This document shows positions 1-64,000 of a DNA stretch of 64,000 bases, piece after piece. Position 1 is the first letter of the stretch, and every line of letters starts with the position of its first letter. Made by a program: the position numbers and the translations under genes. Source of the DNA: Turnera subulata (taxonomy: Eukaryota > Streptophyta > Magnoliopsida > Malpighiales > Passifloraceae). The notes beneath the pieces are model-generated. The model did not search any database. It was not told the origin of the DNA and saw only the letters and a list, made by a program, of their open reading frames with translations. The stretch covers positions 1,645 to 65,644 of the forward strand of contig JAKUCV010007503.1 of NCBI GenBank assembly GCA_028386065.3, given 5' to 3'.

Positions 1-84
1 AACGAAAAACATCATAACATAATCTTGCCTATTGGCTTATTACAAACTCTCGACTGGGCACTTTGCATAGGTCAACACATATCT

Positions 85-2640
85 TTAAACAATCTCGCCT
101 TCCCACAAAAGGAGCCCACAACCAAAATCCTCATCTTCACCTATCTCCTTCTCCTCTTCCTCCTCTTCTTCTATCCCTTCGGGATAACAATCGAAGAACA
201 ACTCAAATCCCGGTTTTCTAGTGTTTGTGATGCTACACATCCATGGTTCAGGGAAACAGCAAAAAGGGAAGTCCTCTTCTTCCTTCACAAAGTACCCATT
301 CAATGTCTTGAAATACGGGGTCATGGGAAAATCCCATTCCCGTTTGATCTTACGTGCTGCCGACCTAGCTTGGTTCTTCATCTTCTGCTCCTCCAATTCT
401 GCCGAGGTCGAGACATAACCCAAACCAAAAGGAAATACGGCATTTACAATTTCCGGGACTTCTACTACTCCTTGTTGCTTCTTCCCCAACCCCATGATCG
501 GAAAAAACTTCATCTTCCCCATGATGTTCATAACTGAGGGATTGCCGAACGGGTCGTAATAGGGAGGCCTCATGGTAAGTTTATCCACCATTATGGTACT
601 GATGGATTCAAAAACAAAACCGGATAGGGACACCTCTTCTTCTCCCTCGATCCCACATATCGGTTTGATGCTCTTCTCAGTCGTTTCTCCTTTGATAGTG
701 ACTACCCCTCCTTTATAAGGGAATTTCAACATTTGATGCAAGGTGGAGGCTATAGCCCGGGCTTGGTGTAACCACGGCCTTCCCAGAAGCAAGTTGAAGC
801 TTGATGTAATATCAAGTACTTGAAATTCCACCGAGAAAGGAGCGGGCCCAATGACAATCTCCAATTTTATCATGCCCAACACTTCTCTCTTAGCATTAAC
901 ATAAGCCCTAACCATAGTTCGGGAAGGTAAGAAATCCACAACTTCAAATCCTAAAGAGCTCCCGATCTTGAGTGGGCAAACATTCAAGGCGGATCTATTA
1001 TCGATTAATACCAAGGGTATCTGATTCTCTTTGGATTGAACGGTGATATAGAGGGCATCAATATGGGCCTCTTTGCTCGAGCAAAGGTCTTTATCGGAAA
1101 AAGATATCCGATTGTCAGCTTCTACCGCGACTATCATGTTAGCCAATGTATCCGGTGCAGTGTCGATGGGGACATGGGCCTTGTTTAAAGTTTGGAGCAC
1201 CTTTTCCCGATGTGGGCGGGATGACATTAGCAAGCCCCAGATAGAAATGTTGGCTTGAGTCTTCTTCAATTGTTTTATTACAATGTCCTCTTCAGGGTCC
1301 ATTATTTCTTCTGGTTCATCCAAACGAAGAGGAGCCCTCCTTGCCACTCTCCCCGATCTAGTGATGACGTCGACCTCTTCATCGGAATCTTCATACCAGC
1401 TCAAATCAAGCACGCAACATGGCAGCTCAGAATCAACCTCCATCATATCAACTTCTCCAAGCAAGGGCAAGGGATTTGACTTGGTATTCGGCCTTTTAGG
1501 CAGAATTATTTCATTCTTATCTATCAAATCCTGGATCTCGTGACGAAGTCGGTTACAGTAGTCCGTAGCATGTCCGGACGCTTGATGGAATGCACAAAAT
1601 TTATTGGGGTCTCTTCCATAGGAGGTATCAGGCCTAGGTTCCAAAGGTTGTAGTAAACCCTTCTCCACGCATTTTTGCAACATTTTTCCTAGAGGCATAG
1701 GGAGGGGAGTGAAGTCCCTCCTATTCAACTCAACTTGTAACGGGGATTGGGCAGTGACATGATTTACTTCCACATGCTTCTTTCCCAGAGGCGTGCTGAA
1801 ACTCCTTCTAGAGGCATCCACGGGCATCTTAATTTTTCCCAGGCTAATAGCATCTTCTAGTTGCGTCCCTGCCCCGATGAGTGCTCTAAAGTTGGCATAA
1901 TAATTACCGACCATACGATCATAGTAAATGGGCTGGAGATTCTTGATTACCATTTGCACTTGATCCTCCTCGGTAGGTCGGTTTACCATTAAGGATGCCT
2001 TATTACGCCACCTTGAGATGTATGCAGAAAACGTCTCCTGAGCCTCTTGCTTGGTTGTCTCCAAGTCCCTTTTAGTCACATCCACCTCAGTATTGTAGTT
2101 GTACTGCTTCAGGAATTCTTTACAAAGGTCTTCCCATTTGCTTATCTTGCTCTCGTCCAAGGACATGAACCATCTCAATGCCCCTCCAGATAACGTTCTT
2201 TGAAATAATTGGGTCATCAATTCAGGCCCGATCCCCATAGGTTGGAGCATCCTCACATAGATCTTTAAGTGAGTTGTAGGGCATCCCATCCCGTTAAACT
2301 TCTCAATATCCGGCATCTTGAACTTCTCAGGTAGACGAGCCTCAGGAAAAAATGATAATCGGTCCAAGTTCCAATCGTCTTCCTTCTTCTTCATGGTCTT
2401 CAAGAGATCCTCCAATTTCCTAAGTCTCTCCCCATCTCCCTTTGATTCTTGCACCACCGAGTCACTGTCTTGGATCACCACCATATTAGGCTCGCCCTCG
2501 GGTTTTGAATTCTGTCCCCCATTACTCCCAAGGGACACTGCCTTCCCCTTCTTCAAAGCTTGGAGTGCTTCCATGACAGTTGGATCCTTAAGGAGGTTCA
2601 CCACTTCCTCAGATACTTTGGCGTTATTTTCCTCACCCAT
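85..2640 (-). CDS. Gag-protease polyprotein of a Ty3/gypsy Tat-like retrotransposon
   Basis: This is an 851-codon open frame. Residues ~120-265 match a retrotransposon gag domain (GGALRWF, the SKWEDLCKEF type core, FSAYISRWR). A CHHC knuckle-like motif (CAFHQASGHATDYC) and the TRSGR motif common in Tat-lineage gags follow. A retropepsin-like domain lies at about residues 540-650. The protein ends in a glutamate-rich tail. Gag would package the element RNA and the protease would cut the polyprotein. The catalytic motif reads D-N-R-S where D-N/T-G-S is expected: codon AGA at 994-996 puts Arg in place of Gly, so the protease is probably inactive although the frame is open. The start was chosen at the first Met after the leader and PBS next to the LTR at 3153. 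RT, RNase H and integrase would lie beyond position 1 and cannot be seen. The CHHC knuckle and TRSGR motifs support a Tat/Ogre-type assignment over Athila, but without RT this is not certain. Confidence 0.85.
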   Translation of the reverse strand: MGEENNAKVSEEVVNLLKDPTVMEALQALKKGKAVSLGSNGGQNSKPEGEPNMVVIQDSDSVVQESKGDGERLRKLEDLLKTMKKKEDDWNLDRLSFFPEARLPEKFKMPDIEKFNGMGCPTTHLKIYVRMLQPMGIGPELMTQLFQRTLSGGALRWFMSLDESKISKWEDLCKEFLKQYNYNTEVDVTKRDLETTKQEAQETFSAYISRWRNKASLMVNRPTEEDQVQMVIKNLQPIYYDRMVGNYYANFRALIGAGTQLEDAISLGKIKMPVDASRRSFSTPLGKKHVEVNHVTAQSPLQVELNRRDFTPLPMPLGKMLQKCVEKGLLQPLEPRPDTSYGRDPNKFCAFHQASGHATDYCNRLRHEIQDLIDKNEIILPKRPNTKSNPLPLLGEVDMMEVDSELPCCVLDLSWYEDSDEEVDVITRSGRVARRAPLRLDEPEEIMDPEEDIVIKQLKKTQANISIWGLLMSSRPHREKVLQTLNKAHVPIDTAPDTLANMIVAVEADNRISFSDKDLCSSKEAHIDALYITVQSKENQIPLVLIDNRSALNVCPLKIGSSLGFEVVDFLPSRTMVRAYVNAKREVLGMIKLEIVIGPAPFSVEFQVLDITSSFNLLLGRPWLHQARAIASTLHQMLKFPYKGGVVTIKGETTEKSIKPICGIEGEEEVSLSGFVFESISTIMVDKLTMRPPYYDPFGNPSVMNIMGKMKFFPIMGLGKKQQGVVEVPEIVNAVFPFGLGYVSTSAELEEQKMKNQARSAARKIKREWDFPMTPYFKTLNGYFVKEEEDFPFCCFPEPWMCSITNTRKPGFELFFDCYPEGIEEEEEEEKEIGEDEDFGCGLLLWEGEIV

Positions 2641-3152
2641 GATGTTCTAAATATTTAAGAGGCCGGTGTCAGGGTCTTTGGCTCCCCAAGGACTATCTCA
2701 AATTTTTCAGATTTTTTGTATGGGAGGACAAATAAAAGGGGCACCTCATATACCTCTACTTGAATTCATAACAATAGTCACTCAGATGCACGAAGCACTT
2801 ATTGATTCATTATGCATGAGATGCTCAGGATATGCAGCTGGTTGATGGCTAAAAGACTGCCGCTAAGGAATAGTTTGACCTACTCACATGTGATAAAAGA
2901 TATCGCGTGAGGTCCAAGGCCTGTTAATCCCTATCATCGCATGAGCAGCGAGAAACCGGTTCACATCAAGCCACTCTCGCTTTAAGAAAGCATTATAGCA
3001 GACTTGGATTCCCTGGCCCTCTTATGGTAGAGGCTTCACAACATTTTCCATGAATGCAAGGCACTTATGATGACACATAAAAAGGCATACAAAAATTCAA
3101 TGATTGCACAAGATTTCTTGAATCCTCAAAAGTCCCCAGTGGAGTCGCCACC
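2641..3152 (-). promoter_or_regulatory. Leader and primer-binding site of the gag-pro element
   Basis: This untranslated leader lies between gag and the LTR. Read on the minus strand, the bases touching the LTR give TGGCGACTCCACTGGGGA at about 3134-3151. It starts with TGG, as expected for pairing with a tRNA 3' CCA end, so I call it the primer-binding site. The stretch from ~2797 to 3152 is clearly homologous to the leader of the neighbouring non-coding element (11131-11481), including the ATGCATGAGATGCTCAGG block. RNA packaging signals are expected in such a region. Confidence 0.75.
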
Positions 3153-3897
3153 TGTGAATACCTGACCCAAAATCACTTGGGCCTATTCACCTTTTCCTTA
3201 CACCTTCTTCATAACCGTCATCCATTATCTTTGGAGCCGCCACCCAAGTTTTATTAAGGGACTAAAACTTGGGAAAAACCCTTCATGTGACTCCATTTAG
3301 GCAACCGGTTTAGCGAACCAAAGATAATGGACCCGGGGATTCGTCATGGATGGGAAGGTGTTAGGCACCCATCCATGTTGGGGCGAAATCTTGTGCAATT
3401 AAAAGTTTTTGTATGCCTTGTGCAAGTGGGTGAGTGTGTTCACCAAAACCAATCAAGAACTGAAAATAAAAAGAAGGGGATGAGAAGAAGATTGGGCTTG
3501 AGTTTCCACCACTAGAAACCACCTACGTATCCCGGCGACCGGGTTCAAAGCCCACATAGTTCTTATATCAGAAACACAACAATCACATCATCATCAGCAT
3601 CAGCATCACAACAGAAAGAAAAGAATCAGAATTACCTCTTGCAGCCCTCCTCTAGCTCCTCGATTCGGGTTTCGCCTTACGCCTAGCTTCTTTCCGCACC
3701 TCAACTCTGTCTTGGATCTCTTCTTGATTCTTCACTTGCTGCCTTGATTAGATGATGCTACCCACGAGATTTCTCTAGAGCTTCGCCTATAGAACTAATT
3801 CTGGGCTTGGAGAGGTAGAGTTTCTCCAAGCTTGAAAAGCTTTTAGGAAGAGTATGTGTGTAATAATGCGTGTCCCTTGATGTGAAGGGGGAGGGTC

Positions 3898-3907
3898 CTA
3901 TTTATAG
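3898..3907 (-). promoter_or_regulatory. TATA box of the LTR promoter
   Basis: The minus strand reads CTATAAATAG. The same box is present in the related solo LTR at 41593-41602 and is altered to a TATGAATAGG-like form in the non-autonomous element's LTR near 12471-12481. Its place in the LTR fits the U3/R promoter. Confidence 0.6.
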
Positions 3908-4032
3908 TGTTCTGGGCTGCCTAGAGTCGTGGACCATCTTAATGATCAGAATAATGGCCGAAAATCTGGACAAAAAACGCGTAGAATCGAATCTCGGTCG
4001 AAAATCGGGGAGAAAACGCGTTCCAGTGCACC

Positions 4033-4135
4033 CATGACCGCCATGGCCGGCGGTCATCACTAGATGACAGCCATGTCATGGCGGTCATCCATACATGACC
4101 GCCTAGGCCCGACGGTCATCTCGAGATGACCGCCC
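4033..4135 (-). promoter_or_regulatory. GC-rich palindrome cluster in U3
   Basis: ATGACCGCC and its complement GGCGGTCAT alternate here. The first pair forms a 9-bp perfect stem around ATGGCC. The cluster lies upstream of the TATA box in element sense. The related LTR has a matching cluster at 12607-12712, and a weaker remnant is near 41730-41810. It could be an enhancer array or a stem-forming block; no function is shown. Confidence 0.55.
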
Positions 4136-4637
4136 GCGCCTACGCGTTTTCACCGCAGTTTCCATTTTTGCTCCGGATTCTCCCCTAATTCCTCCCTGAT
4201 TGATCTTACCGCGTAATCAACCCCTAGATTGCCCAGAATATTCTCTTTTCTTGATTACTATTTCCCCTAAACATCTTCCAATCAATTAATCACACACCCT
4301 CTTCCTATTTTAAGCCTAAATCATACCAAAAACACTCTTGCCATTTAAGGAATGATTTAACTCTGATCTCTCACGAAAATCAGAGTTAAATTTGCCTGCA
4401 AGCAAGGTGTTAGTGGGCTTGTACAACTCTGGAGAACATCTACATTCTACTAAATTGGGCTCTTATATCTATCTCCAACCCAAATTGGATTTCAATACAT
4501 AAATAAGGCCCAAGCTCATAGAATGTAATACATTCTAGCAATCCGGTCCCTAATGTGACTTAAATCACTTCTTCGTACATGATGGACCTAATTACTAAAA
4601 CGTATAAATTTTCATGGGTCAAATTCGGGTGTTCACA

Positions 4638-4910
4638 ATTATTATTGGGTCAAAAACAACTAAAAGAGCCCATGCAAATGCATTTTAATAAATAAACCAT
4701 ATCATATATTTTATCTTATAGTTAAATCATCTCATTAATCCTAGGACTTAAGCGCATAAAGGTTTATGTCATCAAAATACACCAATTTTACTAAATTAAA
4801 ATTCATATCATGCTTGAACCTTAGACCAAATCATCTCATTGATCCTAAGTCTACACATGTACAAAGTCTAATTTAGTAAAATTTTCGTGGGTCAAATTTG
4901 GGTGTTCACA
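4638..4910 (-). repeat. Fragment of the 3' LTR of the non-autonomous element
   Basis: These 273 bp align without a gap to 13061-13333, the matching part of the 5' LTR of the same element. I count about 12 differences by eye. The fragment ends in TGTTCACA at 4910 and is followed by a purine-rich tract on the minus strand. The rest of this LTR was displaced leftwards out of the window by insertion of the gag-pro element. Confidence 0.85.
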
Positions 4911-5012
4911 GATGCCCCTCGTTGATGAGTCCTTATAGTCTAAGGACGAAACAATATAAGACAAGAACAACCAAATTCAAATGATTGATGTGTGTGGTGC
5001 GTGCCATGGGTT

Positions 5013-5202
5013 GGAGCATCTCATGCTCCGCTTCGGGAATCATCTCATCCCGAAGGTCTCTGGGAATCATCTCATCCCAGATTCTCAAGAATCATCTCAT
5101 CTCGAGGTTTGAGGGACTGGCCCTCGGTTTATGGGAATCATCTCATCCCATATTCTCGGGAATCATCTCATCCCGAGGTGATAGAATCATCTCATCTATC
5201 AG
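5013..5202. repeat. Tandem stem-loop array A (invariant loop, varying stems)
   Basis: Six units share the loop ATCATCTCA and are closed by stems of about 7 bp whose sequence differs from unit to unit. Left arms are TTCGGGA (5032), TCTGGGA (5059), CTCAAGA (5084, one mismatch), TATGGGA (5130), CTCGGGA (5155) and TGATAGA (5179). Each right arm is the complement. A seventh, shorter hairpin GGAGCAT-CTC-ATGCTCC (5013-5029) opens the array, and GAGGG-ACTGG-CCCTC lies at 5111-5125. Confidence 0.85.
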
Positions 5203-5230
5203 GTCATTGGCCTGACCATCTTAGTCTAGG

Positions 5231-5605
5231 TGCTACCTCATGCCGAGGTTTGTGAACTTCATCCTATGTCTACCTCATGCCGAGGTTCATCTCATGTCTA
5301 GGTGCTACCTTGTGCCGAGGTTTGTGAATTTCATCCTATGTCTAGGTGTTACCTCATGTCGAGGTTTGTGCATTTTACCTTATGTCCACCTCATGTCGAG
5401 GTTCATCCTGTGTCTGGGTGCTACCTCATGTCGAGGTTTGTGCATTTCATCTTGTGTCCACCTCATGCCGAAGTTCATCTCATGTCTAAATTGTTACCTC
5501 ATACCGAGGTTCATCTTAAGTTTGGTCATTACCTCATGCCGAGGTTTGTATCTGGATGTCACCTTATACCGAGGTTTGTGTCTAGGCATTACCTCATGCT
5601 GAGGT
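5231..5605. repeat. Tandem stem-loop array B (ACCTC-ATGCC-GAGGT units)
   Basis: Eleven copies of a 15-bp unit with 5-bp arms ACCTC and GAGGT and a loop close to ATGCC are spaced about 30-40 bp apart. Connecting segments resemble TTTGTGAATTTCATCCTATG. Some units carry changes that keep G-U pairing, such as ACCTT with GAGGT near 5307 and 5561. Open frames through this array simply translate the repeat. Confidence 0.8.
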
Positions 5606-5739
5606 TTGTGAATACCGGGTGTTCGGTTTTCGTTTGGCCTCCTTATCTCACTATTTACAACTTCTGATCTGTATGTCTCAAAATCGGCTCATCTTCAAGG
5701 TTTGCAGGGGCTGAACGCCTGGCTTGCTATTCTCTTATA

Positions 5740-6060
5740 TCTAGACACCTGGGTCTGGGTTCCTTATGGCTAGGTTCTTTTTCTTTCTGATTGTACTCAT
5801 GTCTGGTTTTCTTTCTAGCCCTACTCATGTCTGGACACTTGGGTCTGGATACCTCACTTCTCTCTTTTTGGTTTCGCAAAGGCCGAGCCTTGGCCATGTG
5901 ATTGGGTTCTAGACTCTTTCTGGTCAGGTTCACTCCTCCTTGGTTTCTCTCATGACTGGGCATGCTGGATTCACTCATGACTGGATGCCTGGGTCTAGAT
6001 ACCTCACTCCTCTCTTCTAGGATTTGCAAAGGTTGGGCTTTGATTTTGACTGGGTTCCTC
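5740..6060. repeat. Direct repeats of about 150 bp
   Basis: The stretch beginning near 5827 (CATGTCTGGACAC, then GGGTCTGGATACCTCAC, then TTTCGCAAAGG) recurs near 5980 (CATGACTGGATGC, then GGGTCTAGATACCTCAC, then TTTGCAAAGG). A shorter related piece is at about 5745. No coding function is visible. Confidence 0.6.
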
Positions 6061-6477
6061 ACTCACCTCGTAGAGTTGACTGGACTCTCTTTTCTTGCAA
6101 CGGCCTGGCTTTGGCTATGTGATTAAATCGGTATGGGCTAAACCAGGTTGACTAATATACTTAGGTTCGGGTTGGATGTGTGTTTGAGTCATCACAGGTC
6201 GGATTAGTCTTTGTCCTTTCGGTATTGCCTCACAGGTCTCCTCATGATCGGGTGTCACCTAATGACCTGGTTCTCTCATCCCTCAGTAAGGATATTGCCT
6301 CATGGTTGGATTGCCTGGATCCCATGCCCTTAGATCACCTAGTCAAATGTGTCGTGTCCCTTGAGACATACAAACCAAAAGGTGGGGTGGATGCCCCCAG
6401 TATCCCGTCATGGTCTTAGGGATAAGGTTCTATGTGGAAACACATGTGATCTACATCCTTTCTGCCTTAGTCAAATG

Positions 6478-7400
6478 AATGGGCCCGTCATGCCCCTTGA
6501 GATCAATCAAAATAGGGTAGCATGCCCCTTGTCCCTTTGTACCAGAATTGGGTCTTACAACTCATTAAGAATGCCCAACATCAGTTATGAACATGAAAAG
6601 TTGGGGCCCGCCGTGTCCTTAGACATATTGCTTGTATTCGACTCGGGACACGTCATACCATTACACATTGACCTTGAACCACTAAATCGAGTCATCTCGT
6701 CGGGACATCCCATGCCCATCATTTACAACTCAATTTCAAAACATGGGCATGGCCTATCCCGTTCCTAAGTCAAACATCCATGTAAAGTTAGGGTCCTTCA
6801 TGTCCATAATCATTAATCGGACTTTATGGTATGGGCACTCTCGGCCCCTTCTCAAATTCAAAATTAAAAAACTGGGCCTTACAACTCATGGAGAATGCCC
6901 AAAGCACAAACTAATTCGGGGCACATGTCGTACCACTATACTTTGACTCTAAAAATCATTAGTTCAAAAGTCATCTCGGGGCATCTCATGCCCATACTCA
7001 CAAATCAACTTTATGGTATATGGCATGATCTACCCTCGGTGTGTAAATCCATCTTGACTCAAGCTTAGCAGAGATTGGGGCATGACATGCCCCTTTTGAA
7101 AAATGACATGCCCTTTTAACTTAAAAAGATCACCAAAACCCAGGCATGACATGCCCTTTTCGTACATGAAGATCAACTCGATAAAAAAACAATCAAAACT
7201 CAAAGCACAACATCTCCTTGTGTAAGTAAATTCGGTGACTCAACAGACCAAAAGATTAGTGTAAAATTAGCTTGACCAAAAATCGGGGTATGACGTGCCC
7301 CTAGAGTCTGCAGGTGCATATCTCAGGCAGAGGCATGGCGTGCCCGTTGTTCTATGGACAAAGTCATCTGAAGATTCGGGCATGCCATGCCCCTCTAGTT
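6478..7400. repeat. Dispersed stem-loop array C (GGGGCATG/CATGCCCC)
   Basis: About a dozen palindromes are spaced 40-90 bp apart. The clearest are GGGGCATG-A-CATGCCCC (7077-7093), GGGCATG-C-CATGCCC (7378-7392), GGGCAT-CTC-ATGCCC (6979-6993) and GGCATG-A-CATGCC (7143-7155). The site at 7285-7301 keeps pairing only if G-U is allowed. Weaker versions lie at about 6481, 6645, 6702, 6829 and 6919. Confidence 0.7.
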
Positions 7401-7540
7401 ATCATCCCTAGGAAATGTAAGTCTACACCATGTCATGAGTTTATGGTATTGTCACTTTCATTGATCATTCGTCCTCAATCAAGTCTACCTTCTCAAGAAG
7501 TTCATGTCCTATATGTAAATGTTGCATGAGCATGCCTAAG

Positions 7541-7645
7541 TGTGTCGTCTTTTCAATGTATGGGGATGCCCCTAGTTCCATATGTGAGTTCCATGACATG
7601 TTTGTGGTGTGTCGTCTTTTCAATGCACGGAGATGCCCCTAGTGA
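7541..7645. repeat. Two-copy 67-bp direct repeat
   Basis: TGTGTCGTCTTTTCAATG followed by GATGCCCCTAGT occurs at 7541 and again at 7608. A further GAATGCCCCTAGT lies near 7870. These lie inside the non-coding element. Confidence 0.6.
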
Positions 7646-10600
7646 GTGGTGTGTCAATGCCTCCAGTCTCTACATGTTTGTCTTCGGATGCAAGTATCTC
7701 CTGATTATACAATGATGTGTTTGCCTCTCGAATGCAAGTGCTCTCTACTTCTACATGGATGTATGTGCCTATGACATGTCTTTCGCCTTTTCTCTTCTTT
7801 CTCCCTTTCATGTTTATGCTGTCTATTTCTACATGTGTGTTTAGATGTGCGTGCTTTTTATCTAGACGTATTGCATGTGAATGCCCCTAGTATGATGCAT
7901 GACCGTTGAAAATCATTCGAGCTAAGGTGTACATTAAGCAACTTGAGAAAAAACGAGTTATCCCATAAAAAGTCCTTAGCTTCAAAGAGAGAGACCCCTA
8001 ATGACCATGAACCATTCATTTCAAGCTCTATCTAGGACACCAGGGGTGGACATTGGATGGACAAATTATCTAATGAGAGTAAGGTGGACGGACGAGTGAA
8101 TACCCCTTTGACAATAGATGGGGGCAACATGCCCAGATGCTTCTATACCCCTTTCGTTGATGATGTCATTGTCAACCGAGTGGTCTATCTCCGATGAGTG
8201 ATCTAACATATGGACCTCTCTTTGTTGTCATTGGCTACTATCCCATTTTCATCTTGGCCTTAACTTTTGCCTAGGCCGCCCTCTCGGATTTTCAACCTAG
8301 CAGGCTTTTCTTTCTTCTTCTTTTTTTTTTCTTTTTGTTTTCTTTTTGGGAGTAGCAATCACAGACACAGAATATTGAGATCACAAAGCTTTGGGCAAGA
8401 TCAAAACCACTCGGGCTGGGTATACTCGGATGACTAATGGAGAGGTGAACTTTCAACCTTAATCGAGAACCGTCTAGCTGAGCTGTGTCTAAGAGACTAT
8501 TGGAGAGATGTGCTTTATAATGACCGGATTCACAATAAATCTTTGTAAGAGAGGCGGACTCGATTGATAACTTCATAAAATACAAGTCAAAAAGAGAAGC
8601 CTTATGACTACAAAAGAGGCCTGAATACAATCAATAGTGTGGCATGTCTATATGACAATAACTCCAATCTTTCCATTGAATCATTCTGGGAACCAAATAT
8701 TGATAGACCGAGCCCGTTGCCGGATGACCTACGTATTTGTGGACGTGGTGCTTGGCTTGAGGTATTTGGTAGGGTCGGTATTTGGTTTGGGGTGTTTAAG
8801 GTGATAGATCGGATGGGGGAACACTTGTCTTCTTCATTAAAATTTTTGTTTCTCTCGATTTCTGATGATGGATAGTGAATCAACATCTGGGCACCATGTC
8901 ATCTCTTTCCTCACTTTTCTCCCTCTTCTTTTCATTCTTTTTTTCTTTGGGGAAACACCGTCGCCTAGACTGTTTTCATGGATTGTGATCTAGAGGGTGC
9001 CCCCTTCTCTCTTTTCCTTTCTTTTTCTTCTTTTTTTTTTGAGGGGAGTGAACCTTTTGAACAAGTGCACTTGGGTTAGATTCTTTCGGAAGCTGGATTC
9101 ATCCTTGGGAAGTAATTCTTCTAGACAAGTGTTCTCGGTGGTTGTGATGGGGTCGACATGTAGGATGGATTGGATACGCGTTCAAAGGTCAAATCAAATA
9201 TGTGTTCGAAGGTCGGTGTCAGCAAAGTCTTCTCAGGAGGTGGATTATGGTAAGGGTTTAGGATTGCATCCACAGAATCAGGTCTTCGTAGTTCGTTTAG
9301 TAGTCCCCTAGATTGATCCAATGGAAAATATTGAAGTCATGCACAATTTGCCACATATACCCAAAAGATAAGGGAATTGAGATTTTATTCCTTAGGTATA
9401 AATGATGACACTATTGATTATTAGACACAGAATTTACCCCTTCCCCCTTCGACTTAACTCAACTCCTAGACTCTGAGGAACAGCTATACCACCTCTCCCG
9501 ACTCCTGGTCATCATACCATCTGGCAATACAGTGTACGGTCCCCGGTTAACCCCCACGAACACTTCTTGTTCACCCCTTGGAATGCATCATCTCCGTTGT
9601 CGTCTTCATCGTCGTCTCCGAATCTTCCCCTTAGTCTTCTTATTGTGTCTCCATCATCGTTCTCACGGCCATCCTCGTTGTTTCTCAACTGTTGGGTCTT
9701 GCGTGATGTTCATTTGATGAGGCCCCATGGCAATGTCTCCACATGATACCCCGGTTTGCTCATCAACTTGACTTGTCAATTCAGTCCCTCGGCTTAGCTG
9801 GTTGACTTGGCTCATCAGCTCGACTCATGAATAGAAAACCGGGGCATACATCCTTGTCTTTGAATAAGGTCCAATCGGGCCACCTTGTGTCACATCTCCC
9901 ATTGTAAATATTAGGGCTTGCATCTTCTCTCACGAGAAGGCCCAAACATCAGTTCTCCCCATTGGTTTGTCTTAGCTTGAATACCCATCTATCATCAGCT
10001 TAGCTTTGCATTCCAGTTCTTTGGTTTCCCAACTCGGCATCTCAACTTGGCAACTTGATCTGGCCACTCCTCAGCTCAGTTCGTTCGCTTGGGCTACTGG
10101 CTCGGCCCGTCAACTTGGTTCCTAACCAAATATGGAGACTACTCTCATTGGGAGAATACTTGGACTTGCATCTCCTCTCACAAGAAAATCCAATAATAAG
10201 GTCTCGATATGTCAACTTAGCTCATCCGTCTGGCTTCTTCAATTTGGTTCCTCATCTCAGCTTCTCGTCTCAGCTCGGTTCATAAGTCAACAATTACGGC
10301 TTACGTCTGTGTCTTCGAAGAAGGCCCAACCAGGCCGTCCTATCTCCCTTCTTCTGCCATAGATGATGGGGCTTACATCTCCCTTCACCTCAGGGTACCT
10401 CTCAGATTCCTAATATCTTCACTGTCCTCCTTTCTACTAGGGTCGTCGCCTTGTAAAGTAGCCATCATCCCTAAAATCTTCACCATCCCCTTTCGACTAA
10501 TGCACTACCCACCCCTAGTGTCCTAAGGGTTCAATTCTAATGACAGAGTTCATGGCCATTAGGGATCCTAGACTTCAGTTTTGTTTTCTTTGAAGATACT

Positions 10601-11130
10601 TGGAAATAGTGAGAAAATGTGACGGGATACATTTGCAAAACACGTTTCATTGATCTTTCAAAACATTTCTTCCCTTTTCTAAGACTCAAGCTAAAAGAAT
10701 TCAGAATTTGAAAAAGTAAGCCACCCTAACTCGAATTCGTGTTTTACGTTATGAAAAACATGCAATGCTTAATGTATGCAGATGTAAATCCCTAATACGA
10801 GGTAGACTGACTGAACATATGCGTCAACTGGGAGACAACACCAAAAGCTTATCCTTGGCTTAGACGTGCATAGTTACTTCCCTAGGGTTCCTTTATTAGA
10901 CTCATTAACCCAAATCACGCAATATAACACCCTACACAGAGTTAGCACGGCGGTCTCGCTAGTCAGTTAGCGAGCAGGGTCAAGGGGCAGCATTCCCTTT
11001 GATAGCCATGGATGATCACCTTCCTTTTCTCCTTCCTCAAACCCCAGGTATGCATAAATTCGGATCCCAAAATAATAAGATATAACACATATGTACAATA
11101 CACGACAAGATCCACACAAATGCAAGTACC

Positions 11131-11481
11131 ACTTATTGATTCATAATGCATGAGATGCTCAGGATATGCAGCTGGTTGGGGGCCAAAAGACTGCCGCTAG
11201 GGAACAGGTTGACCTACTCACATGTGATAATGGATATCGCGTGAGGTCCGAGGCCAGTTAATCCCCATCATTGCTAAGCATCGAGAAACGGGTTCATGCA
11301 AGCCACCATCACTTAAAGAAAGTATGTGGTGGACTTGGCTTCCCTTGCCCTCTTACGGTAAAGGCTTTACATAAATCATCATGAATGCAAGGTACTTATG
11401 ATGACACATAAAAAGGCACACAAAACTCAACTATAGCACAAAGTTTCTTGAACCCACTACTTCCCTAGTGGAGTCGCCAAC
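11131..11481 (-). promoter_or_regulatory. Leader and primer-binding site of the non-autonomous element
   Basis: This stretch is homologous over its whole length to the leader of the coding element at about 2797-3152, including the bases that form the PBS beside the LTR (minus strand TGGCGACTCCACTAGGGA, one base different). Homology stops at its left edge, where the two interiors diverge completely. Confidence 0.75.
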
Positions 11482-13333
11482 TGTGAATACCCGACCCAAA
11501 ATGACTTGGGTCTGTTCACCTATTCCTTTCACCTTCAGCCACGGGCAATCCCATACCAAAGGAGTCGCCATCCAAATTTTATTAGGGACAAAATTTGTGA
11601 AAAACCCTTGAATGACTCCTTAGGCAACCGGTCATGGCGAACCAAAGATATGAGATCGGGGGTTCGTCACGGATGGGAAGGTGTTAGGCACCCATCCGTG
11701 TCGGGTCGAAACTTCGTGCAATAGAAAAAGAAGAGTGTGCCTTGTGTAAGTGTGCATCGTGTGGAAATAAATCACATAACAAAACTAAATCAGAGGGTAA
11801 GAAGAAGAAGGTACGGAATAAAAAGGAAAAATAAAAATATTTGGGCTTAAGTCTCCACCACTAGAGACCACCTACGTACCCCCGCGACCGGGTTCAAAGC
11901 CCACGTAGTTCTTGTCATGGCATCACAGAAATCACATCATCAAAAGCATCATTATCTTCATCACATCACAACAGCAGTAAATCAATAGAATCAGAATGGG
12001 TTACCTCGTGTAGCCCTCCTCTCGCTCCTAAGCGCTTACCACTCCCGCAACAGAATCTGAGCAGAACTTCAACAGAGAATTTGAGGCAGAAGAATGTCGA
12101 TAGGGTGTCTGGCCTGAATAAAAAAGTTGTAGAATTGCTTCTTAGCTTTCCAGAGACACTAAGATCGTAGCAAACCGAGGTCTCTAGCTCTAGATATGGC
12201 CGAATTACTAAGACTGTCTGCACTGGGCTCCTCTCCTCAGGTTCAGCACTTCTTCTCCACCGATTTGCTTGAATCCGCCTCCTTCCTCTTCTTCTCTTGA
12301 TCTACTACTGCTACTGACTCCTTGCTTGATGCTTCCCATGGTATTCCACCAGAGTTTCTGCCTAAGAATGTGTTTCTAGGCTTGGAGAAGTAGAGTTTCT
12401 CCAAGCACTCAAAGCTTATGGGTGTGTATGTGAGAAAGATCTTGAGTCCACGGAAATGTGTGTTAGGGGTCCTATTCATAGTTCTCTAGGAAGCCTAGGG
12501 GCGTGGACCTGCTTAATGGTGAAGATTATACCCGAAAATCTGGTCCGAAACCGCGTAAGATCGAAAAAGAAACAAAATCGGAGATTTTCGGGGATCCTGG
12601 GCACTTATGACCGCCATGGCCGGCGGTCATGGCTTGGATGACAGCCATGGCCGGCGGTCATGGCCACAAGACCGCCATGGCCTGGCTGTCATCTCGAGAT
12701 GACCGCCGGGCCTTCCTGGTTTTGTGCGTTCTTTCCTTTTTTGCTCTCGAATCTCCCTAATTCCGCTCTGATTCGATCCTACCGCATAATCAATCCCCAG
12801 TCTTCTTAGAATCACTCAATTACTTGATTAGCACTCCCCCAAATCATTCCATAATTAATCAATCACACATTAACATCCAATTAAGCAAAAAATCTTACCA
12901 AAAACACAAAATCTACTTACATGATAATTAATTCTGATTTTCCACGAAAATCAGTGCTAAAATTGACCTGCAAGAAATGTGTTAATGGGCTGGACAAACT
13001 CTGGAGAATTAATTAATTTGGACCCTTAAATCTATTCTCAACCCAAGAATAAATCATCTCATTATTCTTGGGTCAAAAACAACTAAAAGAGCCCATGCAA
13101 ATGCATTTTAATAAATAAACCATATCATATATTTTATCCTATGGTTAAATCATCTCATTAATCCTAGGACTTAAGCGCATAAAGGTTTATGTCATCAAAA
13201 TACACCAATTCTACTAAATTAAAATTCATATCATACTTGAACCTTGGAACAAATCATCTCATTGATCCTAAGTCTACACTTGTACGAAGTCTAATTTAGT
13301 AAAATTTCCATGGGTCAAATTTGTGTGTTCACA
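11482..13333 (-). repeat. 5' LTR of the non-autonomous Tat-like element
   Basis: This 1852-bp LTR runs from TGTGAATA to TGTTCACA in plus view. It is related along its length to the LTR at 3153-4637 and the solo LTR at 40404-42243. It contains the U3 palindrome cluster at 12607-12712 and a degenerate TATA region near 12471. It ends in the middle of an Athila-like gag at 13334. The target duplication there would be GGCAC, with its partner outside the window. Confidence 0.88.
12607..12712 (-). promoter_or_regulatory. GC-rich palindrome cluster in U3 (second LTR)
   Basis: The same ATGACCGCC / GGCGGTCAT modules as in 4033-4135 occur here, with ATGACCGCC-ATGGCC-GGCGGTCAT complete at the left end. 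Order and spacing are conserved between the two LTRs although single modules have drifted (AAGACCGCC, CTGGCTGTCAT). Confidence 0.55.
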
Positions 13334-14946
13334 GGCACTAGCAGTGGCTTCTTCTTAGGTGCGGCATCAGGCAGCGTCACCGGCTCGGGCGCTGTCTCTT
13401 GTTTCTCCTCAGACTCGGATGCTGCCACCTTTGCTGTCTTAGGAGCAGGGTCTGGAAGTTCCTTCCCACTCCTCAGAGCCACAGCGTTGCATTCCTTTTT
13501 TGGATTAGCCTCTGGTTGCCCTGGCAGTCTACCCTATGGTGGCTGCTGTTGGGCAGCAAACTGTGCAAACTGATTCTCCAGCATCTTATTGTGGGCTTTT
13601 AGCTGGCTCAACTCCTTATCAACCCTATTCTGTCCCTCCAGAATCTGCTTCATCATCCCCATCAGATCTGAGGAATTTCCTTGCTGCCCTCTTTGCCGCT
13701 GCTGCTGCTGGTAATTCGGATTGGAATTTTGATGCCACCCCTAATTATATCCCTGATTATAGCTGTTATAGGACTGGTTTGGGCAGTGGTCAATGAAATT
13801 TGCCTCCTCTGAATTGTTCTCAGGACACTCAAAGAAAAAGTGAGGTCCACTATAAATTTCACAGACACTATATTAGGCAATAGGTTGTACCTAAGCTACA
13901 GGTTGCACTTGCTTGGTGGTCAAGTCTTTTAGTTGCTTGGAGATGGTAGCAAGCTGGGCCTCTATATTGGTGTTCTTGTCAACGTGATGCACACCCCTTG
14001 TACTGCAGCGCGGCTCATCATCATCTTCAAGGTTAAGCAAGATACTCTTGGCATCCTCATACGGTGCATGCTTAAACTTCCAGTCGGGCGCTGCAGCATT
14101 GAGAGTGCGCCTGTCCTCAGGTGACATGGCGCGATAGAAGATCCCCAACAGCGCTGGCGGATACAACATATGAGCAGGGCAGCGCTGGATTAGATCCTGA
14201 AATCTCTTCCATGCTTGCACCATTGTTTCATCATATTTCTGCGTGAAGTTGTAGATTTGCCTACGAAGCTCGTCTATCTTTGTATCAGGGAAATATTTCT
14301 TCAAGAATGCTTCTTCCATTTGCTCCCAGTGGTGATGTTGTTTGCTGGCAGAGTTTTCAGCCATCTCTTGGCTCCATCCCTGAGAGAAAATTTGAAAAAT
14401 GAAGCTTCTTGACATCTTCAGAACACCCCTGAATCCTGGTGGTGACACAGATATCCAGAAAATCCTTCAAGTGCTGGTTAGGGTCCTCTAGTGCCGATCC
14501 TCCAAACTGCTTGTTTTGCACCATTTGAACCAAGTTGGTTCTGAGCTCATATGGTTGATCATTATTAAATGGTGCTATGGCTCCAGTAGGTGCTGTATGG
14601 CGAGGTCGGATAAGCTGGTTGATTGGTAGATTGGGGATGTTGGCGAAAGGATCGACAATGTCATGGGCAACAGCGTTCTGATGCTGACACTGTTGGTTCC
14701 CACAGGGTTGACCAACGGTCTCTGGATGAGGGGGTCAATGGTCACAGGAGGGATGATATTGCCATGTTCATCCCTAGGTGGGTCATCTTGGCTGCGTGGG
14801 GGGTTGTTGTTGCCGTTATGGGCCATGGTTGAAGCCTCAGCGGTCTCTGCTGCTTTCTGTTGCCTTGCTTGCCTGCGGTTTGCCCTGGCAACGCTTTCAA
14901 TATTAGGGATGTGTACAAGTTCAGGCTTTTGGCTCCTGGTTTGCAT
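13334..14946 (-). pseudogene. Broken gag of an Athila-like Ty3/gypsy element
   Basis: Reading from 14946 downwards there is a gag N-terminus (MQTRSQKPELVHIP) and then, in another frame, a retrotransposon gag core (FLKKYFPDTKIDELRRQI, AWKRFQDLIQRCP, ending near 13891). A degenerate zinc knuckle follows near 13850, with C-E-I-Y-S-G-P-H where a second Cys is expected. The Athila-type motif NAVALRSGKEL lies near 13480. I see in-frame stops after KQVQPVA and again within 13500-13880, and at least two frame changes between 14400 and 14700. It is not functional. The element continues on the far side of the non-autonomous insertion, outside the window. Motif order and PBS support the Athila assignment. 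Confidence 0.85.
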
Positions 14947-15062
14947 ACACCAAATCGAGACACTGTAGTGGCACTGTCAGTAACCTGTCACAAGAAAACA
15001 GAGATATTAGAAAACAAAGAAAGCCTAATCAATCAAAAACACTAAGTAGTATTATTTAGCGC

Positions 15063-15082
15063 AATCCCCGGCAACGGCGCCA
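15063..15082 (-). promoter_or_regulatory. Athila-type primer-binding site
   Basis: On the minus strand the sequence reads TGGCGCCGTTGCCGGGGATT, the PBS typical of plant Athila elements. Six bases separate it from the LTR edge at 15089. Confidence 0.85.
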
Positions 15083-15088
15083 AAAACT

Positions 15089-16347
15089 TGTTCGTCACAA
15101 AACGTGCTGCAAGTATACAGCGTTGTTGTAGTAAACAAGATCGAATCATAAGGACTGGAAAATAATACTATCCTTAGTACTTCTCAATTGATCAGACTGA
15201 AAATAGGCAGGAAAATAAATATATCGAGATGTGGAAGTAGTGTTTGTAATTAATAAACTAAATAAACAACAAATAAAAGAGTGAATTGGATCGGCGGTAA
15301 ATTAAAGCAGAGTAAATGAACGAAGATCGTGTCCCGGAAGTAAAGAAAGCAGTGATGGGAGACATGTCGGTCTACAAATCCGTGTTCTGGTGCTTTAACT
15401 CGCCTATCTTGAAGGGCAACCTGACCTAAAGTGTTTATTACTATTGTCACGTATAGAAACAAACCTACCCTAGTTCCGAACAGCCCGCTTTCACCAGCGA
15501 AGCTCTTTCCTAGGGCGCAGTATCGTTGTGCCAGGCGCTGTTATCCTCAACTACCCTAAAAACTTCTTTTGACAACAGGTAAGGTAGAGGTCTGATATAG
15601 AACGTTCGAAGTTCCTAGTTTCACCGCTAGGTCCGTCACTAAGTCGTCAAAGGGTAGTGTTTATGGGTAATCAGGCCATAGACACTGTTAAGCTTTCTAT
15701 ATCAAATCAAGATAGAAACGAATCAAAGAAAACCTGAAACTGAATTATAAACCAAACATGAATCTGTAGCTACATCCCTTGAACCTAGATAGAAGATTTA
15801 GTTCGTGGAGAAATAAAGGAATAGTAAAAACATGGTTGTCGACATTACAATAGCAAAAATCTAAAGAGAATCACTTTTCTTCAGCCTTCAAAACTTGTTG
15901 CCGACTTCTTGCAGTAGATCACGTGTGTCCTTAGGGTTTTTATCTCTTTATATTTATATAGCCTTCAATTAAAAACTCTAAATTGGAGAATAAGGAATCT
16001 TCATAAAAGTGGCAAAACAAACTTCTTTCCAAAGAGGGAACTTCCAAATGCACCGACTTCAAGCTCCTAAGATGTAGGAGAAATTCGTCAAAAATAAAGT
16101 TCTGACTCGAAGCTTCATACCGACATCGTCGCTGTTGGCAGTCTGGACCATTTGTACTAACAGCGGCGCTGCTGAATCAAAAATTGCCAAATCAGCTCCA
16201 AAATACCTGAAAGCAACCAAAGATGAGGAAAGGTAGTTTTGACGGTAAAAGAAGTGATTTGATACCTAAATGCATGAATAATGGATGAATGCAAGGCCAA
16301 AAGACGACAGTGTGAGCTGTAAAATATGTGTAATTTTATGCACATCA
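15089..16347 (-). repeat. 5' LTR of the Athila-like element
   Basis: In element sense it starts TGATGTGCAT at 16347 and ends GACGAACA at 15089 (1259 bp). It is flanked on the left by the PBS and broken gag, and on the right by LINE coding sequence, so the element inserted into a LINE. The predicted target duplication at 16348-16352 is GTGAA. Confidence 0.8.
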
Positions 16348-17099
16348 GTGAAATTATACATATTTGGAGGCATTCTTGGGATCTTACCGTGGCTAATGCG
16401 ATGAGGTCAGTCATTGGGTTTTATTCTTGGGAATTTAATTTGAGACGAAATTTGTTCTCATGGGAGGTGGGGGAGGCTGAACTCTTAAAAAGAAGCATGG
16501 ATAATATGGTATTAAGTCCGTGGAAAGTTGATGCATGGAAATGGACTACAGAGATTAAGTGTGTTTTTAGCGTTAAATCCAGGTATGGTTGTGTATTTGA
16601 AGCTTGGGTCACTGTGAAGTTAAGCCATAGATTTTGAGAGATGAAGCCATGTGCTCTTTTTGCAAAGAGACAAGTGAATCAAGAGATTTGTTTGTGAATT
16701 GTCGATTAACTAGTGGTCTGTGGAACAAGTTACGTGAGTAGTGGGAAGTTAGTTGGTTATCACAAAACCTTGAAGATCTAATTATTCAGGGGATGGGTTT
16801 GGTTGGATCTCAAAGAGCTTGGAGTTTGTGTTGTTTAGGTCAGTGCTTTGGTTTAATGCAAATCATCCTTGTTTCCCATATGAGTTATCTGCATTATTGA
16901 CTCGTTCTGATAGTGTTCTGACATGGGCTGGTTTGGTGTGTAATCTTGTGTTTGTTTAGGAATAGGTATCTTGTTGTTGTATGCCTGGTTCCTGATCTGT
17001 TGTTCAGGTAGTTACGTGTCAATGTCATTATTTGGATGACTGCTGTAATCTTATTCCTTTTGATTATCTAATAAAGCTGCTTCGTTGAAATAAAAAAAA
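16348..17099 (+). pseudogene. LINE 3' fragment (RT zinc-binding region and tail)
   Basis: The translation shows FNLRRNLFSWEVGEAELL, then DAWKWTTEIKCVFSVKSRY, followed by a Cys/His segment in another frame (CALF...VNCRLTSGLWNKL). This is the zf-RVT type region found after the RT of plant LINEs. Stops and frame changes are frequent. The fragment ends in an untranslated stretch with AATAAAG and a short A-run at about 17089-17099. The 5' part is missing because an Athila-like element sits there. Confidence 0.7.
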
Positions 17100-17770
17100 T
17101 GTATCTTGCTAGTAATACAAGACCTGATATATTTTTTGCTGTTAGTTTATTAGTAAGATATAGTTCTACCCCAACTTGCAGACATTGGAATGGAATAAAA
17201 CATATTTTCGATATTTTCGGAGTACAATAGACATGGGATGATTTTACTCGTATGGGTCTGAGCCCGTTCTAATTAGTTATGGAGATGCAGGTTATTTATC
17301 TGAACCACATAAGGCTCAGTCACAAACAAGTTACTTATTTACCTATGGAGGAACTGCTATATCATGAAGATCCACAAAGCAAAGCATTGTTGCCACCTCT
17401 TCAAATAATGCAGAAATTGTGGCCATACATGAAGCTAGTCGAGAATGTATCTGGCTAAGATTGATGACTCAACATATTCGAGATTGTATGGATTAGATAG
17501 TGAGAAAGAGATTTCAACAACGATTTGTGAAGATAATGTAGCATGCATCGCCCAATTGAAAGAAGGATATATCAAAGGCGATCGGACAAAGCATATATCA
17601 CCAAAGTTTTTTTCACTCACGATCCTCAAAACAATGGTGATATTTGTGTTCAACAGATTCGGTCAAGTGACAACCTAGCAGACTTATTTACGAAATCACT
17701 TGCCACTTCAAGTTTCAAAAGTTGGTATTGAAGATCGGCATGTGACGACTTCGAGACATCAAGGGAAGCT
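17100..17770 (+). pseudogene. Ty1/copia RT end and RNase H, decayed
   Basis: It begins MYLASNTRPDIFFAVSLL, a hallmark of the end of copia RT. The RNase H region follows over several frames: a target-choice segment near 17330-17430, then EISTTICEDNVACIAQLKEG (17498 on), then QIRSSDNLADLFTKSLATSS (17653-17710), the usual C-terminus. Many stops and frameshifts are present. The end of the frame is followed by a purine-rich tract (AAAATGAGGGGAAG, ~17771-17784) and LTR-like sequence. Confidence 0.85.
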
Positions 17771-18968
17771 AAAATGAGGGGAAGTAGAATATGCAGTATA
17801 CTCTTTTTTCTTCACCAAGTTTTTATCGATAAAAAGATATAGATTGTCTCTTCACTTAAATGAAATCAAACATCGTATCCTTTTCTGGAAAAAATTCAAA
17901 TATTATATCCTCCAACCTGTTGATAATCAAATAAACATGTCTTTTTTACCCCCTAGTTCCGGTTCACCAATACGGTAACGGTACGTGGCATGTGTTGTCC
18001 AAGTGCAAATTTTTTCCCTTCTCCCGAAAATAGGATAATATAAAGAAAATAAATAAATGAAGAAAAAATTAAATAGATATTGGAAATAAAAAAATTACAA
18101 TTTTGCATGTGAGCTGGTTCCGAATTAAAAAAATAATTAATTTCCTAATAAATTATAATAAACACAAATAACACCACGATTTGGGGACTGATAAAAGTAT
18201 TACTACTACTACTAGTTTCGGGCAATTGAAACTATGTCAAACAACTTTGTCAGGAGTTTCGCATCATTGATGTTTCCGCCGGTGAGGCAGGACAGGTGCT
18301 AGTGGTGGGAAAGGCTGCTTGGTTGATATGTGATGGTGGCGGTGAGTTAGGAGCGCAGTCCGGATCTAGACTGGTGGTGACAGTAGAGTTGGGATTTGGT
18401 GATTTTATTATTATTATTTTTATTTTATTATTGGTGATTTTATTGATGATGGTGGGTGAGAGTAGAGCGGTGGCGTGGGTCGGGAAGAATGAAAAGAAAA
18501 AAGAAAAAAACTATTTTTATTTATTATAATTTATTTTGGAAATAAAACTACAAAAAATGAAAAAAATAACAAACAATTCCAAAACTATTTGGCCCATAAG
18601 AAACTTGTCATCTTTTAATTAGTCAACCGGCAATAAGAGGTCAATTGGACAACATTATTTGATTTCTATCAAGTTACGGGACACAATGTTATAGTTTTTC
18701 TAGAAAAGGACACGACATTCCATTCCATTTAAGTGAAGGGACAAACTATATCTTTTTACCAGTTTTTATGGCACTAGGTTTTTTTTCTTAATGAAGTTTT
18801 TAACGAGGTAGTTCTTCTTGAGCATATTTTATCTTAATACAATAACATTCAGGGGAAGTATTATCAAATATTGAATGAATTATTGAATGTCATTGATAAT
18901 TGATGTTTGAATTCAATTAATGCGGCCATAACGGCAACACCCATTAAAAGTTTGTATCATAAGTTTGC
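17771..18968 (+). repeat. Polypurine tract and 3' LTR remnant of the copia element
   Basis: The polypurine tract is at ~17771-17784. The LTR stretch ...TATACTCTTTTTTCTTCACC at 17797-17816 is characteristic of copia U3/R. It resumes after the inserted inverted-repeat element at 18770 with GGCACTAGG, a T-run and TTAATGAAG. The right end is lost where a solo LTR starts at 18969. Removing the inserted element leaves one continuous LTR-like sequence. Confidence 0.65.
17827..18760. mobile_element. Mutator-like inverted-repeat element, non-autonomous
   Basis: This 934-bp element is flanked by the 9-bp direct repeat AGTTTTTAT (17818-17826 and 18761-18769). Its ends are long, diverged terminal inverted repeats: GATAAAAAGATATAG near the left end pairs with the complement of CTATATCTTTTTACC at the right end. 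Similarity continues inward for about 150 bp (to the CCGGTT site near 17958 and 18628). Length of TIRs and a 9-bp TSD fit a MULE. No transposase is present. The middle (18240-18400) is richer in G+C than its flanks and may be captured sequence, but I recognise nothing in it. Confidence 0.7.
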
Positions 18969-20800
18969 TGTGATAACCCACGCATGCTTGCTGGCTTGAA
19001 TAGAGTTTACTTGATGAGATTATGTGAGGAAATCTGAAGCTGGTGTGCTAAATTATGTAATAGTTGCTAATGGTCGTTAACTATATACTAAGTACCGATC
19101 AGCTGGGTTAAGCGTGACTTAAGGGTGTGTGTGCTGGTTTGAGGTAATTGGTTGGGAGATGGAAGCAAGACGTGGAAGGGGCTGGGATAGGTGGCAATTG
19201 CTGGGCTAAGGGGGATGCAAGTGGCTGCTGACTAAGCTGCTTGCTTAAGCACCTTAAATGGCCAAACAAGCACCTCAACCACCTCTTGCTGCCAAATTCA
19301 TGGGTGCTCCTAAGGAAGTGAATACTTAGCTTTTTTCCAAGATCTCTCAAGTTTATGCGCATAAGAGAGGAGAGGGTAAGCATGGGTTGGATGACTTAGT
19401 GTTTTTTATGGCAATTGGCCTGCCCAGTGAGCCATTGGCTTGGGCAGAGCAAGCAATTGTCTATGTAAATGGCCAATTAGTACTGCGTGTGAGTAAAAAC
19501 GTGTTGGTTGATGACCAATAGGCCATGGCAAGTACTCTGGTAGTTTGGCTTGGGTGAAGTGCGCAGTTGGCTCAGTTGGTAGCCAATTGGCCCCTGCTGC
19601 TGTGCAATTGGCCCTAAAGCTAGCCAATTGCCCTCTGTGAGTGGTTTGGTTGGGTTGATGGCGCACCAATGCATATGTTAGTGCAAATGTGGTGCCAATT
19701 GATGCTAGAAAAGGCAATTGGTTTTGGTTAGTCAATTGGTGCGCCAATGGGCAGGATGCCCTTTAAGGTTTTATGTTATGTACTCTATGGTTGCTTATGC
19801 TTGTTTAACTAATCCCTTGTGTGCATTTGTGTGATGAACAGGTGCTGGCGCCCAAGTTTCTAGGAGGGAAGAGGATAGGCCAAGAGAGGCCTAAAGTTTG
19901 TGTAAGTAGTGTATATGCTTGTGATGGTTGTTGATGTATGTTTGCTGGGCAATTGCCCAAATGTTGGTATTGGTAATTCTGTGATGCTTATGGCAATTTG
20001 GATGTTGTTTTACGGGATGCCCAAGGAGGGGGCAGTGCATGTGCATACATAATCACTTGCATTATCATTGCATAACCATTTCATAAGGAAAAAAGGGCCA
20101 ACGTGGAGTTGGCGTATTAAAGGAGAAGGGGCAATGTGGAATTGGCGTACATGGTAGGTGATGAGCAATGGGCGTTGTGTGAGATTTGGTAGCAAGTCAT
20201 GAGCACTTCCATGGCTTTATCGGTTGCCACGTACGTGGGGCTGTGGGTTAAGGAGACTTTGTGGGCAAGGTTACCAAATCTCGCAAGTAGGCCTTGAGCT
20301 CATCCCGTAGCTTATCCGTGGGCATGAACACGGTGGTTTTGGTGCCTATGTTGAGCATTGCCTACGTTATGTGATTTGTTACTTGTATGCACATTCATTT
20401 ACTGAGTTGTGGACTCATCCTTTTCCACTCCACTTTATTTCAGGGCAAGGAGGGACTAGTAAATCGGTGTGGGAAGGATCGAGTGACCGGGACCAGTAGA
20501 TGATGGGTACATAGTTAGCTTGGCCCTAACTACATTTTTGTGTAACATAATAAAGCTTGTAAGGAAAGAATAGTGCCCATTGAGGTTGTAGCCTGAATTT
20601 TTGTAACTTGGTAATATATTGTATGGCTATGTATATGTATATTCGCACTTCATTTCAATATGTATTGTTGTGGTGCAATTGAGTGAAATTGACCGCTTGG
20701 CTAATTTCTGCCCACGATATGGCTAGGCCTGCGGGTGCCCTGTGGCACACTCGTTGGTGCTCTTGGCACCTGGCCGGCCACGCCCTTTTGGGGTGTGACA
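18969..20800 (+). repeat. Gypsy-type solo LTR (family 1)
   Basis: It starts TGTGATAACCC and ends GGGTGTGACA (1832 bp). The last 80 bases (GGGTGCCCTGTGGCAC, then ACCTGGCCGG) match the end of the solo LTR at 50232-51619, and the starts match too. The interior is filled with diverged GCAATTGG-type repeats. Flanking pentamers are TTTGC and TTCAC, which is not a clean target duplication, so either the edges or the copy are eroded. Open frames inside are repeat translations. Confidence 0.65.
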
Positions 20801-21383
20801 TTCACACACTGACTTGATCTAGATAAAATAATCCCTTTTGAGAGTGAATATAATTTACTCAATATTTCCTCCATATTCTCTCTCTTTATTATTCTCACTT
20901 AATGATCACTATTATTAGTTTATTTTTATTATATCAAGTCCATATACCTCCTTCGACAAAAAAAATATAAATAAAGTCCATATACCTCCAATCCAATACA
21001 CAACAAAATTTAAATTAATTGGAGTACAAATAGTCCACAAAAAAGCCCAAAGCCCACAACACGAACAAAAACCCAGGAGGGGGGTGACGTGACCATCAAC
21101 AACATCCAAATTCATAATCGCATCGCCGGTGTACCCCAAAAACAGACGCACAGTCGCGCGCACACAGTCTCTCGCTCTCTCTGACACACACACGCACACT
21201 TAACACCAATCACACACACTAACTACTTCGTCTCTTTCCTTTGTGTTTTTGCTTTGTTTCTCCCCTCAAAATCCCCAAACCCAAGCAACTGTGAACAACA
21301 AAAACCCTAAAAAGAGAGCAATTACTTACACTGCCCAAACCCCACGGCCCTCTGTCGTTGAATGGTAGCCATAGCCAATAATA
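20801..21383 (+). promoter_or_regulatory. NOT3 upstream region and 5' leader
   Basis: The first ~100 bp look like the tail of the older copia LTR. From about 21140 the sequence is rich in CT and CA dinucleotides (CTCTCGCTCTCTCTGACACA, 21167 on). This is common in plant housekeeping promoters and 5' leaders. I cannot fix the transcription start. A short upstream ATG at 21362 (ATGGTAGCC) lies in another frame, 22 bp before the NOT3 start. Confidence 0.4.
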
Positions 21384-24300
21384 ATGGGAGCCAGCCGCAA
21401 GCTTCAAGGGGAGATCGATCGCGTCCTCAAGAAAGTCCAGGAAGGCGTCGACGTCTTCGACAGCATCTGGAACAAGGCACCCTCTCCCTCTCTTTCTCCC
21501 TCCCTCCCTCCCTCGTCCTTACTTCTCCCTTCTCCGTCGTCGTTTTGCTTTCTTCACTTGACTGCCCTTCTTTTCTTTTGTTTTTCTAATTTTTATTTTT
21601 AAAATAAATTCAGGTTTACGACACCGACAATGCGAATCAGAAGGAGAAGTTCGAGGCTGACTTGAAGAAAGAGATCAAGAAGTTGCAGCGTTACCGCGAC
21701 CAAATCAAGACTTGGATTCAGTCCAGCGAAATCAAGGATAAGAAGGTCTTCCCCTTTTGTCTTCTTCTCTCTTGAGTGTGAAATGTTGTTCGTTAATGCA
21801 AAATGGTTCCGTTAGCTTTACTTTGGTGTTATTTTCCAAATTTCTTTGCTTTTGGGAGTGAGTGAGAATTAATTAGGTGAATCGTAGGATGATGACCTTC
21901 ACCTGTGCTCCCTCTTGACCTTGTCTTGTTTAAGAGTGCCAATCAATCAGCTATGTTGCAAAATAGTTATGTGCTAATTTTCCTAGCCGATTTCATTTCC
22001 TTTCTCCTGTATTACTTGAAGACTGTTATGTAAAAAAAAAGGAATTGGAGAAAGGTTATTCTGTCCCTGTTTTCAATCCTAAAATGGGCTGTTGATTTTG
22101 TTTTTAATTATTATCATCTTTTAAGTTGCACTTGCTTGTGCTATAATTTTGGCTAGTTTAGATTTAATGTTAATCGAAAGTTTTGTCAATTTTGTTAATT
22201 TTTATTCTCTAGAATTGCTTTTTTCATGTGTTTCCATTTTTTTGCTTCAATTTGAGTGTCAATGCCTTCTAATCTAATTTATAACAGCAGAGTTGTTTGT
22301 TTTTGTTTCTCTTTGGTGTTTCTGTGTTAGTATCAATGCTGACTGTGAAGTGGGCGGTTATTCATGTAGGTTAGTGCCTCGTATGAGCAGGCTCTGGTGG
22401 ATGCTCGGAAGCTTATAGAGAAGGAAATGGAGAGATTTAAAATCTGTGAGAAGGAAACCAAGACAAAAGCATTCTCTAAAGAAGGGCTTGGCCAGCAACC
22501 TAAAACTGTAAGGATTACTGTTGTGCTTGGTTTCAAGCAGGATCTCCATATGGTGATATTCAGATGCTAAATTCAGATTGAACTTTGGATCTTTTTTTCT
22601 TTTTACTATTTTAAGCTCATTCAATAGTTGGGAGGATGTATTTTGTTGATGCAGTAGGGATCTATATTGTGTCTCAAATCCAGTGAAAGCTGTACTCCAC
22701 TGCTTTCAGGGTTAATGTGAAGGGTCTTATATTCTTTTTTCCAAATTCCTTATTCGGATGGTATGGACAGCCAGTGGTTTTAACAGAATTCCTTCTCGTA
22801 ATCTTTTCCCGTTTTGATTAATCTTGCATATTACTAATTTGGTATTCCAGTGAAATCAATTAGTTTGTGCCAGAATGTAAAAGATGTTGACTTTTGCTTT
22901 GATGGAGTTTGTGGTTGTGATGATTTTTTTCGTTTCTCTTGTTAGGATCCGAAGGAGAAGGCCAAAGCAGAGACAAGGGACTGGTTGAACAACGTGGTAC
23001 GAAAATAAGCTTTTTGATTTGGTTTCATATCAGTATACCTGACTGTAGTAAGTAATATTAGTTCTATTAGTTTTCTCTTTTTCTTCCCCCTTTAGTTGGG
23101 AATACCCAGTCGCTCATTATGGGGCAGTTGATGGAATCTTACTCTCTGTTGTACTTCTTCTTGCTCAAATTTTTGTGCTTATCCTCAATGAAACGGAAAA
23201 GTCTTCATGCCTTTTGCATAGCAGTATGGTTGTCTACTGGATGATGACAGAAACGTCGCGTCTGTTGGCATTGAAGATAAAGATTTACCAATTCGCTGAC
23301 TTTCTTAGCTTCTTGCTCTCTAAGTGACTATCTGATTTTCAGTTTGGAAGAATGTTATGTAATGGCTAGAAATGTTCGGATCTTTTCGACATGATAGTTA
23401 TTATTTACATAATTAAGTTGGCATGGTTCATGTTTCATTTGGAGACTTGGATTCTAAATCAACTATTTTTGACATAACAGTTTTTTTTTTTTTATTTTTT
23501 CCCGGGAGTAGGTTGGGGAGCTAGAATCCCAGATTGATAGCTTTGAAGCTGAGATTGAGGGCTTGTCTGTTAAGAAAGGAAAAACAAGGCCACCTAGACT
23601 GGTATGACAGAAAGAGAAATACAATTCTGGAACTGGACATGTTAATTTTCTTTTCATTGATGTTTTTCTTCTGTAATTCTTCAGACGCATTTGGAGACAT
23701 CAATTACTCGGCACAAACTTCATATAAAGAAGTTGGAACTAATTTTGAGACTGTTGGATAATGATGAATTGAGTCCTGAGCAGGTCAATGATACTAAAGA
23801 CTTCTTGGATGACTATGTTGAACGTAATCAGGTTTGTGGTTAACTTATCTAACACCATAAATGTACCTTTGCGGGAGTTGTTTATTTAGGATCTAGATGA
23901 AATCCATGGTGTCTCACATACATGCAATTATTCACAAACGCAACATATATGTTTTCTTGTCTGCCACCACTATTCTTATTTGGCCTCCTTGTAGGAGGAC
24001 TTTGATGAATTCAGTGATGTTGATGAGCTTTACAACTCGTTGCCATTAGAGCATATGGAACTTGAAGATCTGGTTACTATTCCTGCTATTGGCAAGGTAA
24101 AATTTTGAACTTGCAGGCTAATTTCAGGATGTCTCTTACTGCATATAGGGAAAACAAGTTTGTCTATGTATTGTGATTTTGTTGATCTTCTTTTTGAGGT
24201 AGTTTTTCATTTGTTTCAATTGATTGCAACTGTATGATCTTTTTTTGCAGGGTGCCCCAGTTCATGGGTTAAAGAATTCTATGGCAGCCCCTGCCCCTCA

Positions 24301-27300
24301 AGTGCCTGTATGTATACTCATGTTTCAATCAGTTAATTTGTGCTCTATTTTATTTGGATTTGTTATGGATTTGGTTGTAGAACTTACGTGTTGAATTAAT
24401 AGATTTGGGTGCCGATCTTGCTTGTTTATTTTAGGTCCCCTATTATGTTATTGACAGTGTAGTGCTAAAGAATTCTTATGTAACATCATTTTAGTGTTGC
24501 AAAGTGTAAGTGTGGAATTGCATCTTTCCTTTTTTTTTTCCAGGCCACTGTCACTGCTACACATCAGCATGGTACCTCTGCACAAGAGCAACCTGATGAT
24601 ACGGCTTCCCAGGATAGTAACTCTGATGTTGTTGCAAGAACTCCTCCTGCCAAGAGTAGCATGATTGGTTCTGCAGCTGCCTCAGCACTGTCTGGGAATC
24701 ACATACCTTCTATTTCTGTGAGTGTTCCCTCTCATACATTGCCAGGTGTGTCAACTACTTCTGCTAGTCTCCCAGGTTCTTCTCCAGTTCGAGCAGTATT
24801 GGAAAATGCAAATGCTACTAATCCTTCATCTCCTGTGACTCTGGCAAATTCTGCAAAGGAGGAAGATGTAGCAAGCTTCCCTGGGCGTCGGCCTTCACCA
24901 TCTCTAGTGGATACTGGATTAACTAGGGGTCTTGGTAGAGGGCTTTCAGGCCAGCCCTCATCCAGTATTCCTCTGAATTCAGGTGCTGTTCAAAGCAATG
25001 GATCCCTCAGCCCTGTTCCTTTAACTTCTGATGTGGCAAAGAGAAATATATTAGGAGGTGATGATAGACTAGGAAGCAGCGGATTGGTGCAGCCTTTGGC
25101 TTCCCCATTAGGTAATCGCATGATCTTACCTCAGGCTGGCAAGTCCAACGATGGAACTAGCCTTGTTGATTCTGGTAATGTTGCTGAAGCTGGTACTATT
25201 GGTGGTAGAGCCTTTTCGCCTTCTTTGGTCTCCGGAATGCAATGGAGACCTGGGAGTTCCTTTCAAAATCAAAATGAACCGGTACATGTTTCTCCCCTTC
25301 TTATTTGCTAATGTTGCATTTGGAGGAACTTGAAACGTAGTTGTGAAAGTCCAAGCATGATGTGATTTTGCTCTGAGTTATAGCAGAAGGTCTCTGTCTT
25401 AGGCGTTCTTTGTTTAACATGTATCAGTTACATCCCTTTGTGCCCTGTTGTTTTTTTTGGGAAAAAAAAAATGCCGAAGGCTATTGGGAGTTGTAGCAGT
25501 TTGTCAATGCTTGGATTTTTAATGTTGTTAAAAGCACTTTTGACATGTAGATTCATTTCTCTGGAGTACCAGTTATAGATGTAATATCAAGATTTTTCCT
25601 AGTAAATAGATGATTTTTTCTTATTACAAGTCATAATTAAACTGCATATTGGTTAATGATCTAAAAGTATATGCTCACTGGGAAGCATCAATTAAAATGG
25701 TGGAAGGCTATATGTGCTCATCTGAAATTCTTTCTATGTGCATTTTCAGCTGTAGAGGCATAATGGGTTTGTAATAATTCCTTCCCAACAATGGTTGAAG
25801 AATTTTACACCTGGGCTAACTGATGCCGAAAAAAAAAAAATAGTTGAAAAACAGTATGATGCCAAAGTATTCGATAAATTGAGGAAAAGTGGATGGATGA
25901 ATGTCATCTTTGTAAAGTCTGGTGGCTTAATGCCAGTTTCTGAATTGCGTGCTTATTTGCATGTACTGTTACTGATGACATCTGTGATATGGTATGTCCA
26001 TGTCAGGTGTTTAGAAATTTAGTCAGTCAATGTGCCTGTAAAATGTCAACCAAAAAAACAAAACCCCCAGTTATGGCATCACTTAGCTGAGAATATTGAT
26101 TCTAAATAAGAGGGAGCAATTATGTTCCTCCTGGAATTAATCATATCTCTGCTCCAGGGACAATTTCGTGCCAGAACTGAAATAACACCTGACCAGAGGG
26201 AGAAATTTTTGCAACGGCTTCAGCAAGTCCAGCAACAGGGTCATGGTACTTTTGGAATGCCGCCTCTTTCTGGTGCAAATCATAAACAGTTCTCTACCCA
26301 ACAAAACCCGCTTTTGCAGCAGGTGCTTTCTTCTTCTTCTTCTTCTTCTTCTTCGTGATTTTGGTTCCTTTGCTTCCCAAACAAATATTGGCAAATTTTG
26401 GGCTTCTCTTTGATGCTGTTTTGATAGTAATTTGTAGTTTAATTTCGATCCATTGTGCTAAGTCCTGCAAATTGCAACAAGTGTCGTTTGTTTGTTCGTA
26501 TAGAGTTAGGAGTTTTTCCAAGTAGTTGCCATGATGTGACACCCTTCTATGGTTTTAGTCACAAGTCAACCACCTCTGTTGCAGTCTTGCTTTGCTATAT
26601 GTTATTTTTGCATTGTGACACCCTTCTATGGTTTTGGTCACAAGTCAACCACCTCTGTTGAAGTCTTGCTTTGCTATATGTTATTTTTGCATTGTGTTTT
26701 AAGAATACAAACTCCAAAAGTGATTTTCAATTGGAACCCTTCATTTTTAACCAGTTTTCCATATTATGATTGCTTAAAGTAATTTGTCCTTTTTTTCTCA
26801 TTTGCATACGGAGAGCAAGGTTTTATGTTAGTGTCATGAGTTTGAATTTTCACGGCGATAATAACACATGCCATTTTATAACTGTTGCAGTTCAATTCTC
26901 AAAGTTCATCAGTCTCTCAAGGTAGTCTCGGGCTTGGAGTTCAGGGTCTTAATACTGTTACATCTGCTGCCTTACAGCTGCCTAATTTGATACATCAGCA
27001 ATCCAGCCAACAAGTTATGATGTCAAGTGGAGGAAAAGATGCTGGTACTCTTTAATTTGTTGATTGTAGTTTACACTAGCATGAAATATGCTTTACATAT
27101 GAGTGAGTCTTGCAGATGGCTACCAGAAAGCTGAGGAGCAGCAACAATCGCAGAATTTGCCTGATGATTCAGCTCTGGAAAATGCTCCAACATCTGTGCT
27201 GGGAAACAGTCTTGTAAACGAGGATGAATTGAAAGTTTCATATGCAACAGATGCTCCTGTATGTTGCCTAACTCTTCAAGCTTCTTTGTCTACTATATTT

Positions 27301-29309
27301 TTTCTTTCTCAAGTCTATATGTTATAAAAGCTTCCTGCCGTAGGGTTACACTTTAATTTTTGGAACTTGCTGGGTCTAGCAAAGCAAAAAGCAACAGTGG
27401 GAGTAGCTCTCCCCTGAACTTAAAGTGCCAGTGCATGGATTTGGCTGATGGGCTTATTTATCCCTTGATTCCATTGTTTCTGTCCTAAGATTGAATGGGA
27501 TGAAGCCGATCTTGTTTGGGATGGGGGACTGAAACAACACTTCCAGCCCATGGGGCTTTGTCTGATGGTGGTTGGTAATACTTGCAATTATGGAACAATG
27601 GAACATGGCAGGCATTTATTTCATCCTTTGTTAGCCTTGTCTCAGAGTTAATTGTGGTAGGTATGAGGGTTATGAGATTGCTTACCTAGGAAGTGATAGG
27701 GTCATGGTCCTTGCAAAAAATCAGATCAGCTGTGATCACTGTTTCTTATCAGTTTGTCTTTTGAGTTGGGACTCAGGTCTAGCCTCGCAAAAGTGTTACG
27801 GTGATTAGTTTGTCTAATTTGATGTACTAATTTCTCCGTCTGCTGTTGCTGATTCGTATTTGCTTCCCTCTGATTTATGTTCTGAAATGATGTGTTTATT
27901 CCTGTGATTTATCCTACACATTTTTTTGCCAATAATTATATGGCCTCTCCTGATAAACGTATCAGTCAACTCATGGGATTTTCTTTCCATGAAGGCACAT
28001 TATTACCTTTTGGAAATTTCATGTCAGTTATTGTCTGTTAAGACCTCATTTTTTCTGCTGTATAGTACTTATTGTCTTTGAAAACATTTTAACTTTTAAG
28101 GAGCTCTGTGCTGCAGACCGGAGCTTCTTCCTCCTTGACTGAGCCTGTCCAAGTTTCTAGAGATATTGACCTCTCTCCTGGCCAACCCATACAATTGAAT
28201 CAACCTTCGAGCAGCCTTGGTGTTATTGGTCGTAGAAGTGTTTCAGACCTTGGTGCCATTGGTGATAATCTCAGTGGCTCTGCTGTGAGTTCTGGAATAG
28301 TACATGATCAAATTTACAATTTGCAGATGCTCGAGGCTGCATATCACAGGCTTCCTCAACCCAAAGACTCAGAACGTGCAAGGAGCTATGTTCCTGTATG
28401 TCACAGGCTTACTCATCTTCTTTTCTAAAGACATTGAAATGTTATGAAATGTAGGCTATATTCTAGTTATGACCACTTGTATTTACAGAGGCACCCGGCA
28501 GCTACGCCAGCTAGCTTTCCCCAAGTTCAGGCGCCCATTGTCAATAATCCTTTATTCTGGGAACGACTCGGCATGAATAATCATGGCACTGACACCTTGT
28601 TTTTTGCCTTCTATTATCAACAGGTGACGGCATCCTTTGTTTTTGCATTATTCTGCAATTTTGCTTTCTATACTATTGCTATGCACTTGTTTTTTTTTTT
28701 CCTTTGCTGTTGTTTTATGGTTAATAGGCTATTATTTAAATTTGAATTTCTTTTGCAGAACACCTACCAGCAATATATGGCTGCAAAAGAGTTGAAGAAG
28801 CAGTCTTGGAGATATCACAGAAAATACAGTACCTGGTTTCAACGGCACGAGGAGCCAAAAGTTGCCACTGACGAATATGAACAAGGAACATATGTGTACT
28901 TCGATTTTCATGTTGCTTCTGATGACAGCAAACTTGGATGGTGTGTTGCTAATTTATCACTTTTTTGTCGAAAGGTCCTTTTTTTTTTTTGTGGGGATTC
29001 AATTAGGGATAGACATTGCAGAATTGCCTCGTTGCTTAATATTTTTAATTGTGTGGTTTGCTTCACTTGGCCGGGATGAGTACTATTTTGTCTCTTATAT
29101 TTCCACTCCTCTCGCATGTGTATGGTTTGGGACATGGGGATAACTTACTTTTCTCTTGACAAATAGTTGGCTGGATGAGTTTCTTATTATTTTTGTATTT
29201 TTGCAGCATGACTTTTCACATTTCTTTTGTTTCTGTTCTGTTCAGGTGTCAACGAATCAAGACTGAGTTCACTTTTGAGTACAACTATCTTGAAGATGAA
29301 CTGGTTTAG
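21384..29309 (+). CDS. NOT3: CCR4-NOT transcription complex subunit 3 (NOT3)
   Basis: This is a scaffold subunit of the CCR4-NOT complex, which deadenylates mRNA and represses transcription and translation. I derive 16 coding exons: 21384-21476, 21614-21745, 22370-22507, 22946-22996, 23512-23601, 23685-23831, 23995-24096, 24251-24307, 24544-25281, 26158-26322, 26891-27044, 27116-27258, 28117-28395, 28489-28623, 28759-28940, 29246-29309. They sum to 2670 bases, 889 residues, with no stop. Residues 1-240 form the Not3 N-terminal coiled-coil domain (starts [19 protein letters not shown]). The middle is low-complexity, rich in Ser, Pro and Gln (exon 9 alone gives 246 residues). Residues ~764-889 are the NOT2/3/5 box ([27 protein letters not shown]). 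The start ATG opens the conserved N-terminus. All splice sites are GT-AG except intron 1, which must use GC-AG to keep the conserved WNK|VYDTDN join. The gene looks functional. Confidence 0.94.
21477..21613 (+). other. NOT3 intron 1 with GC donor
   Basis: Exon 1 ends ...TGGAACAAG and the next bases are GCACCC. The acceptor is TTCAG before GTTTACGAC. Joining gives the residues conserved in NOT3 proteins. The nearest GT downstream would add a Ser/Pro-rich stretch encoded by a CT-rich repeat (21480-21520). The intron begins with that pyrimidine tract. Confidence 0.7.
26329..26355 (+). repeat. (CTT)n microsatellite in NOT3 intron 10
   Basis: About nine CTT/TCT units follow the donor site of exon 10 by six bases. 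Confidence 0.85.
26535..26692 (+). repeat. Two-copy 79-bp tandem duplication in NOT3 intron 10
   Basis: TGTGACACCCTTCTATGG starts at 26535 and again at 26614. The two copies differ at about two positions, so the duplication is recent. Confidence 0.85.
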
Positions 29310-30841
29310 TAGCTGGTGCAGTACGACACATATTGAATCACGGTTTGTACTGTACCAAGAATAGTTCAATAGAATGATTGTCATTGTTGTATAATTTGCA
29401 ATTTAACCAATTAATCCTTTTAAGTTTCAGATTTACCATAGCAAAGAAATAATATTTCATCTATATGCGGAGTTCTCGCCCGAACTAGCTGGAAAACTTG
29501 ACCTCTACTTCTCGGAATTAGTTTCTTAATTGTTTGCAATTAATTTCAACCATTGCCATTACTATCTATCTATATGAAAGTTCTACCTTACTGTGCAGAC
29601 AATCATTTTATAGTAATTTACCTTTGAGATTAGCTCTATATGTTATGTTGGCAGTATATGCACAAGTATCTGTACCGCATGATGTCTACGTTTTAGCCTG
29701 GCGCTGCTTCAGTGTTGAAATTACCATAGATTGAAGAGAGGTGATGATTTCATAGTAAAATAGAAAAAAGGAAAAACGAAGAGGTGATGATGTGGTTTAG
29801 CAAAAATTTTACAACCATTAGAGAAGCAATCACCATTTGCATTTATGGAAAAAAAAAAAAATAAATAACGCATATGTTCCTAATTTGATTCTTTCTATTA
29901 AAAATTATGTATTACTGTATAAATTAAAGGTGGAAATATAATTAACATTACTAATTAACAATTCTTAGAATTTCAAATCGACAAATATGATGAAAGTGGT
30001 ATTTTAACAGATGAATATTTTGTGAATATAATATTAAAATCAAAGCCTTCGTTTCCCAGCCCCCGTGCACGTGGAACATTCATCTCCCCACGGCCACCGC
30101 CACCTCAACAGTGGAGTGAGACTGAGAGGTCATCGTCCATCAAAGATGAGCACGAATACCCCATGACGTGCTTTTATTTTTATTTTTTTTAAAGAGGATC
30201 TGTCTGTCGCTGGTTGCAGATGGCTTTTCTTTTCCTCTTTAACCAAAAAGTTCAGAAGCAGGTTAGCTAGCAGTACCAAAATAGATTCTTAACAATTTTT
30301 TTAACCCCCGAAAATGGATCTTTTTTTTTGTGTTTTGGGTACATGACCTCTCCCTGGTGGGTAGGCGTAGCTTGCTTCTTATTTGTCATGCACCAATGTC
30401 CCAAAGAATGTACTACATTTAAGTGATTTTAATACAGCGTAGCAATTAGAGTTTGTCACGTGACATTAATTCATATTGCGTATCCACCAGCGTCTTCAAT
30501 AAAAATTATATATGTAAAAAAAAACAAGATGGGCAGAATATCTTGGCACTTTGCTTCACTGTGAATGCTATTAGTCGTCACCAACAATATTAAACCTTCT
30601 TTTAATCATTAAGATCTGTGTGGTAAGTGGGGTTCTGACATGAGGAAGATGCCTTGCTCAACATTTACCACCAATGCTAGTCCAATCAATACCAAGTTTA
30701 ATACCCCAGAATAGATACCTAAACTTTTTTTGGCGTGGGTTTTTTTACACGAGAAAAAAAAAAAAAAAAGAACAAAAAACCCCAGGAGAAAAATTAGTGC
30801 ACTGGTCATGGTCTGTTTGTAGAAGCGGAACACCAAAACGC
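29310..30841. other. NOT3 3' region and intergenic DNA
   Basis: The first few hundred bases are the probable NOT3 3' UTR; an AATAGAATG signal-like run lies at 29370. The rest is AT-rich with several A/T homopolymers (29849, 30184, 30750). I see no gene here. Confidence 0.5.
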
Positions 30842-30914
30842 GGGGTTGTAGCTCAAATGGTAGAGCGCTCGCTTCGCATGCGAGAGGCACGGGGTTCGAT
30901 TCCCCGCAGCTCCA
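30842..30914 (+). tRNA. tRNA-Ala (anticodon CGC)
   Basis: The 73-nt sequence folds as a cloverleaf: acceptor GGGGTTG with CAGCTCC, D arm GCTC/GAGC, anticodon stem CTCGC/GCGAG with loop TTCGCAT, T arm CGGGG/CCCCG with loop TTCGATT, and discriminator A. The anticodon CGC reads GCG (Ala). A box (TAGCTCAAATGG) and B box (GGTTCGATTCC) for Pol III are intact. A TTTT terminator follows at about 30925. No intron is present, and the 3' CCA is not encoded, as is normal for nuclear plant tRNA genes. Confidence 0.97.
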
Positions 30915-33373
30915 TTTCAAAACTTAGTTTTGACTTTTTACGTTAGCATGAAACTGTTTCTGAGAAATGCATTTTAATATTTACATAAAATTTTTCACGG
31001 ACGTGAGAGCCCGTGCTGACTTGGAGTAGACAAGCAATAAGCGTCATGCGATGTCTCAACTTTCTCATAAAAAGACTCTCTCATCAACAACAATGGGAAA
31101 CTTGCCAAATTGGTTAGCTGTCTTCAAATATACATCATCCAAAATACATTTTTGAAAGAAGTGTAATAATAATCAAATCAAAATAATTTATGTCTATATT
31201 TTATTTGAACGGGCAAAAACCAAAGAACTTATGTATATACATATATATTTTATTTTTAATTTTTTTGTATGAACGCGGCAAAAATCAAAGAACATAACGT
31301 AATACTTAAAGAGTCAAAACCATTAAAATATGCAGCATCGCAGGCTCCAGTTTTTCAAAGTGGGAGTAAGTCTATTTTACTAGTATGTATTTTCCAATAC
31401 CCAATAATAAGTACCCAGCCATGGGATCTGATGTTACTGTCGGTGACCGACCACACCTGCAAGTTGGAAAGTGGGGGAAGGGAAGGATACCTAAATTAAA
31501 GTGTTGAAAATGCCAAAATATGGGGCATCAACACAGCAGTAAAATGAGGATGGAGGAGAAGGATATGAATATGATAGTTCAGAATGTGATAGCATTGGCC
31601 ATTGTGCTTTGCATTGCTAATTGCAACGTGGCCTGTCACAAGGAATTCATCAAGTGGGAGCCACCCCATTGCCACGTGTATAATCACCCTCCTTTTTATG
31701 TTCTAAAACTCAATAAAAAAAAAACTAGAGATTAAGCAAAGTGATATGATGGGCCAAAAAATGAACAATAAACAGAAGTTTTTTTTTTTTTTTTTGTCGA
31801 TACAATAAACAGAAGTAGAGAAGAAGAAGAAGATAACAAGCATGTTTATCTTAGCTTTTTCATTGATTACTTACAGAATCAGAAAGGAAGAATCTACTTC
31901 ATCCTAAGATTAAAGTAATGCATCCTTTTCCACCTTTATTAGTATGAGTCATGAATAGACACAGAAATCAACACAGAATAAGATGTCAATGCTTATATTA
32001 TCAACCATTTGAACTCTCCAGCATTTTCACTTTAACAACCACCTAAATTTCAAATATGAACCAATACATTGCACTTGACATTTTAAAAAAAAAATATAGT
32101 AAAAAAAGATAAAAATGTAAGCAGTTGCAAGTGATCACATATAGTTACGGCATCAACCATTTTAACTCTCCATCCTTTTCACTCTAACAACCTAAATTTC
32201 AAATATTAACCAACACATCGCACTTGACATTTTACAATAATCACCAAAATCCAGAATGTTGTCTGCCCCAAGAAACAGAAAGGGAAAAAATAAAAAATAA
32301 AAATAAAAATCACACGTTAGCAATTTCAAGCCTAAAACCCTTTTCCATGGACTTCCCAAATCTAGCCGTTGGAAGAAGCTGCGGACAATCTCAAAAGAGA
32401 CAAAACCCACCATCCAAGCAAATTTGGTTCCCTTCTTCCGCACTTATGTGTTCTGTTCTGTCTTAATCTTATTGGGTATTTGTCTAAGCCAGGTTTCAGT
32501 TACACTTTTTGCCACTGTCAAAATCCCACCCCCTTCCTTTGTGGCCTTTTTATATTTTTTTCTCGATTCAAATCCTATTATTATTTTATGCCAATCTTTC
32601 CATCCTTTTAATGAACCCCACATTTAAACACACACACGGTTTCCCCTTCTCGTTGAACCTTCCTTCCCCTGTTTTCCCTTTTTCAAAGAAACGGATATGC
32701 ATTGAAATCAAAATCCCTTATTTTCCTGATTTAAAAGCATCGACCTTTACACTCTAATGCATTCGAGTTCATGTTTGATCCAAAACCCTTGTCAGGAAGC
32801 CAGTCATTCCACTAATTTTGGGGTTCATTTTCATTAACAACCCATAAAGGTTTCAACTTTCTCTGTTCTTCTCTTTATTCCCGATTCCTCTGTTTTTCTT
32901 TTCCCCCTCTCTTTGATTCTCTGCAACAAAAAGAGTCCTTTTTTCCTTGATCCTTACTCCTTTTTTTTTTTTTGTTTTCTTTAATCTGCTCTATTCTCTG
33001 CTTTCTACACTTTTGTTAATACTTTTTATTTTGTTTAATATATATTCCTTGGGTTGGGTTGATTTTGTTCTCTTTCTTTCTATCCCTCTCAAAACACAGA
33101 ATCACGATCTCCAATGGAAAAAGAAAATCTCAAATTTGTGGCACTAAATCGCTAGTTTGTCGCTGCTTTCTGGTGCCCGCTTATCCATAAACCGTTGTTT
33201 TTCCCTCTCTTGCTTTCAGTTAAAACAACACCCGCAACAAAGAAAAAAAAAAAAAAACAGAGTTCAGTTATAACAACAGCATTAAATAGACCACTATTGA
33301 CGCGCACTTACTTCTCTCTGCCAATCAATACCACCACCCCCTCTTTCTTTCCACATTGAATCCACCGCCAGTG
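30915..33373. other. Intergenic region and glucanase promoter/5' leader
   Basis: This is AT-rich sequence without a supported gene. It holds a two-copy direct repeat of ~85 bp at 31999-32086 and 32152-32235. From ~32840 it becomes strongly pyrimidine-rich (TTCTTCTCTTTATTCCC and similar), as in many plant 5' leaders. An A-run lies at 33241-33257. A 71-codon frame at 31520-31735 has a hydrophobic N-terminal half but no relative I recognise. Confidence 0.45.
31999..32235. repeat. Direct repeat, two copies 153 bp apart
   Basis: ATCAACCATTTGAACTCTCC at 31999 recurs with few changes at 32152. Both copies continue through CCTAAATTTCAAATAT to GCACTTGACATTTTA. They lie 1.1-1.4 kb upstream of the glucanase start. 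Confidence 0.8.
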
Positions 33374-36300
33374 ATGGGTTGCTCCTGGTTTCTGAGTTGG
33401 GTTCTGCTTCTTCTAGGCCTCTTGTTGTTGGGGACTTGTTGGAGTGTTGATGGGTTGGGGGTTAATTGGGGAACAATGGCTGTCAAGAAGTTGCCACCCA
33501 AGATTGTGGTGCAGATGTTGAAGGACAATGGGATCACAAAAGTCAAGCTTTTTGATGCAGCAGATGACACAATGGTTGCACTTGCTGGTTCTGACATTGA
33601 GGTCATGGTTGCCATTCCTAATGACCAGCTTGCAGTCATGGGTGACTATGACCGTGCTAAAGACTGGGTCAAGAGGAATGTCACCCGCTACAACTTTAAT
33701 GGAGGTGTTAAAATCAAGTAAGTTTTGTGGTTCTTACTTCCTTTTTTGTTTATGTGAATTTGTTTGGTCGGTTTTGATTTCTCTTCTTATTGATCTGATT
33801 TGTGGTTCTGAGGCAATTCCAACTTGAGGTTATTGGCATCATATTGGTTTTGTTGATCCATGTTGGTGATATATGCAAAGCATGTTACGTTGTGGTTATG
33901 AATGTTTAATATCTGGCTTTCTAGTGTTGTCGATCTTTACTCTTTTGGCACCATTGCAGTTGCTCTTTTCTATCTTTGTATCTGTCAAATCCTTGTATAT
34001 TTTCTCAGATTAGAAAAAAAAAAAAAAAGATTGTGCCTTGGTTGAGTTGGCTTAAACATCCAGAATTATTTCCTGGTCGTAATTGACATCATATTAGTTT
34101 GTTTCTGATTGGATGATGGATGTAACAAAGTTCAAGTGCCGGTGCTAGTATGCTTTGTTATTGATTGTGCAGGAAATAATGTCTTCTTCTCTGTTCTTAC
34201 ATTATCAGATGTTGTAGGAAGAATTGAAATATTTCGATTGTCTAGTTGTGAAAAGGTCATTGGTTCTGAAAGATTTTGTACAAGCTCAGACACTCACTTG
34301 ACGAATGAAACTCTTAACAAACAGAACTCTTAACAAATGAGAACTCTTACAAGCGGAGAAACTTTGGTTATATTTCCTCAAAACCAAAATACAAATTCTT
34401 TTACATATTTATACAGAGGTTCTGTGATATTCTGCACTTACACGTCTAAAGTTTGTTTACCATCCAAAGTGCAAGCCTATTTAACTCAGGTTATTCAGAT
34501 TTTACTACCGACTTCTTTTACACACAAAAAGATCCTAGTCCACTTCTAGTCTTTTATCCTTATCCTACTACTAGTATTTTACTTTTGTGCATCTACTTCA
34601 ATACAGACGATATACGATATAACAAAATCTGATCACAATAGGATCAATTTCCCAACACGTTCTATGAATATAATATTGTTTCATTTGTCAGACTTGTCCA
34701 GTTCTATCATTATTCATGTACTGAGAGTAGAATTTAAATATGATGGCAAGCAATAATGGTTAAAATGGTTGACTTTGTTGTTGTATCTGCCATTGCGTGG
34801 CAGTCATCACTTGCCAATTTCAAAATTTAATGCTCGAGTTCAACATATCGATTCCTGTTAAAGAATTCACGGGAATATTCACATTCTTCATGTTGTCATT
34901 GACATGTTCATGCTTTTGGTCTTGGTCTTCCTTGGGTGTCGTCATTTTATAGCATGTTGCAAATGGAATTGTTACCAAAGAAACAGGGAGTTTGGAATCT
35001 CAGCATGAACCATTGACTCCTCCCCAAACATAACCAGCACTCAATCGGGGCATCGGATTCGTGTTATTGGTACATTATTCTATGGGAACTTTATTCCAGA
35101 AAGGCAATAGGTAGCCAAAAGCCTTTTCTTTTGTGAGGTCATTGGTGAAAGTTAATGATTCTTTTCCTCCAATACTGGAATAGAAACTTTTAGTGGTTCA
35201 TTGATTGTGCGGGGTTTTGCCAGTTGTGCTTCATTACTTGATTCCAAATGTATATGAAGTTCCGTTACTTGCAGTTATGTTTCTTCGTAAATCTTTAACC
35301 ATACTAGAGTGAAGTTAGTCTGAACTTCATTTTAGTAACTTTGTGAAGTTTGATGTACTTCTATGCCATGCCTTGGGTCTTAATGTGAATTTGAATGATC
35401 CCATCACAATGGAACTTTTCATTCATTGCTTCTTAGTTCTCTGTGCTGAACAAGGATGACTCGCTCGTTCAGTAGCAAAACTTGCTAGATTTTCTGTCTT
35501 CAATATTGACCTTGATGTCCTGGCAATGATGCTGCCACGCTCCTGGATACTTGGTTGCTGAAACATGTGCTGTTCCTAGATAAAACACTTTTGATGTTGG
35601 AAACTTGATCGCTAGAAACCACCATTTGTTCGTTAGATTTACCCTGCAGCAGTATAAGTACTAATTCAGCTATGCTTAACATGTATTTACACTTATTTAT
35701 GTAGAAGCTATTAGTCACCTGCTAGGTTCGTTTGGTCTTTGTTCTTGTTGCTTTTATTTTAATACTACAAACGCAGCTTTTTGTTGAGAAGGGAAGCTGG
35801 TCTATAATTCTACTATATGTCTGATCATCTTTATTGTCTCTCCACAGGTATGTGGCAGTTGGAAATGAACCTTTCCTGGAAACCTACAATGGTACATTCG
35901 TAAATATCACCTTCCCTGCACTTCAGAACATTCAAAATGCCCTTAATGATGCTGGGGTTGGGGACTCTATAAAGGCCACTGTACCTTTAAACGCTGATGT
36001 CTACAACTCCCCGAACGATCAGCCTTATCCATCAGCTGGGAGATTCCGCAGTGACATCAACAGCCTCATGACACAGATGGTTGACTTTATGAGTAAGAAT
36101 AATGCACCTTTCACAGTCAACATCTACCCTTTCCTAAGTCTCTATGGGAATGACAACTTCCCTCTGAACTATGCTTTCTTCGACGGGGCACCGCAACCTG
36201 TTGTAGATGGAGGTACTGGAATTCAGTACACTAACGTTTTCGATGCGAACTTTGACACCTTGGTTTCAGCCCTAAAAGCAGTAGGGCATGGGGATATGCC

Positions 36301-36961
36301 TATTATAGTGGGGGAGGTAGGTTGGCCCACAGATGGTGACAAGAATGCCAAGATAGATTATGCTTACAGATTTTACAATGGGCTTTTACCTCGACTAGCA
36401 TCCAACAGAGGCACCCCCCTCCGCCCTGGGTACATTGAAATTTACTTGTTTGGTCTTATCGATGAGGATGCCAAGAGCATTGCTCCTGGAAATTTTGAGC
36501 GTCACTGGGGGCTCTTTCGGTATGATGGACAGCCGAAATTTGCATTAGATTTTTCTGGGCAGGGTCAAAACAAGTTCCTTGTTCCGGCACAGAATGTGCA
36601 ATATCTTCCCCAGAAATGGTGCATCTTCAATCCAGATGCCAAGGACCTTAGCAAGCTTGCAGAGAACATAGGTTATGCTTGCAGTCGTGCAGATTGCACA
36701 GCGCTTGGGTACGGCTCTTCTTGTAATGGCTTGGACACCAACGGGAATGCTTCTTACGCATTCAATATGTACTACCAAGTACAGAATCAGGATGATTCGG
36801 CCTGTTATTTTGAAGGCTTGGCCACGATCAAGAGAGAGAACATCTCACAGGGAACCTGCAACTTCATCATTCAGATAGCTTATTCTTCTTCATCCTCCTA
36901 TTTTGGCCCCTCTCTTGTGGGCTTTGCATTTATAACATTATTGACATCACTATTGGTATAG
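33374..36961 (+). CDS. Glucan endo-1,3-beta-glucosidase, GH17 with X8/CBM43 and GPI anchor
   Basis: The enzyme hydrolyses internal beta-1,3-glucan (callose) links at the cell surface. Two exons, 33374-33717 and 35848-36961, give 485 residues with GT-AG borders. Residues 1-28 are a signal peptide (hydrophobic [12 protein letters not shown]), with LGVNWGT at the mature N-terminus. The GH17 domain spans about 29-355. The proposed acid/base is E122 (VAVGNEP) and the nucleophile E271 (VGEVGWPT). Residues ~371-456 are an X8/CBM43 carbohydrate-binding module with six cysteines (C373, C393, C398, C407, C434, C452). The Ser-rich stretch at 461-465 and hydrophobic tail ([13 protein letters not shown]) are a GPI-attachment signal. 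The start is the ATG at 33374, since the frame upstream has no ATG. The layout is that of plasmodesmal or plasma-membrane glucanases such as the Arabidopsis glucosidase 5/6 type. The single 2.1-kb intron after codon 114 is long; 34210-34657 inside it may be an old LTR piece. Confidence 0.95.
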
Positions 36962-38660
36962 ATTCAATATTGTAGATACATCCGATGTACCATTTTCACA
37001 TTATTCTTATTTTATTTTTTTCAGCTTCTTGAGCATTACAGATGTGACTTTTGGTTGGATAAAAATTTCATATGATTCGATGGTTTCCTAGCTTCTCAAT
37101 ACATTTCTCTGGCAACTAGTGAAGCATATCCTTCCGCATTTTATCTCTAACTCCATATATATGCAGTTAGTTTTCTCAGTAATTTCTTTGAGTCTGATCC
37201 AAAGAATGGTGAAGAAGGTGGTGGCCAAGATGATGTACTGATTATGGCAAGCGGAAGTCCAAGTGAGCGACCTAGAGTTAACCAAAGTCTTTGATCAAAA
37301 ACACAAACTGATCGCTAGGCAGAAGGTGCAAGAAAAGAAGAGGCTGCAAGGCGTCGCTATGTATCAGGTGATATGTATGTCCCCTTAGTAAAATCATAAC
37401 CGAGAAAGGGATCATAGTGAGTATTGTTAGTAAAAAAATGGAGCCTAAGTTTTTTTTTTTCTTTTTCTCATGGCCAGTGAAGATGGAGATGGGATGAGGC
37501 ATGAGTAGAGGGCAATTGGACGGTGGGAGGTGCATGTCACTATTTCAATAAAGTCTGGGAACTGTATGAATCAATACCAAGAATTAATGTAGCATCAATA
37601 AACCAAGCACTCTTCTTGATCAACTAAAATAGGGGGCAGTTGTCTTTCGGTTAGAATTTAGTAGCAACTGAAGACAAACTTGAAATTTGGTGGAGCTGAA
37701 TTAACAGTTGGAGCTATGTCAAGTTTGAGTTGGAGAGATAACCTTGTAATAATGAAAAGTTGACGCTAACTGGGATGACAGCCGCTAATTATAATCTTAC
37801 TTAACCATTGTAGACTAAACAGACTTATGGCAAATAGCAGAATCCATCTGATATCTCATTTCTTTTTTAAAGAATGAAACCTTTTGATTTATTTTTTTTC
37901 CCGAAAAAATCCAACTTTTTGATGGAATCAGAGTTTATATGAGTTTTCATAGTTTTATCTGGTTTTGGATCGGGTTAGGTCGGGTTTTGGGCAGAGTTTA
38001 GGTTTAGTTTGGCTCAGGTTAATAATTGAACGAATCACCATGTAACACTCCACGAGCTATCTATTATATTATTGTATTGTATATATTCGTAGAACTGGGT
38101 TGGTAATGTAGTTGGAAAAAAAAATATCCTCCTTATTGGATGAATGCTCTACCTGGAGCTTTCTATGAATGTGGATTTGTCTCAGTAGTAAGTGATCTAG
38201 TTTTAATGAGTAGATTTTAGGTTTGAACCTTATATTTTAAAAAATTTAGATTTTAGCATTATTGAGTTTGTTCTTTTTATATAGATGCACTTTCAAATCG
38301 TGACATTTATATATCTATACTATTGAAAGTTGAAACTGTTCTCATTTCAAATCGTTACATTTATATATCTATACTATTCTTATGGGCATTGTTAATCCCC
38401 TAATAATGTATACTTCAAGATTTTTCACTAACGTCTGTTTTCTCTGACTTGAAAACCGTGCCAATTCTACCATGTCTTCCGGAACTTATACTTCTCACTG
38501 GAATCTGCCCTACATCCGGCAATCGCTTGACACGACACTAAAGGAATAGACTCACATCCTTCATGTAAGTTTCCCTCCTGCACTTTCTTACGAAATTCCT
38601 CTGCTTACTTTAGTTTATCTAGTTAAGTGGTTTCGGCCACTGTCTACATTTTTGGCTTCC
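36962..38660. other. Glucanase 3' region and intergenic DNA
   Basis: This is AT-rich sequence. A short direct repeat (TCAAATCGT, then ACATTTATATATCTATACTAT) occurs near 38293 and 38347. The part after ~38400 may be the 5' UTR of the LINE that follows. No gene is seen. Confidence 0.4.
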
Positions 38661-40403
38661 AATGTCTTTACTGATAGGGAATTGTCGAGGCCTTGGGTCT
38701 TCACTTGCCCATAGGCGATTATTTGATCTTAAAGCAACCTTCAACCCTGAATTAGTGTTTCTGATTGAATCAAAACAACAAAGACGTAGGCTTGAGCAGA
38801 AGTGTAGACGTTTAGGTTACTAAGGAGCAAAGTATGTAGATCCAGTGGGTCTGTCTGGAGAATTAGCTATCTGGTGAAACGAAATGGATCAATGCGTATA
38901 TCTTTCAAAATGGGTCAACTTCGCCCACCTCTATGTGACCCTCTCCTCACAAGAATCTTTCTTTCTGACTTGTGTTTACGGGCTGCCATGGGTGGTGGAC
39001 GGGGCTGGCTTCTGGGCTGAAATTGCAGAACTTCGACCAGCTGATGATGCTCCGTGGATTGTGGCTGGAGACTTTAACTCTCTTCTCGAGGTGGAGGAAA
39101 GAATTGGAGGTCTCCCTATTGGTCCATCCCAAAACCGTGTCCTTGGTGATTTTATGGAAGAATGTCGGATGATGGATCTCAACTCAAAGGCCCACAGATT
39201 TATCTGGTCAATAACAAGACAGTGGACGAGAACATTCAAGCCAAACTTGACAGAATTGTTGCAAATATGCAGTGGAGGGTGGCTTGGCCCAACGCAACCC
39301 TCATCAACGATGTGATGGTCGGATCTGACCACCGGCCTCTCTACTTGAATCTTTATGGCACAAAGGTGACACGAAAGAGTAGGTTCTTTTTGGATGGTGG
39401 ATGGATAGAAGAGGAACAATGTGAGGAAGTCATAGGGAGAGCTTGGAATACTGTTACTCTAGGCTCGTGACAGTTCAGGGTGGCTAAAAGGATTAAAATT
39501 GCCAAATTTAATCTCATAAAGTAGAATGGAGAGAATAGTAGAATTGCCAAGAGAATCATTGAGAGAACCCTTGTAGAGTTAAAAACTTTACAAAATCAGC
39601 CATATACTACCACAATTTGAGACAGGGAAAGCAAATTGTTTAGAACTCCGGAAGCAGGATGGTGATGAGAGGAGGTTTATTGGATGCAGAAGGCTGGAGT
39701 AAAATGGCTTTACGCATGTGATCGCAATACAGCCTTCTTCCATGCAACCACTCTTCAGAGAAGGAGTAGAAACAGGATCACTCTCTTGAGGAAACAAAAT
39801 GGTGAATATGTAAGAGATGAGGTCAGTATTAAGGAGGAAATCACTAGATACTTTCAAGAGGTATACAAGTCCTCAAGGAATAATCTTTCAATCGATATTT
39901 GTACTCTAGTTCCCAAGCAGTCACTGAGCATATGAATGAGGATCTTCTCAAGGAGCAAGAGGAAGAAGAGATTAGAGAAGTTGTCTTCTCCATGGGAGCA
40001 TCAAAATCCCTGGGCCCTGATGGCTTCCAAGAAGTTTTCTTTCAGAAATATTGGACGGTGGTAAAGAAGGAGGTAGTTAAAGCAACTCACGGTTTCTTCC
40101 AGTCTGGAAATATACTAAAGGAGTTCAATAAGACCTACATAGCTTTAGCCCTTAAAGTTTAAGGCCCTGAAAATGTTAGTCAATTTCGACTTATAAGCTG
40201 CTGCAACTACATTTATAAAGTCTTGCAAAAGGCTATTGAAGTACCTACCTTTAATCATATTGGAAACCCGGGCTAGATTTGTAAAAGGTAGAAACATCCA
40301 AGACAATATAATACTGACCCACGAAGTCTTACACTCCTTTAAAACAGCCTATCAGAACAATAAGGCTGCCATGATGCTTAAACTTGATGTCAGTAAAGCG
40401 TAC
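38661..40403 (+). pseudogene. LINE ORF2, first part: endonuclease and start of RT
   Basis: The frame opens near 38661 with an endonuclease start (LLIGNCRGLGS). It continues after two stops with TCVYGLPW, a core WIVAGDFNSLLEVEERIGG (39055-39115) and a shifted SDHRPLYLNL (39325 on), the usual EEP-family endonuclease motifs. RT begins near 39960 (MGASKSLGPDGFQEVFFQKYW) and runs to FVKGRNIQDNIILTHEVLHS and MLKLDVSKAY at 40401. Several stops and shifts are present. At 40404 the frame is cut by a solo LTR and resumes at 42249. Such proteins nick target DNA and copy LINE RNA; this copy is dead. Confidence 0.88.
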
Positions 40404-42243
40404 TGTGAAGACCCGACCGAAAATCCAGCCTCTTCACCTTATTACTTCTTCTTGTCAAATCCAACAATCAAAGGAGTCGCCACCCTGATTTTATTTCTTG
40501 GGAAAATCCAAGAAAAAACCATAGGCATCAATCCTTCTTAGGCATCAAGCATAAGGGACCGATCTAGTGAACTAGAGATTGTTGGATACGGGGGTTTGTC
40601 ACGGGTAGGAAGGGGTTAGCACTAGGCGTGTAAACGAGCCAAGCCAGTTCATGAGCTGTTCGAGATCAGCTCGATGAAAGTTCGTATTCGGCTCGACATT
40701 ATCGAGCTAGAGCCGAGCTTTTATATCAAACGAGCCGAGAGCTTGGCAGTATTTGGCTCGCTAAGCTTGCGAGCTTTATCGAGCCTCATCAAACTAGCAT
40801 ATTTTGTCGAGCCTTATCAAATTAAATAAGCATTTAATATAAACGAGCCTAATCGAGCCTAATCAAGCCGAACTCGAGCGTTTTTACTCTCCATCTAGCT
40901 CGAGCACGAGCCCATACTTTGAAGCTCGGTCGAGCTCGAGCTCGATAATTCTTTTTTGAGCTCGAGCCGAGCCTACCTATCTTCGGGCTCAGCTCGTCTC
41001 GATTACACCCCTAGTGAGCACCCTACTCGTGTTGGGGGCGAAACTTTGTGCAATAAATGAGCAAAAATAGTGTGCCTTGTGTAAGTGTGAAGGTGTGGAA
41101 ATAAATCACATAAAATAATAAATAGCGAAAAATTAAAAAGAAAGGGGGAGAAGGAGATTTGGCTTGAGCCTCCACCACCAGAGGTCACCTACGTACCCCG
41201 GCAACTGGGTTCAAAGCTCACGTAGTTCTTAAAGTTCGTCAATCAAAGATCACACCATGTCAACAACAAACATGTCATTAAAGCATTAGCAAAAGAGAAT
41301 AACAGTGATCAAGGGTTACCTCTGGTAGCCCTCCTCTAGCTCCTTGGTTTGAGTTTCTCTCTAACCCCAATTCTCTTCCACTTTTCAACTTCTCCTTGAT
41401 TTCTTCTTAATTTTTCCTTGTTGGATGCTTGTTGATGCTAAACTTCACAAGAAATCTGCCAGAGTAACAGTAGAAAAGAGTATTTGGGAGCTTGGAGAAG
41501 TAGAGTTTCTCCAGGCTTTTCTAAGCTTAAAAGAATATACGTGATTTAGCCATATAGCTCTTGATGGATCCGTTTGGAGTGAGTGGGAGGCTCTATTTAT
41601 AGGGTTCTGGTAGTGTACAGCGCGTGGACCTCATGATAGATAGGAGTCTTGCTTAAAATCATGTCCATAATGCTTGTGATTTGATTAACGACCCAAAAAT
41701 TAGGAGAAAATGCATTTCATGAAGCCATGACTGCCACTGCGGGGCGGGCATCTGCCGGCGGTTTTGACTTCCATGACCGACGGGTATGGCAGTCATGTCC
41801 GCCCGCCACTTTTACTATAGCGCCTTTTCCTTTTTTAGCTCATAATCACCATTAATTTCTGGTCTGATTGATTTTCAACGTATAATTAAAGTTGTCAGAC
41901 CTAAAATCATTCCATTCTTGCTGACCACTCCTGCTAATCACTCCAATTAACATTATGTGCTCCAATTAGTACAAAATCACCTTTTTTTCAACTATTTCCT
42001 ACCATAAACTCATATATCCTATTAAAGGTAATTTTAATTCTGATTTTTCATGAAAATCAGAACTAAAAGTGGGCTGTAAGGATTGAGTTTTACTGGACCA
42101 GACTCTTGTGAATATCCATGTTTCATCAATTAAACCTATAAAACACTTTAAGCCCAAAATTAAATCATCTCATTAAATTTGGGTTAAAACATTTTAAAAG
42201 TCTCAATTGATAAAACATAGAAGTCCAAATTTGGGTGTTCACA
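40404..42243 (-). repeat. Solo LTR of the Tat-like family inside the LINE
   Basis: This 1840-bp LTR runs TGTGAAGACCC to TGTTCACA in plus view. It resembles the LTRs at 3153-4637 and 11482-13333, including the TAGAGTTTCTCCA region, a TATA box (41593-41602) and the end AAATTTGGGTGTTCACA. It is bordered by CGTAC (40399-40403) and CCTAC (42244-42248), a 5-bp target duplication with one change. No internal region remains, so it arose by LTR-LTR recombination. It carries a MITE at 40623-41013. Confidence 0.9.
40623..41013. mobile_element. hAT-like MITE
   Basis: This 391-bp element has terminal inverted repeats TAGGCGTGTAAACGAG and (complement of the right end) TAGGGGTGTAATCGAG. It is flanked by 8-bp repeats GTTAGCAC (40615-40622) and GTGAGCAC (41014-41021), one change apart. 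The interior is full of GAGCTCGAG-like words and has no coding capacity. TSD length and TIR start fit hAT. Confidence 0.82.
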
Positions 42244-44642
42244 CCTACGACAAGCTGGAATGGGGTAACCTGAGAGCAGTACTAGAATTGATGGGATTTC
42301 ATAGGCGTTGGGTAGATCTGATAATGAGTTGCGTGGAATCTGTTAGCTATGCAGTCCTTGTTAATGGCTCGCCGACAGAGTTCTTCACTCCTTCAAGAGA
42401 TCTCAGGCAAGGGGATCCTCTCTTACCTTATCTACTCATTATTGCAATGGAAGGTCTATCTAGAAGACTACATGCTCACTTTGCGCGAGGTGACATTAAA
42501 GGCTTTAGGTGCAACAAGTGGTGTCTAGTGGTAACGCATGCTCTTTATACTGATGATACTGTACTCTTTGGAGAAGCATCATAAGGGGAGGCCTCTAGTC
42601 TAATCAGGATTGTTGAGACTTATGGGAAGGAATCAGGGTTGCAAATAAACTATAGGAAATCGAGTGTATACTTCAATAGGAATGCTCCAGAAGAACTTAT
42701 ACACTCTATTTTCTCAGCAACATCAATGACCTTGGTGTAGGTTATGGACACTTACTTGGGGGTTCCCACCTCATGGGGCAGATCCAATGTCAAAACCCTC
42801 TAGTACATATATGCAAACTAACCTCCTAGAAGGAGAAGTATCTTTCACAAGCAGGCGGGGAAACTCTAATGAGGTCGGTCATTTCGTCCATCCCCACTTA
42901 TCTGATGCACATTTTCGAATTTCCAAAAACCGTATATGAGCATATGTATAACTTGATGACTTATTTCTTATAGGGAGGGGATGAGGAGATAAAGAAGATA
43001 AACTGGATGTCCTAGGAGAGACTAACGAAGTTTAAAGATCATGGAGAAATGGGCTTTAGAGATTTGGAACTGTACAATAAGCCGTTATTGGCTAAGAGTA
43101 CTGGAGAATTCTAGAAAATGAGCACGCCTTATGGGTACGGGTATTTTGGAGAAAGTATTACCCTAGGACCAACTTCCTAAAAGGCAAAAAATCACCTCAA
43201 AATTATTCTGGATTTGGCATAGCCTAATGGAGGGTGCTTTCTGAAGGCATTAGGTGGAATATTGGAAAAAGAGGCAAAGTTGCGACTTGGTGTGATAAAT
43301 GGCTTCCCAGAGAAAGAAATTTCAGAATAACATTCCCAGAGCCAAACCCGTATAGAGGTTTCATGGTTAAAGTCCAAATAGACCAAGAGCATGGCAAATG
43401 GAAAACCCAGATGATTATTGAGCTATTCTCACATGAAGAGGCAGAACTCATCCTCTCTATCCCAATAGGAACACAAGTGGATGATCAAATCATTTGGCAT
43501 CACACCTCAGATGGGATATATACAGTCAAATCTGACTATCATCAGCTGGCTAGAAAGCAAGCCTCCCAAGCTCAATAGTCAACAACCTCCTCCCTCATGT
43601 TAACTAAAGAATCAAGGAGAGAATTGTGGACCCTGGGACTTCAACAAAAAATTAGAAGCTTCATCTAGAGATGCCTCAAGGACTTAATCCTTCTTAAAGC
43701 AAGTCTCTATAAAACAAAGCTAAGCATAGACAGTCTGTGCCTAATTTGTGCAGATCATGAAGAGACTATGGAGGATACGCTTTTTCTCTGCGAGCATGCT
43801 AAATCTACATGGTTTGGATCTATACTCGGCTACTGTCTTGATGCCCAGGGCTTTCGTAATTTTAGGACCTGGTGGGAAGCTCTGGGTTACAATCAAACTA
43901 GGGCTGAGAGCTTAAGACTGAAGGAAGTTACCGCAATAATCATGTGGAATATGTGGAATTTTAGAAACCGAAAAGGCTTTGAAGAGGGACAAAATCAGAC
44001 CACATACAACTTTGCAATGGGTCACAGTTGGTATAGAAGAGAAGGACCAAGTAAGAAATCTGATTAACCAACCCAGACAGCACAGAACCATACTAGTGTC
44101 AAGCACTTGGCAAAGACCCCAACCTAGCAAAGTTAAATTCAACTAGTGATGCAAGTTTTCCATCTGCAACTAATAAAGCAGTCATTGGGGTTATTGCTAG
44201 GTCCTCTATTGGTTTGGTACAGGATCTAATTGTCCAAAAGAGCAGAGCAAGCTCGATTATAGCAACTGAGATTGAAGCTGTGAAGGCATCGGTCAAGTTG
44301 GCATTAGCTAGAGGATACTCCAATGTATCTGTAGAAACTGATTCTCTGATTGTTTGAAAAAGCTTTGAAGAGCCCTCTCCAGATACCATGGAATATCACG
44401 ACAAAAATCAAGGAAATCCTTGCCTATATCCCTATATTCCAGAAAATTTCATTTTGTAAGGTTAATAGAGCAGCCAACAACAAAGGTGCGGATTGGTTAG
44501 CTAAAGAGGCGATAAAGGGGTCAAATTCTGCTGGATGGGTCTCTATCCCTCCTCCTCCCCTAGCCTCAATCTTGTGTACGTGTATTTGTATTTCTTTGCA
44601 GTAATATAACCATTATCCTTCCCGACAAAAAAAAAAAAAAAA
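42244..44642 (+). pseudogene. LINE ORF2, second part: RT, zinc-binding and RNase H, with poly(A)
   Basis: The RT resumes with DKLEWGNLRAVLELMGF, then DLRQGDPLLPYLLIIAMEGL and an active-site motif YTDDTVLF (A to T change from the usual YADD/FADD). Stops begin at 42582. A zf-RVT region lies at about 43480-43830 (ICADHEETMEDTLFLCEHAKSTW, read with gaps). RNase H is at about 44130-44510 (SDASFPSATNKA, EIEAVKASVKLAL, VNRAANNKGADWLAKEA). The element ends in a poly(A) tract at 44627-44642. Together with 38661-40403 this is one nearly full-length, decayed LINE. Confidence 0.87.
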
Positions 44643-45090
44643 TCATATACCTCCGTCCTTCATTCCGTTTAACAGAATCTACGTGGCAAAAAGCAACGTC
44701 GTTTTCATCATGCCACGACAGCTCGAAATGTCACGTGGATGATGTGAAGCCCATTGTATTTTTGGGATAATTGTAAAGTATAGATATATAAGAGGGATAA
44801 TTTCAATAATACTAATATATAAAGGGAACACATCCAGTAGTACAGGTACGTTACTATGCCAAAACTAAAATATTTTGGAAAAATAAGATGGGACCCACAC
44901 CATCCACGTGGCACGTTTGGTTGACGTGGCACGACCATGTAGATTTTGTTATCGGAGTGGTGGATAGTGGTATAAGATGGGAATGATTTCAGTAATACAA
45001 ATATATGAAAAAGATAATTTCAAAGTTTAGGTATATTAAGGGAATAAACCCAATAGCACATGTATGTACTGTGCCAAAAACTCCAAAAAA
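44643..45090. repeat. Inverted-repeat element and linked direct repeats
   Basis: The arm at about 44664-44768 is complementary to the arm at about 44876-44956. Shared words are AGAATCTACGTGG with ACATGGTCGTGCCACG-type partner sequence, and TCACGTGGATGATGTG with CACACCATCCACGTGG. A unit at ~44760-44866 (GGGATAATTTCAATAATACT through TATGCCAAAA) recurs in direct orientation at ~44978-45076. No coding sequence is present. It looks like a MITE or foldback element; I cannot name the family or find its TSD. Confidence 0.6.
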
Positions 45091-48000
45091 ATTCCTATTG
45101 AGAAGTTCACCTACTATAAGTAAATAAGTACATAACTTAGACTTTAGAGCGGATCTAAACTAGTACAAGTAAAATTCAAGATGCTGGATGAACAAAAAAA
45201 AAAAAATCTGCTTTTGTCAAAGACCTTTTCATGTTGGTATTTTTGTGGATCATGTAATAAACCTAATAGGTTACCAAATTTCAGGTTGAATTGAGCAGTA
45301 AGGCCAAAGTGATTAGTGTTTGTTCAAATTATGGTATGAAAAATGAAAAAAAAAATAATTAGGGATAATTTCCTAAGTTTGCCAAATTTGGGGACCAAAA
45401 GTATAATTAAGTCAACAAATTTTGAACATTAATATAATCCGTTATATTTTACAACACGGTCTTTTAGTTATTGTCCCTTCAGTCCTATCCAAATCAGCCT
45501 CTTAAATTATGTACCACTATTATGACGGGAATTCTATGACATTCACACCGCATCAAGTGATATGTTTTATCTGATACAATATAATTAATACGGCTCTTTT
45601 AAAATAAAAAAATTCAGGAAATTTATTTCTTTAATAACAAATGGAAAACTCTTAATTGATTATGTTGTACCTGTGGCTGTGGTATTGAGTAATATAAATT
45701 TTTCCATATAAAGACTATTAAGAAAATGATTGTGCTAGCCAGCTTTTAGGAAACAAATCCTATACCAGCTTTAGTGGGACAATTTTTTAACCTTTTTTTT
45801 TTTTTTTCTTTCTGATATGCCAACTTCAATCGGATAGGGGACTACAATATAAATGATAGAACTATTCTTTTTTTCTTTTAAAGGATTAGAACCAAATTTT
45901 TACCAATCTGTTAGGATGCCTCAGCTGCATACATCAGTGCACTTCCACTTGATACTTATCGTAATGATAAATTGCTCGTCTCGCCGTGTTTGTGTTGAAG
46001 GCACTTTTGGTTTCGAATTTTGTACTTTTGCTCATTGTATACCAAAAAAATTTGTCTCGATTATATATGAAAAATCTTACATGTTGTCTCGTTCATGTGC
46101 CTTAGATAATTATGCTACTAATATGCCACTTTGGTTATACAACATGGTTTTCTAATGCGGAATCCATTTTATCCTACATTTAGAAAATGTTAATAGAATT
46201 ATGGAATTATAGATATAGAGGGCTAAATCTTGAAAGAAACAAAGTTCGAGGTATATTTTTAGTTCAGGTGGTTAAATATTATAAAAATAAAGTTCGAGGT
46301 ACTTTATTTTAATTGTTCGAGGTATCTCTATTCCGATTCATATAATTAAATCCATTTGACCAAAAGTTCGGGATGATCAAAAAGTAATTAGCCCAATTTT
46401 ATGATGATGGAGTGTAATGCTATATATCAACTTCTTATCATTTTAAAATTATTTGAAAATTCATGTTCATGGAAGATATTAGAAGAATGTGGGCCTCACA
46501 TTAAGAAAAAAAATCATGTGATATAGAGTAATTGATACGTGTCTAGGCTACCTAGCGAGAGTGTCATATAAGCATCCTTGCCTGAGACATAGAGACAAAA
46601 TATAAAATTCTAGGTGAATAATTGAGATAAATTTTTTTAATTACACAATTGTTACAAACACGAAACTTAATTCTTACTTATATGCATTCTTTAACTAAAA
46701 ATTTATTACAAATATCAAAATATTAGTACATTTCCCTAAGTTCACTTCTAAATTCAATTCGGGAGAAATAGAGGTTTATATGTCAAATTAAGAATCTGGA
46801 TGACTTGACACTGTGAAACCTTAAGTTTTAAGTGTGTAATATCTAAAATTCATGTATTATATATAGTATCATTACATAATTTGTGAATAAAAAATAATAT
46901 AAAATCCGGGATATACAAACAATATTGTAATTAATGAGGCCCAACTTGGCATATATCCCATCCAAAAGAGCCTCTCAAGTCTTTAATTATGTAAAACTGT
47001 ACCCAGCAACCCCTACCAATACAACAAACCCACTTATGCTGCTTTCTCACGGATTGATGCGTCCCATAATAATGGGGAGCCACTCTCACCCTCCCATTTA
47101 TGACGAATTGTGATGCATCATCATGATATATATTTAATCTTTTAAACATGCACAAATCATCACCCGTTCTAGTTCTAAATTCTAATGGACAACTTACATA
47201 AATATTAGATATATCATCTTTGACTTAGCTAAAAGCTTTTAACTCATCACCCGTTCTAGTTCTAATGGACAACTTACATATTAGATATGATCTTTGACTT
47301 ATGGCTAAAAGCTTTTAACTCAAATTCAAATGCCAATTAGTGGGAACCAAAAAGTTCTCTTTAGCCATTAAAAATCTGTAATCATTCATGTCACGATGTG
47401 GAAATGTTGATAATGCAAATCCTTGTGCAACTGGAGTCACACATTTTACTCATACCTTCTTTTCTTTTTCCGTCACTTTGCTCACGATGTCAACTTTTTC
47501 TAGGATTATTCAACAATACATGTCAACAGTAACATATGGTTGTATAGCAAAGGATTAATTACTACGCAAGCATCTGTAGTTGTATAGCAAAGGATTAAAT
47601 ACGCATTCTATTATTATATTTATTTAACTTTTATAAATATTATATGTCATAGAAATAGTATTTCTGAAACACAACAAACCAGAAACTTATATTTATGTGG
47701 TACAAATAGGAACCCGGAGGAAAAGTAGCTACCATAACCATGCTGAAATAAAAGGAGAGAGGACAAAACTTAATCTAATATGGGTAATTTCATTGTCTTA
47801 ATTACTTCTAGAAAATATATTGACCAAATGCAAGTCTTAGTTTTTGACAATATTGTTAATAACTCCAATAATTTCCATATAGGAACAAGATAATTAAGAT
47901 TATGGATGAAAAAGGGAGATCCTGCCGAGCACTCCTCTTTTTTTTTTTTTCCTTAAGGTTAAAGGGAGGCTCCATAATTGTTTTTTTTGTCGGAATTTAA

Positions 48001-48599
48001 GTATTTCAATCCAACAGAAGTACTCAAATATTGTTTTTTTTTTGTCTGAATTTAAGTATTTCATTCCAACAGAAGTACTCAAATAGTTTACATAGGATAT
48101 TGCAAACTTCCTAACATGGTTTGACATAATCAACGCATTAAACATACAAGATTAAAATCCAAAACTAAAAGTTGTTACAACGTTAAGAAGGCATCCATAA
48201 TCGGCTCCTTGTTCGATTGCACTGGTTGGATATTTAGAAGGTCATAAACTGGATAATGCTGATTGAGCCTTCTAAGTGTTCTCACACTCAATATAACCAT
48301 TGATGCCAGGCGTATTACTATTGAACAGAGCTGATTTGGATCTCTTTCCAAAAATGTTCCACTACCAGACCAGGAATTTCAACTTAACTGATTCTGAATC
48401 CATGCATTCATCCCTGCTCCTACCACCAGAGATGTTTCTTCTTGCTTCCCATGGAAGCCAAAATAGTCTTGGATGATCAGAGAGTGTCAAAACACTCATC
48501 AAAACAGAACAAGTTAATTTCACTTTCCAGTGACAAAATAGTGAGGAAAAGAGTAAGTCCCATCCTCCTTTCCCCACTCTCCCAAACCTTCATTTCATG
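45091..48599. other. AT-rich intergenic DNA with small tandem duplications
   Basis: I see no supported gene. Recognisable items are a two-copy ~85-bp duplication at 47158-47320 (TCATCACCCGTTCTAGTTCT), a repeated GTTGTATAGCAAAGGATTAA at 47538 and 47578, and a two-copy ~65-bp duplication at 47978-48082 (GAATTTAAGTATTTCA, then CCAACAGAAGTACTCAAATA). The last ~200 bases may belong to the LINE that follows on the minus strand. Confidence 0.45.
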
Positions 48600-49902
48600 G
48601 GATTTTGAGTTCCGGTCAGATCGTCGGACTCCTTGATGCCATTTTCATCTCCATTGTCAACACTAATCAAGCCCTTTGCCCATCGCCGCATCTGTTTCTT
48701 CCACTTCATATCATCAACAGAAATCTGATACACCTTTTGAGTTTTCCTAGCCAACTCTTTCTAGCTCTGTTTTTTAGCAGATGAGCTTGCTGGGGAGTTG
48801 TGATCAATTTCTCTAGCAAGCTCTACCACAGAGTTTACCCATCCTTGGTGTATCTCTTTCACTATGGCTTGACCCTCTTTTGTTCCTAAAATGCAAGTAG
48901 CCTTCCTCTTTTTTCTAGCTAATTCATGTACTTCCTCTTACTCCGGGATCATAACTACCATATCGCCTCCAATGCTTTTGGGAATTTCCCAAACCTCTTC
49001 AGACTGGTTACGCTGAGTTGAATCTACTCCTCTGGTACGGTGGGGTGGATGTACATCTCCCACAGGATTAGTCTCTTTCCCTGTTTGCTTTGAGTTTCCT
49101 TCCATTGTTAATTTCTTGAAGAACATAGGCATTCTTCCGATGTACTCCTTAGCCTTTAACTATGGTCCATTGCTAAAGATTCAAGTCTGTTTCCATACCT
49201 TCATTGGCACGCTTAGGTTTCTTGCACCATCTCACGGCATGGGTGATTCTACCGCACCTGATGCAAAATTTCCCAAGCCGTTCATACTTGATCTTAACCC
49301 AATGCTTCTTGTTGAACTGATCATATACAGGAATCCTTGGAATTAGTAGATTCTCCAAAAGAAACTCAACTTTAGCCCTAATAAACCCGCACCATCCCTT
49401 GAAGTTTTCAATCTTATCCTCAAGAGTGCAGTTAGCCGGAAACACATTCAACATCCTCATGATTCTAGTCTCATCAATAAAGCTTAATGGAAGTTCATGT
49501 AATTGTATCTAGAACATGGATAGTCTACAAGGTATTTGACTAATAGAAAGATGAGGGAACCAACATTGGAAATTGGTGTGTGCATTAGCCATTAGCCATG
49601 GAGACCCTTTAATAATTTTTTCACAATCAGACTCATATTCAAATCCTAAAAGAAAAATGTTGTTACCTCTGTCGGTGACTTTGAAGTCCCCGTTGATATT
49701 CCAGACCTTGTCAAGATTGGCTTTGAAAGTTCCGGAGTAGAATTTCCTCTGAGTAGACCTTGCCTCATAGACAGGTTTCACTAATCATATCCCCTAGGGT
49801 CTCTCCCATAATTTCCTCAGCATCTCCCCAGAGACGTGATTCGAATTTCACCACGAAGTCTTCTTCCCTGAGGTTGGCCTCCAGAATTGACGATTCCTCC
49901 AT
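48600..49902 (-). pseudogene. LINE ORF1 (DUF4283/zinc-knuckle gag-like protein), broken
   Basis: Reading from the ATG at 49902 (MEESSILEANLREEDFVV), a frameshift near 49790 leads to a DUF4283-like segment (SGTFKANLDKVWNINGDF, FLLGFEYESDCEKIIKGSPW). This is followed by FKGWCGFIRAKVEFL and LIPRIPVYDQF, and a CCHC knuckle CIRCGRITHAVRWC (~49230-49270). The C-terminal part is polar and reaches about 48600. This is the RNA-binding ORF1 type that accompanies plant L1-like ORF2. No ORF2 follows on the minus strand, so the copy is truncated. Stops and shifts show it is not functional. Confidence 0.78.
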
Positions 49903-50231
49903 GGTTTCATCTAAATGTACACTTTGCACTTAATGACTGTTGAGGATTCAACCTCATTTGATGGGGCAATTACTGTTTTTTTTGAGTTTGTAATGCTTTA
50001 GGGTTTACTGTTCATACGGGTGATCGTGTTGGTGAAAAAGGGTGGACAAGCTAATCGACTCTAAAACTATAGGGATCGGAAAGATGTAGGTAAGACATGT
50101 AAATTGTGAGTCTTACATGGTTTATTTGATGAAGAAAAACGGTGGAAAAGGTTGAAACTAGGCGCACTGGAAAGGCATAAGACCTTGAACCATTAGTGAC
50201 AAGACTGTACCGCAGTAATGCGTTTCGTAAC

Positions 50232-51619
50232 TGTGATACCCCATACATACCCCGGCGCTTAATGTGATGCCTATATGATGGGAGATGGTTCCTAGCGTAG
50301 AATGTGGCTTATAGTGCTCACAGGCTTGGCCTAATGTGCACAATTACGGGTGGAAAGGTGCGTTGGCACGAGTTGGCCAATCTTGAGGTACCAAGAGCCC
50401 GATCAATTTAATTGGTCAATATATATTGGTTAATATTGGTAAAGTGTTACTTAGGTGCAATTAGTGCATTGGAGGCACAATTGCCCAAGGGAATAACCTG
50501 TTGGCTCGAGTTGGCACGAAATGGTGCACAACGGGGGCACCAAGGTGCCTGTGACGGTGTGCAAATTCGTGATTGGCCAAATCGACCAATCAGAGTGAGC
50601 CAAGTAGCTCGGGAGTAAGCTGCTGGTGGTCTTTGGTGTGCAAGCTAGTAGGTCGAGTATTACGAGTCGATTGGTCGGAAACAAACACAAGCACGTGCCA
50701 TAAATTGGGCAAGTGTGGCAAACGGGTGCTTAGTTACCTACTTAGCCAAGCTTTAACGTACAAGCAAGCACCTTACCCTCTCACTTTCTGTCCAAAATTC
50801 GTGTTGATCCTTAAGAGGAGAAAGAAAGAGAGAAAGAGAGAAAAAGAAGAGAAGTGAGCTTAGGGTTTTTGCTCTCGAACAGACTGACCCTTAGCCACAA
50901 AAACAATATTTACAGCTAGGGTATGCCCCATACGTGGGGGTGTGGGCTTTTCGGTATTCGGTATGCCTTGTACGTGCGACTATGGGCTAAGGAGTAACAC
51001 CTGTATAAGCTACCAGACTACGTAGACTACCTTGGAGAACATCATACCCTGACTGGTCGGGGGAAATGAGACTAGAGCGTGTCTGGGACATGATGGATTA
51101 TATTGGGGCATGAGAGCCCGATATTTGTTTGCATTTCACTATAGTATGTGCTGCATGATTGCGTGATGCCCATGTCAAGCTTTGTGTGCGGTGTGTGATT
51201 ACTCTCTTGCATCTCTTATTTACTTCCTGAGTTTTATACTCACCCCTTATTTTCCTCCCCTTTTCTTTCAGGTGCGAGGATGAGAGTACGGACACTATAG
51301 GTCAATGGGTATAGCTGAGTCAGTTTATTTAATTTATTGTATTTACCTTTAAAAGAAGTTATGTCTTTATTTAACATGAGTTAGTGCTCCTTGTAGTAAG
51401 AATTTTATAACATTAGTGGATAAGTTTTTATACAATTAGTATCTTATGTTTCCTTTGCATTTATTGGTTTGCTTCCGTTTACGTTGCGCATACTTCATTT
51501 TGTAATCCGCGAGGCAGAGGTAACAAGCTTATGTGAGGACGAGTATAGGCCTTAGGGTGCCCTGTGGCACAATGTGGGTGCACACGGTACCTGGCTGGTC
51601 GCGCTTAGGGGGCGTGAAA
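50232..51619 (+). repeat. Gypsy-type solo LTR (family 1) with target duplication
   Basis: It starts TGTGATACCCCA and ends GGCGTGAAA, altered from the expected GTGACA. GTAAC at 50227-50231 and 51620-51624 is a perfect 5-bp target duplication. The start and the last 80 bp match the LTR at 18969-20800. Length is 1388 bp and no internal region remains. Confidence 0.85.
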
Positions 51620-51624
51620 GTAAC

Positions 51625-53188
51625 TCCACAAAAAGCCATTCCACTATATATATCATGCTTTGCTGCTATATTTAATTCAGACTAGATAATTCCTTCTTGC
51701 AACTTTCAGACCAAAAAATGCCTCATGGTCAAAATAATGACGTTGTCATCAATAACCTCCAAGCTCAAAAGTTACCTCTTCAAACGACAACACCAACTCA
51801 TGAAGGAAAGGCTTGAGTCAATTCGATGTGTCTATATATCCAAAAGTCGCAACTGAATTTCCTCAAGCCTCGCCAAGATTGCTTCAAAAGATACGACTTC
51901 GTTAGGATTAAAAAAATTTAAACAAACTACTGTACAAAAAGAAGATTGAGAATAGTTGCTTTAAAATATCGCTGGTGCATTATGAGAACAACTCTGGAAG
52001 TGGTATTGAACAAGCCCTATGAGCTCAAATCTTTATCAAGAAGACAATTCGCAAGCCCAAATCTGAAAAACCCGAACAATCCGAGGCTAAAAGAGTCCAA
52101 CCTACAATTCAGAATTAGTGTTCTTATCCACCCGAAATCCACGACTGTGATTAAGAGCACGATACATGGCGAGAAACGTGGCGAGATGGGCACTCATTTT
52201 CGTCCATTGTGTGATGCTCAATATATAAACCCTAAAAATAGGCTAAGGAGAGGACACAGTCTCTCTTCTCAGTCTCTCTCATGTACTCAATAATTCATTA
52301 TTAAGAAAATTCTCTCCATTTGGGCCTAATTTCTTGTTATATATATATCAGGAGGCAAATGAGGCTTTAGAGAGAGGCTACCAAAGAATCAATTAAATTC
52401 ATAATTTTTTTATAAAGGAGCATTCTTTATTCATATAAACAAATGAAGAGATCTTAAAATACATAGCAGAAGATCTAAACGAATGAAAGTATAAGAAAAA
52501 TTTAACAAAAGAATTCTTCTCAACCTACCACATAGAAATACACAACGAGATTTATATCTTTCAAAAGAGGATTTACAAAAGCACACTACTCCCGCATGCA
52601 TCATAACTTGTATGGTCCGTGCAACAACCACCAAGCCAACATGTGAAGGCGAGGCATACCTGTAGGGGGGAAATAGCTCTTGATTGGTAAGTTTCTGCAC
52701 TAGGTAGAGAATAGTTCTTCAAGTCGAATCTTCCTCCATGGTTTTTAGCTCCCATAGTCTTATTTAAATCACCCAAAGAAGGTGAGAAAGACTCCTAAAG
52801 GAGAAAACAAACCCACAAAAAGTGGGACTAAACTCATAAAACATGAGACTATCCACAAAAAGTGAGAGTAAACCAACAAAACTGGAAAAATTGGAAAGAA
52901 AACAGCAAAAAAAATTTGCTGAGGGGCTTACCGCCGGAAAAGAAGTCGTCAGCGACAGCTCCAAACTGTAGATTTAGGGTTTTCTCTTAGGGGAATAGTA
53001 AAAAGAGAAAAACCCTATAATTGAATTCATAATTTTAAGTTAAAACTCAAAAATAATTTTTATATTCTAAAATATATTCTAACCGAAACTTTCTTTGGGC
53101 TTAAAATTTGCATATGCCTAATCGGTGAGAGCTGGACATTATTTTAAAAGAGAGTTAATGTACAAAAAGAATATTTAATTATTTGAAA
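51625..53188. other. Intergenic, repeat-like, no gene recognised
   Basis: Several stretches resemble transcribed LTR sequence (TATATAAACCCTAAAAATAG, then repeated CTCTCTT near 52255-52280), and AAAAGTGGGACTAAAC-type short repeats lie at 52817-52880. No domain can be supported on either strand. Confidence 0.35.
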
Positions 53189-53210
53189 TGTTTATAGTAA
53201 TCATCAAATT

Positions 53211-54476
53211 TGTTAGCCCAAATAGGCCTGGGGGTGGGCGGGGTGAATCAGGCGACCCTTTAATCGTGTTTGGTTTCTGGATTGGTTTTTGACAAACCAA
53301 ATGGTTTCGACACAAAACACTTACCCGCAAAACAGACAAGCAGAAATATAAGAGAGCAGAAAGAAGAAAGGATGACACAGTGATTTATAGTGGTTCCCCC
53401 TCACCAGGTACCTCCACTACCTACTTACCCGCAAAACAGACAAGCAGAAAGAAGAAAGGATGGCACAGTGATTTATAGTGGTTCCCCCTCACCAGGTACC
53501 TCCACTACCTAAAGGACCCTCCTTTAGGATTTCAAACTCTCACTAACTTGGGCTTTTGCGGGATCAGCCTCAACCTATTACAGAAACCAAGCTTTTGCAG
53601 GCTAAGCTCTAACCTTTACAAGAAACAAGCTTTTGTAGGCTAAGTTCTAACCTTTATAAGTTTTTCTCAGGCTAAACTCTAACCTTTCCTCAAATCTAAT
53701 CCTGGATTTGAGATCCCACTAAAACTACACACTAGTCTTGCCTAAAACACTACCCTTTGTAACAACTTGGAGAACAAGAATAAGCACAAGTGTAAGCTCA
53801 ACAAATATCTCAGGTGTAAGCACAATTGCAGACTTCAAAGCAATTTTTAAATTGGATGGGATGTCTTTCCAAGAAGCATTTGTCTTCCTTATATAGAGCT
53901 TGAGCAAGTAGGAGTAGGTAGGAAGATCTTCATCCAACGACTCTAAGTACCCATCAGCTCATCATCCGACGGCTATGAGGTACAAATCAGTCTTCAGAGT
54001 TGACTCCATAATCCACTAGCTGGTGTTGGGTTCATTTCAGGAAGTCCACTCTCTTTGCAGCTCAATTACTTGAAACATTCCATTTTTGGCAATCCGGGAC
54101 CATAAATGTGGACCACAATTGATAATTGAGCTTGGAGGTGAGAGATAAGTGCTGCAGGTCTTCTTTTCTGTCATGAACCACTTTCTCTGCCCGTTAGAGT
54201 AGTTGGGGGTTGAGGTTTAATATTGTGAGGACCACCTGGGCCACTAGGAACTTGCAGCAGGACCACTTCTGATGTTGACAGCAAAGTGTGGTTTCTTCCA
54301 AAAACCAAGTCCATGGTTTTTGTGTGGTTCTTGTAAGAAACCACGTTGCATGTTAATCAACACAAATATATACAAACATCCAACCAAGTTTGTTAATCAT
54401 CAAAATCAATATATAATTATTCACTAAACATAATTTGTCATTAATAATCCATATTAAGCTCATGTTTAGGTCATCA
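53211..54476 (-). repeat. 3' LTR of the Sirevirus-like copia element
   Basis: In element sense it starts TGATGACCTAAACATG at 54476, directly after a polypurine tract. Its other edge is uncertain: 53211 (GGGCTAACA in element sense) is my choice, and 53189 is possible. It includes a ~100-bp tandem duplication (53320-53422 and 53424-53510, the second lacking 16 bp) and TGGTTT...AAACCA palindromes at 53282, 54289 and 54324. Confidence 0.65.
53320..53510 (-). repeat. Tandem duplication in the Sirevirus-like LTR
   Basis: CTTACCCGCAAAACAGACAA begins at 53320 and at 53424. Both copies continue to TTTATAGTGGTTCCCCCTC and CCTCCACTACC. Confidence 0.85.
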
Positions 54477-54495
54477 ATCTCCCCCCTTTTTGATG
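54477..54495 (-). promoter_or_regulatory. Polypurine tract
   Basis: On the minus strand the sequence is AAAAAGGGGGGAGATT, touching the LTR start. It would prime plus-strand DNA synthesis. Related purine runs occur further upstream in element sense (54565, 54755). Confidence 0.75.
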
Positions 54496-55051
54496 ATGAC
54501 AAACATTGTGTTGATTTCTGCAAGAACCAGGGTTAGTTAAGATATCACAATATGTAAGCACACTCCCCCTGAATTATTGCTCCCCTATATCAAACATTTA
54601 TGTGCTTTAAGCACCATTGGCTAGTCTGCTTAGCCAAAATACTCCCCTGCGAATAGCATCATCTTGCAAATAATATTTAACAGAGTATAGCACAGCAACA
54701 AAGAATACTTGATTATGATTCATACATTCATAATCCAATGCAATCCTAATTTTTCTCCCCCTTTTGGAATCAACAAAAAGAATAAGGGTAAAGAGTAGAA
54801 TAATAGACAAGATTAGTGCAATAGGAGCATAAGATTAATATTCATAAGATAAGATAACAACAAGATAACAGAACTAAAGATCCGAGAGGATCAACCTAAC
54901 AAAGTTCAGAACCAAATAACAAACCATGATAAAAACCAACATAAGAACCAGAAACAAACCAACATAAAAACCAAATGAAGAACCATGCATGAAACCATGA
55001 AGTACACAAAATACAAATGCATGTCCTAGGGGCATCAGGCTGTTGAGTGCA

Positions 55052-57462
55052 TCACTCATCATCAGAATCAGACTCAGCAAGAAGAGAGGTAATATAGTCC
55101 AGAGAATCCATCACTTTATCCTCTAGATCATTGATCTGCTCTTGGATTTCCTCCAAGGTACCCTCAATAGCCTCCATCCGAACAAACAAATCATCCATTT
55201 GAGTGGTTTTGCCCTTTGTCTTCTTCACAACAGCAAATTTCCCTTCTGCATCAGACTTGATACACAGTTTGGACAGAGTTTGAGAACTGATTTGAATAGG
55301 ATTCTCGGGTTCGTCCGCCTTAGAAGGAGTCTTGGAAATTTTCGGGCCAGAAGTGTGATTAAGCCTCCGAGACATGGCACCCTGCATGTGGCTATATGAT
55401 GCAAGATAAGTGTCCCATAACAAATGGGGGTCCGTTTTAGGATGCAGGCCAGAGTCCACTGATCACAGAGTTTGATGGTGGTTCGATGGTATGGTCGGGG
55501 TAAAACCACCCTGGTGAGCATGTACATCAAAACTCGATGCTGAGGAGACAGAGTTCTGTACTTGCCTCTTCGATTAGTTGACCAAAGAGAATCTTATTGG
55601 CTTCAGTGTTAGTAGGAGTCCCTTTGTGATGCTGCACATAATTATAGACAACCTTGAGTTTTCCTATCTTGAGCTTAAGCACTTCAATGATATCATCAGC
55701 AGTGATCTTCACCATTTTGCCCTTGATGCTGGTTGTAATGGTCTTTGTGGCACCCGGAGCATTTGTTGTTGACTTCAGATTCTTGTAGAACTCCCTAGTC
55801 ACTGTCTTGTAGTCCTTGACTTTGAGAGTTTCCATATAGCTAAGATTAAACTTCTTCAGAATCTATGACACACCACGCTTCTCAAAGTCTTCTATCACCA
55901 CAGTGTGTGATGAATAGAATGATGAAGTCCTAACTTTGCGCTTCTTCTTAGCAGATTTAGGATCTGTTTTGGCCTTCTTCTTTGGTGGTTTGGCAGGAGT
56001 CTCTTCATCATCTTCTTTCTCGTCATTACCATTATCCTTGTCATCAGCAGAGCCCTCATTGTCATCTTCATCATCATTTTCACCTTCAAAGTCCGAGTCA
56101 CTGTCAGATTCATCACTTCTTTTCCTTTTTCTTTGAAGCCTCACAATCGTCAGAAGCTTCTGTCTCAGATTCACCATCTTCTGATTTTGATTCATTTTTT
56201 GAGCTATCTTGTGGCTCTGGTTCTGGTTCTGGTTTGGGCTTAGCAACCTTTCTTTTTCCTTCAGCCTTGGACATTGGTTTTGGGGTTGGTTTCTTTGAAA
56301 CCACCTCAGTAGTTGGTTCCTGAATGGAAATCCCAGTGTTCTTCATAGGAGTGGCTGATTGCCGCTTTCTTTTCTTCTATCCAGTGGCCTCAATGGTGGT
56401 GACTGACTCAGAGGCAGTTGTCTTCTTAGGCATCCCAATTGCTTTCTTAGAAACCACAAGGTTCTTCTCAATAGTAGAGGCAACAGCTTCTTTACTTACA
56501 TTCAGCACAGACGCTATCAGACCATCTTCATCCTCTTCATGCTCTAGTTGTGGCAAATTGAGATCAATAGTGTGTGTCTGTTCAGGTGGTGGCATAGTTT
56601 TGGTAGGAGAAATCACAGTTGAAATAACATCTGGAACCACAGCTGGAACCACATTAGAAACCAAATTGGTCTTATCACCAACTTCTTGACTTGCCTCCAC
56701 AGTAGTATCTAGCAGTTCAGTTCTTCCATGCAATGCTTTGTAGTAGGCTTCTTCTTCTTCTTTAGAGGGTTTTCGAATGAGGCTTTCTGGAGGAGTATAG
56801 CATTTGATGATGAAATCTGAAATCATATCCCCAAATTCTTTTCTTTTCTTTTCACGAAATATCTTGGGATCATGACCAGGTGGAGGTACTATATGCTTAA
56901 CAAAGCTATCAATCATTGATATGACCAAACCAGGGGTAAGCACAGGAGTGTCTTCTGTAAGTGTGGTGGTTGTGCTAGCACTAGGTTTATTAAAGGTTGT
57001 GTGTGGGATAGGTATGGTTTTCACATTGTCTTCAGGTATAGGAACACGATAACTGATAGGATCTGGACATAAAAAGTCTGATTGAGGTATATTACCAGTG
57101 TGAGGTGGTTTGAGCCAAGAGGGTTGGGAAGACCCTTCAGGAACAATGCTCTTCTCCGTGGTTGGCCAAGCCTCACGATCAGGCCAAACCGTTCCAATTA
57201 TCTTCTGAGCATCTTGCTTCTCCCAAGCCTCTCTGAATTTATCAGACCCTTCAGCCCTTACAATACCAGATTGGGTTATGGGTTCATGAGCACTGGCTTC
57301 TTCCAAAGACTTCTGTTCAAGCACCATTTTGAGGTGTGCAAGCTTGGCAACCTCAATCTCTTCTCGACTTTGTGGCTTTGATTTGGAAGTGTTTGAGGTA
57401 GAAGAGGTCTGTTTGGAAACCTTCTTCTTAGACTTGGTTGTTTTGGTATTTCATTTCCTCAT
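55052..57462 (-). pseudogene. Envelope-like third ORF of the Sirevirus-like element, broken
   Basis: This gene lies between pol and the 3' LTR, the position of the env-like gene in SIRE1/Maximus elements. From the ATG at 57462 it has a stop at codon 4, then a long frame to 56377 (PPPGHDPKIFREKKRKEFGD; a Pro/Thr-rich region). Next are a Lys/Pro-rich part and a highly acidic run (DSDSDFEGENDDEDD, ~56050-56110). A conserved segment follows (YSSHTVVIEDFEKRGVS, then YMETLKVKDYKTVTREFY), and the C-terminal part is predicted coiled coil (MEAIEGTLEEIQEQINDLED, ~55125-55200) ending SDSDDE. I count at least three stops and two frame changes. Function in any Sirevirus is unproven. I see no clear signal peptide or membrane segment. 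Confidence 0.78.
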
Positions 57463-58205
57463 CTTGTGAGTGTTTGAGTTTGATAGCAACTTAGATTTGG
57501 AAAGGAAGAAGAGATTAGGGATAGAGTTGTGAGTGAGTAGTAATTGTATTGAGGAATGAGAGTGTGTGGGGTATAAAAAGAGGTGGATGTAACCGGTTAA
57601 GGGAAGTGGATTATTTGAGAGAGAGTGGCAAAGGAATCGGAACATATCACGGGTGGAAGTAACGATCAAATGCATTTAATTCTTCCTCCACCTTTTCAGC
57701 TTTTTTCGGGTATGCCCCACCGTGGTCCCCTACCTTTTGAATCTTTTGGACCACTATGACCTTCAGCTTATACCAACAGAGATTTTGTGATTAACCCCAC
57801 CTAATATCTCCTTTTTTTACTTTCCTAAAGTGCTCAGATTTGCTCCCCCAACTTGCCAAGATGTCATTGTCTGTTGGGTAATAACTGCTGGACATTTGGT
57901 TTTTCCCTAAAACCAAGTTACCTTCTATCCACAATCTGACTGCTTCCTAGGCGCCCAAAATTCAAATATTTTTCATTTGAATGCATTAGAGTCCACCAGA
58001 TTTAGAATCTCGCCTGAAGAGATGCATTTGTCATCGGGTAATGACTGCAGGTTATTTGGTTTCTCAGAAACCAAAATTGCCTCCTTTCTTCTATTTTGCC
58101 TTAACTGATGATCATAATGCCTCAAGGCATTTCCTCATATGCCAGAATGCAATGTGAACGTGTATGTATGAGGTGTACTGAATGCAATAAAACTAATATG
58201 GTTAT
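57463..58205 (-). other. Non-coding spacer between pol and the env-like ORF
   Basis: No domain is seen. It contains two perfect palindromes, TTGGTTTT-TCCCT-AAAACCAA (57896-57916) and a 21-bp one with 10-bp arms TTTGGTTTCT (58055-58075). Each follows a similar context (TGTCATTGTCTGTTGGGTAA and TGTCATCGGGTAATGACTG), so they are copies of one unit about 160 bp apart. Confidence 0.6.
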
Positions 58206-59754
58206 TGTAAGTTTCCCTAGGCTATATAACATTCATATAAAAGCAAAAGGATGCAGCGGAAGACAAGGGAAACAACCAAGAACACATGTGAAGCTAGTAA
58301 ACCGTATACTAATTTTACATACCTGTAAGGTTAGGATCTTTCACCTAACTTGTGTAAGGAATCAGTAAGAGCAAGAAGAAGAACTGCTCCTCTATGGTAT
58401 CCACACAAACCGTGATCGGCTTCGAATCGTCACACGAATCAAGCCTCGAGCACTCCCACTTGATGTGCTAGCAACAAAGGTAGGAGCTAGTGTGTGTTTG
58501 GGGTGTTTTTGAGTGCTTAAGCTCTTGCTTCTTTCACAAAGAAGAAGAACTGAAGAGAGGTGTTTTTTAGAGAGTTTTGGGGCTGCCAAAACGTGGTCAA
58601 GAGGCTGAGAATGAGGTGAATGATGTGATCACAAGCCACACTCACCACACACACTCATTGTCCACATTAGTTTAGTCTAATGGCCAACATGGTGGACCAA
58701 TGGTGATGATCATTACCACCATTGTCTCCCACTAATCCCATCAGACCTAACACCTCCACCTAAGAATGTCTCATCAATAATTCTGATAATTATTGATGCC
58801 AAAACCGGCCCTGGTTCAACCATGGTCCAACCACGGTCCAACCACACCCGGCCCAACCACGGTCCAACCATGGTTCAACCATCTGCCCGAATTAACGGTT
58901 CTATGTGTGTGACCCTGTAGGCACTTGTAACATCTGGCAATGATTGTAAAATCTCATTTACAATCATAAACAAAGAGCGGCGTCTAGCAACACATCATTG
59001 CTACCCGAACGACAAGATCAGAACTGATTCACTATGCCTCGGAATATGTCATCGTCCCTTCGTCCCATTATCAATATTAAACCGAGACATGGAATATGTC
59101 AATCTCGTATATGTTCAATCTCGATTTCTTGATCCTCGAGTTAACTGTGTAAAACGGATACCAATGATATCAACATATCATAATCCGAGCACGGCCGTGC
59201 ATTTACAGTTCAACTCTATCAAGAAACCATCCGATAATATACCCGTTATATGGGTTGGACGTATCCCCTCTTGATCAATCAAAACCCACTACATACTCGG
59301 CATATACCCAATGATTACCCTTATGTCCACCCAGTTACGGGTGACTAGGAATAATATCAAAGTACATGATTCATATGTTGGATACCTTGACGATCTCAGG
59401 TCGGAGGACAATCACATCTACAAGAACCACTAATGACATACATATAACATTCCATGTAGGGTTCTTATGTGGGTCGGTCCAGTCCACAAGTTCTCCAACT
59501 TGTACCCGTATGTAGAATTCATATCACATATGTAATTCTCAACATACGCTAGTCTTAACTTATTATTACAACCCATCCGAAATAATAACCGACTAGGGAC
59601 ATTTAAGAATATACATATCAAATATATATATATACTTGGGTTATAAGTATGTGCAAGCGTTTATCTCATAAACGATACTTATTGGAATAACCTTAATGCA
59701 TATACACAACTACAAATAATCATCCATGATTGGCTTTTGGGCATATTACTAACA
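58206..59754 (-). repeat. Copia solo LTR with target duplication
   Basis: In element sense it starts TGTTAGTAATATGCCC at 59754 and ends near CTTACA at 58206 (1549 bp). GTTAT at 58201-58205 and 59755-59759 is a perfect target duplication. It contains the GGATGCAGCGGAAG word common in plant copia LTRs (plus strand 58249). It splits the spacer of the Sirevirus-like element and is therefore younger than it. Confidence 0.88.
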
Positions 59755-59797
59755 GTTATGTATGTACATAATAAGAGGATGCATGGTTTGTTCAAAG

Positions 59798-59855
59798 ACC
59801 AAGTATTAAACCAAGTATGAAACCAAGCATAAAACCAAGTATCAAACCAAGTAAG
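59798..59855 (-). repeat. Five-copy short tandem repeat after pol
   Basis: Units of 12-13 bp read ACTTGGTTTNATA-like in element sense. They lie just downstream of the pol stop. They contain the same TGGTTT word that forms the element's palindromes. Confidence 0.8.
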
Positions 59856-59863
59856 CATAAGAG

Positions 59864-61612
59864 TCAAGGTAAGTTACACATTCCAAGTTCAAGTCTGATC
59901 TTGGTGAATTGATCCTCTTTGAGTGGCTTTGTAAAGATATCAGCAAGCTGATTTTTAGTCTTCACGAATTCAATTTCCTCATCTTTCTTCAACACATGGT
60001 CTCGGATAAAATGATGTCTCACTTCAATGTGCTTGGTTCGAGAGTGTTGTACAGGATTCTTGGTCAAAGTAATAGCACTAGAGCTGTCATAATAGATTGG
60101 CACACAATTAAATGTTAGTCCATAATCACTTAAAGTTTGTTCCATCCATATGACTTGTGCACAACAAGCTCCTGCTGCAACATATTCAACCTCTGTGGTT
60201 GAGGTTGCAACAGAATTTTGCTTCTTGCTTGACCAAGACACAAGAGACTGTCCAAGTAATTGGCATGTCCCACTTGTGCTTTTTCGATCTAATGTGCACC
60301 CTGCAAAATCTGCATATGAATAATTTGTTAGCTCTAAAGTGCTGACTTTAGGATACCATAAACCAAGTGAGGATGTTCCCTTAAGATACTTGAATATGCG
60401 TTTAATAACTTTTAGGTGTGACTCTTTATGACATGATTGAAATCTTGCACATAAGCAGACACTAAACATAATGTCAGGTCTTGTAGCAGTGAGATAAAGA
60501 AGACTACCTATCATGCCTCTATACATTTTTATATCAACATCCTTACCATGTTCATCCTTATCAAGTTTGGTGGATATGCTCATAGGGGTGGCACTAGGCT
60601 TGGTTTCACTCAAACCAAAGCGCTTAAGCAACTCCCGAGTGTACTTAGCTTGGTTAATGAAAATACCACCATCAAGCTGCTTAACATGGAATCCCAGAAA
60701 AAAATTTAGCTCACCCATCATACTCTTTTCGAATTCACTATGCATAAGCTTCTCAAATTCCTTGCAAAGCAAATCATTAGTAGCTCCAAACAAAATATCA
60801 TCAACATAGATTTGCACAATGTTAACATCACTTTTGTTAGTTCTAACAAACAATGTTGAATCAACTTTGCCTCTAGAGAATCCTATAGACACAAGATAAG
60901 AGCTTAATCTATCATACCATGCTCTGAGAGCTTGTTTAAGTCCATATAATGCCTTTTTAAGCTTATTAACATGCTCAGGATGGTCATGACTTTCAAAACC
61001 AGGTGGTTGCTCTACATAGACCTCTTCTAGGATATGTCCATTTAAGAATGCACTCTTAACATCCATTTGATAGAGTTTAAATGATCTATATGATGCAAAT
61101 GCAAGTAGCATGCGTATAGATTCTAACCTAGCAATAGAAGCAAAGGTCTCATCATAATCAATATCTTCTTCTTGATTGTAACCTTGAGCAACTAACCTTG
61201 CTTTATTTCTTACCACAACTCTAGTCTCATCAAGTTTGTTTCTGAAAACCTATTTGGTTTCAATGACTAGATGCTCAGCAGGTCTAGCCACAAGTTCCCA
61301 AACATCACTTCTCTTGAACTGATATAACTCTTCTTGCATCGCCATCACCCAATTTTCATCAAGAATGGCCTCTTTTGCACTTTTAGGTTCCACTTGTGAA
61401 AGGAATGCATGATGAGGGTTGACATTGTGCAATGAGGATCTGGTAGTCACCCCTCTGGATAAATCTCCAAGTATAACCTCTATTGAGTGTCCCCTAGGTG
61501 CTCTCACATTTCCATGTGAAGTAGATCCTTGTTCTGCATTGTTTGGTTTTTCCCTAGAACCACATGGTTCTATGTTTGATTGTGAGTCTGGTTGAATGGT
61601 TGGTTCATGCAT
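59864..61612 (-). pseudogene. Sirevirus-like pol: reverse transcriptase and RNase H
   Basis: Reading from 61612, a spacer and the RT start (DENWVMAMQEELYQFKRSDVWELV) end in a stop at 61250-61252, where Trp is expected before VFRNKLDE. The frame then stays open for 450 codons to 59864: LVAQGYNQEEDIDYDETFA, YQMDVKSAFLNG, the catalytic YVDDILFG, then RNase H (YADFAGC with Tyr at the usual Asp site of YSDADFAGC; DRKSTSGTCQ; STTEVEYVAAG; TKNQLADIFTKPL). The gene copies element RNA into DNA. The RT core is nearly intact apart from the single stop, so the element is not very old. Confidence 0.9.
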
Positions 61613-62985
61613 GGGCAGTGGAAGTGGCTCCAGTTCAGGAGGTTCTTCTTCTTTTCAGCAGTCCCATTAATGCTTATGATCTTTGGTTGATCCTCAGGTA
61701 CAATGTTTGTGACTATATCATCATATGCATCACATGGGTCAATCTCATCAAAAACAACATGCATGGTTTCTTCAACAACCAAGGTTCTCTTGTCATAGAC
61801 TCGATATGCTTTACTAGTTAGAGAGTATCTAAGAAATATACCATCATCAGATTTAGCCTCAAATTTATCAAGGTTGTCCTTAGTATTGAGAATGTAGCAC
61901 TTAGACCCAAATACTCTAAAATAACCAATGCTTGGTTTCTTATCAAACCAAATCTCATAGGGGGTCTTTTCAATCAAAAGACGCAATGATACTCTATTTA
62001 TAATGTAACAAGCTGTGTTTACACCCTTTGCCCAGAAGTAGACAGGTAACTTATGCTCATTAAGCATAGTTCTAGCCATTTCTTGCAAAGTTCGATTCTT
62101 CCTTTCAACAACCCCATTTTGTTGAGGTGTTCTAGGAGTCGAAAAAGTGTGTTCAATGCCACTTTGTTCAGAGAAGTGTTTAAATACAAGATTATCAAAT
62201 TCTCCTCCAAGATCACTTTTAATTTTTGAAATCTTATAGCTTTTTTCATTTTGTAGACGTCTAACAAGAGTTCCAAATTCAAAGAATGAATGATCTTTTT
62301 GTGCAAGAAATAACACCCATGTATATCTTGAATAATCATCCACAACCACAAATGCATAACTTTTACCACCTAGACTTACTGTACTCATAGGTCCAAACAA
62401 GTCAATGTGTAGTAGTTCATGGGGCCTAGATGTAAAAATAGTATGCTTAGGTTGAAAGAAACTTTTATCCTATTTTCCAAGCTGACAGGCTCTGCAAGTG
62501 GTTTCTTTCTCATACTTGAGCTTGGGCAGACCTCTTACCAACTCCTTTTTGGACAAATTTGAGATAAGCTCTAAATTTGTATGGCTAAGCCTTCTGTGCT
62601 AAAGGGTTGGTGTCTCTGTTCTTGCACTTAGACACTTGAACTCAGGGTCAAAAACATTGCATAGGTTTATAGAATATATGTTGCCTTTTCTGTTGCCAAC
62701 AAAAACCACTTTGTTTTTTTCTAAAACCAAACATCTAGAAGCCTAAAAAACAACCTTGTATCCTTTGTCACATAGCTGGCTAATACTTAACAGGTTATAC
62801 TTTAGATTGTCAACCGATAAAACATGCTCAATAACAGGGTTAAAACCAATATTAACAAGACCAAGGATCTTCCCTTTTGACTTATCATCAAAAGTTACAT
62901 TACCTCGGTCCTTTTCAGTTACGGATGGAAACATGGATAAGTCTCCAGTCATATGCCTTAAACACCCACTGTCCAAGATCCATTC
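61570..62985 (-). pseudogene. Sirevirus-like pol: protease end and integrase
   Basis: The protease segment starts near 62985 with WILDSGC and HMTGD (Leu where Ser is common after the Cys). The integrase zinc-binding end (CRACQLGK, ~62475-62500) is followed by a stop where Gln is expected. The core is open from 62400 to 61570. It keeps the D-D-E triad: D in VVVDDYSRYTW, D in IKSDLGGEF, E in NGVVERKNRT. The C-terminal GSKCYILN segment follows. A frameshift near 61600-61660 separates it from RT. A further stop is near 62743. Confidence 0.88.
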
Positions 62986-63820
62986 ATCCCTAGTATCCTG
63001 TCAACATGATCAAGTTCTAGGTACTCAAACTGACTTGGGTCCTTCAAGGTTAGGCTTGGTTCCTTTCGGAACCCACATATACCTCACATTATTGTTTCTC
63101 TTCTTAAACCAACAGGTTCTGATACCATGACCAGCTTTACCATAGAAATAACATGTAATATGAGATGTACTAGATCTATATGAATGCATATGATAGTTTT
63201 TCCTAGGTGGATACATGTTTTTCCTAGGTGTATATGGTTTTCCAGACCTAGTTCGAACAAATGGCACATACTGGTTTGGTTTGTTACAAACCATATTGGC
63301 ATCATTTGATTTGTGTGCCCTGTTAGGAGATATGTGTCTATATTGTATCCTGGATCCTATCTTAGCATTCTTAGCAGTCTGATAAGGTTTGTTAGCATGC
63401 ACATGAGTATTAACAAGCATATCAGACCTTGCCTTGACAAAGTGCACAGAAGTGTTTGGTTTTTCAAAAACCACATGTTAAGCTCCTATTCCTTCTTTCT
63501 GCACAGAGTATCTTTGCTGACCTAACAATATGTTTAGATTTTCAGTTCCACTGGTAAATTTCTCAAGAGAGTGTTTAAGATCTCTAACTTCTTCTTTAAG
63601 CTTACTATTTTCCATAACCAACATCTCACTTTTAGCGATACTAGAAACATTTTTCTTTTCTAGATCACTATGAGCAACTTTTTCAGCTTTCAGAGTTTCA
63701 TATGACCTACATAACTCTATATAAGCAGTATCAAGCTTTTCATATGCATTTTTATGTGCTTCAGCATCATATTCAAGTAAATCAATGCGCTTCTTATATG
63801 CTTTGTTCTTTTTAAGAGCT
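62986..63820 (-). pseudogene. Sirevirus-like gag, C-terminal part
   Basis: Downwards from 63820 the translation is coiled-coil-like (AHKNAYEKLDTAYIEL, LEKKNVSSIAKSEMLVMENS). A stop lies near 63480, then FEKPNTSVHFVKARS, NMVCNKPNQYVPFVRTRS and a knuckle CYFYGKAGHGIRTC, in which the second Cys is Tyr. Stops at about 63025 precede the protease. The N-terminal part of gag is missing because another LTR starts at 63821. Gag would form the particle. This copy is non-functional. Confidence 0.82.
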
Positions 63821-64000
63821 TGAAATGCCCCGACCCGTATTTACCGTACACAGTAAACACGTGCCGGAACTGTGACGACCCAACCAAAACAAGCCCAGCA
63901 TATAGTGTATACAACTGAAACTTGGGCTCAACAGCCCAATATAAAAACCACAATAATCATCATAACCGGCCCAATGGCCCAACAATAGTAAAAATAATGC
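63821..64000. repeat. Start of a gypsy-type LTR inserted in the Sirevirus-like gag
   Basis: The coding similarity of gag stops at 63820. The next bases TGAAATGCCCCGACCC and TGTGACGACCC (63872) resemble chromovirus-type LTR starts. The element runs past the window edge. The left flank GAGCT (63816-63820) would be the target duplication. Confidence 0.5.

What the first reader, a model, noticed from the sequence alone, without database searches (positions are those of the whole stretch)
5013..5202. Tandem hairpins with an invariant loop and covarying stems in a non-coding retroelement
Six units keep the 9-nt loop ATCATCTCA, while ~7-bp stems change sequence on both arms together (TTCGGGA, TCTGGGA, TATGGGA, CTCGGGA, TGATAGA and one imperfect CTCAAGA). 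Sequence change with pairing kept is the usual sign of selection on structure. The loop, not the stem, is the conserved part, as for a protein or loop-loop contact. The array sits near the 3' end of a packaged RNA with no genes. A role in packaging, dimerisation or hijacking of helper proteins is inference. A mutational process that copies one arm into the other, such as hairpin-mediated template switching, would give the same pattern without selection.
Basis: partly seen in the sequence, partly recalled or inferred. Interest (0 to 1): 0.75.

Follow-up and report, generated by a model that had tools for sequence, protein, structure and literature searches.

The report
Loop-conserved hairpin array in plant retrotransposons
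A plant retrotransposon family carries, just before its 3' end repeat, a row of small hairpins whose nine-letter loop stays nearly constant while the stem letters change in matched pairs, which suggests hairpins kept for their shape and loop, most likely as a protein-binding signal in the element's RNA.

Summary
The window's own genome (518.7 Mb) holds 3,335 exact copies of one unit, GGGAATCATCTCATCCC, against 0 for the reversed control. In the regions I fetched, arms pair far above permutation: 907 of 1236 cells against 503 expected, and 525 of 678 against 288 in seven later regions. Copies with matching flanks show 533 compensated differences against 20-88 when the partner is slid. Units of one array agree in the loop (0.84-0.99) but hardly in the outer stem (about 0.3). 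The array abuts the PPT and 3' LTR, and the loop recurs up to three times in U3. A second loop, TTTTCYTGG, occurs on covarying stems in related copies.

Best reading: a multivalent cis-acting RNA element, its loop read by a protein, its stem free to be any pairing sequence. Function (export or packaging) is inferred. The RNA strand is not identified: sense and antisense wobbles are equally common. Template switching may help keep stems paired, but does not explain the conserved loop, and 0 of 291 loops were inverted. The host is Tat/Ogre-like; a second LTR element appears inserted in its 3' LTR.

The parts
5013..5029 (-). Outermost palindrome GGAGCAT-ctc-ATGCTCC
   Evidence: forms its own hairpin in the sense fold
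5031..5055 (-). Unit 1, 8-bp stem, loop ATCATCTCA (+ strand)
5059..5081 (-). Unit 2, 7-bp stem, same loop
5084..5106 (-). Unit 3, imperfect on +, G-U on the sense strand, same loop
5130..5152 (-). Unit 4, 7-bp stem, same loop; duplicate of unit 2 with a compensated C-G to A-T change
   Evidence: (family D16)
5155..5177 (-). Unit 5, 7-bp stem, same loop; duplicate of unit 3
   Evidence: (family D16)
5179..5201 (-). Unit 6, stem TGATAGA/TCTATCA, same loop
4911..4921 (-). Putative polypurine tract (sense CGAGGGGCATC) between array and 3' LTR
   Evidence: read from sequence; inferred from position
4638..4910 (-). Start of element A's 3' LTR (U3 fragment) with two more loop copies at 4725 and 4829
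   Evidence: 261 of 274 columns identical to the 5' LTR
11482..13333 (-). Element A 5' LTR, loop copies at 13052, 13148, 13252
13041..13073 (-). U3 hairpin with a perfect 12-bp stem around the same loop
4922..11481 (-). Element A internal region; no ORF of 150 aa or more; PBS at the 11481 end, hairpin array at the other
3153..4637 (-). LTR of element B, apparently inserted in the loop of A's outer U3 hairpin
   Evidence: 71-77% identity to A's LTR over its main part; junction
85..2640 (-). gag ORF of element B (851 aa)
   Evidence: Retrotrans_gag, E 1.3e-11
42153..42183 (-). Same loop on a diverged stem in another LTR copy

Best explanation
A repeated cis-acting hairpin element of a Tat/Ogre-like Ty3/gypsy LTR-retrotransposon family. 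Each unit is a stem of about 6-8 bp of nearly any sequence that presents a conserved 9-nt loop closed by A-U (sense A[UGRGANNAU]U). Up to about 20 units stand directly 5' of the PPT, and up to three more in U3, so the full-length RNA would carry a cluster of like loops around its 3' end. SHOWN: abundance, position, loop conservation, compensated stem changes, one loop orientation, and a second loop class in related copies. INFERRED: it acts in the sense RNA as a multivalent platform for one protein, the element's Gag or a host RNA-binding protein, for export or packaging of full-length RNA, as repeated elements near the 3' LTR do in some simple retroviruses. Elements with gag remnants and gene-less elements share it, so a non-coding element could be mobilised through it.
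For: 3,335 exact units against 0 controls. Pairing above permutation in two sets. Compensated differences 533 against 20-88 with slid partners, one pair at a time (466 unit pairs with one, 30 with two to four). Loop conserved when places are found by flanks only or by stem only (36 of the 50 places listed have this loop or a near variant). Units share the loop, not the outer stem. Array abuts the U3 start in 14 of 20 regions. Sense RNA folds into the full set of hairpins. Two array regions have gag and no reverse transcriptase found; others have no gag match.
Against: No strand preference of wobble mismatches (107 sense, 128 antisense; 63 and 49), whereas selection on one RNA strand should favour its own G-U pairs. 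In the formal test on two orthologous units the number of pairs changed on both sides does not exceed shuffles (415 and 228 of 500 reach it), nor does the number of pair types. Stems in U3 are less regular; in several copies the -281 stem is imperfect. No expression, probing or binding data exist here, and no intact helper element was found.
Confidence: 0.5

Rival explanations
1. Template switching between the arms (quasipalindrome correction), in DNA replication or reverse transcription, copies one arm into the other, so stems stay matched without selection on pairing.
For: Such maintenance of hairpins is documented (PMC8794818 and PMC8604942; listing and passages). Wobble mismatches show no strand bias, as a DNA process predicts.
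Against: It gives no reason for a conserved loop on free stems. Inverted loops, one possible product, are 0 against 291 in 36 arrays; the same papers find them rare, so this is weak. Double changes are mostly single pairs and transitions (489 of 533), which suits stepwise change but does not exclude template switching after one mutation.
Confidence: 0.25
2. The hairpin works as DNA: single-stranded cDNA in reverse transcription, or an extruded cruciform, bound through the loop.
For: The array and the U3 copies lie on both sides of the PPT, where plus-strand DNA starts. No RNA strand is favoured by wobbles.
Against: Binding of double-stranded DNA would not need arbitrary inverted repeats. The sense RNA forms the hairpins cleanly.
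Confidence: 0.12
3. Loop-loop or loop-RNA base pairing (kissing, dimerisation, pairing to a host RNA).
For: A conserved 9-nt loop on free stems would suit it.
Against: The loop is not self-complementary. Matches to AATCATCTCATC with up to one mismatch in the window are all on one strand. Shorter complementary sites and host RNAs were not searched.
Confidence: 0.07
4. Ordinary tandem-repeat turnover of a hypervariable 3' region, with no function.
For: Such regions are common in this lineage (PMC11963269, abstract and passages), and parts of these arrays are recent duplications (family D16).
Against: Turnover homogenises the whole unit; here the loop is kept while outer stems and flanks of neighbouring units are near random, and pairing is kept.
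Confidence: 0.06

Closest known systems
[quoted passage not shown] PMC11963269, PMC3305785)
   Same: Same kind of element and same place; variable number of units.
   Different: Those are described as family-specific repeats. The words hairpin and secondary structure have no hits in either paper's main text. Here the conserved part is a loop on freely varying paired stems.
Retroviral constitutive transport element and RSV direct repeats (PMC7551171, passages)
   Same: Works alike in outline: a repeated structured cis RNA element; its position near the 3' LTR is recalled.
   Different: No sequence relation was tested or claimed; binding of NXF1 or any protein is not shown here; more units and simple terminal loops.
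Retroviral packaging signals with repeated conserved loops
   Same: Loop-conserved hairpins that could bind Gag (recalled).
   Different: Those usually lie near the 5' end of the RNA (recalled); here they lie at the 3' end.
Non-autonomous plant LTR elements (LARD, TR-GAG)
   Same: LTRs, PBS and PPT with no gene or with gag only.
   Different: A hairpin array is not part of those definitions (recalled).

Membership tests
Ty3/gypsy, OTA/Tat lineage (Ogre or Retand) | gag related to Tat/Ogre gag | tested here: met
   Element B gag: Retrotrans_gag; 25 homologues, among them plant gag-pol proteins and one from Lathyrus oleraceus at 32% over 23% of the query. That these are Tat/Ogre proteins is recalled.
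Ty3/gypsy, OTA/Tat lineage (Ogre or Retand) | Reverse transcriptase phylogeny and archaeal-type RNase H | not testable with these tools
   No pol in the window's two elements; four gag-pol queries found a reverse transcriptase part only in L020, beyond the LTR. Criterion from PMC6317226, passages.
Ty3/gypsy, OTA/Tat lineage (Ogre or Retand) | PBS next to the 5' LTR with a non-Met tRNA | tested here: inconclusive
   Both elements have TGGCGACTCCACT-type sequence beside the LTR; complementarity to tRNA-Arg is recalled, not tested.
Ty3/gypsy, OTA/Tat lineage (Ogre or Retand) | Extra ORF, often antisense, between gag-pol and 3' LTR | tested here: inconclusive
   Antisense DUF7745 ORF in L025 (26.8 bits, cut-off 26) and below cut-off in L012 (19.8 bits); none in the window (one search lists short ORFs only, not searched).
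Constitutive transport element / RSV direct repeat (as a family) | Recruits NXF1 and exports unspliced RNA | not testable with these tools
   Analogy of working only.
Any Rfam family | Match above gathering score | tested here: not met
   Window 1-14000: two sub-threshold matches, neither in the array.
Non-autonomous LTR element (LARD-like) | LTRs, PBS, PPT and no coding capacity | tested here: met
   Element A: no ORF of 150 aa or more between the LTRs; largest listed 139 aa. The PPT is read from position only.

The most novel reading that the evidence does not exclude
A loop-coded, multivalent RNA recognition system in plant LTR-retrotransposons: each subfamily carries its own loop word (sense UGRGANNAU; CCARGAAAA) on freely drifting stems around the PPT, read by a matching protein. 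Gene-less elements are mobilised by carrying the word, and subfamilies diverge by changing it.
Probability: 0.3. Interest if true: 0.82.

Novelty: new variant of a known kind. Interest (0 to 1): 0.62.

Why it matters
How gene-less plant LTR elements are recognised by a helper, and what the long, fast-changing 3' region of Tat-lineage elements does, are open questions as far as I recall. A loop word present in thousands of copies, on stems that vary naturally, makes both testable: one can ask what binds the loop and which elements share it.

Tried and rejected
Relatives outside this genome: viral-contig scans and genome-contig scans gave no relative. There was one isolated loop match in L001, and two exact PBS-like matches in bacterial MAG records, L002 and L003, not examined further. 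Rfam gave nothing above threshold. Wobble strand bias as a test of the RNA strand: none. One search showed 73 antisense against 42 sense wobbles; most of the excess is at pairs 6 and 7, where base composition predicts it. Hairpin energies favour the sense strand in 213 of 297 units, the antisense strand in 79; sense is lower in 19 of 30 arrays. I do not lean on this, because I think the energy model favours that loop's end mismatch (recalled). A tandem G-A pair inside the loop was considered; loop variants do not support it cleanly. The ACCTC..GAGGT repeat as an internal control was too small to use. The genome-wide count of half-changed stems and the search for an intact helper were not done, because the server did not answer.

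Full report
What was checked. The window is plant nuclear DNA: a GH17 ORF at 35834-36961 has its best named hit in Ricinus (84%), then Jatropha and Populus; 'Malpighiales-like' is my reading. In the sense (minus strand) RNA 5005-5205 folds into eight neighbouring hairpins, the six units and two others, z -5.6. The + strand gives z -4.0 with a less regular fold; both have 0 of 200 shuffles as low.

Anatomy. Element A lies on the minus strand: 5' LTR 11482-13333, a PBS beside it, an internal region of about 6.6 kb with no ORF of 150 aa or more, the hairpin array, a putative PPT at about 4911-4921, and the first 273 nt of its 3' LTR at 4638-4910. That piece matches the 5' LTR in 261 of 274 columns. 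The LTR that follows, 3153-4637, is only 71-77% like A's LTR over its main part and leads into element B, whose gag ORF is 2640-85. B's LTR begins at what is, in A's 5' LTR, the end of the loop of a perfect 12-bp hairpin (13041-13073). So B most simply sits as a nested insertion in A's 3' LTR. Its other end is not visible: the 1,644 bases before the window carry no letters I could use.

Copies. Exact GGGAATCATCTCATCCC occurs 1648 + 1687 times in the genome; the reversed control occurs 0 times. I took 35 stretches from the first 100 listed places, 7 more found through a stem search and 10 around a second hairpin. In 14 of 20 stretches of 6-9 kb a match to window 4912-5215 lies within 10 nt of the U3 match; the other six show one or a few loops without that arrangement, or no array match. 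U3 has the loop at about -81, -185 and -281. Of 20 LTR ends with at least one exact loop, 10 have all three. Their stems are less regular than those of the array, and the -281 stem is imperfect in many copies.

Covariation. In 309 exact-loop instances the W-C fraction at the first seven pairs is .94.93.89.82.73.69.56, against .93.64.40.34.32.30.27 from column composition. For 206 distinct units, 907 of 1236 cells at pairs 2-7 are W-C (permuted mean 502.6, maximum of 300 permutations 554). In the seven later stretches it is 525 of 678 (mean 288.1, maximum of 500 permutations 343); these were found through one stem, so they are not fully independent of pairing. Among 1948 pairs of units from different stretches with matching flanks, 825 arm positions differ on both sides, 533 of them W-C to W-C. 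Sliding the partner by +1, +2, +3 and -1 gives 74, 50, 20 and 88. These counts are of related sequences, not independent events. Over 13 clusters, extra W-C pair types seen in at least two stretches each number 13, against 6, 3 and 1 when slid by 1, 2 and 3. On two orthologous units (24 and 28 sequences) the covariation score exceeds every slide, and 17 and 1 of 500 shuffles reach it. The number of pairs changed on both sides (2 in each) is reached by 415 and 228 of 500 shuffles, and the number of pair types does not exceed shuffles either.

Loop. From 12 seed units, flanks alone find 150 places (seeds included); 101 have the seed's spacing and 63 of those keep A-ATCATCTCA-T exactly. Divergence from it is .01-.06 at eight of eleven positions and .12-.20 at three, hence sense A[UGRGANNAU]U. 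Between units of one stretch, identity is .84-.99 in the eleven loop positions.75-.78 at the next pair.45 at the one after and about .3-.4 beyond (loops there were pre-selected to within two changes). With a stem fixed and 6-12 nt free, the listing shows the first 50 places: 28 have ATCATCTCA, 8 a variant with 1-3 changes, 11 TTTTCCTGG or a near variant, 3 something else (my count; 853 places in all, 210 for the reversed control). In 31 array zones hairpins with a 9-nt loop and 6 pairs number 171 against 8.6 in shuffles; excesses at loop lengths 11 and 13 are largely the same hairpins with inner pairs left open.

A second loop. L022, whose LTR is 77-82% like B's, has CTCTTGGGA-ttttcctgg-TCCCAAGAG and CTTTTGGGA-ttttcttgg-TCCCAAAAG between two ATCATCTCA units. 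Ten more stretches, chosen by this stem and loop, add GTCTTGGGA and others with matched right arms. The LTR type of those ten was not tested.

Which strand, and selection or mutation. Mismatches that would be G-U in sense RNA and in antisense RNA are equally common: 107 and 128, 63 and 49. So the data do not identify the RNA strand; they fit decay of dead copies, or template switching, as well as RNA selection. Template switching between arms is documented to create and maintain hairpins (PMC8794818, PMC8604942; listing and passages). It would not by itself keep a loop sequence. No inverted loop was seen beside 291 hairpins in 36 arrays, and compensated changes come mostly one pair at a time (466 unit pairs with one, 25 with two, 5 with more). 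I conclude that loop and hairpin shape are constrained, with template switching possibly helping.

Function. Position at the 3' end of the RNA, repetition, a conserved loop and free stems resemble repeated export elements of simple retroviruses. The MPMV CTE recruits NXF1, and the RSV direct repeats bind NXF1 and DDX5 (PMC7551171, passages); their position near the 3' LTR is recalled. This is an analogy of working, not membership. Array stretches include gag-bearing ones with an antisense DUF7745 ORF (L025 above, L012 below the Pfam cut-off) and no reverse transcriptase found with four queries, and ones without a gag match. This suits a cis-acting signal served by proteins from elsewhere, which is inference.

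Prior description. Of ten paper searches those combined retrotransposon with hairpin or structure terms. One search found no paper, and no listed title names such hairpins; most listed papers were not read. PMC11963269 (abstract and passages) and PMC3305785 (one passage) have no hits for 'hairpin'. The library is open access only, so novelty is provisional.

Noticed in passing
window 3153-4910 and 13041-13073: Element B's LTR starts at the end of the loop of element A's outer U3 hairpin, so B looks inserted in a hairpin loop; candidate target-site bases ATTAT at 4638-4642. The far end lies outside the window.
   Followed up: partly
window 3243-3273 and 11573-11597: LTR hairpin CCCAAGTTTTA/TAAAACTTGGG; its sense strand holds AATAAA at the loop-stem border. 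The other LTR has a paired G-C to A-T change (CAAATTTT/AAAATTTG).
   Followed up: no
window 4033-4134 and 12607-12707: Tandem 31-nt repeats made of ATGACCGCC/GGCGGTCAT inverted repeats in both LTRs.
   Followed up: no
window 5228-5610: About ten short palindromes ACCTC-ATGCC-GAGGT next to the array, with conserved rather than covarying stems; looked at across loci, too few to judge.
   Followed up: partly
window 6973-7394: Scattered palindromes of the type GGGGCAT-gac-ATGCCCC with varying centres.
   Followed up: no
L022 4424-4510; L055, L057-L064: Second 9-nt loop, TTTTCYTGG, on covarying stems, partly interleaved with ATCATCTCA units.
   Followed up: partly
L022 about 4520-4900: Tandem repeat GGATATTATCACCCTCCYGTGGGGATTTTGCC directly behind the hairpins.
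   Followed up: no
L056: Several AACATCGATGTT palindromes close together near a TTTTCCTGG hairpin.
   Followed up: no
L025 2626-3342 and L012 2114-2551: ORFs antisense to gag with weak DUF7745 matches between gag and the array.
   Followed up: partly
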